Assembly (NCBI GenBank): GCA_018820315.1
Contig: JAHJOQ010000086.1
Location: 1 to 53,769, forward strand
DNA: 53,769 bases
Direction of reading: 5' to 3'
Source: Candidatus Zixiibacteriota bacterium
Lineage (GTDB): Bacteria; Zixibacteria; MSB-5A5; JAABVY01; JAHJOQ01
Shown here: piece by piece, positions 1-53,769 of the stretch
Layout: each line of letters begins with the position of its first letter
Position numbering within the stretch: position 1 is the stretch's first letter
Translations under genes and position numbers: made by a program
Notes under the pieces: generated by a model
What the model was told of the DNA's origin: nothing
What the model saw: the letters and a program-made list of their open reading frames with translations, nothing else
The model's database searches: none

Positions 1-2
1 GT

Positions 3-345
3 GAAGCAGGTCGTTCATTTTTTGATCCTTCGATGCAGCTGAAGGTGCTGTTTTTCGCTTACTGTGATGGAGTTCGCAGTTGTCGAGCGATCGCGAAGCA
101 TATCCGTTATGACATACGATACCGTTATTTTTGCGGCAGTCGCACTCGTGGACTGAGTATCACTCAGGTCTATATCAGGTCATGCTCCCGGAATCCCGTG
201 AGCGTGGCCTGACGGAAGCATCCCTCTATCACATCCACAAGATCATCAACGCCGCTGGTTTGGTGGATGCCGAACGTAGCATAGACCGCAACCATTGTGC
301 CGACCTACATTCATTCGCAAACCACCGCACCAACCAATTTGACAT
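3..345 (+). pseudogene. Decayed DDE transposase (DUF772/IS1182- or IS5-like), 5' truncated and frameshifted
   Basis: Bases 3-150 read in one frame as a typical N-terminal transposase segment: GRSFFDPSMQLKVLFFAY, then CDGVRSCRAIAKHIRYD and YRYFCGS. This fits the family pattern of a DP-x-MLK-LL-YAY-GVRSSR helix. From about base 170 the similarity continues in the next frame (HIHKIINAAGLVDAE, then RSIDRN and ANHRTNQFD), matching the segment before the first catalytic Asp in such transposases. The expected DG after SID reads as R-N, so the catalytic residue is not visible. The gene has no start in the window, a frameshift near 150-170, and stops at the ssb promoter. It is a dead remnant that may extend past the left edge. 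Family placement is from motif memory. Confidence 0.7.
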
Positions 346-367
346 TGCCTCACTCGCAAGCTATATT
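339..367 (+). promoter_or_regulatory. Sigma-70-type promoter of ssb
   Basis: TTGACA at 339-344 and TATATT at 362-367 are separated by exactly 17 bases. Transcription would begin near 374, leaving a leader of about 20 bases that carries a strong AAAGGAGG ribosome binding site at about 380-387 before the ATG at 396. The -35 box overlaps the last readable codons of the transposase remnant. Confidence 0.8.
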
Positions 368-395
368 CCGGTAAATCGTAAAGGAGGAATGATAC

Positions 396-824
396 ATGGC
401 ATCAGTCAACAAGGCGATCCTGATCGGCAATCTCGGAAGAGACCCGGAGATCAAATACACGCCGAGCGGACAGGCGGTGACGAATTTCTCGATTGCGACG
501 ACTGAACGCTACAAGGACAAGAGTGGCGAGATGCAGGAAAGAACAACCTGGCACAATATCGTCGCATGGGGCAGGCAGGCTGAAATCTCCAAAGAGTATC
601 TCTCCAAGGGGAGCCCGGTCTATATCGAAGGGCGCATCGACAACCGCAGCTACGAGGACAAAGAAGGCAACAAGCGATACATCTCCGAAGTCGTCGTGCA
701 GCGCTTGCAGCTTCTGGGACGCAAGGGCGAGTCGTCTTCGACCAGCTACGATCAATCGCCTCCCCCGCAGCAGAATGATTTTCCTGACGGTGGTTCCGGA
801 GATGACGACGATCTCCCGTTCTAG
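396..824 (+). CDS. ssb: Single-stranded DNA-binding protein
   Basis: This is the SSB that coats single-stranded DNA in replication, recombination and repair and recruits partner proteins through its tail. The 142-residue product has the OB fold at residues 1-105, opening [20 protein letters not shown] with the conserved WHNIVAWG segment (about 51-58) and a VYIEGRID strand. A disordered Gln/Pro/Gly-rich linker follows, and the protein ends in the acidic tip DDDDLPF that binds SSB partners. The start is fixed by an AAAGGAGG ribosome site. A membrane glycosyltransferase gene follows after 12 bases and probably shares the transcript. Family assignment is secure. Confidence 0.97.
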
Positions 825-836
825 TCAGATTATCGG

Positions 837-2627
837 ATGAAAGGACGAGGTACAAAGGTCTGGATCGGTGGCCTGATTCTGCTTAATTTTATCTGGCTGC
901 TCAAAACACTTTCCGGCTATGTCGGCTGGGTCGATTCAGGGGAGCTAACAGTCGCGTGCTATACGCTCGGCATCGCGCACCCGACGGGTTACCCCATTTA
1001 CACGCTTCTCGGGCGGGTCAGTACGCTATTCTTTCCCGGCGAGATCATTAAAGCCGTATCATTCGTGTCGCTCCTCGCCGGTCTAGGGGCGGGTGTTCTG
1101 TTCATCCTGACAATCCGTTCGATCTTCAAGCACGTCGGCATCCTTGCAGACATCAAGGCCAACCATCTTCTTGCAGCTTCCACCTCCATTGTGGTGTTGC
1201 TGTATACACCCCTGGTCTGGAGTCTCTCTGTCACAGTCGAAGTCTACGCGCTGCACCTGCTTTTCGTGACGGCGATATTCTATCTTGTTGTCGAATCGAC
1301 TGCGATCAGCAAAGCCCGATTGATGCGCACAGCCGCACTCTTAGCATATCTGGTTGGCCTGTCATTCAGCAATCATCTTTCGACCGTGCTCCTCCTTCCG
1401 GCGCTGGCATTCTGGGCAGCAGGGACTGATGCAATCAGGCGAAACCTGATTCGACTCATTCCGGTTTGCGCGATTCTGGGACTGCTCGGTCTGACGGCCT
1501 ATCTCTATCTCCCGATTCGCGCATTCCAGACGCCAATTATCAATTGGGGAGACCCGACCACATTGGAGAATTTCATCCGGCATGCCTCCGGCTGGCAGTA
1601 CCGGGTATGGATATTCAACAAACCGGGCGCTGAAATTCTGCAGAGCATGGGCGACCTGATCGGTCTGGTCGTGCGACAACTCCCGCTTCTCATGGTGGTT
1701 CCTGCGGCAATCGGGCTTGTAGTCCTGACGGTCAAGAGTCGCTTCATTTCTATCTTTCTCGGAATAGTCTTTGTATCCAACATCATCTATGCCGCGGGTT
1801 ACACAATCCCTGAAATCGACACATATCTGCTGCCGACGATCCTCATATATACCGTTTGGTGTGTCATCGGGATTGCCGCGATATGCGTGTTTGCTCTGGA
1901 GAAGCTTGCAGGCCGAAGCGCGCGGGTTATCGCTCCCTATGCAATCGCAGGTCTACTGCTGCTGCTCGGATTCTATCAGATTATCACAAACAGAGAATAT
2001 GCGGACAGGAGCAGTTACCGTTATGTCGACAACCAGAACCAGCTCCTCTTCGATTGCATGGAGCAGCGCGCTGTTTTCTTGACTGCCAACTGGGATTACT
2101 ACAGTCCGTTGCTCTACACGAGATTTGCCGACAGCATTCGCACGGATATCACTGCAATTGATATCGGCCTGCTGCAACGAAGCTGGTATTACAAGTACAT
2201 CTCGCAAATCGATCCGGAGCTTGATCAGAGAATCAGCGATGCCGAGCGTAGATTCATGCCTCTCGTTCGAAATTTTGAGAGAGGTGATCCATACGACCCT
2301 GCGAAGATCGAAGCCACATACCAGGAAATCATCGCCACGATCGCGGCGACGCCAAACAGACCGGTGTATATCGATCTCGGCACGAAATTCGAAAAACTGA
2401 GCGAATTCGGGATGGCACCGGTTGGCTTGCTGTTCAGAGTCATCCGCAAAGATGATCTATTCGTTCCGAGGCCGCCGGAGAGGATGACGCTGGGCCCTGC
2501 CGGCATCGATATTCTTGAGAAAGACTACAGCTTGAAGAAGCAGGTAGACATAATCAATAACATGAACAGGAACTGGTTAACGTTTTGGGAGCAATACAGA
2601 TCGCCAGAAGAAGAATCTACTCCGTAA
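837..2627 (+). CDS. DUF2723 multi-pass membrane protein, probable lipid-linked-sugar glycosyltransferase
   Basis: The 596-residue protein opens with a membrane segment and then the DUF2723 signature GWVDSGELTVACYTLGIAHP (from about residue 30). The acidic DSGE pair sits where GT-C enzymes bind metal and lipid phosphate. About ten hydrophobic segments fill the first 390 residues and a soluble, probably periplasmic, domain fills the rest. DUF2723 proteins relate to TMEM260 and are regarded as GT-C transferases that O-glycosylate exported proteins. The acceptor here is unknown. The gene follows ssb by 12 bases with no clear ribosome site (ATG in CGGATGAAAGG). Its 3' end overlaps the convergent gene below by 11 bases. 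Family call is firm; enzymatic role is inferred. Confidence 0.85.
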   Translation: MKGRGTKVWIGGLILLNFIWLLKTLSGYVGWVDSGELTVACYTLGIAHPTGYPIYTLLGRVSTLFFPGEIIKAVSFVSLLAGLGAGVLFILTIRSIFKHVGILADIKANHLLAASTSIVVLLYTPLVWSLSVTVEVYALHLLFVTAIFYLVVESTAISKARLMRTAALLAYLVGLSFSNHLSTVLLLPALAFWAAGTDAIRRNLIRLIPVCAILGLLGLTAYLYLPIRAFQTPIINWGDPTTLENFIRHASGWQYRVWIFNKPGAEILQSMGDLIGLVVRQLPLLMVVPAAIGLVVLTVKSRFISIFLGIVFVSNIIYAAGYTIPEIDTYLLPTILIYTVWCVIGIAAICVFALEKLAGRSARVIAPYAIAGLLLLLGFYQIITNREYADRSSYRYVDNQNQLLFDCMEQRAVFLTANWDYYSPLLYTRFADSIRTDITAIDIGLLQRSWYYKYISQIDPELDQRISDAERRFMPLVRNFERGDPYDPAKIEATYQEIIATIAATPNRPVYIDLGTKFEKLSEFGMAPVGLLFRVIRKDDLFVPRPPERMTLGPAGIDILEKDYSLKKQVDIINNMNRNWLTFWEQYRSPEEESTP

Positions 2628-3123
2628 CCTCAGCGCCACGCCTGTACTCCATCTCGCTTTTGAATCCGTAATCATCCTGAAGATTGATGATCCAGATACC
2701 TGCCAGCTCACTCACGACGTTGACATCTGCCAGAAGATTCTCCGCGATTTCATATGTCTTGATGTGATTCTCATCTGCAAACCGGATCAGCAGGAGATCT
2801 TTCGCCTCATTCGTCAGATAAGACTCGCCCGAAATGTTCAGCCGCGTATCGGAGAATTTCAGTCTCTTGATAGGGATTTCGTGAGGAACCTTCAGCGCGA
2901 GATCTACCTTCCACAGGTTCCGTTCGAGCGCCACCTCGACATTGAGCAGCCCCCCATCTTTGTCGAGATCGATTGAAAGGAATTCGCTTTGGACGTATGA
3001 ATCAAACTTGCCTTTGGTCTTTAGCACATAGTTCAGAACATTCTCATATTTGTCATAGAAACCCCGTCCCATGGGAATCTTGTTCGTTTTCTGAACGTCG
3101 ACTGCTATTCGACAACCAGACAA
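2617..3123 (-). CDS. Unrecognised 168-residue protein at the end of the tol-pal operon
   Basis: I do not recognise this family. The product is soluble with no signal peptide or membrane segment, and alternates beta-like and charged stretches (for example LDKDGGLLNVEVALERN and KVDLALKVPHEIPIKRLKF). It begins 14 bases after the cpoB stop, probably at TTG (SGCRIAVD), with AGGA just upstream, so it is likely co-transcribed with tol-pal. A start further inside is possible. Its last 11 bases overlap the end of the convergent DUF2723 gene. Operon position suggests an envelope-related role, but nothing in the sequence proves it. Confidence 0.65.
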   Translation of the reverse strand: MSGCRIAVDVQKTNKIPMGRGFYDKYENVLNYVLKTKGKFDSYVQSEFLSIDLDKDGGLLNVEVALERNLWKVDLALKVPHEIPIKRLKFSDTRLNISGESYLTNEAKDLLLIRFADENHIKTYEIAENLLADVNVVSELAGIWIINLQDDYGFKSEMEYRRGAEVTE

Positions 3124-3137
3124 TTTCCTATCCTGAC

Positions 3138-3896
3138 TCAGTCCCCAAGTGTGCTCCGTTTTCCCTTTGCCAACTCGGCCTCAGGCGTGTCAGGGAACCT
3201 GGTAATAGTCTCATCGTAATATTTCTTCGCCTTGGCCTTGTCGCCTGTTTCCATGTAGCACTTGCCGAGTTTATAAAGCGCAGACGCCATCCTGTCAGAG
3301 TCCGGATATTTGCTCACTACCTTCGCAAACTCGTCCCTGGCAGATACAAAATTATTCTGTCTGTAGTAGCATTCGCCAATCCAGAACTGGGCATCGTCAG
3401 TCAGGTCTGTGCTGGGGAAACCCGTTATGTACTCGTTGAAACCCAAGATGGCGAGTTGATAATTCCCTGCCGAGATATCGGCAAATGCGCCGTCATAGAG
3501 TTTGCGCGCATCGACATAGACAACACCACCGGAAGTCGTATCGGCAGCCGAATCAGCCACTGCCGACGGAGGAGCCCTCATAAGCCCCTGTTGTAGAGCG
3601 GTCACAGATTGCTGCAACCGCTCTACTCTATCTATCACATCGTTGAGTTTGGCTCCGAGCTCTTCGATCCTGGCATCACCAGCCTCATCGGTGAACTCTG
3701 TGCGAGCTTTGAAGGTGGTCAGAGCGTCGAGAAGCGATCTCCCGAGGCTGTCCACCTCAATCAGTTTGTCTTCGATTGCCCGGTTCTGCTGCTCCAGAAC
3801 ATTCATCTGAAGGGACATTTCATCCAGCTTGCGGGACGAAGTGCACCCTGTCAGCAGAAGAAGACATAACAAACCGATTGCACCGAGCCATCTCAC
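3138..3896 (-). CDS. cpoB: Tol-Pal system coordinator CpoB/YbgF, predicted lipoprotein
   Basis: CpoB/YbgF is a periplasmic TPR protein that couples Tol-Pal driven outer-membrane constriction to peptidoglycan synthesis. Residues 1-18 form a signal sequence with lipobox LLTGC, so this version is probably lipid-anchored, unlike the soluble E. coli protein. Residues about 22-95 are a heptad-rich coiled coil (the trimerisation region of the family). Three TPR units follow, the first beginning ARKLYDGAFADISAGNYQLA and the last ending near TRFPDTPEAELAKGK. It lies 12 bases downstream of pal in the tol operon. Confidence 0.9.
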   Translation of the reverse strand: MRWLGAIGLLCLLLLTGCTSSRKLDEMSLQMNVLEQQNRAIEDKLIEVDSLGRSLLDALTTFKARTEFTDEAGDARIEELGAKLNDVIDRVERLQQSVTALQQGLMRAPPSAVADSAADTTSGGVVYVDARKLYDGAFADISAGNYQLAILGFNEYITGFPSTDLTDDAQFWIGECYYRQNNFVSARDEFAKVVSKYPDSDRMASALYKLGKCYMETGDKAKAKKYYDETITRFPDTPEAELAKGKRSTLGD

Positions 3897-3908
3897 GATT
3901 ACACCTGT

Positions 3909-4430
3909 CTACTGGCTGGTTATGGTGAACTTGGCACGGCGATTTTTCTGCCAGGAGACCTCATCGTGGCCTGTTGCCACAGGTCTTTCCTTGCCGTACG
4001 AAATGATCTCCATGCGGCCCACTGGAATGCCAAGACTCTTCAGATAATCCATCGCCGTCCTGGCACGTTTCTCACCCAGTGCAAGGTTATACTCGACTGT
4101 GCCACGCTCGTCGCAATGGCCTTCAATCATCACCGTTACCTTCGGGTTGTCCTTGAGCAGCTTCGCATTAGCCTCAAGCGCCGTTCTGGCATCGGAACGA
4201 AGATTGTACTTGTCAAAATCAAAATATGCCGTCTTGAACTGATCCTCGGTAACCTTCTTGACTTCCGGTGGTGGTGGCGTCGGCGGTTCAACAGGCGGCG
4301 GCGTTGTCGTGTCAATCTCCGGTGCCGGTGGCGCAGGCGGTGGCTCGGGCTGTTCCTTGTTGCAGCTGGCTCCAAGTACCACCAGCGACAAAGCCAATAG
4401 TGCGAAGATTGTCAAAATCCTTGTCAACAT
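3909..4430 (-). CDS. pal: Peptidoglycan-associated lipoprotein Pal
   Basis: Pal anchors the outer membrane to peptidoglycan and is the outer-membrane partner of TolB and TolA. The start at 4430 is chosen because AAGGAGGAG sits just upstream and the product then opens with a proper lipoprotein signal (MLTRILTIFALLALSLVVLG, then Cys in ASC). A longer in-frame start at 4478 would bury the signal. A Pro-rich linker (residues about 24-55) leads to an OmpA-like domain with the meso-DAP binding core EGHCDERGTVEYNLALGEKR and the NRRAKF end. The product has 173 residues. Confidence 0.96.
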   Translation of the reverse strand: MLTRILTIFALLALSLVVLGASCNKEQPEPPPAPPAPEIDTTTPPPVEPPTPPPPEVKKVTEDQFKTAYFDFDKYNLRSDARTALEANAKLLKDNPKVTVMIEGHCDERGTVEYNLALGEKRARTAMDYLKSLGIPVGRMEIISYGKERPVATGHDEVSWQKNRRAKFTITSQ

Positions 4431-4532
4431 TTTCACTCCTCCTTCAATTTCCCGTATCTGACCTGTTATTCTATTCACTCTTTCAACCCGACAAATTAAT
4501 CGGTCGAGTGCGTCAGGTCAACAACAATCTAG

Positions 4533-5849
4533 TTATCGTTTTGTGTTTGGTCCCCAAAAAGGATTGCTTGACTTACTGTCAGAAGAAATCTGACGCCTGG
4601 TTAGCCCCATAAAATCCGTGATGAACAAATCATAGTTATCGTTGTGCCGTGCCGAGTAAACAAGATGATAACTGTCCGGTGCCCAGTGCGGATTCTCGTT
4701 AGAGCCGCTCCTCGTGATCAACCTGAAATTCTCACCAGTGACATCGACCACGCAAATGTCGAAATTCCCCCTGTCGCTTCTCGTCACGAATGCTATTTTC
4801 GACCCATCCGGAGAGAATGCCGGTGAGTCGTTGTATGATCCCCTATACGTCACTCGCGTGACATCCAAGCCTTCGTCGTCCATCAGGTACACCTGCGGGG
4901 TACCGGTACGATCCGACGAGAAAGCTATTGTTCGACTATTCGGTCCAAATGACGGCGAAGACTCGATAGCCCGGGAGTTTGTCAGACGCCGCTTGATCTT
5001 CCCATTCATATCGAGAAGGTAGAGCTCAGCATTGCCATCCTTCGACAGCGTCAGGCATATTTCATCGTTGGTTGGTGAAATTGCCGCCGCAGAGTTCAGC
5101 CCTTTGTACGATGCAACCTTCGAGTGATTCGCGCTGCCGATATTGGCTCTCCACAATTCAGGAAAGCCGCCCTTGAAGGAAGTATATAAGATTGATTTCC
5201 CCTGTGCATCCCAGACGGGAGAGAGATTTATCGATCCGTTAGATGTCACTGCGTAACTACTATGCCCGTCATAATCGCACACATAGACTTCTTTGTTGCC
5301 AGACTTCGCCGACACGTAGGCGATCTTCGTGTTAAAAAGAGGCTTCATTCCTGCCACCTGCCTAACAACATCATCCGACACTGAATGCGCCAGAGCTCTC
5401 AGATTATCCCGACTGGACCTAAATCCGTCAGATCTCATCTCACTCATGTGGACAAGATCCCAGATTGTGTAGTTGATTTCGACCTCGGAACCCTCAATAG
5501 TGCACCTGCCGGACACGAGATACTCCGCGCCCATGTTCTTCCACGCCAGCTTTGTCATTTCGGTCAGTTCAAGAACACTGAGTATGAAAGAGTCTATCGG
5601 AATTTCTTTGAAAAGCATGTGAAAAGAAAGATCATCGCGGATGATCTGTGAGATTTGCTGCGCCAGCCGTATGTCGTCCGGTGAGGAGACCATGCTCGTG
5701 ATCCTAAAATCCTCGACCGAAATCGGGTATTGTCTGATTTCCCCTTCCTGTATAATTCTCGCAGATATATCTGCGGAAGGTTGTGCAATGACCACATTCA
5801 TCGCTGCAACCAGCATCACAATCGATAGCAAAATCGTATTCTTGATCAC
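4533..5849 (-). CDS. tolB: Tol-Pal system protein TolB
   Basis: TolB is the periplasmic propeller that shuttles between Pal and TolA. The 438-residue protein has a signal peptide (MIKNTILLSIVMLVAAMNVV, cleavage after IAQ), a mixed alpha/beta N-terminal domain to about residue 165, then a six-bladed propeller. Repeats are visible as SPVWDAQGKSILYTS, SPSFGPNSRTIAFSS, SPAFSPDGSKIAFVT and NPHWAPDSYHLVYSA. Its start overlaps the tolA stop by four bases (ATGA), showing translational coupling. The length matches the family. Confidence 0.95.
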   Translation of the reverse strand: MIKNTILLSIVMLVAAMNVVIAQPSADISARIIQEGEIRQYPISVEDFRITSMVSSPDDIRLAQQISQIIRDDLSFHMLFKEIPIDSFILSVLELTEMTKLAWKNMGAEYLVSGRCTIEGSEVEINYTIWDLVHMSEMRSDGFRSSRDNLRALAHSVSDDVVRQVAGMKPLFNTKIAYVSAKSGNKEVYVCDYDGHSSYAVTSNGSINLSPVWDAQGKSILYTSFKGGFPELWRANIGSANHSKVASYKGLNSAAAISPTNDEICLTLSKDGNAELYLLDMNGKIKRRLTNSRAIESSPSFGPNSRTIAFSSDRTGTPQVYLMDDEGLDVTRVTYRGSYNDSPAFSPDGSKIAFVTRSDRGNFDICVVDVTGENFRLITRSGSNENPHWAPDSYHLVYSARHNDNYDLFITDFMGLTRRQISSDSKSSNPFWGPNTKR

Positions 5850-6586
5850 GGTCTGTATTCAAACTCCAAGTGAAAGCCGAGCACGTCATACTTGTAAGCG
5901 ATCGGCAATGGCGGAAGTTCCGCTGTTCTCATCACCGCACCCAGCGCGTGGTTATCATATTGGTCGTTGCCGGATGATCTCTCGATTGCAGGACCTTTGA
6001 TCATGCCGGTTCTGTCTATCTGAAAGTAAATAACACACGAGAGTGTTCGTTGCGAAAGCACCGGATTCTGCCAATTGCGGTCGATGATTTGTGTCACCCG
6101 ACTGATGTCGTACGGGAAATCGCCGACTCCAAGACCACCTGCGACGCCATCCGATCCGATCGAAGTCGAGATGTCTTTTCCCTCTTCGCCCACAACCGTC
6201 TCTTTCTTCTTCCCGCTATCAGCCGTCGGCTTCTTGGCAGTCTCTTTCTTCGGTTCTTTCTTTCGTTCCTTCTTCTTGATTTCCTTCTTCACTATCTCAG
6301 CTGGGGTCTCTATCGATGTCAGTTTCACCGGATCCTCTTCTATGACGGCCTGCTCGGCTATCTCAGTCGGAATGTCTGGCACTTTGACAGTCTTCTTCTC
6401 CTCAACCACCGGCTGCGGAGGCGCTGCCTTCGGCCCGGCAGCAGGGATATTGTCATAAAGCTGCACATTGGCAAACTCATCCGGATCGAACTGATGTGCG
6501 CGTCCCCGCACAGTCGACGCGATGATAATCAGCGCAAAGAAAGCCAGGTGCAGAAGCACCGATATCGCAATATCCTGCGATCTCAT
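5846..6586 (-). CDS. tolA: TolA/TonB-type energy-transducing protein
   Basis: This inner-membrane rod protein carries proton-motive force from TolQR to the periplasm. It has one N-terminal membrane anchor (residues 8-26), a Pro/Val/Glu stretch, a strongly basic Lys-rich helix (about 95-130, with KKEIKKKERKKEPKKE), and a TonB/TolA C-terminal domain (about 160-246) with the typical RNWQNP and IDRTG elements and an SSG motif. At 246 residues it is shorter than E. coli TolA, which is common outside Proteobacteria. Its location between tolR and tolB favours tolA over tonB. ATGA overlaps join it to both neighbours. Confidence 0.9.
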   Translation of the reverse strand: MRSQDIAISVLLHLAFFALIIIASTVRGRAHQFDPDEFANVQLYDNIPAAGPKAAPPQPVVEEKKTVKVPDIPTEIAEQAVIEEDPVKLTSIETPAEIVKKEIKKKERKKEPKKETAKKPTADSGKKKETVVGEEGKDISTSIGSDGVAGGLGVGDFPYDISRVTQIIDRNWQNPVLSQRTLSCVIYFQIDRTGMIKGPAIERSSGNDQYDNHALGAVMRTAELPPLPIAYKYDVLGFHLEFEYRP

Positions 6587-7002
6587 TTGGAAGAACCTTC
6601 TTCAAACGGCTTGGTCACAAGCCCTACATTCACAATCCCCATCTGCTTCAACCTCGCTACAACGTCAATCACAACTCCATAGTTCACACTTTTGTCTCCA
6701 CGCAGATAGATAGCGCTAATGTTCTTGCCTTTGATGTGGTCCTTTAGCCTCTTTTCGAGACTATCCGCACGGCAGAAAACGTCATCGATGAAAATCCCAC
6801 CATTCTTGTTCACCGTGATCACGACGCCTTCTGCGTCGGCAGTGTTATCGACGAATTTCGTTTGAGGCAGCTCGATATCTATGCCTGACTGCAGCAGAGG
6901 CGCAGATATCATGAACACGATCAGTAGCACAAGCACGACGTCCACGAGATTCGTGACATTGATCTCGGCCATCATGCGATAGCTACGGCGTCGATTCGGC
7001 AT
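6583..7002 (-). CDS. tolR: TolR/ExbD-family biopolymer transport protein
   Basis: TolR forms the proton channel with TolQ and couples ion flow to TolA. The 139-residue protein has one membrane segment (about 13-35, EINVTNLVDVVLVLLIVFM) with the conserved proton-binding Asp at its start, then a periplasmic domain ending in LKQMGIVNVGLVTKPFEE, a family hallmark. Its ATG overlaps the tolQ stop in a TAATG junction, and its stop overlaps the tolA start. Confidence 0.95.
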   Translation of the reverse strand: MPNRRRSYRMMAEINVTNLVDVVLVLLIVFMISAPLLQSGIDIELPQTKFVDNTADAEGVVITVNKNGGIFIDDVFCRADSLEKRLKDHIKGKNISAIYLRGDKSVNYGVVIDVVARLKQMGIVNVGLVTKPFEEGSSK

Positions 7003-7724
7003 TAGAATTCATTCTCCTTCTGGATCGCCGAAAGGAGTTCGAGCGAGAAGTTGCTGAGATCGTCGGCAATGAACTTCAGCTTGTTGTTGCACCAGTTATA
7101 CGCGATAACCGCCGGAATAGCTGCACCAAGACCGACAATCGTGGCGATCAACGCCTCAGCAATACCGGGAGCAACGACCGCCAGTGATGCCGAGCCTCGC
7201 ACTCCTATATTCATAAACGCGCTCATCACACCCCAGCAGGTGCCAAGGAGTCCAAAAAAAGGCGCCGAATTGGCAGTAGATGCAAGAAAAACGACATGTT
7301 TTTCGAGCTTCGCAAGTTGTTCGCTGGCAGACCGTTCGAGCGTTTTCGATATAGCATCGAGATCATGCGAATTCAGCTCTATCAGCCCTGCCTGCAGATT
7401 CCCCTGCCCCTTGCGCTTGGCGACTATCTCCTGGAGGTCATGGAAGCCGTCGTCGAGCATGTTGAACAGCGGGCTCGCCTTGCACGGCGCACATTTCGCA
7501 GGTGCGTCAATAAGCCTTTTCCGGTTGCGAAATAGCTTTATGAAATTGTCGTTGAGACGGTCTACCGCCCTGTACTGCCTGAACTTAGCGATAACGATCG
7601 CCCAGGAGACAAGAGACATGAAGAGGAGTATCAGCAGTATCAGAACGGCGAAGAAGCTGGAATGTCCCAGGAGATCCCAGAAACTTCCCACGCCAACTTG
7701 TGCAGGGGCAGTCACATCCGGCAT
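7002..7724 (-). CDS. tolQ: TolQ/ExbB-family proton channel protein
   Basis: TolQ is the multimeric inner-membrane part of the Tol motor. The start at 7724 (MPDVTAPAQVGVGSFWDLLG) is chosen because it has an AAAGGA ribosome site and yields 240 residues, the family norm. The open frame runs on to 8180 but that part reads through a lipoprotein gene on the other strand and has no TolQ similarity. Three membrane segments are visible: about 18-40, then a pair in the C-terminal half containing FGLLGTCWGVMSAFMNIG and the APGIAEALIATIVGLGAAIP signature. It heads the tol operon. Confidence 0.95.
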   Translation of the reverse strand: MPDVTAPAQVGVGSFWDLLGHSSFFAVLILLILLFMSLVSWAIVIAKFRQYRAVDRLNDNFIKLFRNRKRLIDAPAKCAPCKASPLFNMLDDGFHDLQEIVAKRKGQGNLQAGLIELNSHDLDAISKTLERSASEQLAKLEKHVVFLASTANSAPFFGLLGTCWGVMSAFMNIGVRGSASLAVVAPGIAEALIATIVGLGAAIPAVIAYNWCNNKLKFIADDLSNFSLELLSAIQKENEF

Positions 7725-7859
7725 ATGTAAGAGTCCTTTCTTTGCTACCTCTATGCTTCTACTGAATGACGAAGCATTTGTTTCAGAATCCGAAACGCAC
7801 CGATGATAGTCCTGTAAAAGTCCACCTGCAAGCAAAATCACCAAAGCTCCGTTTTTTTG

Positions 7860-7888
7860 TTGACTGAACGGCACATCATTCGTTAAAA
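7860..7888 (+). promoter_or_regulatory. Possible promoter for the small lipoprotein gene
   Basis: TTGACT at 7860-7865 and TTAAAA at 7883-7888 are 17 bases apart, upstream of the GGAGG ribosome site and ATG at 7921. The -10 match is only moderate. Confidence 0.4.
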
Positions 7889-7920
7889 GTGTCATGATAA
7901 ATCCAAATGAGGAGGGATGA

Positions 7921-8193
7921 ATGAGGAAAACTATTCTGGTTCTATGTTGTGCGCTTTTTCTATTTGCTCTGCTGTTTATAGGATGCGGCAAACAAGAGGA
8001 AGAACCGGCTGAGTTGGAAACACCGACCGAGAAGATGGAAGTGCCTGCCGAGAAGCCGGTAGCTGTCGACACGATGATGCAGCATGAGGAGATGATGCCT
8101 GACTCTGCTGCGATGATGGACAGCGTGAAGGCAGTTGGCGGAGAAGTCGGCGAGAAGACCGGCGTTAAAGTAGACACCAAGTCGGGCGGCTGA
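7921..8193 (+). CDS. Small acidic lipoprotein of unknown function
   Basis: The 90-residue product has a classic lipoprotein signal (MRKTILVLCCALFLFALLFI, then lipobox Cys in IGCGK). The mature part is Glu-, Met- and Pro-rich, low in complexity and probably disordered (for example MMQHEEMMPDSAAMMDSVKA). There is no catalytic motif. A GGAGGG ribosome site precedes the ATG and a terminator hairpin follows, so it is a free-standing gene. It is divergent from tolQ. The role is unknown; a membrane-tethered, metal- or oxidant-sensitive Met-rich tail is one speculation. Confidence 0.8.
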   Translation: MRKTILVLCCALFLFALLFIGCGKQEEEPAELETPTEKMEVPAEKPVAVDTMMQHEEMMPDSAAMMDSVKAVGGEVGEKTGVKVDTKSGG

Positions 8194-8237
8194 TCAAAGA
8201 TTGTAACCCGACGCTTAGCACTACCTGCTGGTATTAG

Positions 8238-8263
8238 AAAAAGCGGCCCAGGCCGCTTTTTCG
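8238..8263 (+). terminator. Rho-independent terminator after the small lipoprotein gene
   Basis: An 11-bp inverted repeat, AAAAAGCGGCC and GGCCGCTTTTT, surrounds a two-base centre and ends in a T run. The flanking A run makes it work on either strand. Confidence 0.85.
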
Positions 8264-8336
8264 CGTTTCAGAGTCTGCTCCCCGCAGAGCGCGGCTTCAC
8301 TCGGCGCAGGTCGCCTCCCCCCTCTCATGGTTTAAG

Positions 8337-10390
<2,054 letters not shown>

Positions 10391-10391
10391 C

Positions 10392-11459
10392 ATGGAAGAC
10401 CGCTTGCTAAAAATCCAGACTATCGCCGTTCCGGTAATATCGATAATGGTGATGTCGGTGTTCTTATACTACGCCAAACCGATCCTTGTGCCTATTGTGC
10501 TCGGAATAACATTCGCATTCATCCTGAATCCGGCGGTTAAGCTGTTGAAGAGGCTCAAAGTTCCACACGTCGTGGCTGTCGTGGTAGTCGTGTTTGTCGC
10601 TCTTGCGATTTTCCTATCCGTCGGTGGGCTGATAGGATCGCAGGCCAGCGAATTAGTCATTAAGCTGCCGCAGTACTGGACCGCATTCCAGGCCGAACTG
10701 GCGAAACAACTCGACAAATTCCCGTCTCTGATGCAGTATCTACCGGGTGACTCGTCCACGGAGCCTGGGACGGACATCCTCGAAAACATCAAATGGAATG
10801 ATATCGCTTCGCTTTCGAAGTTTCTTTTTGCCGGTATCGGATCTGCATTTTCGATGCTGGGCAAGACCGTGCTGGTGCTGCTGATGACACTCTTTGTGCT
10901 CATCGAGCAGGTCGGATTCAAGCGCAGGCTTGCACACCTGTTCGGCACCGAGCACTCCGGGGCATCCGCAGAGATAGTGAATCAAATATCAGATAATGTC
11001 TCCGGTTTCCTCGCGGTTAAGTTCACCACGACATTCGCGCTTGCCGTTGTCGTCACCATCGGGCTGGTCATCATGGGCGTACCGTATGCCTATGTATGGG
11101 GGCCTGTTGCCGGACTGCTGAATCTGGTGCCCTACGTTGGGGCCGTAATCGGAGCAATTCCACCGATGATAGTCGCATCAATCGAGTACAAGTCAATGTG
11201 GTGGTTCCTATATGTCGGGATATTCTTCTTCGTGCTTCAATTCCTTGAAGGAAACATCATAACGCCGAAACTTGTTGGCAACAGGATCAATCTGAACCTG
11301 ACTTCAGTGTTGATCGCGACACTCTATTGGGGATGGCTCTGGGGAGGAGTCGGTGTTATCCTCGCCCTGCCGATTACAGCAACATTCAAAGTCATCAGCG
11401 AGCATGTCGAAGCGCTGCGACCAATAGGACACCTGCTCGATGGAAGTTTCAAGGCATAA
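10392..11459 (+). CDS. AI-2E family (PerM/YtvI-type) membrane permease
   Basis: The 355-residue protein has the family layout: an N-terminal hydrophobic block (residues about 13-80), a polar middle with amphipathic helices, and a C-terminal block of five or more segments with GVPYAYVWGPVAGLLNLVPY and NIITPKLVGNRINLNL. AI-2E proteins are proposed exporters or ion antiporters and the substrate here cannot be read from sequence. It starts one base after the ligA stop, so it is translated from the ligA message. The reason for that pairing is unclear. Confidence 0.88.
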   Translation: MEDRLLKIQTIAVPVISIMVMSVFLYYAKPILVPIVLGITFAFILNPAVKLLKRLKVPHVVAVVVVVFVALAIFLSVGGLIGSQASELVIKLPQYWTAFQAELAKQLDKFPSLMQYLPGDSSTEPGTDILENIKWNDIASLSKFLFAGIGSAFSMLGKTVLVLLMTLFVLIEQVGFKRRLAHLFGTEHSGASAEIVNQISDNVSGFLAVKFTTTFALAVVVTIGLVIMGVPYAYVWGPVAGLLNLVPYVGAVIGAIPPMIVASIEYKSMWWFLYVGIFFFVLQFLEGNIITPKLVGNRINLNLTSVLIATLYWGWLWGGVGVILALPITATFKVISEHVEALRPIGHLLDGSFKA

Positions 11460-11631
11460 TCCGCGACGATCTCTGCAGTTCAGGAGTTAAGCCGTCGCAT
11501 TTTCTGCGCTTAGTCGAATCAGCATCAAAGGAGATCTAACATCACTTCGAGGTACGATGTTGTCCATCTTCTCAGAAGACGTCAGGCAGCGATTCCGACC
11601 AATAAGAATCGATGTTTTGGTTGTTTTTACC

Positions 11632-11660
11632 TTGACTTTAGGAGCCATTTTTTGTAGCAT
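11632..11660 (+). promoter_or_regulatory. Promoter of the first giant dockerin-repeat gene
   Basis: TTGACT at 11632-11637 and TAGCAT at 11655-11660 are 17 bases apart. The sequence CTTGACTTTAG around the -35 box is repeated at the promoter of the paralogous gene (15239-15249). The rest of the 11460-11631 spacer shows no gene. Confidence 0.55.
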
Positions 11661-11734
11661 TAGAGCGAAACTAACTAGTACTCAGCTACTCACAGATTTT
11701 TTTCCGTAAACTTAAATTCGGACAGGAGGTGTGA

Positions 11735-11752
11735 ATGAGTGATTTACTATGA
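11735..11752 (+). CDS. Possible six-codon leader ORF (MSDLL) before the first giant gene
   Basis: A strong AGGAGG site (about 11724-11729) precedes ATG AGT GAT TTA CTA TGA. The large gene starts 109 bases later. The paralogous gene has a leader ORF of the same length in the same place, which is the main support. The peptide is not similar to the other one (MFDSG). It could be a regulatory upstream ORF, an mRNA-stabilising ribosome site, or chance. Confidence 0.35.
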   Translation: MSDLL

Positions 11753-11861
11753 TAGGCCCATACACTTTTGTATTCTCCGCAGAGAATTAGTGGCTTATCA
11801 ACCTTCAATCTAAAGCAACGGATATGACACTTTTAAACAAACTTATGGAAAGGTAAATGCA

Positions 11862-14800
11862 GTGAAAAGAAGTTTTGTAATTGTGTTGACTTTGCTCCTG
11901 CTGGCTTTTCTCGCAGGTAGTGCCCTCGCGGAGAGGACCAATCTCATGGATCGTTCCACGACCGCGGGAAAACTGACCAAAGCTATGAGCGGCCAGGAAG
12001 AAATGCCTTCTGGTGGCATCGACTTAGGCCCTTCGAATTACAGTCCGAACGGCTCGAGAGGAGTTGTTGGTATCACCTGGTATGAATACCAGCACAACGG
12101 CTCCATGGGTCGTCAAATTGTATGGCACGCCACAGGCGGCCTTCACGTTTCATGGATGTACAGACTCGCATCTGGCTGCAGGGATATCCATTTCTGCACG
12201 AGCCAGAACAATGGTGCAACCTGGGGACCGATTGCAGGCGGAAAACCGGTTTCTACCGTTTCCCCAACATGCTACAATGGTGGGTACACCACGATTGACG
12301 TCACCACTGATGGAAAAGCTCTCGTAGCATTTCATGAGGGAACTGTTGATTACAACTCCAAGGTTGGTGAAGACGCAAGCCCGCCTCTGGGACTATTCAC
12401 CTGGGCTGCGGCTCCCAATGGGCCGAACTGCCAGGGTATAGTCTCCGGCACAGTAGAAGATGGCATCGAGTACATCTGGCCAATAGTGGAATACGATTTG
12501 GTTGGAGGAACTGATCCAATTGCCCATGTCGTTTCCAACGAGAATGCGGGACTGGAGACAAGTTCGATCATATATTACCGTTACCATTTGGGCAATCGTG
12601 AGTTCAATAGTTGTGTTCCGAACACGGACGATACTCTCGGAAACTACATTGACGAGTCGGATGTGACTTCAGCGGTCATACGTTCCGATCCGGGTTCTGA
12701 CAAAGTGGCCATAGTTTACCATAAGTATTTCTATCCGCCGGGTCATCCGAATAACGATTGCGAAGCCGTCTTATCTTCGCAGTGGACAAGCGACATCCTT
12801 TACCAGGAGTCAACAAACGGCGGACTGTCATTCATCGACGGAACTGCCGCTCTCGTAAATGTCACTGACTACACAAACGGTCAGACCATTCCAGCGACGC
12901 AGATTCCTTACAAGGCTTACGCTGATCTTTCAGCTCTGTATGGTACGGACGGATTCCTCCACATTGTGTGGAACACTCCGGTTTATGACATAACAGACCC
13001 TGCGAATCCGTGTAGCCCGCATTACGCAACAAAGCTCTGGCACTGGAGCAGTCAATATGCTCCGGCAACGAATATCGCGCTGGTCTTTGACGGCACTGAG
13101 CCGAGATACTGGCTCGCCCCTTCCGGCAATGATGCATTTGGAGCGTTCAATATCTCGACCGCAAAGATGAACATTTCGGAGTGCGATGGCAGATTCTACG
13201 TGTCATTCACTCGTTTCGGCGCTCATAAGTCGGACGACTCCACCGCCACCGACTATTCAGACGACACTTATGCCAATGGTGATATCTTCCTGACGGCATC
13301 AAGCGACGGTGGTATCACGTGGGGCCCGGATGCGGCAGCAACTGGCGTCGAAGGTGATGGCACTCCCTGGAATGTCAACACCGCCACCGACCTTACCAAC
13401 ACTATCACGGATGGCTGTGCGGCCGGCGACTGCCTGAGCGAGCACTGGAGCAGTATGGCCAAGTACTCCACTGGCAACGTGCACATCTTCTACGTTGAAG
13501 ACCACGATGCCGGAGCCGCTATCAGGAACGACCCGCAAGAAGGTGAATTGACCTCGAATAACATGGTCTACATCAATCACCCATGCTTCGCTCCGGAAGG
13601 TACTTTCGCATACACGGTTGCTCCAACTGGCGCATTTGTGCCTATCGCTCCGAATGGCGGTGTGGACTGCACAATCGGCTACACTTCCACCTTTAATGTC
13701 ACTATCACCAACGGTGGTAACGTCCCGATCAATTATGTCGCGACTGCAGGCGCGAACGTTACGCCCGCCTCGCAGAGCGGGACAATCACCGCCGGTATCA
13801 ACAACGAGCTGGTACTCACCTTCACCGCCGGCCCGATCGCGGTTGAAGGCAGCTACGCCTCGACAGTTACGATCGACCTGACCAGTACCGAAGGTAGTGC
13901 TCAAGTAATAGTCGACGTTGATATTCTTGTACGCTGCTTGTACTATGTTCCCGAATACGAAATACTCTCGACCTCTTGCTGGTCCGTCGGCGTCTGGAAC
14001 GTCCCGAGATCAGGTATCGCGCAGAGAGGTAACGAGGGTAACATGCAGTGGTTCAACGACACTGTTGCTCCGATGTACGACAATGGCGTGGTCATCAGCT
14101 ATGCTGACGATCTGAAGAAAACCTATTTCTCTTGCTTTGATGGTTCCGACAGTACCATGGGCTTCGAGCCACTCGGCGTCGTAACTTCAGTGCCCACCGG
14201 TACCTACGAGTTCGCAACAGGAATGTGGTGCACACCGGACACTGCTGTGATCGGTACCATTGAGTATTACGTCCCGATTCATCCCGATACTTGTGTATTG
14301 ATCGAGCGTTTCTGGATCACCAATGCTGCAGATACGGCTATCAGACTTCACGTTGGTGAAGCGATCGACTGGGACATTCCTGATTCACTAGAACTGAATG
14401 CAGCAGGATCCGACAACATTGGCGGATTCAATGCAGCCAGAGAGATGGTCTATCAAACCGGTCCCGACAGACCATGGGCAACAGATCTTATTGATTATTG
14501 CGCTGGTGCAAGGTTTGTCGATCCGATTCCCGGAGCCATCTGCCTGGAGAACGATCGTTGGATCTATCCGAACAGCGGCTACTTCCCGGACAGCCTCGGC
14601 AATCTGATGAGAACGCTCACAGGTTACACAGTGCAGTACCCCGACTCGGTCGAGGATAGGAACTGCGTCTATGCGGTTGCACAGGACCTCGTGCTTGAGC
14701 CTGGCGAATGCATCTCCTACTGTAAGGTCAAGGCATCGAGCCTCATCGGTGTTGGACGGACGGACGGAACCGACAATGGTTCGCTGTTCAACCTCATTGA

Positions 14801-15080
14801 CAAGGGCAAGCAGTGGGCGATCGACCACAATCTCGACGGTCCAGGTTGTCCTGGCCAGATTTCCTGCACCATCGGCGATGCTGATGGCAGCGGCGGAGTC
14901 GATATTGATGACGTTGTATACTTGATCGCATACATCTTCACCGGCGGTCCTCCACCAGTAGAGGCAGTCTGCTGCGGTGACGCCGATGGAAGCGGCGGAG
15001 TCGATATTGACGACGTCGTATACTTGATCGCATACATCTTCACCGGTGGACCTCCACCAGTTGCTACTGCGTGCGATTGA
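11862..15080 (+). CDS. Giant secreted protein with Asp-box/BNR-like and paired dockerin-like repeats (paralog 1)
   Basis: The 1,072-residue protein starts at GTG after GAAAGG and has a signal peptide (residues 1-24, ending LAGSALA). Residues about 60-560 hold sialidase/BNR-like beta repeats with Asp-box motifs such as SQNNGATWGP and SSDGGITWGP. About 590-690 is an Ig-like domain. A further domain (about 695-985) opens with CLYYVPEYEILSTSCWSVGVWN. The C-terminus has two calcium-binding dockerin-like repeats of the form GDADGSGGVDIDDVVYLIAY joined by a Cys-Cys linker. There is no FlgD-like tail. It has its own promoter and terminator and a tandem paralog downstream. Secretion is clear. Catalysis is unproven, as no sialidase active-site set was identified; a surface or extracellular binding protein is possible. 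Confidence 0.88.
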   Translation: MKRSFVIVLTLLLLAFLAGSALAERTNLMDRSTTAGKLTKAMSGQEEMPSGGIDLGPSNYSPNGSRGVVGITWYEYQHNGSMGRQIVWHATGGLHVSWMYRLASGCRDIHFCTSQNNGATWGPIAGGKPVSTVSPTCYNGGYTTIDVTTDGKALVAFHEGTVDYNSKVGEDASPPLGLFTWAAAPNGPNCQGIVSGTVEDGIEYIWPIVEYDLVGGTDPIAHVVSNENAGLETSSIIYYRYHLGNREFNSCVPNTDDTLGNYIDESDVTSAVIRSDPGSDKVAIVYHKYFYPPGHPNNDCEAVLSSQWTSDILYQESTNGGLSFIDGTAALVNVTDYTNGQTIPATQIPYKAYADLSALYGTDGFLHIVWNTPVYDITDPANPCSPHYATKLWHWSSQYAPATNIALVFDGTEPRYWLAPSGNDAFGAFNISTAKMNISECDGRFYVSFTRFGAHKSDDSTATDYSDDTYANGDIFLTASSDGGITWGPDAAATGVEGDGTPWNVNTATDLTNTITDGCAAGDCLSEHWSSMAKYSTGNVHIFYVEDHDAGAAIRNDPQEGELTSNNMVYINHPCFAPEGTFAYTVAPTGAFVPIAPNGGVDCTIGYTSTFNVTITNGGNVPINYVATAGANVTPASQSGTITAGINNELVLTFTAGPIAVEGSYASTVTIDLTSTEGSAQVIVDVDILVRCLYYVPEYEILSTSCWSVGVWNVPRSGIAQRGNEGNMQWFNDTVAPMYDNGVVISYADDLKKTYFSCFDGSDSTMGFEPLGVVTSVPTGTYEFATGMWCTPDTAVIGTIEYYVPIHPDTCVLIERFWITNAADTAIRLHVGEAIDWDIPDSLELNAAGSDNIGGFNAAREMVYQTGPDRPWATDLIDYCAGARFVDPIPGAICLENDRWIYPNSGYFPDSLGNLMRTLTGYTVQYPDSVEDRNCVYAVAQDLVLEPGECISYCKVKASSLIGVGRTDGTDNGSLFNLIDKGKQWAIDHNLDGPGCPGQISCTIGDADGSGGVDIDDVVYLIAYIFTGGPPPVEAVCCGDADGSGGVDIDDVVYLIAYIFTGGPPPVATACD
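14873..15064 (+). repeat. Two near-identical dockerin-repeat DNA units inside paralog 1
   Basis: Units at about 14873-14965 and 14976-15064 each encode GDADGSGGVDIDDVVYLIAY plus IFTGGPPPV. They differ at only a few third-codon positions, suggesting recent duplication or gene conversion as well as protein-level selection. Confidence 0.8.
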
Positions 15081-15126
15081 GCTTATATGCCTGATTAGCA
15101 CACGTTGCGATTCAAGATCGAAACGA

Positions 15127-15163
15127 CAGGAGCGGCCAAACGGCCGCTCCTGCTATTTTTTGC
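15127..15163 (+). terminator. Terminator after paralog 1
   Basis: CAGGAGCGGCC and GGCCGCTCCTG form an 11-bp perfect stem with loop AAAC, followed by CTATTTTTT. It lies about 45 bases past the stop, so the second paralog needs its own promoter. Confidence 0.92.
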
Positions 15164-15239
15164 GGACCCATCCGCATTCTGACGCTTAGATCTACATCGC
15201 CGATGTCCTCAGCAGCGAGAGTAGACCTCAAAATTTGAC

Positions 15240-15268
15240 TTGACTTTAGTCCAGTTAGCACTTAAAAT
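15240..15268 (+). promoter_or_regulatory. Promoter of the second giant dockerin-repeat gene
   Basis: TTGACT at 15240-15245 and TAAAAT at 15263-15268 are 17 bases apart. The -35 context CTTGACTTTAG is identical to the paralog 1 promoter. A second overlapping TTGACT begins at 15235. Confidence 0.7.
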
Positions 15269-15332
15269 ACCTATGTACTCGAATATTAAACATCCATCTA
15301 TACCCGGACCGCCACTTGCACAGGAGGAGCAT

Positions 15333-15350
15333 ATGTTCGACTCTGGATAA
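15333..15350 (+). CDS. Possible six-codon leader ORF (MFDSG) before the second giant gene
   Basis: An AGGAGG site (about 15322-15327) precedes ATG TTC GAC TCT GGA TAA. The layout (promoter, about 65-75 bases, AGGAGG, 18-base ORF, about 110 bases, large gene) repeats that of paralog 1. A second short frame at 15438-15461 (MCREGER) ends in an ATGA overlap with the first possible ATG of the main gene. Confidence 0.35.
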   Translation: MFDSG

Positions 15351-15460
15351 TTGCCTTGCCAGTCCAAAATGCTTGAAGACATGAAAAGAAATTCAGTTAG
15401 CTCAGCGACACCTACACAGGAAGAAGTGACAACCTGTATGTGTCGAGAAGGAGAGAGATG

Positions 15461-18400
15461 ATGAGCAGAAAGAGTAAGTTCATTTGCGCATTTGCAGTGT
15501 TACTGCTGTTGTTGCCTCTGACAGCAGTCGCCAAGAAAGCGTCGATTCCAACGGACAATTCCAGCACGCTCAGCCAGTACGGAAAGCACCAGGTATCGAG
15601 AGCGCTTGATGGTTCCGAAGAGCCGGCAGGCATACCGCAAGGCTCACAATTCGGATCATCCTTGGCCCCGCTCGATTCCCGGGCAAGTACCGTCGTTGGA
15701 CGCACCTGGTATGAACCGGTGCAAAACGGTACGATGGGAAGAAACATAGTCTGGAATCCGGCGAACAACCTTGTCCACTTCGTGTGGATGAAGAAAACGA
15801 CAGAAACCGCTATTAGGAAAATCTCCTACGCCAATTACAACACCGCAACAACCCTATGGCAATGGGGCGGAGTGGCTGGAGACGGCAAAGACATCTCCGG
15901 AAACAACGGCGGATACACGACAATCGATGTCACCTCGGCTGGACAGGCCGTCGTTGCTCTGCACGAAGGACCATCCGGGCCGTTGTACGCAACCAAGGCC
16001 AACATCGATGCGTCAGGTACAGGGCTGGGAACATTCCCCTCCCCGTGGCCGGTAGCACCGGGACCTCCGAACTGCGAAGCGGTGTGGACGGGCGGCTGGG
16101 AAGATAACAGCGTATATATATGGCCCAAAATCGATTGGAGAGACTCGGCAGGAGCCACCATCATGCACATCGCATCTATCGAAAGTCCCGGATGCGATCC
16201 CTTAGTTGGCTGCCCCGGCGAGGTTCAGTCGATTGTGTACTACCGCTATACCCAGTCCGATCCGGCGGGATTCGCGGCATGCGGTACGTTCATCGATTCG
16301 TCTTATGACATCGGACAAGTGATTCGAACCTACCCGGCTCAGAACAAGGTTGCACTTGTCTACCTGAAGCCGTTCTACTACGAAGACCAGCCCGATCCGG
16401 TGATGAACCCCTGCGGTGAGATCGGGGTCGGCTATTATCAGTGGCAGAACGATGTTTGCTATTACGAGTCTACCGATGATGGTTTCTCAATCATCAACGG
16501 CACTGCTACATTCACGAATGTGACCGACTATACAGCCGGCCACACAATTAAGACTAACGAGATTCCATACAAGGCATATACTGACCTCGCAGCAATGTAC
16601 GACAGCGACGGCACTCTGCATATTGTCTGGCCGACACCGATTTACGAACCAGGCGGCGACAATCCCTGCAGCCCGCACTATGCAACGAAGATCTGGCACT
16701 GGGATGACTCTCCGTCCGGATGTATCTCACTGGTATATGATGCTTCACATCCAGCTTACCACTGCGATCCGGGTGCATGGAACATGTCGACGGCCAAGGT
16801 CAACATTTCTCAGTGTGATGACAGATACTATGTCACGTTCACACGCTTCGGTGCGCATACGTCCGAAAATGGAGACACTAGCTCCGACTGTTCGCAGACT
16901 CCGATGGCCAACGGCGATGTCTATATCGTCGGTTCAATTGACGGCCAGATCTGGGGACCGGGCGGCACCGCTCCTGTATACAATGCGGGCAATGCCGGCA
17001 ACGGCTCGCCTGCCAAGAAAGGCACAGCTGTTAACCTGACCAATACCTGGACAGACGAGTGCGCTGCGGGCGACTGCCACAGCGAACACTGGCCATCCAT
17101 GGCAATGAATTCAACCGGAGTTGTCCATATTTTCTACATGGACGATAAAGACGCCGGTACAAACATTCAGCCGGATGAAGGCATCGCGACTCAGAACGAC
17201 ATGAGATACATGACCTACGAGTGTTTCACGCCCGATCCAATCTGCGCCTTCACCTGGACACCGACTTCGATCGGCCACCCGCTCTTCATATCGCCGGTCG
17301 GCGGCACGGATTGTACCGGACCGACGACGGTTGATGTCGATGTCACGATCTCAAACGCCGGCAACCTTGAGGCCGGTTATGTACTCACTTCGAACGCGGC
17401 GTGGCTGACACCAGCTTCAATAGCCGGAACAGCGCCTGTCGGATGCTTCAATACGGCGACGGAAACATTCACTATCGGGCCGATTGCAACCGAAGGAACG
17501 TATTTCGCAACGATCACTGTGACCGGCTGCGATGGCGAAGTAACCGGTTCGATCCCCGTCATGATCCACTGCTATTGCAAGTTCTATCTGCCGGAGTACG
17601 AGATTCTATCTACCAGTTGCTGGTCGGTCGGAGTCTGGAACGAACCACGTTCCGGAATCGCCACCAACGGCAACGAAGGAAACATGTGGTGGTATGACGA
17701 TAGTGCGACTTTCATGTATGACGAAGGTCTCGTAATCACGCTCGCCGATGACACGACTACGACCTGGTTCTCATTCTTCGACGGATCAGACTCGAACGTG
17801 TTCTTCGAGCCGCGTGCATTCATCACGACGGCCTCATTCGGAACCTACGAATATGCCAAGGGCGTATTCTCAGAGCATGATCCCAACAACAACCCGAAGA
17901 TCCATGGCGAGATCGAATACTTTGTGCCGACGCACCCCGACACGTGCGTGCTGATCGAGTACACGAAGATATGTAACTCGTCGGAGGAAGTTCTCAGGCT
18001 CCACATCGGTGAAGGCATCGACTGGGATATTCCAGACAGCGGAGGCGGATCCGACAACCACAGCGGAACGGATGCCTCCAGACAGATGGTGTATCAGCAG
18101 GGTGGACCTGCGGGTGATCCTGAAGCAAACTACTTCGGTGGAGCCTCAATCTGCGAGACAATCGCCGGTGCGATTGTCCTTGAGAACGATACCACAGTCT
18201 ATCCCAACAGTGGCTATATCCCTGCATGGATAGGTGGACTGCTGGCAAGACATTCCGGATATGTCGCATCGGACCCCGATTCATTTGAGGATCTGAACTC
18301 GTTCTATGCGATCTATCAGGATGTTGAGTTAGCTCCGGACAGCTGCGTCTGGTTCACCAAGGTCAAGGCGGGATCAAAGACCGGTCTTGCGAATCTGCAG

Positions 18401-18688
18401 CTGGCTATCGACAAAGGACGCCAGTGGGCGGCAGATCACGGAGTCGGCATGCCCTGCATATCGGGCGATGCTGATGAGAGCGGCGCTGTGGATATCGACG
18501 ACGTCGTATATCTGATCGCGTACATCTTTACAGGCGGTCCGCCACCGCTGCCATACGTCTGTTGCGGCGACGCCGACGGAAGTGGCGGGGTCGATATTGA
18601 CGACGTGGTCTACTTGATTGCATACATATTCACTGGTGGTCCGGCCCCATTGAACTCCTGCCAGGCTTGCTTGAACGGAATCTTCTAG
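15461..18688 (+). CDS. Giant secreted protein with BNR-like and paired dockerin-like repeats (paralog 2)
   Basis: This is the tandem paralog of the gene at 11862. The start at 15461 (or 15458; two ATGs in a row) follows AAGGAG; a GTG at 15440 is in frame but less likely. The signal peptide (MSRKSKFICAFAVLLLLLPL, then TAVAK) is followed by the same domains: WYEPVQNGTMGRNIVWN near residue 90, beta repeats with STDDGFS-type boxes, an Ig-like domain (about 605-700), the CKFYLPEYEILSTSCWSVGV domain, and two dockerin-like repeats from about residues 1001 and 1034. The first repeat is slightly diverged (ADESGAVDIDD). At 1,075 residues it is almost the same length as paralog 1. Function is unknown beyond secretion and likely calcium binding. 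Confidence 0.88.
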   Translation: MSRKSKFICAFAVLLLLLPLTAVAKKASIPTDNSSTLSQYGKHQVSRALDGSEEPAGIPQGSQFGSSLAPLDSRASTVVGRTWYEPVQNGTMGRNIVWNPANNLVHFVWMKKTTETAIRKISYANYNTATTLWQWGGVAGDGKDISGNNGGYTTIDVTSAGQAVVALHEGPSGPLYATKANIDASGTGLGTFPSPWPVAPGPPNCEAVWTGGWEDNSVYIWPKIDWRDSAGATIMHIASIESPGCDPLVGCPGEVQSIVYYRYTQSDPAGFAACGTFIDSSYDIGQVIRTYPAQNKVALVYLKPFYYEDQPDPVMNPCGEIGVGYYQWQNDVCYYESTDDGFSIINGTATFTNVTDYTAGHTIKTNEIPYKAYTDLAAMYDSDGTLHIVWPTPIYEPGGDNPCSPHYATKIWHWDDSPSGCISLVYDASHPAYHCDPGAWNMSTAKVNISQCDDRYYVTFTRFGAHTSENGDTSSDCSQTPMANGDVYIVGSIDGQIWGPGGTAPVYNAGNAGNGSPAKKGTAVNLTNTWTDECAAGDCHSEHWPSMAMNSTGVVHIFYMDDKDAGTNIQPDEGIATQNDMRYMTYECFTPDPICAFTWTPTSIGHPLFISPVGGTDCTGPTTVDVDVTISNAGNLEAGYVLTSNAAWLTPASIAGTAPVGCFNTATETFTIGPIATEGTYFATITVTGCDGEVTGSIPVMIHCYCKFYLPEYEILSTSCWSVGVWNEPRSGIATNGNEGNMWWYDDSATFMYDEGLVITLADDTTTTWFSFFDGSDSNVFFEPRAFITTASFGTYEYAKGVFSEHDPNNNPKIHGEIEYFVPTHPDTCVLIEYTKICNSSEEVLRLHIGEGIDWDIPDSGGGSDNHSGTDASRQMVYQQGGPAGDPEANYFGGASICETIAGAIVLENDTTVYPNSGYIPAWIGGLLARHSGYVASDPDSFEDLNSFYAIYQDVELAPDSCVWFTKVKAGSKTGLANLQLAIDKGRQWAADHGVGMPCISGDADESGAVDIDDVVYLIAYIFTGGPPPLPYVCCGDADGSGGVDIDDVVYLIAYIFTGGPAPLNSCQACLNGIF
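18465..18655 (+). repeat. Two dockerin-repeat DNA units inside paralog 2
   Basis: Units begin at about 18465 and 18565. They are less alike at DNA level than those of paralog 1 but encode the same VDIDDVVYLIAYIFTGGP core. Confidence 0.75.
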
Positions 18689-18719
18689 CACGCAACCTGG
18701 TATCCTGAGACGTCAACAC

Positions 18720-18752
18720 AAGGAGCGGTCATAACGACCGCTCCTTTCTTTT
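18720..18752 (+). terminator. Terminator after paralog 2
   Basis: AAGGAGCGGTC and GACCGCTCCTT form an 11-bp stem around ATAAC, followed by TCTTTT. The stem resembles the paralog 1 terminator (shared GGAGCGG), consistent with a duplicated gene unit. Confidence 0.9.
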
Positions 18753-18786
18753 ATGTGCAACCGCAAAGTGCACGCCACAAACGAAG

Positions 18787-18807
18787 AAGGCGGGTCGAAA
18801 CCCGCCT
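18787..18807 (-). terminator. Terminator of the minus-strand operon ending in the isocitrate dehydrogenase-like gene
   Basis: GGCGGGT and ACCCGCC form a stem around CGAA. Read on the minus strand it is followed by TTCTTCGTTTG, about 30 bases beyond the stop at 18839. Confidence 0.7.
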
Positions 18808-18838
18808 CCAACTAACAAATATCTCATTGCGATAGAGA

Positions 18839-19957
18839 TTACAAATTGTCGGCTACTGCGTGGCCTACTTCAAGCGTTGTGTTCGATCCGCCCATATCGT
18901 ATGTGCGAATCTTGCCATCCTTGATAACCTTGGCGATTGCAGATTCAAGCGCATTCGCCATATCAGTCTCATCGAGCCAATCGAGCATCATCTTGGTCGT
19001 GAGCAGCATTGCCATCGGGTTTACTTTGTACTTCCCGGCGTACTTCGGTGCAGAGCCGTGCGTCGGCTCGAACACCGCGACTTCCTTGCCGATGTTGCCG
19101 GAGCATGCGAACCCGAGTCCGCCGACAAGCTGAGCACACAAATCGGAGATGATGTCCCCGAACATGTTTGAAGTGACGATCACTCCGTAATCGAGCGGAT
19201 TCTTAAGCAGCCACATGCACATGGCATCTATGTTGGTTTCCCAGAGTTCAATATCGGGATATTTTTTTGCTACTGTTCGAGCTGTGCGAACGAAAAGCCC
19301 GGAGGTCTCGCGGATAACGTTCGGTTTCTCGACCACAGTGACACTTTTGTAGCCGTACTTCTTCGCGTACTCAAATGCCGCCGTGATTATGCTCGTCGAG
19401 GCCTGCTCAGAGATGATCCGCATCGACACTGCAAGTTTGTCTAAGCCATATTTCTCAAACCGTGCAATCTTCTTGTTCTTTGCCTTGATAGCGTCAAAGA
19501 CATCTTCAGGGAACGGAAAGAATTCGACACCGCTATAGAGATCCTCTGTATTCTCACGAAATACACAAAGATCGACGCCATCGCGATAATTGAGCGGGTT
19601 CCCCTCGTACCCCTTGCATGGTCTGAGATTGGTGCCGAGGTCAAAGAGCTGGCGCAGTCCGACGATTGGAGATGAGTATACGAGGTTCGTTCCCTGCAGC
19701 TCAGGGATCAGCTCCCGCTCGGCTTCCTCTTTCGGTTTTGAAGTAATCGCACCGAATAGCGCGCAGTCAGCCTTCTTGAGCAATTCAATTGTTCGATCCG
19801 GAAGCGGATTTCCTTCCTTGCACCAGAATTCCCAGCCGATATCACCATGCGGATATTCAGCATCGAGTCCGAGTTTGTCGAGGACGATCCTTGCCGCCTC
19901 CATTACATCAACGCCGACTCCGTCACCCGGCAGCCACGCGATCCGATACTTTGCCAT
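18839..19957 (-). CDS. Isocitrate/isopropylmalate dehydrogenase family enzyme, probably isocitrate dehydrogenase
   Basis: Enzymes of this family oxidatively decarboxylate 2-hydroxy acids with NAD(P) and a divalent metal. The 372-residue protein has WLPGDGVG at the N-terminus, the substrate helix FRENTEDLYSGVEF (about 135), VVEKPNVIRETSG, the metal Asp cluster in SNMFGDIISDL, and the nucleotide site FEPTHGSAPKYAGK. NTED, rather than the isopropylmalate-type helix, points to isocitrate or homoisocitrate, and no leu genes are nearby. GGAGGT precedes the ATG. It lies seven bases after a PorV-like gene, an unexpected partner. Confidence 0.88.
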   Translation of the reverse strand: MAKYRIAWLPGDGVGVDVMEAARIVLDKLGLDAEYPHGDIGWEFWCKEGNPLPDRTIELLKKADCALFGAITSKPKEEAERELIPELQGTNLVYSSPIVGLRQLFDLGTNLRPCKGYEGNPLNYRDGVDLCVFRENTEDLYSGVEFFPFPEDVFDAIKAKNKKIARFEKYGLDKLAVSMRIISEQASTSIITAAFEYAKKYGYKSVTVVEKPNVIRETSGLFVRTARTVAKKYPDIELWETNIDAMCMWLLKNPLDYGVIVTSNMFGDIISDLCAQLVGGLGFACSGNIGKEVAVFEPTHGSAPKYAGKYKVNPMAMLLTTKMMLDWLDETDMANALESAIAKVIKDGKIRTYDMGGSNTTLEVGHAVADNL

Positions 19958-19964
19958 CGAGAAT

Positions 19965-20885
19965 TTACCTCCAGCTAAACGTCAGTGAAAACCTGTGCGA
20001 GTCACCAAGATCTGACTCAATGGGAGTATAACTGTAATCAATTGATGCGAATTTATGTCTAACACCAAAGCCGAAAGCGAGATCGCGAATATCGTATCCG
20101 GACGCATAACCGGCCCTTAGGGTCAGGATTTCTGAAATAACGTTTTCGGCGCCCACATGGAGGTGAGCCTTGCCATCAGTAGGAGTCACAAGACTTGCGC
20201 CGAACTTGAATGTACGATACGAGTACGAGCCGCCGCCGCGAACAACGGTCGGCAGATCATCCTCTTGATCTTGAAGTTTCATCTTCGAGCCAAGATTCGA
20301 TACCGACAGTCCTAACAGGATGCCCGGCATGAATTCATACAAGCCTCCAAGATCAACTGCGTATGCGCTACCGGAAGTGACATCAATCTTTTCGTAGATC
20401 AGTTTGGTGGTAAGTCCAATCGACAATTCGGGTGATATTACCGCACCAACCGTCAAGCCAGCAATCAGATCCTGGGCATCGAATAGTGACAAAGGTTCGG
20501 TCGTCGGATCCGTCCTTCTTTCGATGTCTCCGATTGAATTGTACAGGATCGACAAACCGATGGCGATCTTGTCAGGGCGATAGACAAAACCTACATACTC
20601 GGAGCGAATATCGTCGATCCACTCGTTATGCATAAGTCCAACAGAGTAAGTTCCGGCGTGTACGGTGCCAGCGGGATTATAATAAAGCGCAAATACGTCA
20701 GATGCAACTGCGCCGAAAGCCTCCGCAGAGCCAGCCTGTGCTGCACCTGGCGCTATTCTGAGACCGGCGACTCCGCTCGCTCCGCGATCGGTGTAAGTCT
20801 GCGCCGATGCCATCGACGCCGTCAGGCAAATGAGACTTACGACCGCAATGGCCAGTCTGATGCCTGATTTATGATTTGGAATCAT
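19965..20885 (-). CDS. PorV/PorQ-family outer-membrane barrel protein (first of pair)
   Basis: The product has a signal peptide (about residues 1-29, ending in SMASAQ), then the PorV-like opening GVAGLRIAPGAAQAGSAEAF and ASDVFALYYNPAG. The rest is alternating beta strands ending in an aromatic-terminated strand (HRFSLTFSWR), as expected for an outer-membrane barrel. PorV-type proteins in Bacteroidetes work with type IX secretion as carriers of sorted proteins. That role here is inferred. The start at 20885 has GAGAGG eight bases upstream. It follows its paralog by 28 bases. Confidence 0.82.
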   Translation of the reverse strand: MIPNHKSGIRLAIAVVSLICLTASMASAQTYTDRGASGVAGLRIAPGAAQAGSAEAFGAVASDVFALYYNPAGTVHAGTYSVGLMHNEWIDDIRSEYVGFVYRPDKIAIGLSILYNSIGDIERRTDPTTEPLSLFDAQDLIAGLTVGAVISPELSIGLTTKLIYEKIDVTSGSAYAVDLGGLYEFMPGILLGLSVSNLGSKMKLQDQEDDLPTVVRGGGSYSYRTFKFGASLVTPTDGKAHLHVGAENVISEILTLRAGYASGYDIRDLAFGFGVRHKFASIDYSYTPIESDLGDSHRFSLTFSWR

Positions 20886-20913
20886 ATGCAATACCTCTCA
20901 GCCATCTTTCAGA

Positions 20914-21882
20914 TCAAAATGTAATCCCAACACTGAATATGTGATCAGATCTCTCTCCCGCTTTCGATGCGGAAAACGCGTAATTCAGCTGCAGATCATA
21001 AGAATCAAGCCTCTTGGTAACTGCGCCGCCGAATGTCGGGTGAAAACCATCGAGTCCGGTTCTCAGTTTGAATATATCAGACAGGGCGTACTCAGTTCCA
21101 GCATGCAGGCTGATCGACTGCCACTGATACTTCCGCGCATCCACAGCAACGAGGAGCTTCTTATTCAGACCCATAACCGACACACCGCCTCCGATAAGAA
21201 TCGGGAAATCATCCGTCCGCGAATCCCCGAGCTCACCCCGGGTAGCCCAGTAATCTCCCGTGGTCCAGATGTAGCGGGCGCCAAGGTTCGCAACTACCAA
21301 TCCGAATCGCACGAAATCGAGCTTCGAGTCTTCATCAAGCCCTTCTCCCTTGGAGAGCTTGACATAAGTGCCTACGTCGAAACTGACCGTGTTAGACTTT
21401 ACACCAGCCAGATTTGCGAACATGTACTTCCCGGTTCCTCCCACAGCGACATACCTGGAGAACCGTCTGGAAAATCCAATCATGAGCGCATTCTCAGAGT
21501 CATCAAGATTGTCGCCCGGGTCTCCAAGCTCATTTCGCTCTACGATGCTCCCCACTCCCCTGAAAATCCAACCAAATGAAATTGTAGCCTCTCCCCTGGC
21601 AGGGATATCGATGGAAGCATATCCGAGTTTTCTGTCCATATCCATTACGCGATATGAGAAGCCGACTCTTTTCTTCAATTCAAACACCGAACCGGCGGGA
21701 TTATAGAAAATCGCGGAGGCATCATCCGAAACACCATAGTATGCCTGCCCCATTCCAACAGCACGGGCCGATAGGCCAACCTGTAGGAACGATCCTGCAT
21801 ATCCGCCGTCTCCAGTTTCGGCGATCACCTGGGAGACGAAACATGCTGGAATGAGCAAGAATGCAATTAGTAATTTCTTCAT
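20914..21882 (-). CDS. PorV/PorQ-family outer-membrane barrel protein (second of pair)
   Basis: The 322-residue protein has the start at 21882 with GAAGGGAG upstream; an open frame further upstream only overlaps the previous gene. The signal peptide is MKKLLIAFLLIPACFVSQVIA. The PorV signature follows as FLQVGLSARAVGMGQAYYG and DDASAIFYNPAG. The barrel ends in DHIFSVGITF with a terminal aromatic residue. It lies 14 bases downstream of a large secreted protein, which could be its cargo or partner. Relationship to the neighbouring gene is by family, not close identity. Confidence 0.82.
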   Translation of the reverse strand: MKKLLIAFLLIPACFVSQVIAETGDGGYAGSFLQVGLSARAVGMGQAYYGVSDDASAIFYNPAGSVFELKKRVGFSYRVMDMDRKLGYASIDIPARGEATISFGWIFRGVGSIVERNELGDPGDNLDDSENALMIGFSRRFSRYVAVGGTGKYMFANLAGVKSNTVSFDVGTYVKLSKGEGLDEDSKLDFVRFGLVVANLGARYIWTTGDYWATRGELGDSRTDDFPILIGGGVSVMGLNKKLLVAVDARKYQWQSISLHAGTEYALSDIFKLRTGLDGFHPTFGGAVTKRLDSYDLQLNYAFSASKAGERSDHIFSVGITF

Positions 21883-21896
21883 TCCGGGTCTCCCTT

Positions 21897-24362
21897 CTAC
21901 GGCAACACCATAAGTTTGCCCCACTCTTTGCCACCATCTGCTTTCTCGATGACGAAGAAATAGGTTCCGGCGGTCACAAAATCTCCATTCTCGTTTCTCA
22001 TATCCCATCTATCATCATCGTCCTGATCGGACGTTTCACGCGGCTCTCTCGGTCGATTATCGATCACAGTCGCCACAAGGTTCATCGCGAAATCATATAC
22101 TTTGATCGTCACAAAGTCAGGTTCGGGCAAATGGTAGTGGAATCTCACTATTCCAAGTCCCTTGGTTGGAGACGATGGAACCGGGGTTGCATACGGCTTC
22201 CCACCTTCCGAATCGGCGACGCTACGGAATTCCCGGAAGATCACCGGATCACCGGACAAATCCTGCCTTATGATTCCGTCACTCGAACCGACCCACAAAA
22301 CACCATCAGCAACTCTTACACTGTAGAATTCCGCATCATCGGATATCTCTCTGCGATCCGACTCCACGAATGAAAGCTTCGAGAATTCGCTCTCCGCATC
22401 AAGTTTCCTGAAAAGCCCCTGACTCGAAGCGTAGTAGACATCTCCTTCGTCGAATGCGAAATTCCATACCTGAACCCCGTCCTGACGCACAATCCAATCC
22501 GCACCACTGTTGGTTGTGGATGTAATTCCGTTATCTCCGGTCTCCGTCTTCTGTGTTGCCGCCCAGATGGTCTTCTGGTTATTGTGGTACTGAATTCCCA
22601 ATGCTGTTACGAAATCACCCGAAAGGCCATTGTCCATATCATACAGGAGATGAAAATCGTACTTCTGCGGATCGGTATTCACATTCTCAGCTATGAAGAG
22701 AAATCCGCCGACAGTTCTGATTGGAAGTTCGCGGGTGGCAACCCACATATCCTTGTCTGTTGGTTCGATCCTCGTGAACGTGGAATCAAGTCCGAAGTGA
22801 CCGTTCTTGTCAAAGAGAGTGAATTCATCCGAGGAACTTCCCTCCAGACCTGTCCAGAGCAGGCCGGCTTCAGAAGATATCCACAGTAAATCAAGGTAGA
22901 TTCCGAAATCATACGCGGCGGTAGGCTGAAGCGAATATTCCCACGATATACCGTCATCTGCCGACATCATCACGCGATACTCTCCAATCTCTTCATCTAC
23001 TGGATGAGTCGCGACCCAGATTTGTTTCGTAGTGTCCTCATCGGTCTCATAACTCCTGATGTAGACCGCCTCGATGTGCTGCCCATTCGAATCGTTGTCG
23101 TCAAATGGAATATGCTTTATGTCATACGGATCGGCTGCAAGATCATCGAAGGAGAATACGTATAGCCCGGTGTCGGTGCCGGTCCAAAGCGCTACGCTGT
23201 CTCCGCCCAATTGCTCAGCACACATCGAGTAGAATCGATTGAATGGCTGATCCGGCGAATCGTCTCCGCTCACCGGAAGGATTGATTCCCAGTTCGCTCC
23301 ACTGTCCGTGGATCGTATCAGACCGCCCGCTGAGCATGCCGCGAATACGGTTCCATCGACATTCAGAATCCTGCTGACAAACTTGCCCGATCCAACGGCC
23401 TGATCAGGTTCGACCGATGCCCAGGAGTCGCCATCGTCAGTGGAGACATTGAACCCTATCCCCTCCTCGCTGTCGGGATCCCATGCGGCCGCAACGACGA
23501 GCCCCGGTCTTGCTTCGACGGCCGTGAAGAAATCCGACAACATGCCGTCGCTCGAATCCCAGGAACGGAATCGGTATTTTACTGCCTGCTCATTCGTCAC
23601 TCCACGTGACAGGCCGCCTTCTACGGCGACCCACATTGCGGTTCCATCGTACGACAGATCAAATGTCCTCTTCCCCGCAAGCTTTGCCACCTTGTCGATG
23701 TAGATGTACCGATGAATTCCGGCTGCACTCCCAGCCCAGACGGAGACTGTGTCCTGCGAAAAAGTGTCTATGACCACTGAGTAGTACAGGTTTGTTCTTC
23801 GCTGAAAGAGGTTGTCTGTTAGATCAATGCTGTCTTCCTCACTTGCGAATATATTGTGCCAGGTCTGACCGTAGTCGAGGCTGCGGATCAATCCTCCGGC
23901 AAAGCAGGAGGCCCATGCCGCTGAATCGAGAACGGCGAGGTCATACGCTAGCATATTCGTAAATGTAGCTTGTCTCGGCTTGTACGACTCGAAAGTCGAT
24001 CCATGGTTCTGAGTGATGTTGAAGCCGTCACCGACCGGCAGTAGCTGGTCATTGAACAGCTCGTTGTGAGCCGTAGCAGCCCATAGCCTTCCGTCCGCGT
24101 AGGCTAAGGCTGCGATGTCATTCGAGTTCATGCCATTCGATCCATCGTAAGTGAACCACGTCACACCTCCATCAGTGGTTCCCGACATGCCTCTCGACGT
24201 TGCCAGCCATACAATTCCAGCATCCGGATCGTAAATTATGTCCACTGCAGAATTGTCTCTAAGCCGATTGATCGGCTCGCCGAGCTGGAAATTCATTAGA
24301 GCCTGCGACGACGAAGTGAACAGAATGAAAATGAGCGCGAGAAATGGGGCTTTTCGTAACAT
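21897..24362 (-). CDS. Large secreted propeller-like protein with FlgD-like C-terminal domain
   Basis: The 821-residue product starts at 24362 with GGAGGTCGC directly upstream and a signal peptide (MLRKAPFLALIFILFTSSSQ). The body holds many beta-propeller style repeats with W-A-T/A-x-x-x-G-L elements (VWLATSRGMSGTTDGG, LWAATAHNELF, IWAATQKTETGDNG) and Asp-box like stretches (STDSGANWESI, STNSGADWIV). The C-terminal 90 residues form a FlgD-like Ig domain (RFHYHLPEPDFVTIKVYDF ... GTYFFVIEK), typical of type IX-like sorted proteins. It heads an operon with two PorV-type genes. No catalytic residues are recognisable. Confidence 0.82.
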   Translation of the reverse strand: MLRKAPFLALIFILFTSSSQALMNFQLGEPINRLRDNSAVDIIYDPDAGIVWLATSRGMSGTTDGGVTWFTYDGSNGMNSNDIAALAYADGRLWAATAHNELFNDQLLPVGDGFNITQNHGSTFESYKPRQATFTNMLAYDLAVLDSAAWASCFAGGLIRSLDYGQTWHNIFASEEDSIDLTDNLFQRRTNLYYSVVIDTFSQDTVSVWAGSAAGIHRYIYIDKVAKLAGKRTFDLSYDGTAMWVAVEGGLSRGVTNEQAVKYRFRSWDSSDGMLSDFFTAVEARPGLVVAAAWDPDSEEGIGFNVSTDDGDSWASVEPDQAVGSGKFVSRILNVDGTVFAACSAGGLIRSTDSGANWESILPVSGDDSPDQPFNRFYSMCAEQLGGDSVALWTGTDTGLYVFSFDDLAADPYDIKHIPFDDNDSNGQHIEAVYIRSYETDEDTTKQIWVATHPVDEEIGEYRVMMSADDGISWEYSLQPTAAYDFGIYLDLLWISSEAGLLWTGLEGSSSDEFTLFDKNGHFGLDSTFTRIEPTDKDMWVATRELPIRTVGGFLFIAENVNTDPQKYDFHLLYDMDNGLSGDFVTALGIQYHNNQKTIWAATQKTETGDNGITSTTNSGADWIVRQDGVQVWNFAFDEGDVYYASSQGLFRKLDAESEFSKLSFVESDRREISDDAEFYSVRVADGVLWVGSSDGIIRQDLSGDPVIFREFRSVADSEGGKPYATPVPSSPTKGLGIVRFHYHLPEPDFVTIKVYDFAMNLVATVIDNRPREPRETSDQDDDDRWDMRNENGDFVTAGTYFFVIEKADGGKEWGKLMVLP

Positions 24363-24503
24363 GCGACCTCCAAGGCAAAACAAAAACCGCCGCGTCATGC
24401 GTAACGGTTCTTCAAGCCGGAGAATGATCATCAATTTGTGCTTTCCTGTCAACGTCTATATCTATCTGTATCTATTTCCGTTGGCTCACCTCCGGTCCGG
24501 GTT

Positions 24504-24531
24504 AATATACCGCCGCACTAATGCTTGTCAA
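24504..24531 (-). promoter_or_regulatory. Promoter of the propeller-PorV-PorV-dehydrogenase operon
   Basis: On the minus strand TTGACA (24531-24526) and TATATT (24509-24504) have a 16-base spacer. The -35 box lies across the 3' end of the Ppx/GppA gene. The leader to the ATG at 24362 is about 135 bases and has no other gene. Confidence 0.75.
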
Positions 24532-25463
24532 GCAAATTCAACCTTTCGCCCAGCCAGCTCGTAGAGCAGCCCGAAGCGTAGACTTCTGTCTGATACTCTT
24601 ACACTTGCGAGCCCCGTCTGTTCCGCAATTGCATAGCTTAACAAGCCCCCGGCAGTTATGACTTCAGCTCGTTTCGGCTCGAACGCGAGTGCCAGTCTCC
24701 TCTCGCTCAAACTCATCTGCCCGAGCTCGAAGATCAACTGCTTGTACTCAGACAACTTCATGGAAGCCCCATGGATACTGTCTGAATCATGTTGCTTCAT
24801 ACCTATTCGATAACCCTGAATGGCAGCCGGTGTTCCACCTGAGCATACTAATGAGGCAGGCCTGTCGACTGGCCCGATTCTCAGCCTCACAACCTGCTCT
24901 CTTATGCATTCGAGCACGCTTTCGAGTTCGCGTGCAGACTTCTTTCGATCCATGCCGAATCTCTCCATGAGCACCACTGAACCAATCTTATAGCTATGTG
25001 CTGAGTGTATTTTCGTCCCGCGTGCGATGACCACTTCTGATGATCCACCACCTGCATCAATCAACACTCTGCTCTGCCTGAGATTCTTCATGCCAGTGAC
25101 CGCCCCGAGATATGTCAGCGCAGCTTCACGCCTACCCGAAATCACTTCTATGCTGATACCGGTCTTTACCTCAACTTCTGAGATTACGTCAATGGAATTA
25201 GATGCTTCTCTCAGCGCAGACGTTCCGCAACACGAAATCTCCTCGACGCCATGTTCATCGCAACTTCTCTTGAATCTCTTGAGAGCACGAATCAAGCGTC
25301 CTGTGGATTGCTCGCCGATCCTGCCAGTCTCTTTTAGACCTGAGGCAAGCCTAGGCGTATCTTCGAGATTGACAATCGGCTTGCCGGGAGTGTTGCCCTT
25401 GACTCTGGAGATGGAGAGAAGTACTGAATTCGATCCTACATCAATTGCGGCTATCGTCTTCAA
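24528..25463 (-). CDS. Ppx/GppA-family phosphatase
   Basis: The family hydrolyses inorganic polyphosphate or pppGpp through an actin-like ATPase fold. The 311-residue protein shows AAIDVGSNSVLLSIS (phosphate 1), EISCCGTSALREASNS, VLIDAGGGSSEVVIA (phosphate 2) and ITAGGLLSYAI. It has the single-domain length of Ppx1/GppA-core proteins, without the C-terminal HD domain of E. coli GppA. The ATG overlaps the stop of the zinc-ribbon gene by four bases, so it is translated with that gene. Which substrate it prefers cannot be read here. Confidence 0.9.
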   Translation of the reverse strand: MKTIAAIDVGSNSVLLSISRVKGNTPGKPIVNLEDTPRLASGLKETGRIGEQSTGRLIRALKRFKRSCDEHGVEEISCCGTSALREASNSIDVISEVEVKTGISIEVISGRREAALTYLGAVTGMKNLRQSRVLIDAGGGSSEVVIARGTKIHSAHSYKIGSVVLMERFGMDRKKSARELESVLECIREQVVRLRIGPVDRPASLVCSGGTPAAIQGYRIGMKQHDSDSIHGASMKLSEYKQLIFELGQMSLSERRLALAFEPKRAEVITAGGLLSYAIAEQTGLASVRVSDRSLRFGLLYELAGRKVEFA

Positions 25464-26860
25464 ACTCGTACAGCGGCCTTTTCTATTGCCGCGCCGGTTA
25501 TTTGTTCGATCCAGAAATATCTGTCGAGAACGAACGGAAGCCAGATCAGCTTCGGCTCAGCGACCGCCGGAGTGCCGCTAACCGGCGCCTCATATAGCTT
25601 GAATCCCTTGGCAGCCTTGGTCGCAATTGTCAGTGGTACGATCATCTCGGCCGCCACGTCCGGCGAAAGTGTCACATCGGCGAAAGTATAATGCTCTCCC
25701 TTGCGTTCCGCAAATAGAAAGCTGTCGTTGCGCCGATTATAGTGTGACGCGAGTCGCATCATCCGTGCGGGATGGCTGATGTTGAACGCCGGTACGAAGA
25801 ATCTTTCGGACGAAAATTGCACGAGATTCAGCGCCCTCAGCAGTTCCCCTTTCTCCGGCCACGCTGCATCTGCGAGATTAAACACCCAGAATGGGAAAAG
25901 CTGCGCATGCTCGTCGAGATCAGATGGCACATCAAGGGCAATGTTGCGATAAGCCGATCCGTCTCCCACGAACATCTTCTCGCAATTCTCGCAATAGTAG
26001 GCTACTGATGTTTGATTCGCCGGCAGATCGACACCACAATTCGGGCAGCGATGTGGCGCGATTTCGACAGAAAGTGTCGCATCGCATGCACTGACATCCG
26101 GTGCAGGAATCTCGATCTCTCCTCTATTCAGCGAAACGACTCTTTTCGCAAGCGGATCGAACTGCGCTGTCTGCTTTCCGAGCGCATTCGTGAACGAGGC
26201 AATCCACATCGGGAAATAGATCAGACTCTGCTTCACGCCGACAGCGATCGTCTCAACAGTCGAATCGAGCCGGGCCGCCGTATGCGAAAGGCTCGTTACA
26301 GCCTTGTCGAAGTGCTGCCGGGCATCTTCTTCCGTCACCGTCACCGGCATCAGCGCATTGGATTCGCAAGCTTCCAGATCGAGTGCGACCAGCTTCAACA
26401 CCTGCGTTCTGATGCCAAGCGAATCGACTCCCCATAGCAGACTATCATTCGCGCAGAAGCTTGTCTCACGCGGCGATATCTTCAACTCCGTACGCGGAGT
26501 GTCGTCAACCTCATCCTGGGTCAAGTTGCCATATTCTGAATGTCCCTGTCCGGCGGGTCTGTCGTCGATTGCGAAAACAGTTCCTGCCACTCGCCAGAAA
26601 GGCAGAAATATCCGAGTTATATTCCCCCAGCTCGACACAAGTGGTTCGCTGATTTTCTTGAGGTGACTCTCGATCAGAAACTTCGCCTCGCGGCGTTCGA
26701 GATCGTCGGGGATGTAATACTTCGCCGTTCCCTTCCTGCGCACGATCTTCATAACCGACGCGCAGTGGCTGCAGACTGTGGTGCGGCTCGCCTCGTCAAT
26801 TTCAAGCGAGCCGCCACAGAAACAACATTGTATTCCGAGTTTGTATCCCGAAGCTCTCAT
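25460..26860 (-). CDS. Zinc-ribbon protein of unknown function coupled to SPFH and Ppx genes
   Basis: I do not recognise a named family. The 466-residue soluble protein has an N-terminal zinc ribbon (CCFCG and CSHC, residues about 12-33) and a second ribbon near the middle (CPNCG and CENC, about 275-300). Between and after them are beta-rich segments containing repeated FPFW or FLPFW motifs (ITRIFLPFWRVAG, QLFPFWVFN, IWLPFVLDRYFW). The ATG at 26860 shares one base with the SPFH stop (TGATG) and its own stop overlaps the Ppx start (ATGA). The tight coupling implies one complex or pathway. A membrane-surface adaptor for the SPFH protein is a guess. Confidence 0.8.
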   Translation of the reverse strand: MRASGYKLGIQCCFCGGSLEIDEASRTTVCSHCASVMKIVRRKGTAKYYIPDDLERREAKFLIESHLKKISEPLVSSWGNITRIFLPFWRVAGTVFAIDDRPAGQGHSEYGNLTQDEVDDTPRTELKISPRETSFCANDSLLWGVDSLGIRTQVLKLVALDLEACESNALMPVTVTEEDARQHFDKAVTSLSHTAARLDSTVETIAVGVKQSLIYFPMWIASFTNALGKQTAQFDPLAKRVVSLNRGEIEIPAPDVSACDATLSVEIAPHRCPNCGVDLPANQTSVAYYCENCEKMFVGDGSAYRNIALDVPSDLDEHAQLFPFWVFNLADAAWPEKGELLRALNLVQFSSERFFVPAFNISHPARMMRLASHYNRRNDSFLFAERKGEHYTFADVTLSPDVAAEMIVPLTIATKAAKGFKLYEAPVSGTPAVAEPKLIWLPFVLDRYFWIEQITGAAIEKAAVRV

Positions 26861-27981
26861 CAGCTGTTCATCTTCCTGCCGCAATTGAAGCAGAATTTCG
26901 TGCCGCCCGGAAGCTTCTGGCCACAATCGGGGCAACTCAACAACTTGGCGAGTTCATTGCCGCACTTCTGGCAAAAAACTGCATCGGGCGCGACTTCAGC
27001 GGAACAGTTTCCACAGCGATTGACGCTTACCATCTGATGACCGCATTTGTAGCAGAATCTCGATTCCTCCGGCGTATCCGCGCCGCATTCGGAACAGGTA
27101 ACGGTCGGAAGATCGGAGACTTTGAAATCGGTCTGCTCTGGCGCTAGAGCTTTCGACATCATCATCGGTGCCATCAACCCGACGCCGGCACCCATGCCAA
27201 TTCCGGCTCCTGCGCCGGCATATCCCCCCGCATTCGATGATCCAAACGCCTTCGCCATCTCGTATTTCAGGAAATGATCGAGATCGCCGACCGCGCTCAT
27301 TCCCGACTTCTCATCGATCATCCGCTGAACCTCATCGGGAGGCGTGATCGATGTGATATAGAAGTCGATCAAATCGAGGCCGTACTTCGCGAATTCATCG
27401 GTGATTAGATTCTTGATTTCAGCGGCCATCTCGGTATATTGCTCCGGCAGATCGAAAATCGTCTTCAGATTCTCACCGAAGAAGTCGTTGATACGAGCCA
27501 CGACAACATCTCTCAGGTAATCTTCTATATCATGTGTGCCATAGAGCGCCTGATGACCGACCATGCGGTTGAGAAATATCATCGGTTCTTTGATTTGGCA
27601 TGTGTACGCGCCATGTCCACGAAGTCTGATCAAGCCGAGTTCGCTATCGCGAAACGCCACAGGGTCGCGCGTTCCCCATTTTAGATTGGTAAAGACTTTG
27701 TGATTTACGAAGTAGACTTCCGCCCTGAACGGCGACTTGAATCCCCACGGAATCGACAGCAGCCGGGTCAGGATCGGGACATTTAGCGTCGTGAGCGTAT
27801 GCCTTCCCGGCCCGAGCACATCACACGCCCTGCCATTGCTGAAGAATACCGCTGTCTGGCTCTCTCTGACGATTGCCTGCGCGCCGAGTTTGATATCGAG
27901 CGAGCCCTCTTCCGGAATCCTGTGGATCATATCGCTCGAATTGAGATCGACCCACTCGATGACTTCGAGCATCATTCCCAT
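26860..27981 (-). CDS. SPFH-domain protein with three C-terminal zinc ribbons
   Basis: The 373-residue protein starts after AAAGGAG with an SPFH/band-7-like domain (about 1-240) of the virion-core-protein-like type: LGAQAIVRESQTAVFFSNGRA, then GPGRHTLTTLNVP, and the helix EIKNLITDEFAKYGLDLIDF. There is no N-terminal membrane anchor. A Gly/Ala/Met-rich hinge (about 250-280) leads to three zinc ribbons (CSECG/CYKCG, CGNCS/CQKCG, CPDCG/CFNCG). SPFH proteins scaffold membrane microdomains or cage-like rings. This one heads a coupled operon with a zinc-ribbon protein and a Ppx/GppA phosphatase. Confidence 0.87.
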   Translation of the reverse strand: MGMMLEVIEWVDLNSSDMIHRIPEEGSLDIKLGAQAIVRESQTAVFFSNGRACDVLGPGRHTLTTLNVPILTRLLSIPWGFKSPFRAEVYFVNHKVFTNLKWGTRDPVAFRDSELGLIRLRGHGAYTCQIKEPMIFLNRMVGHQALYGTHDIEDYLRDVVVARINDFFGENLKTIFDLPEQYTEMAAEIKNLITDEFAKYGLDLIDFYITSITPPDEVQRMIDEKSGMSAVGDLDHFLKYEMAKAFGSSNAGGYAGAGAGIGMGAGVGLMAPMMMSKALAPEQTDFKVSDLPTVTCSECGADTPEESRFCYKCGHQMVSVNRCGNCSAEVAPDAVFCQKCGNELAKLLSCPDCGQKLPGGTKFCFNCGRKMNS

Positions 27982-28039
27982 ACATTTCTCCTTTTGGTCA
28001 GATATATTTCGTCTCTAAAATTATCGGCAGGAAACGAGA

Positions 28040-28395
28040 TAAGTTTTGCGGAGGCGGTAGGCCGTAGGTCAGGATCCCTGCCTGCTCAAGCGAAGCGTAG
28101 AGCAGGTCCGAACGCAGCGAGGAGATCCTGACAATCGTCTTTGTAAACCGCGATCACAGATCGCGGCCACACCAGCCACGTGTCACACGCAATGCCAAGA
28201 CATCTGGATTCCGGCGTGCGCCGAACTGATGCGAGCAAGCTCGCGTCCACCTGCTTTACACCGCCACAGGCGGTGTCATTGCGCCACCCATGTCAATGCG
28301 CCACTGGTGTCATTGCGTTGAAAAACGCAATCCATCCCCGTACAGGCCGAAGGACTGTCATCACCGCGAAGGCGGGGAACCATTGTTGGCAGCAA
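28040..28395. repeat. Cluster of REP-like palindromes in the spacer before the SPFH gene
   Basis: The spacer 27982-28407 holds no gene but many inverted repeats. Perfect ones are CCGCGATC-ACA-GATCGCGG (28148-28166), GCGAGC-AA-GCTCGC (28231-28244) and ACACCGCC-ACA-GGCGGTGT (28258-28276). Longer imperfect ones include GTCAGGATC to GATCCTGAC (about 28068-28132) with a nested CCTGCT/AGCAGG, and CCGCGAAGGCGG near 28363. GTCATTGCG is shared with the MITE-like element at 30707. It looks like debris of several palindromic repeat families. Confidence 0.65.
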
Positions 28396-28407
28396 GATCA
28401 GTCCGAG

Positions 28408-29448
28408 CTAGTCCACGAGCTTGACGTAAGGCGCAAATCGTTTCTTCGCTTCATCGTGACTTTTATCAAACCAACCTGTTATTTGCATCCACTTGTTCTT
28501 GATGGGAGCAGCTACATCTTCAGGCGATGATACGGTGAGTTGTGACCATTGACGGTTCACTTTCTCAAATTCTATGCTGTACTGATAGAGTTCATTCAGA
28601 AAGTCGACGATGTCCTCCCCGAAGTACACGTCAGCATGCTTCGTCTGTCGCAGGAGTTCCATCGCAGACTGATAATCAGCCCTACCATTGGCGCGAACAT
28701 TGTTGATGTACGCGAGGACACGATCATAGTATTCCATACGTATAGCATGCACCTTCTCATTATCCGCCAGATATAGACTTGGCCGCTTGCGTTTCATCCA
28801 CTTCCGAAGTTTCCCCAAGACTAGGTATACCATGGTCACAGTGGCAGCAAGAATGCCACCGAATGCCACGCTAATAGCCCATCCAGTATCAATTCCGTTT
28901 ATGACGAACGAAAATACGAAGGTTATGATCGTTGCTAAAGAGAGTCCCACAAGGAAATTATCTAGGACGACTCCACCTCGGCGTTTGAAGGACATGTACG
29001 ACATGGAGACAATGGAAACGACCAACACTCCAAAGATGCCAGCAAAGACATCACCTACATTAACCTGCCCCACCCACAAACGTATGTTGTCAGCAATTTG
29101 AATTGCAGCCATCCGTTGATAAATGAATACGCCAATTGCTCCTAGAGCCAGAAAGTGCGACACGGCAAAATCCGTCATTGAAAGCGCGCGCTCTCGTGTA
29201 GACTCATCATTGCGTAACCACTCCATTACTATCCTGTAAAAGAAGTAAAGAATGAGCGCAATTAGAGCAAAAGGCACCGCTTGCGGACTCAGGATATCAA
29301 TACCTTTGCTTCTAAGAGAATCGTGATGCAGCCGTAGGCCTACGAACTCCCAAGCAATAAGTAATCCGCTGAACAGAGCGTATTGTCTGCGCGCCTTGTG
29401 ATAGTTCTCGCTTAGAGGTGACATAGCCCTGCTCGGCGATTCTGGCAT
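28408..29448 (-). CDS. Orphan polytopic membrane protein of unknown function
   Basis: No family is recognised. The 346-residue protein has six or so membrane segments in residues 23-215 (for example LFSGLLIAWEFVGL, FALIALILYFFY, FGVLVVSIVSMSYM, AISVAFGGILAATVTMVYLV), followed by a basic stretch (GKLRKWMKRKRP) and a helical cytoplasmic tail of about 130 residues. TAGGAG precedes the ATG. Its base use is more AT-rich than its neighbours, and it stands alone between the palindrome cluster and a terminator. This suggests acquired or accessory DNA. It could be a sensor or effector membrane protein, but no motif shows it. Confidence 0.75.
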   Translation of the reverse strand: MPESPSRAMSPLSENYHKARRQYALFSGLLIAWEFVGLRLHHDSLRSKGIDILSPQAVPFALIALILYFFYRIVMEWLRNDESTRERALSMTDFAVSHFLALGAIGVFIYQRMAAIQIADNIRLWVGQVNVGDVFAGIFGVLVVSIVSMSYMSFKRRGGVVLDNFLVGLSLATIITFVFSFVINGIDTGWAISVAFGGILAATVTMVYLVLGKLRKWMKRKRPSLYLADNEKVHAIRMEYYDRVLAYINNVRANGRADYQSAMELLRQTKHADVYFGEDIVDFLNELYQYSIEFEKVNRQWSQLTVSSPEDVAAPIKNKWMQITGWFDKSHDEAKKRFAPYVKLVD

Positions 29449-29619
29449 TCTCCACTCCTAGCGAAGCCGTTTGAATAGCCCGTGTAATCAAATTGCTTAC
29501 ATTTATTAGCCAACAAAATTAATATACAAAACTGAACACGGCATGAGCAAGAGGATTAAATTGATTTAGAACCTCTGGCGTCAGGACCGTAAAGGCCCTG
29601 ATCTACATGATCTTCCGCC

Positions 29620-29657
29620 GAGAAAACAAAAGCGCAAGACCCCATGATCCTGCGCTT
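29620..29657 (-). terminator. Terminator after etfA
   Basis: On the minus strand AAGCGCA (29657-29651) pairs with TGCGCTT (29636-29630) and is followed by TTGTTTTC. It lies about 30 bases past the etfA stop and ends the dusB-larB-larC-etfA unit. Confidence 0.7.
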
Positions 29658-29687
29658 CGTATTTCGAACATGTGATGCTCTATTGAA

Positions 29688-30686
29688 TCAGCCCTGCAGC
29701 TCTTTCTTGAACTTCTCCGTCAATGCCGGGACGATTTCGAAGACATCGCCGATAATACCGTAGGTCGAGACTTTGAAGATCGGCGCGTCTTTGTCGCGGT
29801 TGACCGCGACTATAGTCCCGGACGCCTGCATACCCACTAAGTGCTGAATAGCACCGGAGATACCACACGCCACATAAAGTTTTGGATTAACCGTCTTGCC
29901 GGTCTGTCCAACCTGATGCGAATACTCGATCCAGCCAGCATCGACCACCGCGCGCGACGCTCCGACCGCTCCGCCGACCGCATCGGCAAGCTCCTCGATC
30001 ATCTTGAAATTCTCAGGCGCTTTCAGACCTCTGCCGCCGGAGACGATCACATCAGCTTCAGTCAAACTGACCTTGCCACCACCGGTGCCGGAGCTGCCGG
30101 TCACTTTCATCTTCGATGCAAGACACTCAGCAGGAACATCCGGCTTCTCTACACTGCCCGACTTGCTGTCATCTCTGGCAGCCTCAGCGATCACCTTCGG
30201 GCGGAGCGTCATGATCTGCGGACGCTTCTCCGGGAATACAACGGTCAGCCAGACATTACCACCAAACGCCGGTTTTGTCACCACGAGCGAGCCATCATCT
30301 TTGAGCCCAATGCCATTGCAATCGGCAGCCATGCCGCATTTGAGCCGCGCCGCGAGCCGCGCAAAAAGCGCCTTGCCGTAAAACGTCGCGGAGCCGATCA
30401 CTATCTCCGGCTTGCCCTGCTCGATCAAGTGACCGAGCGTGGCAGCGTATGCATCATCGACAAATCCCGCAAATTCGGCGTTGTCGACATATTTCACTTC
30501 ATCCGCGCCATACTTGAACAAATCGGCCGCCTGATCTTCGATGCCGGAGCCGAATACGACCGCGGTCAGCTTCGATGATCGGCCGTCGGCAAGCTGCCGT
30601 CCGGCGTTGAGCAGTTCATATGTTACATTCGCTATCTTGTTGTTCTTCTGCTGGGCAAATATCCAGACTCCGTTGTGGTCCGACAT
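29688..30686 (-). CDS. etfA: Electron transfer flavoprotein alpha subunit
   Basis: EtfA binds FAD and, with EtfB, passes electrons from acyl-CoA and related dehydrogenases to the quinone pool. The 332-residue protein has the N-terminal Rossmann-like domain and the C-terminal FAD-binding signature: DAGWIEYSHQVGQTGKTVNP, YVACGISGAIQHLVGMQAS, then AVNRDKDAPIFKVSTYGI. GAAGGAG precedes the ATG. No etfB is in the window, although the two genes are normally adjacent. A MITE-like element lies 20 bases upstream; before its insertion the gene would have followed larC by two bases. Confidence 0.95.
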   Translation of the reverse strand: MSDHNGVWIFAQQKNNKIANVTYELLNAGRQLADGRSSKLTAVVFGSGIEDQAADLFKYGADEVKYVDNAEFAGFVDDAYAATLGHLIEQGKPEIVIGSATFYGKALFARLAARLKCGMAADCNGIGLKDDGSLVVTKPAFGGNVWLTVVFPEKRPQIMTLRPKVIAEAARDDSKSGSVEKPDVPAECLASKMKVTGSSGTGGGKVSLTEADVIVSGGRGLKAPENFKMIEELADAVGGAVGASRAVVDAGWIEYSHQVGQTGKTVNPKLYVACGISGAIQHLVGMQASGTIVAVNRDKDAPIFKVSTYGIIGDVFEIVPALTEKFKKELQG

Positions 30687-30706
30687 CGTTACTCCTTCTC
30701 TTTATC

Positions 30707-30913
30707 GGGCATGTTGAAAAAGCCGTCATTGCGAGCGACCGCAGGAAGCGTGGCAATCTCGACGTCGACACGCAGCGCGGGCAGGAATCCTTTCCTGCCC
30801 GAAGGCTCATGCTGTAAGGAAGGGATTCCTTACAGCGCAGGAAGAGATCGCCACGTCGCTTCGCTTCTCGCGATGACGAATTTTGCGTCTCACATGGCTT
30901 TTTCAACATGCCC
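30707..30913. mobile_element. 207-bp MITE-like element with 18-bp perfect terminal inverted repeats and 6-bp target duplication
   Basis: The ends are GGGCATGTTGAAAAAGCC (30707-30724) and its exact reverse complement (30896-30913). TTTATC flanks both sides (30701-30706 and 30914-30919), as a target-site duplication. Subterminal sequence (GTCATTGCGAG..., GTGGCAATCTC) is imperfectly repeated in inverse on the right, interrupted by 17 bases. The centre holds two hairpins, GGGCAGGAA/TTCCTGCCC and CTGTAAGGAA/TTCCTTACAG. No transposase is encoded, so movement would need a partner in trans. The right end lies within the larC reading frame. Confidence 0.88.
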
Positions 30914-32074
30914 TTTATCACCAAGGTCACGGATTATCGTTTCGTATGCCGCAAGATATGACATCTGATTTTTGTCTGCAATCTTTTTCACCGATTCGTA
31001 TTCCGGCACAACCCTGCTTCTCCCCTCGAATTCGAATATCTTCACAACACAGTCGCCGAGCGAGGTCGAGACTGTCTCCTGCCTGCGTGGCAGTTTCACT
31101 CTTGTCTGTGTCTCGGAGCGAATGCCCGCCGAAGTCGTCTGCCTGAAAATCTCTCGTTGCAGATTCTCTTTCTTATCGGGATCGCAGAGCACTGTGAGCA
31201 TCTGTCCGGGACGCCCCTTCTTCATCTGAACAGGAGTCAGAAAAACATCGAGCGCACCGGAGGCAAGCAATTGCTCGAACAGTTGTGAATAGACTTGCGG
31301 GTTCATGTCATCGATGTTCGTATGCAGTTCGACAATACTGTCATGCTCAAGGTCAGATTTGTCTTCGGCAATGAAGAGCCGCATTACGTTCGGATGATCC
31401 TCGAAAACGCGTGAGCCTGCACCATATCCGACGGACTTGATCGTGCCTGTGTAAGCGTTCAGCAGCGGTTCGGCAAGCGTCGTAATGATCGCCGCGCCGG
31501 TTGGCGTGGTTAGCTCTGCATCTATATTGTGCAACACGACCGGGAATCCTTTGATGAGATTCACTGTCGCGGGAGCCGGCACCGGGAAGACGCCATGTGC
31601 GCACTTGACCATGCCGCTTCCGAGAGCGATCGGCCTGCTCAGAATGCGGTCTATCTTCAGCAAATCAATGCATATACATGCTCCAACGATATCGACTATT
31701 GCATCGACCGCGCCAACTTCATGAAAGTGCACTTTTTCGATAGTCGTCGAATGGACCTGTGCCTCGGATTCCGCGAGCCTTCTGAAAATCGCTTTCGCGT
31801 TTCGCTTAACGCTTTCGCCGAGTTCACTATTATCAATAATATTAACGATATGTTTCAGATGTCTGTGGGTAGTTTGTTCTTCAATCTTCACATGGACTTT
31901 CACGCAGGATATCTGATTGCGCTGCGTCTTCTCCATCGAAACTTCGAATCCGCTTACATCAAGTTTGGCAAGTTCTGATTTCAGCTGATCGAATGGCGCA
32001 CCAGTGGCGACAAAGGCACCGAGTATCATGTCTCCAGCGCAGCCATAGAGTGGATCAAAGACCAGCGTGCTCAT
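30890..32074 (-). CDS. larC: Nickel-pincer cofactor biosynthesis protein LarC, C-terminus rewritten by a MITE
   Basis: LarC inserts nickel into the pyridinium dithiocarboxylate mononucleotide to complete the cofactor of LarA-type racemases. The 394-residue protein opens with FDPLYGCAGDMILGAF and has VHFHEVGAVDAIVDIVG (metal His cluster), ELTTPTGAAIITTL and HTNIDDMNPQVYS. It is a single frame, so the programmed frameshift known in Lactobacillus larC is not used. The ATG overlaps the larB stop (ATGA). The last residues GHVEKAM and the stop come from the inserted element's end; the pre-insertion end reads EKE-stop. The catalytic regions are intact. Confidence 0.93.
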   Translation of the reverse strand: MSTLVFDPLYGCAGDMILGAFVATGAPFDQLKSELAKLDVSGFEVSMEKTQRNQISCVKVHVKIEEQTTHRHLKHIVNIIDNSELGESVKRNAKAIFRRLAESEAQVHSTTIEKVHFHEVGAVDAIVDIVGACICIDLLKIDRILSRPIALGSGMVKCAHGVFPVPAPATVNLIKGFPVVLHNIDAELTTPTGAAIITTLAEPLLNAYTGTIKSVGYGAGSRVFEDHPNVMRLFIAEDKSDLEHDSIVELHTNIDDMNPQVYSQLFEQLLASGALDVFLTPVQMKKGRPGQMLTVLCDPDKKENLQREIFRQTTSAGIRSETQTRVKLPRRQETVSTSLGDCVVKIFEFEGRSRVVPEYESVKKIADKNQMSYLAAYETIIRDLGDKGHVEKAM

Positions 32075-32841
32075 TTCTTCTCCCCCAGAAGACTGAGTAT
32101 TCGCACGGCAGCCGATGCCGCGGCAAAACCGCTGTCGATATTTACGACTGTGACCCCCGACGAGCAGGAGTTGAGCATTGATAGAAGAGCCGCCACTCCG
32201 CCAAATGATGCTCCGTAACCAATCGAAGTCGGCACGGCGATGACGGGCTTGCCCACCATGCCGCCGACCACTGACGCCAGCGCGCCCTCCATTCCGGCCA
32301 CGACAATGAAGACATCGAACTTGTCGAACATCTCAGCCGATGCCGTCAACCTGTGAATCCCTGCGACACCGACATCGAAGAGCTTCTCAACGTTGCATCC
32401 CATCGCTTCACACGTGACAACTGCCTCTTCCGCCACCGGTATGTCAGCCGTTCCGGCGGTGATGACAGCGACACTGCCATGGAGTTTGTTCGACTTGACG
32501 CTCCTGGGCTGGCCGATGAGTACTGTCCTCGCGATTCGATTATGTTTCGCGCGCGGATATTTCTTGACCAATTTCTTCGCTGCCGATTCCGAAATGCGCG
32601 TTCCCAGAATCGCGGATTTAGTCTTTATCATTGAAGCCGTAATGGCAAGAATCTGCTCGTCAGACTTTCCATCACAGAGGATCACTTCCGGAAAACCGAG
32701 CCGCAGATGTCGATGAGAGTCTACTCGTGCAATACCGATATCATGAAACGGATAATGCTTCAGATGCTTGAGAGCCTTATCGGGTGTCATCTCTCCCGAT
32801 CTGACTTTCTCGAGCAGTTCCGCGACGAAGTCCTTGTTCAT
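32071..32841 (-). CDS. larB: Pyridinium-3,5-biscarboxylic acid mononucleotide synthase LarB
   Basis: LarB carboxylates nicotinic acid adenine dinucleotide, the first step of nickel-pincer cofactor synthesis. The 256-residue protein has the family N-terminal region (VRSGEMTPDKALKHLKHYPF) and a PurE-like AIR-carboxylase domain (about 125-250) with GTADIPVAEEAVVTCEAMG, VVAGMEGALASVVGG and VPTSIGYGASFGG. The ATG at 32841 lies one base after the dusB TGA (TGAGATG), so I prefer it to an in-frame TTG at 32850. larE is not in the window. Confidence 0.94.
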   Translation of the reverse strand: MNKDFVAELLEKVRSGEMTPDKALKHLKHYPFHDIGIARVDSHRHLRLGFPEVILCDGKSDEQILAITASMIKTKSAILGTRISESAAKKLVKKYPRAKHNRIARTVLIGQPRSVKSNKLHGSVAVITAGTADIPVAEEAVVTCEAMGCNVEKLFDVGVAGIHRLTASAEMFDKFDVFIVVAGMEGALASVVGGMVGKPVIAVPTSIGYGASFGGVAALLSMLNSCSSGVTVVNIDSGFAAASAAVRILSLLGEKK

Positions 32842-32842
32842 C

Positions 32843-33820
32843 TCAAGCAATCTGCCTGTGGGAAGATTCGATGTAGCGATCGAAGAAGTTCACGATATCG
32901 TCATAGCATTCGACCGAAACCATCAGAGATCTCACGCGCGATATGTTCACCCACCTGCGCGTGTACCACGTAAGCTGTTTGCGCATGCGAAGGCTGGCCG
33001 TCCGTTCGCCGAGATCTTCGATCAATAATCGTGCGAAACCGAGACACGTATCGATCTTAGTCTGCAAATCGGGCTCTCCCGGATCAGGTAGTCCACGCAG
33101 TACAGCATCTACTCTGCCAAACATCCACGGCGCACCCATGGCGGCCCGCGCAATCATGACAAGGTCGCATCCGGTCTGCTCTATCATGTTCACGGCATCC
33201 TGGGGCTCGCATATATCACCGCTGCCGACGACCGGAATCGACACCTGCTGCTTCAGCTCAGCTATTTTGGACCAGTCCGATTTGCCGCTGAAGCCGGATG
33301 CTTTGGTTCGCGGGTGAAGAGTCAGCATCGCAACACCGCAATCCTCCGCGAGCTTTCCAACTTCGATGAAGTTCGTACTCTCGCGATCCCATCCGGACCG
33401 GAATTTCATCGACAAAGGAATGTCGACCGCCTTGACCGCTGCCGAGAGCAACGCCTCAGTCAGCGTGAGATCCTTCAGGAGAGCCGCACCGCCGCATTTG
33501 CTAACGATTTTTCTCGCCGGACAACCGAAATTGAGATCGATCATGTCGACCCCTCGGTCTGCCACGAGTTTGCAGGCATCGGCGAGCGCAGAGGGAGTGC
33601 TTCCGAAGAGCTGGATCGAAACCGGGCGTTCCGATTCACGAAACCGTAACATATTGAGCGTTTTATGGTTGCCTCGCACCAACCCCTCGGCCGAAATCAT
33701 TTCGGACACAACGAGAGAAGCTCCATGTTCTCTGGCGGTCATTCTGTAGGCCGAACCGGAGATATTTGCGAGTGGTGCCGAAACGACCTTTCCGCTTAGA
33801 CTTAAGTTTCCGATTATCAT
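32843..33820 (-). CDS. dusB: tRNA-dihydrouridine synthase (DusB-like)
   Basis: Dus enzymes reduce uridines in tRNA D-loops using FMN and NADPH. The 325-residue protein shows SAPLANISGSAYRMTAREHG, the FMN-site DLNFGCPARKIVSKCGGAAL with catalytic Cys, FRSGWDRE, LTLHPRTKASGFSGKSDW, and GSGDICEPQDAVNMIEQTG with MIARAAMGAPWMF. The start at 33820 (MIIGNLSLSGKV) matches the family; 24 further upstream codons do not. No Shine-Dalgarno is present and a -10 box sits six bases before the ATG. It leads the larB-larC-etfA unit. Confidence 0.93.
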   Translation of the reverse strand: MIIGNLSLSGKVVSAPLANISGSAYRMTAREHGASLVVSEMISAEGLVRGNHKTLNMLRFRESERPVSIQLFGSTPSALADACKLVADRGVDMIDLNFGCPARKIVSKCGGAALLKDLTLTEALLSAAVKAVDIPLSMKFRSGWDRESTNFIEVGKLAEDCGVAMLTLHPRTKASGFSGKSDWSKIAELKQQVSIPVVGSGDICEPQDAVNMIEQTGCDLVMIARAAMGAPWMFGRVDAVLRGLPDPGEPDLQTKIDTCLGFARLLIEDLGERTASLRMRKQLTWYTRRWVNISRVRSLMVSVECYDDIVNFFDRYIESSHRQIA

Positions 33821-33826
33821 TCCGAC

Positions 33827-33855
33827 AATATAAGGGTGTAAGGCGAGCCGGGCAA
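33827..33855 (-). promoter_or_regulatory. Promoter of dusB-larB-larC, positioned for a leaderless transcript
   Basis: On the minus strand TTGCCC (33855-33850) and TATATT (33832-33827) have a 17-base spacer. Only six bases separate the -10 box from the ATG of dusB, the same geometry as at ligA. Confidence 0.5.
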
Positions 33856-33931
33856 GGGGAAAAGGTCCGCAACTTACCGTACAACTTTGCATTAGACTAC
33901 ATACAACTTGCCTCCAGAAAGGAGCGCTATC

Positions 33932-34621
33932 ATGCCCGAGATAGTAGTAAAGTTTGACAACCGGGTGGTTGAGCGCGTGGTAACGGAGAAGGAGTTCCTC
34001 TCGATAGGACGTACATCCGACAATGACATCGTGCTCGACAATCGAGGTGTGTCACGTAAGCATGCACGCATCGATTTCTCTGGAAAGGAGGCGCTGCTGA
34101 TTGACAACGAGAGCCTCAACGGCACATTTGTCAACAGCAAGAAGGTCGCCGAGGAGAGGCTGCGGGACAACGATGTGATTACCATTGGGAAGTTTGATCT
34201 GGAATACCATTGCGGTACAGAGACAGATGAGAAAATGTCTGACCACGATGGCACGATGATTCTTAATACGAAGCGTCAACGCGATATGGTCAAGAAGGAC
34301 CAACAGGACCAGCAGATAGTGAGAAAGGCTGGGTGCTCTGTCTTGATGGGTCTTGAAAACTCCAGCGATGCGGAAGTTCAACTGGACAGAGATGTTCTGA
34401 CCCTTGGAAAATCCAAGTACGTCAGCATTAAAGTCCGAGGATGGTTTACGTCCGGCATCCAGGCAAAGATAGTCCGCGAGGGACAGGAGTTCTTCATCAT
34501 CAACACAGGTCGTGCCGGCAGAACGAAGCTTAATGGCGAAATGATTCAGCGACACGGGCTGAGAAACGGAGATATATTACAGGTAGGGAACACAACATTC
34601 CGATTCATAGAGGCAACCTGA
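33932..34621 (+). CDS. Protein with one canonical and one degenerate FHA domain
   Basis: FHA domains bind phosphothreonine. The 229-residue protein starts at 33932 after AAAGGAG. The first FHA (about 1-95) has the full motif set: LSIGRTSDNDIVL, GVSRKHARI and NESLNGTFVN. The second (about 135-229) keeps the fold pattern (LTLGKSKYVSIKV, TKLNGEMIQ, LRNGDILQVG) but lacks the Ser-Arg-x-His core, so it may not bind phosphopeptides. The linker has a DGTMIL stretch that could be a kinase target. A phosphoesterase and a Ser/Thr kinase follow at 2 and 3 bases, so it is the likely reader of that kinase. Confidence 0.9.
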   Translation: MPEIVVKFDNRVVERVVTEKEFLSIGRTSDNDIVLDNRGVSRKHARIDFSGKEALLIDNESLNGTFVNSKKVAEERLRDNDVITIGKFDLEYHCGTETDEKMSDHDGTMILNTKRQRDMVKKDQQDQQIVRKAGCSVLMGLENSSDAEVQLDRDVLTLGKSKYVSIKVRGWFTSGIQAKIVREGQEFFIINTGRAGRTKLNGEMIQRHGLRNGDILQVGNTTFRFIEAT

Positions 34622-34623
34622 GC

Positions 34624-35352
34624 ATGAAAATAGGGTTTTTCTCCGACATCCATTCTAATCTTGAAGCATTGGAAGCCTGCTTTGCCGACTTTAGAAAAGA
34701 AAAACTCCGCAAGCTTTTCTTTTTAGGCGATATTATTGGCTACGGTCCCGATCCGAACAAGTGCATCGCACTTGTACATAAGAAAGCAGATGCCATACTC
34801 CTGGGCAATCATGATGCCGCCGCAGTGGGACTTCTCAGCACTGACTTTTTCAATACTTATGCACAGGCATCGATGGACTACACGACTCAGGTTTTGACTC
34901 CAGAGAATCTCAATCGCCTCAAGATGAGTCCACTTGAGGCGACCTATGACATTTTCAAGATGGTGCATGCCTGTCCTGAGGAGCCGGCGAGCTGGGGATA
35001 CATACTTGATCTGGAGGACGCTGAAGAGAATTTCAAATTCTTCGAGCAACAGGTCTGTGTGATCGGCCACAGTCACCGGCCCATAATTATCAAGAAATTC
35101 AGGGCAAATCGCTGCGAAGCGGTGCCTCACGACTTTGCTCGAATCGACGAAGATTACCGTTATCTGGTAAACATCGGAAGTGTTGGGCAGCCGCGCGACA
35201 ACGACCCGCGGTCCAGTTATATGATATTTGACACTGAGACAAGAATCGTCTCTATTAAACGCGTCGAGTATGATTACCAAAAGACTCAGATGAAAATGAA
35301 AAAGGCTAAGTTGCCGCAATTCCTGGTAGACAGAATCGCAGTAGGGAGATAG
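34624..35352 (+). CDS. Calcineurin-like metallophosphoesterase
   Basis: The 242-residue cytosolic protein has the complete two-metal site of the superfamily: FSDIHSN (Asp-x-His), FLGDIIGYGPDP, LLGNHDAA, VHACPEE and VIGHSHRP. It resembles the YfcE/MJ0936-type single-domain phosphodiesterases. It sits two bases after the FHA gene and three bases before the kinase gene, so a role as protein phosphatase or nucleotide phosphodiesterase in the same circuit is plausible. Substrate is not readable from sequence. Confidence 0.9.
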   Translation: MKIGFFSDIHSNLEALEACFADFRKEKLRKLFFLGDIIGYGPDPNKCIALVHKKADAILLGNHDAAAVGLLSTDFFNTYAQASMDYTTQVLTPENLNRLKMSPLEATYDIFKMVHACPEEPASWGYILDLEDAEENFKFFEQQVCVIGHSHRPIIIKKFRANRCEAVPHDFARIDEDYRYLVNIGSVGQPRDNDPRSSYMIFDTETRIVSIKRVEYDYQKTQMKMKKAKLPQFLVDRIAVGR

Positions 35353-35355
35353 GTA

Positions 35356-37800
35356 ATGAGGATTCCTCTGATTGGAAGGACCGGTAGCGGCAAAGAACGT
35401 TCTGCTGGCAGTGGATCATTCGTGAGCAAGCATCCGGGCATGGTGCTGTGCCTTCTACTGACGCTGCTCATCGCTCTCTTGCATCTGAATCACGCGAGCC
35501 TCTTCGAATCTTATGAGAGCAGATTCATCGATTTCATGTTCAACATCAGGGGAACCATCGAGCCATCCGGTCAAGTCGTAATGCTTGAAATCGATGACAA
35601 ATCAATTGACCATCTCGGCGCATGGCCGTGGAACCACCAGACTCTGGCCCAGTTGATTGAAGCACTGCATTACTACAGCCCATCGAGCGTTGTACTGCAC
35701 TTCCCGATCGCGGACAGGATGAATGACTTTGTATCAGGGAATTCGCAACTTCTGGCCGAAAATATCCTTCAATCTGGCAATGTCATTCTCCCCTTTTATC
35801 CGATTCTGTCTGATCGGACTCCGCGAACCAGCACAGCTGCCGACTGGCTCAGAAGTTCCGCATTGACATCAGTGATCCCATTCCAGGCGGAAGAAACTCC
35901 TCGCGCTTCCAGATTGGAATTCCCGAGCGATCTTTTCGCGCAATCGGGGAAGATGATGGGTGCGGACTTCACGCGTTTCGAAGACAACAACAGAGTGAGA
36001 GTGCAGCCACTGATCCTCATGTACGAGAAGTTGTTTTACCCATCGATCGAACTTGCTGCGGCCGCTTCTGCGCAAAACATACAACTCGACGAAATCGAAT
36101 TCGACCAGGATAAGATGGAAGTCCAGATTGGAATGCAGTCGGTTCCGGTTGATCGACGGGGATATTACATGATAAACTACTACGGCCCGGCGTCAAGCAT
36201 CTCGTCATTTTCCGTCAAAGACTTCTGGGACGGTGAAGTTGATATCTCAAAATTGCAGGATAAGATCGTCGTAATCGCCGTCACCGCGTCCGGCCTCTCC
36301 GATGTGCTCTACACATCGTTTAGTGATCGCTTCACACCGGTGGAGAAGTCGGCGACCGTAATCGACAATATTCTGAGCGGCAGATTCATTACTCCTCTAA
36401 GCCTTCCATCGACGGCGAGGTTGATCGGAATTCTTGTGATGGGTGTGCTCTGTTCGGTACTCATGCCACGGATGCAACTTACTCACAGATATATATTGCT
36501 TTCGCTCCTCGCGATCGGTCTGATTTCATTCAGTATAATCATGTTTGTTTCGTATGACACGATCGTGCGCATAGTGCACCCCGCGCTGGAATTGTTCCTG
36601 TTTGCGTTGGTCGCACCTATGATGACGGAACGCAGGAAGGTTGACCAGACGGCCGAGTCCACGTCCAGAACCAAGACGGTACCCAAACCTGCAATATCCT
36701 CGCCTGCGAAAGGAGTGCCGGAGATACCGCGGAAAGAGAGGCATGCTCAGAAACCTGCACCGCCTCCGATATCTCAGCCGGTTGACACCCAGGACTATCA
36801 GGAAACTTCGCTGCCAGCGGATTTCGAGCAGGCTCAGATAGAGACCAGGATGCTCGATGAACTCGCGAAGGCGACCGGAGAAACCGACAAATCCGACAGT
36901 AGAGCGAATGGAGATTCGAGCCGGCCGAAAGACCCAAAATCTGCTTCAGATAAGATTCCGAGTTCCTTTGGCAGATACACAGTTACAGGCAAACTTGGTA
37001 AAGGTGCGATGGGGACGGTCTACAAAGGGATGGACCCGGCTATCGACAGACCGGTTGCCCTCAAGACTATTCTGCTGGACAGGATCGCAGACGAATCAGA
37101 AATCGATGAACTCAGAGAACGCCTGACTCGTGAGGCGAAGGCTGCCGGAAGTCTCTCTCATCCGAATATCGTGACAATCTATGACGTGGGACAGGATGGC
37201 GACACTCAGTATATCGCGATGGAATATCTCGAAGGACACACACTCGAGCAAATCATAGATCGACAGTTGGAATTCAACTTCAGACTGGCCGCGAAAATTG
37301 TGTTCCAGATTTGCTCGGCGCTCTCCTATGCTCACCGACACGGGATTGTACATCGCGACATCAAGCCTGCGAACATAATGGTGATGGAAAACTTCCATGT
37401 GAAAGTAATGGATTTTGGAATTGCGCGCTTCGAGTCGTCCAGTCTGACGCAGACGGGAATCGCTATGGGGACTCCGAACTACATCTCTCCTGAGCAGTTG
37501 AAAGGTGAGGAAGTCACGCTCTCGTCAGATATTTTCTCGCTCGGAGTCGTATTCTATGAGATGCTCGCGGGCAGGAAGCCTTTTGTCGGCGACAACATCA
37601 GCAATCTAATATTGAAAATCATAAATGACAATCCCCCGCTCCCTTCGACCTACAGCGACAAGATACCGGCGATGCTCGACATCATTGTGAAGAAGGCGCT
37701 GGAAAAGAATCCGTATGACAGATACCAGTCTGCCGAGGAAATGATGAGAACGCTCGAAGACTTCGCTATGGGTTTCTCAGCATCCCGCTCTAGACTCTGA
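35356..37800 (+). CDS. CHASE2-domain receptor Ser/Thr protein kinase
   Basis: The 814-residue transmembrane kinase has an N-terminal anchor (about 30-48), an extracytoplasmic CHASE2 sensor (about 50-345, with MLEIDDKSIDHLGAWPWNH and VVIAVTASGLSDV), three membrane helices (about 352-430), a Pro-rich linker (about 440-530) and a Hanks-type kinase domain (about 537-800). Kinase motifs are complete: GKLGKGAMGTVYKG, catalytic Lys in VALKT (about 569), HRDIKPANIMV (about 665), DFGIARFESS (about 686) and GTPNYISPEQLKG. CHASE2 senses an unknown external cue. It is last in an operon with the FHA protein and phosphoesterase. Confidence 0.93.
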   Translation: MRIPLIGRTGSGKERSAGSGSFVSKHPGMVLCLLLTLLIALLHLNHASLFESYESRFIDFMFNIRGTIEPSGQVVMLEIDDKSIDHLGAWPWNHQTLAQLIEALHYYSPSSVVLHFPIADRMNDFVSGNSQLLAENILQSGNVILPFYPILSDRTPRTSTAADWLRSSALTSVIPFQAEETPRASRLEFPSDLFAQSGKMMGADFTRFEDNNRVRVQPLILMYEKLFYPSIELAAAASAQNIQLDEIEFDQDKMEVQIGMQSVPVDRRGYYMINYYGPASSISSFSVKDFWDGEVDISKLQDKIVVIAVTASGLSDVLYTSFSDRFTPVEKSATVIDNILSGRFITPLSLPSTARLIGILVMGVLCSVLMPRMQLTHRYILLSLLAIGLISFSIIMFVSYDTIVRIVHPALELFLFALVAPMMTERRKVDQTAESTSRTKTVPKPAISSPAKGVPEIPRKERHAQKPAPPPISQPVDTQDYQETSLPADFEQAQIETRMLDELAKATGETDKSDSRANGDSSRPKDPKSASDKIPSSFGRYTVTGKLGKGAMGTVYKGMDPAIDRPVALKTILLDRIADESEIDELRERLTREAKAAGSLSHPNIVTIYDVGQDGDTQYIAMEYLEGHTLEQIIDRQLEFNFRLAAKIVFQICSALSYAHRHGIVHRDIKPANIMVMENFHVKVMDFGIARFESSSLTQTGIAMGTPNYISPEQLKGEEVTLSSDIFSLGVVFYEMLAGRKPFVGDNISNLILKIINDNPPLPSTYSDKIPAMLDIIVKKALEKNPYDRYQSAEEMMRTLEDFAMGFSASRSRL

Positions 37801-37899
37801 GTAAACGGACCATTTCTTGATTATAACAGTGATTGGCTATTGGGGCGATACTCAGCCGTGAATCGCAGTTTGTGAATCTGAATCGGATGCGACCGCGGA

Positions 37900-38343
37900 C
37901 TAATCTTCATCGTCAGTATCGATGATCTCTTCGGCAAGCGAGAGCGCGACCCCGGAAAGCATAACCTCCACACCGAGCTTCGTGAAATCCGAAGATATCA
38001 GATCTCGGGCAATATTGGAGTATAGCGAACAAGCAGCCTCATTCTCGACAACAAGACCCGAAATGAAGCCTCGGCTCTCCGAGACAAAGGTAACCTCACC
38101 CAGCTCTTCTGAGACAACAAACCCGGAGCAATTGTGAAGCTGCAGATGCGCGCCTCCGCTGTAAACAACTATCAGCGAGCCCTTATTCTTGCCGAGAGTA
38201 ATGTCGGGGTAGACTTCGAGAACAAGCATCCGGTTGACCTGCTCAGCCACGACCTTGAAACGATAGTGGTCTGTCTGCCAATCGGCCGAGTCTGCATCTA
38301 TCACGCGGGCGATCTCATCGATTTCATGTTTTTCGAACTTCAT
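37900..38343 (-). CDS. Unrecognised 147-residue acidic protein
   Basis: No family is recognised. The protein is soluble, beta-rich in the middle (LVLEVYPDITLGKNKGSLIVV, GGAHLQLHNCSGFVV) and ends in an acidic tail (EEIIDTDDED). The ATG overlaps the tatA stop by four bases, making it the last gene of the large housekeeping operon. No terminator is obvious in the 99 bases to the kinase operon, which converges on it. Translational coupling supports a real gene. Confidence 0.7.
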   Translation of the reverse strand: MKFEKHEIDEIARVIDADSADWQTDHYRFKVVAEQVNRMLVLEVYPDITLGKNKGSLIVVYSGGAHLQLHNCSGFVVSEELGEVTFVSESRGFISGLVVENEAACSLYSNIARDLISSDFTKLGVEVMLSGVALSLAEEIIDTDDED

Positions 38344-38564
38344 GTCTTGTCTCCGCCCTTATCTTCAATCTTGTCCGGCTTTGACGATTCAGGCTTGTCG
38401 ATCTTGCTGATTTCATCCTGCGTATCTTTGACCGCCTTCTTGAATTCACGAATTCCCTTTCCGAGCCCCTGCGCGATGTCAGGGATGCGGCGAGCTCCGA
38501 AGAGAATCAGAACGACGAGAAAGATGAGCAGTAATTCCTGGAAGCCGATGCCACCACCAAACAT
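38340..38564 (-). CDS. tatA: Twin-arginine translocase TatA/TatE-family subunit
   Basis: TatA oligomers form the variable-size pore that exports folded proteins. The 74-residue protein starts at 38564 after AGAGGAG and opens with MFGGGIGFQELLLIFLVVLI, one short membrane helix, followed by LFGARRIPDIAQGLGKGIRE, the classic hinge and amphipathic helix. A charged tail follows. No tatC is in the window. The tail length favours TatA over TatB. Confidence 0.93.
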   Translation of the reverse strand: MFGGGIGFQELLLIFLVVLILFGARRIPDIAQGLGKGIREFKKAVKDTQDEISKIDKPESSKPDKIEDKGGDKT

Positions 38565-38585
38565 AGTGACTCCTCTAATCAAAGA

Positions 38586-38852
38586 TTAAATATACCACCA
38601 GCGAAAATATATCAGCACGAAAATGACAAACAGCACACTCATGAAATTCACGCGGAACATGAATCCCACGGTAAAACTTAACGCAAACACATCAACCTTT
38701 GTTGCGTCAAATCCAACCGGAACGGTCTTGCCAAAGAGCAGCTTCGCTGTACCGTCAGGAAGATATCCACTTATGATATCCCCGATCAAGCCACCGAAGA
38801 TCGCTGCCGCAAGAATCGAAAATATCAGAAAAGTTATCTCACGCCGTTTCAT
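38586..38852 (-). CDS. Small membrane protein, DUF4321-like
   Basis: The 88-residue protein has an N-terminal membrane helix with small residues ([20 protein letters not shown]), a polar middle, and a C-terminal hydrophobic pair ([20 protein letters not shown], then [11 protein letters not shown]). This layout fits DUF4321, a family of unknown function. The ATG overlaps the purQ stop (ATGA). Family call is from general pattern only. Confidence 0.7.
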
Positions 38853-39556
38853 GCGACCACCCTTTTATCGAAGTGGTTTCTCATTGACGTAAACAGCTTC
38901 AGACCATCCATGCTATTAAGAATGCTCTCTGTGCATCGCTCAGGATGCGGCATCATTCCAAACACATTTCTTTCGCGATTGCAGATTCCGGCGATCGCGT
39001 CAAGTGATCCATTCGGGTTCGATTCCGGAGTCATCTTGCCTTCGCGCGAGCAGTACCTGAGAATAATTTCGTCGCGCTCAACCATATCTCTAAGTTCTTT
39101 CCGTTCCACAAAGTAGTTGCCATCAGTATGTGCGATCGGAATCCTCAGTATATCTCCCTGCTCAGCGGAGCAGGTCAGCCTGGAATCCGTTGTTTCCACT
39201 CTTACATATATATATCGGCAGATGAACCTTAGATTCCTGTTGCGGAGCATTGCACCGGGGAGCAAACCAGCTTCCAGCAGAATCTGGAATCCGTTGCATA
39301 TTCCCCAGACGGTTCCTCCCTCTTTCGCAAACCGGACAACTTCCTTCATGATCGGCGAGAATCTTGCAATCGCCCCGGTGCGCAGGTAGTCACCATATGA
39401 AAACCCGCCCGGCAGGATCACAACATCCGCACCTTTGAGCTCTGAGTCGGCGTGCCAGAGAAACTCCACGTCCTCACCAAGCGAGAACTTCACAGCGGCA
39501 TACGCATCATAGTCACAGTTTGAACCGGGAAATGTTATCACCCCGAATCGCATCAA
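38849..39556 (-). CDS. purQ: Phosphoribosylformylglycinamidine synthase glutaminase subunit PurQ
   Basis: PurQ supplies ammonia from glutamine for the fourth step of purine synthesis, in complex with PurL and PurS. The 235-residue class I amidotransferase shows [31 protein letters not shown], the nucleophile in [18 protein letters not shown], and HPERC near the end. Its start overlaps the purS stop. purL is not in the window. Confidence 0.96.
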
Positions 39557-39795
39557 TCCACCTCGATAAAGTACTGCTCTATGACAGGGTTAGCCAACAA
39601 CTTACTGCACATCTCTTCAAGTTTTACTTTAGCGACGTCCTTGTCGTCGATATCGAGCTCAAGATTGAATACCTTGCCCGATCTCACACTACCGACCTCC
39701 GTATAGCCCATGTCTTTCAGCGCATTCTTGATCGTCACGCCCTGGGGATCGAGGACGCCGTCCTTCAGCTCAACTCTTACTGTTGCCTTTGTCAT
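39553..39795 (-). CDS. purS: Phosphoribosylformylglycinamidine synthase subunit PurS
   Basis: PurS is the small bridging subunit of the three-part FGAM synthase. The 80-residue protein has the typical [20 protein letters not shown] opening and ends [12 protein letters not shown]. The ATG lies inside the 3' end of pssA, an overlap of 26 bases, larger than the four-base junctions elsewhere in this operon. Confidence 0.95.
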
Positions 39796-40540
39796 GTCTC
39801 TTAGGTTCTTTCTTTCGCCAGCGGTTATTTTCCTCAGTGTTGAACGCCTCTCTCTTCAGCATCAACATCACATCTCGGACCAGGCAACTGAGAACATACG
39901 CCAAGACCGCCGGAAACATCACCAGCCTGGGCTTTATAATTAAAGCAATCAGGAATATGAATAAAAGCAAAAACTTCACTCGTGATTCGACGCTTCTGAG
40001 ATTGTCCGGAAAAGTCTCATATTCGACCGTGGACACCATCAAGAGAGATGCACCAGCCATGAGAGAAATCAGGAACTCACCGTACTCTATGCCTCCCCAC
40101 ATTTCGTAACTGAAAATCACATACGATACCAGTAGCATCGATGCAACAGGGACCGGCAGTCCGAGAAAAGACTTTTTTTCCTCCAGTGTAGCAAGGAGAT
40201 TATATCTCGCAAGCCTGAATCCCGCGCACATGACATAGACTCCGGACACGATCCAGCCCCATCGTCCCATATCATGAAATTTGAAAGCGTACAGCAAAAC
40301 ACCGGTAGATACGCCGAATGTGAGGAAATCTGAGAGGGAATCGAGCTCAACACCGAATCTGGATGTGACTTTGGTGAGTCTTGCCACTTTGCCATCCAGG
40401 CTGTCGAGAAACGCCCCGAGAACAATCAGCCAGGCGGCAGTGATGGCATTGCCTTCGAGAGTGGAAAGGATAGAGAGAAATCCGCACATCATGTTCCCCA
40501 TAGTGAACGAGTTCGGGAACAGACTTCTGTAGTTTCTCAT
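39770..40540 (-). CDS. pssA: CDP-diacylglycerol-serine O-phosphatidyltransferase
   Basis: PssA makes phosphatidylserine from CDP-diacylglycerol and serine in the inner membrane. The 256-residue protein has about seven membrane segments and the full CDP-alcohol transferase motif: LDGKVARLTKVTSRFGVELD then SLSD (DG-x2-AR-x8-G-x3-D-x3-D). The C-terminal tail is basic ([17 protein letters not shown]). It follows psd with a four-base overlap, so both steps of phosphatidylethanolamine synthesis are co-translated. Confidence 0.95.
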   Translation of the reverse strand: MRNYRSLFPNSFTMGNMMCGFLSILSTLEGNAITAAWLIVLGAFLDSLDGKVARLTKVTSRFGVELDSLSDFLTFGVSTGVLLYAFKFHDMGRWGWIVSGVYVMCAGFRLARYNLLATLEEKKSFLGLPVPVASMLLVSYVIFSYEMWGGIEYGEFLISLMAGASLLMVSTVEYETFPDNLRSVESRVKFLLLFIFLIALIIKPRLVMFPAVLAYVLSCLVRDVMLMLKREAFNTEENNRWRKKEPKRHDKGNSKS

Positions 40541-41184
40541 ACCCTAAATTCCCCGATAAGTGACCTGCCGCCCTTTACCCTATTCCCCACTTTCACAAGG
40601 ACATTGACATCCGGCGGCAAGAAAACATCCATCCGCGAGCCGAAACGCATAACTCCGAACCTTTGCCCTGCGCTAACTTCCTGTCCAGCCTTGAGGTCGA
40701 ACACCACGCGCCTGGCGACGCTGCCGACAATCTGTCGGAAGTGAATTCTGCCTCTTGATGTGATCAAATCGATCTCGCTGCGCTGATTTTCTTCTGATGC
40801 CCTCGGTCTGAAAGCTGATATCTTCTTGCCGGAGCGATATACCGCACGGTCAATCCTACCGGCTGTAGGAATCATGTTGACGTGACAGTCGAATATGGAG
40901 AGGAAAATGCTCACTCTCTGCGACAATCCACTGAGCCCCTCGGGAACCTGATCGTCCACCACAATGACCTTGCCATCAGCTGGTGACAGAATCTGACCAT
41001 CCGACCAGACTGCCTCAAACTGCGGCTCCCTGAAGAAAAAGAAGTTAGCTGCAGTCAGAACCACGCCGGCCCAGCCAACAATAATCAGCACGTAAGAAGA
41101 TAACACGTAGCCGACGCCAAGCATCACAGCAGCCGCAAACATCACCGCGAATATGATCGGCAAACCTTCGCGTGCGACCGTCAT
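40537..41184 (-). CDS. psd: Phosphatidylserine decarboxylase (short, archaeal-type)
   Basis: Psd converts phosphatidylserine to phosphatidylethanolamine with a pyruvoyl group made by self-cleavage. The 215-residue protein has two N-terminal membrane helices (about 8-48), ILSPADGKVIVVD, SIFDCHVNMIPTAGRIDRAV, and the self-cleavage Gly-Ser in MRFGSRMDVFLP near residue 182. This is the short type found with adjacent pssA. Confidence 0.94.
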   Translation of the reverse strand: MTVAREGLPIIFAVMFAAAVMLGVGYVLSSYVLIIVGWAGVVLTAANFFFFREPQFEAVWSDGQILSPADGKVIVVDDQVPEGLSGLSQRVSIFLSIFDCHVNMIPTAGRIDRAVYRSGKKISAFRPRASEENQRSEIDLITSRGRIHFRQIVGSVARRVVFDLKAGQEVSAGQRFGVMRFGSRMDVFLPPDVNVLVKVGNRVKGGRSLIGEFRV

Positions 41185-42473
41185 TTGAACACCCTTGCAA
41201 AAATCGTGTCGACATGCTTCAGATACGGCTTATAATCAAACATCTTCTCCAGTTCTCTCGAAGTGAAATTCTTGCGAATAGACGGCTCAGCGAGAAGTTC
41301 GTCCTTGAAGCTCGTGCCGCTCTCCCACGCCGCATGAGCGGCCTCCTGGATGACTTGATAAGCCTCTTCCCGTGATCCGAGTCTTTCCGTAACCGAAAGA
41401 AGAAGCTTACCGGCATATATCAAACCGCCCGTCTTCTCCAGATTGGCCATAAGGTTCTTCGGATAGACATTGAGATTCTTGACTATCTCCGTGAACTTGT
41501 AAAGCATGTAATCAAGGATAATTGTCGAGTCCGGGAAGATAACCCGCTCGACAGAAGAGTGCGAAATGTCTCGCTCATGCCAGAGCGGGATATTCTCCAG
41601 TGCGACGACCATATTCCCCCGCAACAGCCGCGCAAGTCCGGAGACCCTCTCACAAGTAATCGGGTTCTTCTTGTGCGGCATCGCAGAACTCCCCTTCTGA
41701 CCCTTGCTGAAACCTTCCTCGATCTCCAGCACTTCGGTTTTCTGCAGATGCCTGATCTCCGTGGCGAATTTATCGAGAGAGCTCGCTGTCACTGCAAGTG
41801 CCCAGATGAACTCTGCATGTCGATCTCGCTGGATTATCTGTGTCGATACAGGCGCAGGTTTCAGTTTCAGCTTGCGGCACACATATTTCTCAAGCTTAGG
41901 GTCTGTGTTGGCGAACGTGCCGACCGCTCCGGAGAGCTTGCCCACAGCTATGTTGTCGATTGCTCGTTTCAAGCGATCGAGATCGCGTGCCATCTCGGCA
42001 TACCACACTGCAAACGTCAATCCGAGCGATGTCGGCTCGGCATGCACGCCGTGAGTGCGGCCGACTTTCGGTTGGTATTTGTACCTGCGCGCTTTTTTCC
42101 TGATCTCAGAGAGAAGCTGCTTGATTCGCACAACCAGAAGCTCTCCACTGCGCTTAAGCACGACAGCCGTGGCCGTATCGAGAACATCGGAGGAAGTCAG
42201 GCCGTAATGTATGTACTGCGCATCTGCCCCGACAGACTCGCCGACATTGGTCAGAAACGCGATGACATCATGCTTGACCTTATCTTCGATCTTCAAGATT
42301 CTCTTTGTATCGAACTTCGCCCTGGATCGAATGCGTTTGACCGCAGCGGTCGGGATCTTACCGAGTGCAGCCCAACCTTCGCACGCAGCAATTTCGACTT
42401 CAAGCCATGTGGAGAACTTGTATTCGTCGGTCCAGAGCCCCGCCATCTCCGGAAGCGAGTATCTTTCGATCAT
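41181..42473 (-). CDS. purB: Adenylosuccinate lyase
   Basis: PurB removes fumarate from SAICAR and adenylosuccinate in purine synthesis. The 430-residue protein opens [19 protein letters not shown] and shows [13 protein letters not shown], the catalytic His in [12 protein letters not shown] (about 140), and the signature [19 protein letters not shown] (about 260). Both ends overlap neighbours by four bases. Confidence 0.97.
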
Positions 42474-43120
42474 GAGCGCGCCTTCACCTTCTCCCAGTCA
42501 GCAAGAAACTTCTGCAAGCCGATATCGGTCAGCGGATGTCTGACCAATTTCTCAATGACATCAAATGGAATTGTGGCGATATCCGCTCCCATTAGTGCAG
42601 CATCTACAAGATGGAGCGGGTTGCGAATTGATGCAACGAGGACTTCAGTTGCGAAATTGTAGTTGCGGTAAATTCTGACGATTTGCTCGACTATCTCCAT
42701 ACCGAAGTGCGATATATCGTCAAGTCTGCCCACAAATGGAGAGACAAAACTTGCACCAGCCTTCGCGGCCAGAATCGCCTGCGATGGAGAGAAGACCAGC
42801 GTCATATTGACACCAATGCCTTCGGATGACAGAGCCTTGGACGCCTTTAGACCGTCCTTTATACACGGAATCTTGACAACGATGTTATCGTGAATGGCAG
42901 CGAGCTTCGTCCCCTCTGAGATCATGCCTTTATGGTCGGTAGATACCACTTCGGCGGAAATCGGCCCGTCGACAATGTCACAGATCTCCCTGAGGATGTC
43001 CTCGAATTTACCATCCTCCTTTGCGATCAGGCTCGGGTTTGTCGTAACACCATCGAGCACTCCCATGTCATTGGCTTCGCGGATTTCGTCGACATTCGCG
43101 GTGTCTATGAAGAACTTCAT
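42470..43120 (-). CDS. Transaldolase / fructose-6-phosphate aldolase family protein
   Basis: This short-form transaldolase (216 residues) shows [32 protein letters not shown], the Schiff-base Lys in [15 protein letters not shown] (about 83), and [11 protein letters not shown]. The length fits the FSA/TalC subgroup, whose members act as transaldolase or as fructose-6-phosphate aldolase; sequence alone does not settle which. TAGGAGG precedes the ATG. The stop overlaps the purB start. Confidence 0.93.
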
Positions 43121-43139
43121 TAATCCTCCTATATATCTA

Positions 43140-43865
43140 TCAGTATTCGACTTTCACAAGACACAATCCCTGAGGCGGGGACGTCAGAATACGAGGCGAC
43201 CTCTCCGGCCTCCTGGATAACTCGGCAAATTCCCGCTTCGTGAGCTGTCCGTTCGCAACTCTTACCATGGTCCCGACCAGCGATCGCACCATTCCGTGCA
43301 GAAACCGATTAGCCACAACGTGGAAAGTATACTCTTTCCCTCGCTTTGTCCAGAACGATTTTGTCAGGATGCAGATATTGGACTCTTTCTGCGACTTCTG
43401 GACACAGAAGGACCTGAAATCATGGCTGCCCCGCAGACTGTCAGCCAACTCCGAGAGAATCGAAAAATCGATGCTGAGATTAGTGCACCAATAGTGATCT
43501 CGTTTGAGTGCGCTGTGACCGTTATAGATGCGATATCGATATTCCCTCGACTTCGCATCGAATCTGGCGTTAAACGAGTCATCGACTACTCTGCACTGCT
43601 TGATCAGCACATCAGGTGGCAGCAGAGAATTGATGCCTTTGAACACAATATCCGCGTTCCAGTCTTTGTCGAGCTTGAAATTGATAACCTGAGCAGCAGC
43701 ATGAACACCGCTGTCAGTTCTGCCTGCGGCGGTGACATTGACGTCAGCCTTGGCCATCTTCTTCAGTGCTTTCTCAAACTCACCCTGAATTGTTCTCTCA
43801 TTCGGTTGAAACTGCCAGCCGCAGAAATCAGTACCATCATATTCGATGATGCATTTGTAGTTCAT
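43140..43865 (-). CDS. truA: tRNA pseudouridine(38-40) synthase TruA
   Basis: TruA isomerises uridines 38-40 in the tRNA anticodon arm. The start at 43865 gives [20 protein letters not shown], the family opening, and shares one base with the ecfT stop (TGATG). The catalytic Asp is in [18 protein letters not shown] (about 55). [15 protein letters not shown] is near the C-terminus. The product has 241 residues. Confidence 0.96.
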
Positions 43866-44677
43866 CAGTCTATACCATATTTGACGATCAGCGTACACAG
43901 AATAAGCACTACAAATATCAGAGCGAAAACGCCGTCAGCAGTCTGCAGCCTGAATTCTGTGAATGAAGTCCTACCCACGCCCCTCCGATACCCTCGACTT
44001 TCGATTGCAATGGCGAGATGATCCGCACGCCGCACGGCTCCTGCAAACAGCGGAAGTATGAGCGGCACCGTCGATCGGATACGACCGATCGGACCACGAG
44101 CCGGTCTCAACGCACGTGACAACTGCGCTGCGCGGATTGCCCGAACTTCTTCGGACAGAATCGGTACGAATCTGAGCGCAACGAAAACCATCATTGAGAT
44201 CTCGCCGACAGGAACATGCAGTTTACGGAGTGGTTTGATCAGCCTCAAAAGCCCGTCTGTCATGTCGATAGGCGATGTCGTCAGGTTCACAAGCGATGCA
44301 GCCATCAGGAACAGAAATATCCTGTACGAATAGAGAAGTCCGTTCTGCAGACCATGCGAACTGATGGCAATGCCTCCGATCCTGACATAAATCCTGCCGA
44401 CTGGTTCGGAGAATAGAATGTGCAAAACGAATGTGACTCCGAACAGTAAGAGAAATGTCTTGATGACGGTCATCAGTCGCGTAGGCGAAATTCTTGCCAG
44501 AAGAGTCAAGAGGGCAAAATAGACTGTCAGAGCGGCATAGAGTACCGGATGGAGCGTAAATGCCACCAGCGCCATCACAACAACGGTCCAGATGATCTTG
44601 ATCCGGGGATCGAGCCTGTGAATAGGTGTGTCGAGTGGCCTGTACTGTCCTATAAGAACACTATTGAAATCAAACAT
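43865..44677 (-). CDS. ecfT: Energy-coupling factor transporter membrane subunit EcfT
   Basis: EcfT links two EcfA ATPases to vitamin- or metal-binding S components. The start at 44677 follows GGGAGGAG and gives a 270-residue protein: LDTPIHRLDPRIKIIWTVVV, five or six membrane segments, and the two cytoplasmic Ala-Arg-Gly-type coupling regions (AAQLSRALRPARG and IESRGYRRG). In Firmicutes the order ecfA-ecfA-ecfT-truA is usual. Here truA follows directly but no ecfA is present upstream, so ATPases must be elsewhere if the protein is functional. Confidence 0.93.
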   Translation of the reverse strand: MFDFNSVLIGQYRPLDTPIHRLDPRIKIIWTVVVMALVAFTLHPVLYAALTVYFALLTLLARISPTRLMTVIKTFLLLFGVTFVLHILFSEPVGRIYVRIGGIAISSHGLQNGLLYSYRIFLFLMAASLVNLTTSPIDMTDGLLRLIKPLRKLHVPVGEISMMVFVALRFVPILSEEVRAIRAAQLSRALRPARGPIGRIRSTVPLILPLFAGAVRRADHLAIAIESRGYRRGVGRTSFTEFRLQTADGVFALIFVVLILCTLIVKYGID

Positions 44678-44718
44678 CTGTGCCTGACTCCTCCCCTGCA
44701 AGAGCTTCGTGAGCATGT

Positions 44719-44747
44719 TTGATAGCAATATCCGCTGGGCAGGTCAA
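44719..44747 (-). promoter_or_regulatory. Promoter of the ecfT-truA-pur-pss-tat operon
   Basis: On the minus strand TTGACC (44747-44742) and TATCAA (44724-44719) have a 17-base spacer. They lie about 42 bases before the ecfT ATG. Confidence 0.55.
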
Positions 44748-44838
44748 GGAGAATCTGGGATGTAGGCGGGATCAGGTTTCGAAGAAAAAGCTCCCTACTC
44801 ACTAGTGATGCTTATTGCTAGCGGTTTTGACGAACGTT

Positions 44839-45024
44839 TCACGAATCTTCGCCATTTCCGGGTTTCTTGCTCGATGAAATTTGAATAAGCTGAGTGGAAT
44901 TCTCAGTCTTGGACGCGCAATCGCAGTCATCACAGCCACGGCCTTTCATCTGACGCAATAGCTTGCGACCAACATACAGCGCTGCCACAGAAACTACCGC
45001 GATCACGGTTATGTATTCTATCAC
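44839..45024 (-). CDS. FeoB-associated Cys-rich membrane peptide
   Basis: The 61-residue peptide starts at GTG (45024) right after GGAGGTATCAG. It has one membrane helix (VIEYITVIAVVSVAALYVGR) and a Cys cluster just inside it (GCDDCDC). This is the layout of FeoB-associated Cys-rich proteins, thought to help iron pass through or regulate FeoB. It is the last gene of the feo operon. A longer frame upstream has no support. Confidence 0.85.
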   Translation of the reverse strand: MIEYITVIAVVSVAALYVGRKLLRQMKGRGCDDCDCASKTENSTQLIQISSSKKPGNGEDS

Positions 45025-45080
45025 CTGATACCTCCTGCCACAATCTCTGTTCCGATGCGAGATTGTCGATCCCAATCAGT

Positions 45081-46073
45081 TCAGAAGCCTGCGACCACTT
45101 GAAGCTTGCCTCCCACCGTCTCGTTTTCCGAATCGTGAAGGAGTTCGAGCCTCACTTCTACCCCTTCCACCAGGGAATAACCGGCTCCAACCGAAACTTG
45201 CTCTGTCGATCCGGATGACGCTGTCCTGACTGCACCATATCGCCCCACGATGAAGACCCGTCGTATGCTTTGCAAAGCCTGAACATAGTACCCCTTATTG
45301 ATGATTTCGGCATCAGGTTTGGTATGGGAATCGTAGATGTACTCTCCTACAAGATCAAAGTCCCCCATCGAGAATTGCAGATCAAATCCAAGTCTCTGCA
45401 TGTCATCATCGTATGAATCGCTGCGACCGGAGGCGAAGGAAGTCCCGAGTTCAAGCCAGGTTCCGACATCAATACCCAGCCTGCCACCAAATGCCACGGC
45501 CGATATAGTCACGGTTTCTGATGTGTCATTGTCCGCAGCAGGGATGCTATCGTCCTCTTCACTCGTATGTGCATCCGTACCGAAGCCATCTACACCAAAC
45601 ACAACAAGACTGCCTGCACCAAACCTCGCGCGAACAGCAAATCCTTCTTCACTCCAGAAATTGTGAGTCCGTTCCACTACGATGGGCACTGTTACCAATT
45701 TGCGATCCACGGAACCATAACACCTGCAGTCGATACCGAACGGGACATCGAATCTCCCGGCTACAAGGCCAAGTGAAGAAATGAATGCGTGCGGATTCCT
45801 ATACAAATCCACACCTATTTCGGCGCTGCCAAGATCAAAAGACTCGTCTTCGTCATTATATGCGATCGCGACGGCGACAGACACCTCGTCAGACAGGCCT
45901 CTCTCTAAAGCCACTTCGAGCTGCCCAAGCCCAACACCGACTCCATCGCGAGTATCTCGATTGTAGTCAGCGACAACATCAAAGAAACCGGATATGTCAA
46001 GATGACCTGCTGTCGCATTGTCTCGAGGAATGCAAGATAACAGCATCACAATGCATATCAGGAATTTCTTCAT
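45081..46073 (-). CDS. Outer-membrane beta-barrel (porin-like) protein in the feo operon
   Basis: The 330-residue protein has a signal peptide (MKKFLICIVMLLSC, cleavage near NATAG) and then alternating hydrophobic beta strands ending in GGKLQVVAGF with a C-terminal Phe, the mark of outer-membrane barrels. A hairpin with two Cys (IDCRCYGS, about 110) and a very acidic loop (TSEEDDSIPAADNDTSE, about 170) could bind cations. It resembles general phosphate/LbtU-like porins only loosely. Between feoB and the Cys-rich peptide, it may admit ferrous iron. That function is inferred from position. Confidence 0.8.
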   Translation of the reverse strand: MKKFLICIVMLLSCIPRDNATAGHLDISGFFDVVADYNRDTRDGVGVGLGQLEVALERGLSDEVSVAVAIAYNDEDESFDLGSAEIGVDLYRNPHAFISSLGLVAGRFDVPFGIDCRCYGSVDRKLVTVPIVVERTHNFWSEEGFAVRARFGAGSLVVFGVDGFGTDAHTSEEDDSIPAADNDTSETVTISAVAFGGRLGIDVGTWLELGTSFASGRSDSYDDDMQRLGFDLQFSMGDFDLVGEYIYDSHTKPDAEIINKGYYVQALQSIRRVFIVGRYGAVRTASSGSTEQVSVGAGYSLVEGVEVRLELLHDSENETVGGKLQVVAGF

Positions 46074-46146
46074 CGCGTCGTCCTCTGAAACAGATGATCC
46101 GACATCAGACTTCTCCAGTTCTGAATGCCACTGTATTCCTCAGACA

Positions 46147-48306
46147 TCACCCAAGCCCCAGCAACCGTCCGCCCTGATAAACCGCAAACGCCATTCCCCA
46201 CGCAAGGAGGAGAGTGTAGGACATCTGAAAACTAAGTTCTTTCCAGGATCGGGTCTCGCGCAGGAAGACCGCCATCGCAGCCACACAGGGCATATACAAC
46301 AGAACGAAGACAAGAAACGCATACGCTATGAGTTTCGAATACGCCGGATCCGCCGACAGCAGATGACGCAGAGATGGAGATTCCTCGCTGACATCGCCGA
46401 CGCCATAGATATTTCCCATAGTGGACACCACGACTTCCTTTGCGGCGAATCCCGCGATGATAGCAACTCCTAGTCGCCAGTCAAAACCAAGTGGCCTCAG
46501 AACCGGTTCGACAGCCTTTCCAATACGTCCGGCAGCGCTGTACTCCATGTTCTCAGCTGCCCTTGCATTCTCGTACTGTACTACCATGTCATCGCGCTGT
46601 TCAGCCGTGATCCGCCCGCCCTTCTCTGCTGCGACAGCCTCGTTGATTAGAGTGCTAAAATCACGATCATATGTCGTCTTCTCCGGAAAAGTCATCAGAA
46701 ACCACATTATGATCGAAAAGCCGAGAATAATAGTCCCCGCCTTGCGAACGTACATCCATGAGCGCTCCCACATGTGGATCACCAGACTTCTGAGCGTCGG
46801 CACACGATACGGAGGGAGCTCCATTATGAATGGCGCGGACATTCCTTTGAATCGAGTTGCGCGCAGCACCTTGACCATTGTGACAGCGACGATGACCCCG
46901 AGAGCGTAAATCGAGAACACGACAGTACCGGCATTCGAGGGCCAGAAGGCACCACAGACGAGTATGTAGACTGGAAGCCTCGCACCACAGCTCATGAATG
47001 TTGTCACGTGCATAGTGACAAGACGGTCGGCGCGGTCTTCGAGAATCCTGCTACCCATATACGCAGGAACAGAGCAACCGAATCCAATTAGCATCGGAAT
47101 GAACGACTTGCCATGCAATCCAATTTTGTGCATGATTCGATCCATTACGAATGCAGCCCTCGCCATATATCCGGTGTCTTCGAGAATTGCAATCGCAAGA
47201 AAAAGAAACATGATGTTTGGCAGGAAGATTATCACACCGCCTACACCGGCCACCACACCGTCGACGAGAAGCGAACGCAGCAGTCCCTCCGGAAGAAGAT
47301 TGGTGAGCACTGTAGAGATTGCTGCAACGCCCGTCTCAATCCATCCAGCAGGCGCTTCGCCAAGAGTAAATGTAAGTTGAAACATAAGCCACATGAGCAC
47401 GGCGAATATTGGAAGGCCGAAGATCGGGTGTATAAGTAAATGGTCGATAGTGTCTGAGATGTCATGACGGTAAGCGCTCGTCAGCTTGGTAGCCTCGCTG
47501 CAGGCACCACTGATGAATCCATATCGCTTGTCGGATATCACGGTCGATGCCGGCTCACCGAAAAGAGCTTCAATCCTATCGCCGCTCTGTCGTACCGCCT
47601 CGACCAGACCTTTCAAGTGCCCATGACGACTGATGATCTTCGCCACTTCGGCATCGTTTTCGAGTAGCTTGATCGCAATCCATCGAGGCTTGTAGCCGTC
47701 CGTAGCGATCGAATCCCTCTCGATCAGCTCCGTCAGGTCTGCGAGCTCGGCCTCAAACTCTCTGCCGAATCTCACATGGGCAGGCCTAAGTCTATTGCCA
47801 TTTTCAGCTGTCTCAATGATTGATTCGAGAAGACTGTCCATGCCCTGCCTCTTGGTGCCAACGGTCGGGACGACAGGCACACCGAGGAGCTGTGAGAGAG
47901 AATCATGGTCAATCGTCACACCACGACTTACGGCCATATCAGCCATGTTGAGAGCGATAATCAGTGGAATGTCGAGCTCGAGAAGTTGCGTGGTCAGATA
48001 GAGATTCCGTTCAATGTTTGAGGCATCGACTACATCGACCACAACATCAGGCCTTTCCTGAATGATAAAATTGCGTGTGATAATCTCTTCTACAGAATGA
48101 GCTGACAGGGAATATGTGCCTGGGAGGTCGACTAGCTTGATCCGAGATTCACCAACTCGGAGCCCCCCTTCTTTCTTCTCGACAGTTACTCCCGGATAAT
48201 TCCCGACGTGCTGATTTGCGCCGGTGAGATTGTTGAAGAGCGTGGTCTTCCCGGAATTGGGATTCCCAACCAGGGCAACGATGAATTCCTTGCTAACGGT
48301 CCTCAA
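46147..48306 (-). CDS. feoB: Ferrous iron transporter FeoB
   Basis: FeoB is the inner-membrane Fe(II) importer with an N-terminal G domain. Motifs: VALVGNPNSGKTTLFNNLTG (G1), DLPGTYSL (G3), NMAD (G4), then a helical GDI region and two gate regions with CSVPAYMGSRIL and MSCGARLPVYILVCG, each with a conserved Cys. The end has YMPCVAAMAVFLRETRSWK. The start is not certain: I use TTG at 48306, overlapping feoA by 14 bases; another TTG is at 48345. About 719 residues. Confidence 0.95.
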   Translation of the reverse strand: MRTVSKEFIVALVGNPNSGKTTLFNNLTGANQHVGNYPGVTVEKKEGGLRVGESRIKLVDLPGTYSLSAHSVEEIITRNFIIQERPDVVVDVVDASNIERNLYLTTQLLELDIPLIIALNMADMAVSRGVTIDHDSLSQLLGVPVVPTVGTKRQGMDSLLESIIETAENGNRLRPAHVRFGREFEAELADLTELIERDSIATDGYKPRWIAIKLLENDAEVAKIISRHGHLKGLVEAVRQSGDRIEALFGEPASTVISDKRYGFISGACSEATKLTSAYRHDISDTIDHLLIHPIFGLPIFAVLMWLMFQLTFTLGEAPAGWIETGVAAISTVLTNLLPEGLLRSLLVDGVVAGVGGVIIFLPNIMFLFLAIAILEDTGYMARAAFVMDRIMHKIGLHGKSFIPMLIGFGCSVPAYMGSRILEDRADRLVTMHVTTFMSCGARLPVYILVCGAFWPSNAGTVVFSIYALGVIVAVTMVKVLRATRFKGMSAPFIMELPPYRVPTLRSLVIHMWERSWMYVRKAGTIILGFSIIMWFLMTFPEKTTYDRDFSTLINEAVAAEKGGRITAEQRDDMVVQYENARAAENMEYSAAGRIGKAVEPVLRPLGFDWRLGVAIIAGFAAKEVVVSTMGNIYGVGDVSEESPSLRHLLSADPAYSKLIAYAFLVFVLLYMPCVAAMAVFLRETRSWKELSFQMSYTLLLAWGMAFAVYQGGRLLGLG

Positions 48307-48523
48307 CTTCCTCGACCCTGATCTTGTCGGCCATTCCCCGACCAATCCCCAGCCTGGTCTGCCTCACCTCAAGACCTATCGGACCATGCCCCGAATTAGC
48401 GATAATCTTGAACGTACAACCCGAATTGAGTCCCATCGAGCAAATTCTCTCTCTGAGCGCCTGACCACCATCCATGCCCACAAGCGCATATCTCTTGCCA
48501 ACCCTCGTATTGCTGAGAGTCAT
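48293..48523 (-). CDS. feoA: Ferrous iron transport protein FeoA
   Basis: FeoA is a small SH3-like cytosolic partner of FeoB. The 76-residue protein shows RYALVGMDGGQALRERICSM, GLNSGCTFKII, and GLEVRQTRLGIGRGMADKI, the typical ending. The ATG overlaps the fur stop (ATGA) with AGAGGAG upstream, and the 3' end overlaps feoB. Confidence 0.95.
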   Translation of the reverse strand: MTLSNTRVGKRYALVGMDGGQALRERICSMGLNSGCTFKIIANSGHGPIGLEVRQTRLGIGRGMADKIRVEEVEDR

Positions 48524-48990
48524 CTCGGAACTCCTCTTTGATGCTGTTTGTCATCCGACTGCTTGCGGCAATCGCCGCATATTCCGAATATCTCATAGCG
48601 ATGTGATTCCATTGTAAAGTCATGCCTCTTCAATACACTGCTCTCGCCCTCTTCCATCCTTCTGCTCGAAAATTCAATGATCTTCTTGCAGCGAGTGCAT
48701 ACAAGATGGTGATGATGCTCGCGATTGTATCGATTCTCAAAACGCGCTACCCCATCGTCAAATATCACTACTCTTGCCAGCCCGCACTCGGCAATCAGCT
48801 TCATCGTCCGGTAGACTGTAGCATAACCGATTCTCCGTTTACGCCTCTTGAGAGCGCTGTAGAGATCATCAACAGAAACATGGTCCTCTGTGTTCAGAAA
48901 AGTATTCAGAATCTCCGTTCTCTGTGAAGTCTCTCTGAGACCTTCCGACCGAATGAACTTGTTGAATATCTCTCTTTCAGCAGTCGGCAC
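48520..48990 (-). CDS. fur: Fur-family metal-responsive repressor
   Basis: Fur-type proteins repress iron or zinc genes when metal is bound. I choose GTG at 48990, preceded by GGAGGAG (VPTAEREIFNKFIRSEGLR); an ATG at 49020 would lie inside the operator palindrome. The 156-residue product has the winged helix (RRIGYATVYRTMKLIAECGL), the metal site REHHHHLVCTRCKKIIEF, and a C-terminal second Cys pair (CGDC). It is first in the feo operon, so it most likely controls its own operon. Confidence 0.94.
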   Translation of the reverse strand: MPTAEREIFNKFIRSEGLRETSQRTEILNTFLNTEDHVSVDDLYSALKRRKRRIGYATVYRTMKLIAECGLARVVIFDDGVARFENRYNREHHHHLVCTRCKKIIEFSSRRMEEGESSVLKRHDFTMESHRYEIFGICGDCRKQSDDKQHQRGVPR

Positions 48991-49007
48991 AACTCCTCCG
49001 CTACCGA

Positions 49008-49028
49008 TATTGAAATTCATTTTCAATA
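49008..49028. promoter_or_regulatory. Fur-box-like palindrome (candidate operator)
   Basis: ATTGAAATTCATTTTCAAT (49009-49027) has perfect 7-base arms and a 5-base centre, plus one more pair outside. On the minus strand it also contains a near-7-1-7 TGAAAAT-G-AATTTCA. It sits just downstream of the -10 box, across the expected start of transcription, ideal for repression. Confidence 0.7.
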
Positions 49029-49030
49029 AG

Positions 49031-49060
49031 AAAATACGCAATTCGGGGGGGGTAAGTCAA
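49031..49060 (-). promoter_or_regulatory. Promoter of fur-feoA-feoB
   Basis: On the minus strand TTGACT (49060-49055) and TATTTT (49036-49031) are 18 bases apart; the spacer contains eight consecutive C. The Fur-box-like palindrome begins three bases after the -10 box. Confidence 0.6.
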
Positions 49061-49167
49061 GCAGTTTTTTGTGAGAAAAATCACAAGTTATCGAAGCCGT
49101 AGCAGATTGTCGCTGGGCGGATTCCGCACGTATGATGTCGCAACCTGCAGGTAAGCAAGAAGTTCCA

Positions 49168-49836
49168 TCATCTACCGATTAAATCCGACAGTCTCTCAAT
49201 CTTCTCGCCCAGCGCTACTTCATAATCACCGGGCGCAAATGTGTCTGGACTCGGCAGCGGATCTGTCTCATGGCTGTAGTAATCACAAAGGTGGTTTACC
49301 TCTATGTGCGCAAGCAGGAAATAGTCCGGTCCCAGACGAAAATAGCACTGAGCCTTAATCAGACGTGCATCTTTGTAATTGAAGCGAACATTCCTGCTGA
49401 ACACATAATTCGTATCGATATCGAGCACTTCCGAAGCGTAGTCAATCGCCGCCGTATAGTCTGGGTTGCCGGCAGGATAATCCCTGTATATCGCTGCAAG
49501 CCCCATATATGCATCTGCAGTAGTGAGACCCTTATCAATCGCATCGTTGAAGTCAGTGACAGCCGTCGCAAACTCGGTTTCGAGCGCGCGGCACCACCCC
49601 CTGCCCATGTAGGCCTGCGCGTTGTCACCGGCGTGGTTGATCACATCGGTAAATACGGTCTCGGCTCCCGCGTAGTCTTTTGCAGTAAACTTGGTCCATG
49701 CGCTCGCGAGATTCCCGTCAACATCATACGGCGGCGGTGGCTCGGTGCCGCCACCGGACGAACATCCGACAGAAGCTAATGCGGCCGCTACAATGCAGAG
49801 TGCTGCGATTTTCAATATGTCCCGATTCGATATCAT
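49168..49836 (-). CDS. TPR-repeat lipoprotein
   Basis: The 222-residue protein has a lipoprotein signal (MISNRDILKIAALCIVAAAL, then lipobox SVGC) and a Gly/Pro linker. TPR-like repeats follow from about residue 40 (SAWTKFTAKDYAGAETVFTD, AYMGRGWCRALETEFATAV, AYMGLAAIYRDYP). The last 60 residues are non-repetitive. It starts 14 bases after the M6-type protease and may be its membrane-attached partner or a chaperone for its export. Function is otherwise unknown. Confidence 0.82.
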   Translation of the reverse strand: MISNRDILKIAALCIVAAALASVGCSSGGGTEPPPPYDVDGNLASAWTKFTAKDYAGAETVFTDVINHAGDNAQAYMGRGWCRALETEFATAVTDFNDAIDKGLTTADAYMGLAAIYRDYPAGNPDYTAAIDYASEVLDIDTNYVFSRNVRFNYKDARLIKAQCYFRLGPDYFLLAHIEVNHLCDYYSHETDPLPSPDTFAPGDYEVALGEKIERLSDLIGR

Positions 49837-49850
49837 TTCATTCTCCCTTA

Positions 49851-52800
49851 CTACTTAATAAGAAGCATCCTCTTGGTCTCTTCGAATGTCCCGGACTCAA
49901 GCCTGTAGAAATAGACTCCAGAACTCACTTCATTGCCGCTGTCTGATCTGCCATTCCACGAAATCGTATGGCTCCCGGCGTCGAGACTCTGATCGATCAA
50001 AGTCACGACTCTCTGACCAAGGAGATTATATATCACAAGCTTTGTCTGGGCTGGCGTCCGCAGATCGAACGCTATCGAGGTCTCCATGTTGAACGGATTC
50101 GGCCAGTTCTGATGTAGCAGATAGGCGCCCGGAAGAGAAGGATTATCATCCGAGCCATGCGCAAACTGCGACTTTCCGAGTACGTAAGTTCCGATCTCGG
50201 AAATCTCCGCCGTGATAGTGTTACTCCGGGAATCATATTGAGTCTGCAGACGATTCCATCCGGCATAGTCGACGCGAAGTATCGTTACAGAAGCGATTTC
50301 GTCGGCTTGCAGGTTGAATCGGTTGAGATCAACAGTCAGTGTAGCGTCGGATTCGAGTGCGCCGATCGACGTCTTCGTTCTGAGGCGATACAGAGGCTCG
50401 AAGTCCGATTCAGGTTCAAACTCCGAGAAATCGCCCGCAGATACGGACTCAGCGAAGAGCAATAACAGACCATCATCAGCGGCTGCATCTGAAGGTATCG
50501 ACAGTCGGAACACGCCATCGTAGCTATCGAGAATTGTCCTCTTCCCCGCCAGCAATGGAGCAGCGGAAAATCCGGCACTAGTGCAACCGAGGTTCTCCCT
50601 GCCATCCCGCCCACAGACCGTAATGGAGTACGACCCTGACTGCTCGACACGATAATCCATTACGTAAGTCTCTGCCTCTCTGTCGTCCAGTTTGACAGCA
50701 TCCTCTGACAAGGGTCCAGCCGGAGTCGTGAGCGTGATGTCCGGCATCGAGCCGAGCGGCTCCGATGCAAACAAATATATGTCGAGCTCGAAAGGAAAGA
50801 CTGAGTTTGGCACCCAACTGACCGTGAATGTTGGCGGCGTAATGTCGCCTGTCGATCTGAGCGAAAACACATCATCGCTCTCCTTGGATGCGCTCTGATT
50901 GTCAGAGGCGACAACTCTCCAGTAGTATGTTTCATCTATGATTAGGTTGCTGACCGTGTATTCCGTATCAGCGATGCCCGACACAGCATCCCAACTTGAT
51001 GTATCACTGTCTGAGAAATAGAGAGTGTACGTCACCCAATCCCCTACATCAATATCGACAGATGGATTCCAACCCAAAGTCACAGTGTCGGTCTCGACCG
51101 TATCTCCATCAGCCGGGAACGCGAGCGAAAATCCTGTGGGAGGACGATTAGGCGTTGCTTCTCTGGCATCGAGAAAATTGACTATTCGTTCGAGAACTTG
51201 CTCGCGAGTTCCAAAGTTGTTGGGGGGGGTAATATAAAGGCTGGATATAGCTTCAAATCCGAATCCGAAAAACACGGCTCGACTGTAGCCATCGGTGATC
51301 TCCTGGCCTCCAACTTGTCCTCCGCTGTATCTGAAGCAGACATCAGCCTCATCTTCAGGTATCAGCCAATCCGCATCGTACAGGTTCGAAGCACCATCGA
51401 TGCCGGTGACAATCAGAGAATCGCCACCACCGATTTCAGATCCGGGTTCGCCTCTGATAAGGTACTGACCCGCGAGATTTCCTCCATAGGTGCAATGGAA
51501 GTAATCTGTCAGCAACTCCGGATCGCTCGATGACAAATGTTCTGCGATGTCCTGACCGGTGATAAACAACCCTCCCCCGAACTCAATATAATCTCTTATG
51601 AAGTCACGATCTGATGCGTTCAGCGTTGTCTCTCTCGTATCACCGGTGAGCCACATCACGATAGGATACAGCATCTGCGCCAATCCCGGAGACCCGAGCG
51701 TATCTTTACCCCAGACAATATAAGTATATCCAATCGAATCGAGAGCGTCAGTCAGGAAGTGCTCGTAGTTGGCGGGATTGCTGTTGTCATCGTCGACAAT
51801 GAGCACCCTCGCCCCACCGATGTTGGCTTTGAAAGAAAACGTCGTAGGATCACCCACACCGGTATGGCTTAAAGTGAGCAAGAACGTGACCTGCACCGTG
51901 TCCATGTCTGCCGGTATTGCAAATGTGAGTGGCATCTCATCATTTCCAGCAATCCCTCCCTCGCCGGGAATTGTCCCTAGATTGACTGTGGGGACGACCA
52001 TGTTGAGTCTTTCGTCACTTGCTGACAGAGTCGCAATTGCACCCTGTGCAGTGGCCCATTCATTCTCAACTTCGAAGTAGAAATCTATCGTCTCGCCAAG
52101 ATCAAGAACTCCGTTACCATTGCCTGCGCCGTCATCATACGACTGACTCTGTAAAGCATAGAGCGGCCTTGAATAAGTAATATCGAGGTTTGCGGTCATT
52201 ACGCTGTCTGAATCAGAGATATCCCAGACCGCCAGCTGATTCTCATATCCACTATTTATGTTGCTATTCGGGGTACTTCTCGGCGAAAACTCACGGTTAT
52301 CGGTAGATCCGGGATACGGATCTGCAGCGTCGCCGTCATTCAAGTTATTCTCCAACTGGAACAAACCATCTGCTTGTTCCAAGGCGACCAAGTAATGCCC
52401 CTCTGATGTATTACCGGAGCTTGATTCATCAACATGGAAGATCAACAACCCTCCTCCGGGGAGACCGACATCAAAACCTACCCTCTGTCTGTTCTCAATC
52501 AGAAAATACTCTGCATAAGTATCTCTGAGTAGAACCACATGTGGGCTGTCTACAACTTGTGGAAAAACATGACCAACTTCATTTTCCGTCAATACTATAG
52601 GCTGGACGAACCCAAGTTCCTTTTTGCACCATGCGTCGAAGCTAGATGGGCTCTTAGCACCACCATTGTAGCTGCCGCCAGCCATCACGCTCCACTTTCC
52701 CAAACCCTCCGACGAATAGTCTGTGTCATATAGATCGGGGAGGCCGAAACTGTGCCCAAACTCGTGACAGAAGACCCCGATCTGTATCAGGTTCGAACCA

Positions 52801-53537
52801 CTCTCTTCGGGCTGCATCGTATAGCCACTCATCCAGACCTCATCCAACTTCCTGGCGCTGGACATCGACCAACGATGGGAGTGAATCTGATTGTCACTGC
52901 CGGAGGTTTCAAACCCTTCGCCGGCATGCACGACGATTACATCTCTGTCCATCACTCCATCACCGTTGAGATCGTATAGACGGTAGTCCGCATCGCCGTC
53001 AGCGGCCACAACGGCATCCTCGACAAGCTTCTGCGCGTTCTGAGGATACGATCCAAAGCCTCGCTGACCATCGACATAAAACGAGTACAGCTGCGGCATT
53101 CTGTACCATCCGTAAACATCGCCTTCTATCACAACTTGACCATAGGAGTTGCTCAGATAAAACTCCTGCATGCTTCCCGTTGAAATGACACCCTGCGAGA
53201 AAAGCAAGTCCTCGAAATAACTCTTCGTTCCGTCAGGACCCGTCTGCCATTGGTTATCGGAGAAGTCGACCAGGATGACTGCAAGCCGAATAGTATCCTG
53301 AGCACCGTCAGCGGAAAGCGTAAAATGACATTTGCTCGTTTCGGACGGAGCGTCTACTCCTCTTGATCTTGCCTTCTTCATGTCTTCCACGTAAGCCTGA
53401 AGAGTTCCATCCTTCTTCAGCTTCTCCAAAACATCCGGATGCAGACTGACAGCCTGTGCCTCAGAAACGAACAATACGGCAATGGCAAATACAAAAAGTA
53501 ATCTTGCAATCAATGCGAATTTTCTCAATCTCAGCAT
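49851..53537 (-). CDS. Giant secreted M6-type metalloprotease with FlgD-like sorting tail
   Basis: The 1,228-residue protein has a signal peptide (1-29, ending VSEAQA), a short propeptide and an M6/immune-inhibitor-A-like zinc peptidase domain (about 75-330) with HEFGHSFGLPDLYD at about 258. This HExxHxxGxxD set binds zinc. Then come a CARDB-like domain (about 470-590), an alpha/beta domain (VLIVDDDNSNPANYEHF, about 600-810), a fibronectin type III domain (about 820-915) and a beta-rich region. The last 90 residues form a FlgD-like/type IX-like sorting domain (NWPNPFNMETSIAFDL ... GVYFYRLESG). It probably degrades proteins outside the cell. Confidence 0.92.
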   Translation of the reverse strand: MLRLRKFALIARLLFVFAIAVLFVSEAQAVSLHPDVLEKLKKDGTLQAYVEDMKKARSRGVDAPSETSKCHFTLSADGAQDTIRLAVILVDFSDNQWQTGPDGTKSYFEDLLFSQGVISTGSMQEFYLSNSYGQVVIEGDVYGWYRMPQLYSFYVDGQRGFGSYPQNAQKLVEDAVVAADGDADYRLYDLNGDGVMDRDVIVVHAGEGFETSGSDNQIHSHRWSMSSARKLDEVWMSGYTMQPEESGSNLIQIGVFCHEFGHSFGLPDLYDTDYSSEGLGKWSVMAGGSYNGGAKSPSSFDAWCKKELGFVQPIVLTENEVGHVFPQVVDSPHVVLLRDTYAEYFLIENRQRVGFDVGLPGGGLLIFHVDESSSGNTSEGHYLVALEQADGLFQLENNLNDGDAADPYPGSTDNREFSPRSTPNSNINSGYENQLAVWDISDSDSVMTANLDITYSRPLYALQSQSYDDGAGNGNGVLDLGETIDFYFEVENEWATAQGAIATLSASDERLNMVVPTVNLGTIPGEGGIAGNDEMPLTFAIPADMDTVQVTFLLTLSHTGVGDPTTFSFKANIGGARVLIVDDDNSNPANYEHFLTDALDSIGYTYIVWGKDTLGSPGLAQMLYPIVMWLTGDTRETTLNASDRDFIRDYIEFGGGLFITGQDIAEHLSSSDPELLTDYFHCTYGGNLAGQYLIRGEPGSEIGGGDSLIVTGIDGASNLYDADWLIPEDEADVCFRYSGGQVGGQEITDGYSRAVFFGFGFEAISSLYITPPNNFGTREQVLERIVNFLDAREATPNRPPTGFSLAFPADGDTVETDTVTLGWNPSVDIDVGDWVTYTLYFSDSDTSSWDAVSGIADTEYTVSNLIIDETYYWRVVASDNQSASKESDDVFSLRSTGDITPPTFTVSWVPNSVFPFELDIYLFASEPLGSMPDITLTTPAGPLSEDAVKLDDREAETYVMDYRVEQSGSYSITVCGRDGRENLGCTSAGFSAAPLLAGKRTILDSYDGVFRLSIPSDAAADDGLLLLFAESVSAGDFSEFEPESDFEPLYRLRTKTSIGALESDATLTVDLNRFNLQADEIASVTILRVDYAGWNRLQTQYDSRSNTITAEISEIGTYVLGKSQFAHGSDDNPSLPGAYLLHQNWPNPFNMETSIAFDLRTPAQTKLVIYNLLGQRVVTLIDQSLDAGSHTISWNGRSDSGNEVSSGVYFYRLESGTFEETKRMLLIK

Positions 53538-53575
53538 ATCTTCTATCCCTTATGCAGGCATGTTAAGCTTGTGTA

Positions 53576-53603
53576 TTCCATGTATATGTAATACAACATG
53601 GAA
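53576..53603. promoter_or_regulatory. Inverted repeat in the 5' leader of the M6-type protease
   Basis: TTCCATGT and ACATGGAA are perfect 8-base arms separated by 12 bases, between the predicted -10 box and the start codon. It could be an operator or an mRNA hairpin. No T run follows, so a terminator is unlikely. Confidence 0.45.
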
Positions 53604-53618
53604 CACGCACGTGATCCC

Positions 53619-53646
53619 AATATACCTGCTATAACGCTATTTTCAA
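53619..53646 (-). promoter_or_regulatory. Promoter of the M6-type protease gene
   Basis: On the minus strand TTGAAA (53646-53641) and TATATT (53624-53619) are 16 bases apart, about 80 bases before the ATG at 53537. Confidence 0.55.
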
Positions 53647-53655
53647 GGGAGAAGT

Positions 53656-53769
53656 TTACTTTAGAAGCATCATTTTCCGCGTTGATTGACCATCCGCGGT
53701 ATCGAGTCTGTAGAAGTAGATTCCGCTGGCAACGGGGCTGCCGGAATCATCGGAACCGTTCCACAGAAC
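53656..53769 (-). CDS. 3' end of a secreted protein with FlgD-like C-terminal sorting domain (partial)
   Basis: The visible 37 codons read [20 protein letters not shown], then [15 protein letters not shown] and a stop. This is the last part of the same FlgD-like/type IX-like domain seen in the M6-type protease (GVYFYRLESG ... MLLIK). The gene runs off the right edge, so its main domains are unknown. It lies upstream of the protease, on the same strand. Confidence 0.85.

Follow-up and report, generated by a model that had tools for sequence, protein, structure and literature searches.

The closest described systems to the one reported here are those of the actinobacterial FHA proteins GarA and OdhI, which operate with the kinases PknB and PknG and carry a conserved threonine motif outside of the FHA domain that is phosphorylated by a Hanks-type kinase and then read by the FHA domain. 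To our knowledge, GarA has not been described as operonic with its kinase and a phosphatase. GarA is recruited by PknB through the kinase activation loop, according to the title of a reference cited in PMC6213207. A second point of comparison is provided by operons in which a kinase and its antagonist are encoded together (i.e., PrkC-PrpC, Stk1-Stp1, and PpkA-PppA). The antagonist in operons of the PrkC-PrpC type is a PPM/PP2C phosphatase, and PPM phosphatases are the usual operon partners of Ser/Thr kinases (PMC6213207).

Results

Gene order and kinase architecture

We analysed a 53,769-nucleotide stretch of Zixibacteria DNA (the window) and found three intact open reading frames on its plus strand, separated by 2 bp and then 3 bp. 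The first (33932..34621, ATG at 33932, stop ending at 34621) encodes a 229 aa FHA protein (Pfam FHA, 3.1e-29 over two stretches), the second (34624..35352) a 242 aa calcineurin-fold metallophosphoesterase, hereafter MPE (Pfam Metallophos_2, 4.1e-16; Metallophos, 1e-12), and the third (35356..37800) an 814 aa transmembrane Ser/Thr kinase (Pfam CHASE2, 5.1e-39; Pkinase, 3e-58). All features described below lie on the same strand. An earlier note on this DNA had proposed this composition and spacing, and both hold. It had also stated that it knew of no described three-part system of this kind; similarly, our literature search for a combination of FHA protein, metallophosphoesterase, and CHASE2 kinase found no described system.

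The kinase has the external CHASE2 sensor that had been claimed for it. Its layout consists of an N-terminal transmembrane segment predicted from hydropathy (aa 29-47; 35440..35496), the extracytoplasmic CHASE2 domain (35467..36447; 7.8e-40), three transmembrane-like segments, also from hydropathy (aa 352-420; 36409..36615), and the protein kinase domain (36976..37746; 2.7e-59). The domain appears to be active: the VAxK lysine, HRD, DFG, and activation-loop threonine of Hanks-type kinases are present, and the lysine, HRD, and DFG are kept in all readable homologues except one. Within the activation loop, T698 is present in 43 of 43 readable homologues, and T700 is T or S in 41. By homologue alignment and analogy with PknB and GarA, T698-Q-T700 (37447..37455) is the likely docking site of the first FHA domain. 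The solved kinase structure nearest by sequence is PknB (1.8e-57). The PASTA-type PknB model NF033483 scores 341 bits, below its cut-off of 450, and the extracytoplasmic part is CHASE2 rather than the PASTA repeats found in the partner system of GarA/OdhI. Cyanobacterial Ser/Thr kinases with an N-terminal CHASE2 domain share the CHASE2-kinase order, and the portion of PMC2176072 that describes them reports no FHA-MPE operon. We rejected a reading of the locus as a defence system (PD-T4-6 or MAD6 anti-phage kinases) because the PADLOC matches cover the generic kinase domain only.

The FHA protein and its linker motif

The first FHA domain (FHA1; 34001..34189; 75.3 bits) is a canonical phosphothreonine-binding domain (GR..SRxH..NG), and its GarA/OdhI-type binding residues G26, R27, S41, R42, H44, N63, and G64 are identical in 45 of 45 readable homologues. 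GarA and OdhI are also the solved FHA structures nearest to FHA1 by sequence, although the protein scores 72.7 bits against the cut-off of 200 of the NCBIfam OdhI equivalog. The arrangement of the two proteins differs: the ETTS motif of GarA/OdhI is N-terminal, while the Zixibacteria protein begins at the FHA fold, with no N-terminal ETTS phosphomotif, and its motif lies C-terminal to FHA1, between two FHA domains. The second of these (FHA2; 34400..34588; 33.6 bits) is degenerate and has no counterpart in GarA/OdhI. In FHA2, GK replaces GR and SGIQAK replaces SRxHA; across homologues the arginine is mostly lysine, and nearly all of them carry Q-A-K where a canonical domain has the H-A signature. 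The earlier note had overlooked this domain. An AlphaFold model of the protein, built from a two-row alignment, had a pLDDT of 34 and was set aside.

Alignment of homologues delimits the linker motif as D106-G-T-M-I-L-N-T113 (34247..34270). Within the general form [DE]GTM(V/I)L.T, residues G107, T108, M109, and T113 are invariant in 46 of 46 sequences, and mean identity is 0.86 in the motif vs 0.38 in the preceding linker. The motif is retained where MPE has been lost. A hydrophobic residue at +3 is a frequent feature of FHA ligands. We reasoned that the motif might instead be a structural or docking element (e.g., one that packs on FHA1 or binds an effector) in a protein that only reads other phosphoproteins, as G107, M109, and T113 show the same invariance as T108, which is beyond the needs of a minimal kinase motif. 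We consider this unlikely, since the motif fits the spacing of the GarA/OdhI site ([DE]xTx[VI][LF]; ETTSVF in GarA) and its hydrophobic +3 residue, and the linker surrounding it is highly variable. Our sequence comparisons thus leave DGTMIL, which the earlier note had put forward, as the best candidate, and T108 is probably the phosphosite of the FHA protein.

Distribution across Zixibacteria

A single scan of genome contigs gave one locus, so breadth was assessed by a separate search across 132 Zixibacteria genomes. The earlier note had named absence of the triad from relatives as grounds against its reading; we found the full triad, in the same gene order, in 109 of the 132 genomes, and the FHA and MPE genes are adjacent in all 114 genomes that hold both, which cannot be attributed to chance. 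The three-gene unit is carried by almost every member of this uncultured phylum, and one genome (G069) contains it twice. In nearly all loci the gap between the FHA and MPE genes is -4 to +15 bp, making translational coupling likely. The FHA protein orthologues are 65% identical within the family and 46-60% identical in most other families.

Loss of individual genes is informative about the unit. In one family (f3), MPE is absent from all seven genomes that keep the FHA and kinase genes, and these two are then direct neighbours; in genome G014, decay of the kinase is accompanied by decay of the FHA gene, and an intact MPE lies between the two remnants. MPE also persists without the other two genes in G009 and G018. 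Since MPE only was lost in f3, and the FHA and kinase genes decayed together in G014 with MPE left intact, these two form the core, and we are highly confident that they act as one functional unit. The pair can thus exist without MPE, and MPE without the pair. The operon is tight and conserved, but the earlier description of the cassette as self-contained is only partly supported, given these separate losses and the presence in the genome of the window of approximately 10 further kinase genes, together with a single PP2C and six domains of the SpoIIE type.

Family and relatives of MPE

MPE belongs to the calcineurin-like metallophosphoesterase superfamily (Metallophos_2) by Pfam match and by its full set of metal ligands; D8, H10, D36, N62, H63, H115, H149, and H151 are invariant in 48 of 48 homologues. 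Protein phosphatases of the PPP family are defined by GDXHG, GDXXDRG, and GNH(E/D) (PMC535813). MPE has SDIHSN in place of the first and GDIIGYG in place of the second (GD.vGYG is conserved in the 48 homologues), and it retains the third as GNHD (D in 42 of 48, E in 6 of 48). It matches the Sphaerobacter metallophosphoesterase 3rqz at 1.2e-49. Of the characterised relatives compared, SapH/Spr1479 is the nearest in both sequence and fold (approximately 25% identity; TM-score of 0.68 with an MPE model of mean pLDDT only 67); its PDB record describes an asymmetric Ap4A hydrolase and phosphodiesterase. Both relatives are homologous to MPE over the full length, with the same metal motifs and apparently the same fold; 3rqz has no function assigned in the records consulted and, as far as we found, neither is linked to an FHA protein or kinase.

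Outside of Zixibacteria, relatives were found only on plasmid records, and homologues occur in Bacillota, Pseudomonadota, Bacteroidota, cyanobacteria, and haloarchaea. On three alphaproteobacterial replicons (Rhodobacter, Pseudoroseomonas, and Shinella), a gap of 0-3 bp separates MPE from a kinase-USP fusion gene directly downstream. Most of the outside relatives inspected are not beside kinases (e.g., Alkaliphilus); that of Adhaeribacter adjoins ars genes, that of Trichormus a GTP-binding protein gene, and that of A. ramasamyi a 5'-nucleotidase-type gene. The MPE tree fits vertical inheritance. It lends no support to the idea that the kinase pairings of Zixibacteria and Alphaproteobacteria share an origin.

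These data bear on what MPE does. It could be a conserved housekeeping passenger, kept by vertical inheritance of a dus-FHA-MPE-kinase neighbourhood, as suggested by its tree and by the adjoining dus gene, which is also conserved. This is improbable given that near-zero or overlapping spacing to the FHA gene is kept across all families, that the unit was duplicated whole in G069, and that MPE is paired with a kinase in a second phylum as well. A more serious possibility, which we nonetheless favour less, is that the switch consists of the kinase and the FHA protein, with MPE hydrolysing nucleotides (Ap4A, ATP/ADP, or other phosphodiesters) and thereby tuning a nucleotide signal or cleaning up in the same physiological state. 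The relationship to SapH, the departure from the PPP signature, the separability of MPE from the FHA-kinase pair in both directions, and the nucleotidase-type neighbour in A. ramasamyi favour this explanation, but invariable adjacency to the FHA gene and the independent alphaproteobacterial kinase pairing exceed what a general nucleotidase would need, and identity to SapH is low. A precedent for a protein phosphatase of the MPE type, by description only, is Myxococcus Pph2 (COG0639), a PPP-like member of the calcineurin superfamily with altered motifs that dephosphorylates phosphopeptides and, in the portion of PMC2887360 that describes it, is not accompanied by a kinase/FHA pair. Judged from sequence, MPE may be the phosphatase of the kinase-FHA pathway, the role that the earlier note had given it, a reading to which we give slightly less than even confidence.

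Other phosphatases in the genomes

We asked whether MPE simply replaces PP2C. PP2C is present in 88 of the 132 genomes, including that of the window, where the single copy is located away from the triad, and SpoIIE-type domains were found in 58 of 58 genomes tested, which weakens the idea of simple replacement. Among the triad genomes, a search for a PP2C match detected none in 22, which, together with the alphaproteobacterial MPE-kinase gene pairs, speaks for MPE as a phosphatase.

Discussion

Our preferred reading, held at even odds, is that the triad constitutes a GarA-like kinase-FHA switch with a non-PPM antagonist, membrane-linked and phylum-wide. We infer that the CHASE2 kinase would sense an extracytoplasmic signal and autophosphorylate its T-x-T activation loop, on which FHA1 would dock, and that the kinase would then phosphorylate T108 in the DGTMIL linker. 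Phospho-T108 would occupy FHA1, either within its own molecule or on an adjacent one, and alter the partners bound by the two-FHA protein, as in GarA/OdhI, with FHA2 perhaps serving as a phospho-independent interaction surface. The probably co-translated MPE would reset the switch by stripping phosphate from the FHA protein and/or the kinase, and in some lineages it may serve other kinases too. Counting against this mechanism are the absence of MPE from f3, its persistence without the pair in G009, G018, and G014, the two unmatched PPP motifs, the Ap4A-hydrolase relative, and the PP2C/SpoIIE enzymes in the genomes. As with PrkC-PrpC, Stk1-Stp1, and PpkA-PppA, a kinase and a candidate antagonist are encoded together, but here the candidate is of the calcineurin fold.

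The fuller proposal, that the eraser is dedicated to the switch, is neither PPP nor PPM, is ancestral to the phylum, and was independently paired with kinases in Alphaproteobacteria, is advanced tentatively. If true, such a metallophosphoesterase would represent a class of bacterial Ser/Thr phosphatases that has so far gone unrecognised. Hanks kinases outnumber matching PPM phosphatases in many bacteria, and if the widespread MPE family includes phosphothreonine phosphatases, part of this gap would be filled. With its invariant candidate phosphosite, the kinase-FHA-MPE unit makes this question testable in vitro with three small proteins.

Conservation of the FHA-MPE-kinase triad across Zixibacteria

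The window is one contig from a Zixibacteria genome, and the single named relative recovered by sequence is a MAG of candidate division Zixibacteria. We found that the FHA gene (33932-34621, + strand) is followed after 2 bp by a gene for a calcineurin-fold metallophosphoesterase (MPE; 34624-35352, +) and, after a further 3 bp, by the CHASE2-kinase gene (35356-37800, +). All three genes were confirmed by Pfam, and their coordinates bear out the tightly spaced cassette described in the earlier note. From its N-terminus, the kinase comprises one transmembrane (TM) segment, then CHASE2, a further three TM-like segments, and finally a kinase domain in the cytosol. The gene dus (tRNA dihydrouridine synthase; 32843-33892, -) is divergent and head-to-head with the FHA gene, and dus lies beside the triad in approximately 40 fetched loci. 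The other flank encodes a small conserved protein of 147 amino acids without a Pfam match (37900-38343, -). Since its homologues recur beside the triad (19 ORFs in fetched loci, including the window), this protein may be a conserved operon neighbour.

Of 132 genomes searched across the phylum, 121 contain the MPE, 123 contain the FHA protein, and 127 contain CHASE2. Based on the reported match coordinates from the MPE, FHA, and CHASE2 searches, with weak MPE paralogue matches excluded, FHA and MPE genes are neighbours, with gene order unchanged, in 114 of the 114 genomes holding both. Conservation in relatives had been set as a check on the triad, and the full triad was found in 109 of the 132 genomes, with two complete copies in one (G069). 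Several of the non-triad cases resemble contig ends (e.g., G001 and G131). Nearly all loci have an FHA-MPE spacing of -4 to +15 bp, larger negative values representing alternative upstream starts. Between MPE and kinase, a spacing of -4 to +25 bp is usual, and some families carry inserts of 200-970 bp. Our data indicate that the triad is real and phylum-wide. In one genome (L047:7155-9701), the CHASE2 ORF passes through an N stretch into a repeat protein, a fusion that is probably an assembly artefact.

The MPE is a frequent but separable partner

In the seven genomes of family f3 the MPE has no match. FHA is directly upstream of the CHASE2 kinase in six of these, the seventh (G041) has FHA and CHASE2 matches on separate contigs, and the GTM motif is retained in all four genomes examined. 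G014 contains an intact MPE with decayed pieces of the FHA C-terminus on one side and of the CHASE2 kinase on the other (L037:3700-5100), and two genomes (G009 and G018) contain the MPE without FHA. Four genomes (G067, G119, G124, and G129) have no clear FHA or MPE copy and most of them also lack a clear CHASE2, as expected if the unit is missing as a block or the MAGs are incomplete. Therefore, FHA and kinase travel together, and the MPE is their very frequent yet separable partner. The MPE may act on other substrates too. G055 contains a second, divergent MPE followed directly by three kinase-domain genes (L085:6396-12311).

Kinases accompany this MPE family outside Zixibacteria too: on three alphaproteobacterial replicons, from Rhodobacter, Pseudoroseomonas, and Shinella, MPE homologues lie 0-3 bp upstream of a kinase, and these homologues form their own clade in the tree. 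There the kinase is a Ser/Thr kinase-universal stress protein fusion (L110:4001-6211, L113:3501-5655, and L114:3501-5645, MPE included), Pfam-confirmed on two replicons and identified by annotation on the third. Many further MPE homologues have no adjacent kinase.

A PP2C match is present in 88 of the 132 genomes, including the window's own (3.78 Mb, 173 contigs), where the PP2C gene lies on a different contig and has neither a kinase nor an FHA gene as its neighbour. Among 58 genomes tested, all contain SpoIIE-type domains and 27 have no PP2C match, 22 of which keep the triad. Given this distribution, replacement of PP2C by the MPE is possible rather than established. About ten kinase genes occur in the window's genome, along with a single further FHA gene that codes for an FHA-GAF-SpoIIE phosphatase and overlaps the gene of a TPR-containing Ser/Thr kinase (L088:67-4754, -; contig C155). 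This is a second FHA/kinase pair, and a more orthodox kinase/PPM pair.

Sequence features of the three proteins

The FHA protein holds two FHA domains, the second of which the earlier note overlooked. Across 46 homologous FHA proteins, the phosphothreonine-binding residues of the canonical FHA1 are invariant, while FHA2 is degenerate, with K replacing R and QAK replacing the SRxHA signature. In the same set the linker varies (mean identity 0.38 at residues 90-105) with the exception of [DE]-G-T-M-[VIL]-L-x-T, in which G107, T108, M109, and T113 are invariant. Its spacing, acidic-x-Thr-x-[VI]-[LF], is similar to that of the ETTSVF site in the FHA switch proteins GarA and OdhI. The ETTS motif of GarA/OdhI is documented (PMC12321487). 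MPE metal ligands are invariant across 48 sequences, and the kinase catalytic residues and MTQTG activation loop are conserved in the homologue alignment. Together, these conserved residues and the linker motif argue, at the level of sequence, for three working proteins.

Homology between the MPE and 3rqz from Sphaerobacter spans the full length (38% identity in a fold search; MPE model pLDDT 67), and SapH/Spr1479, an asymmetric Ap4A hydrolase/phosphodiesterase, comes next. Of the three motifs in the PPP signature, the MPE has just one, so by definition it is not a PPP phosphatase. Pph2 from Myxococcus illustrates that dephosphorylation of phosphopeptides is within reach of COG0639 proteins whose motifs are altered (PMC2887360).

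A proposed switch

We favour a GarA-like switch, in which the phosphorylation, the docking, and the activity of the MPE as a phosphatase are inferred, as are the signal and the effector. The activation-loop phosphothreonine of the CHASE2 kinase would recruit FHA1, and T108 would become phosphorylated. Phosphorylated T108 would then occupy FHA1, changing the binding of a putative effector, and the MPE would reset the switch. In family f5, a gene between MPE and kinase codes for a secreted protein that combines a FecR domain with a LysM-like N-terminus (L062:7002-7958, L064:6770-7729, L056:5275-6216 on the - strand, and L059:6746-7690). This hints at possible cooperation of the CHASE2 sensor with an envelope protein, the f5 protein being a possible partner. 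The triad belongs to the kinase-FHA(-phosphatase) systems, as a variant not seen before, and what is new about it rests on the substrate of the MPE.
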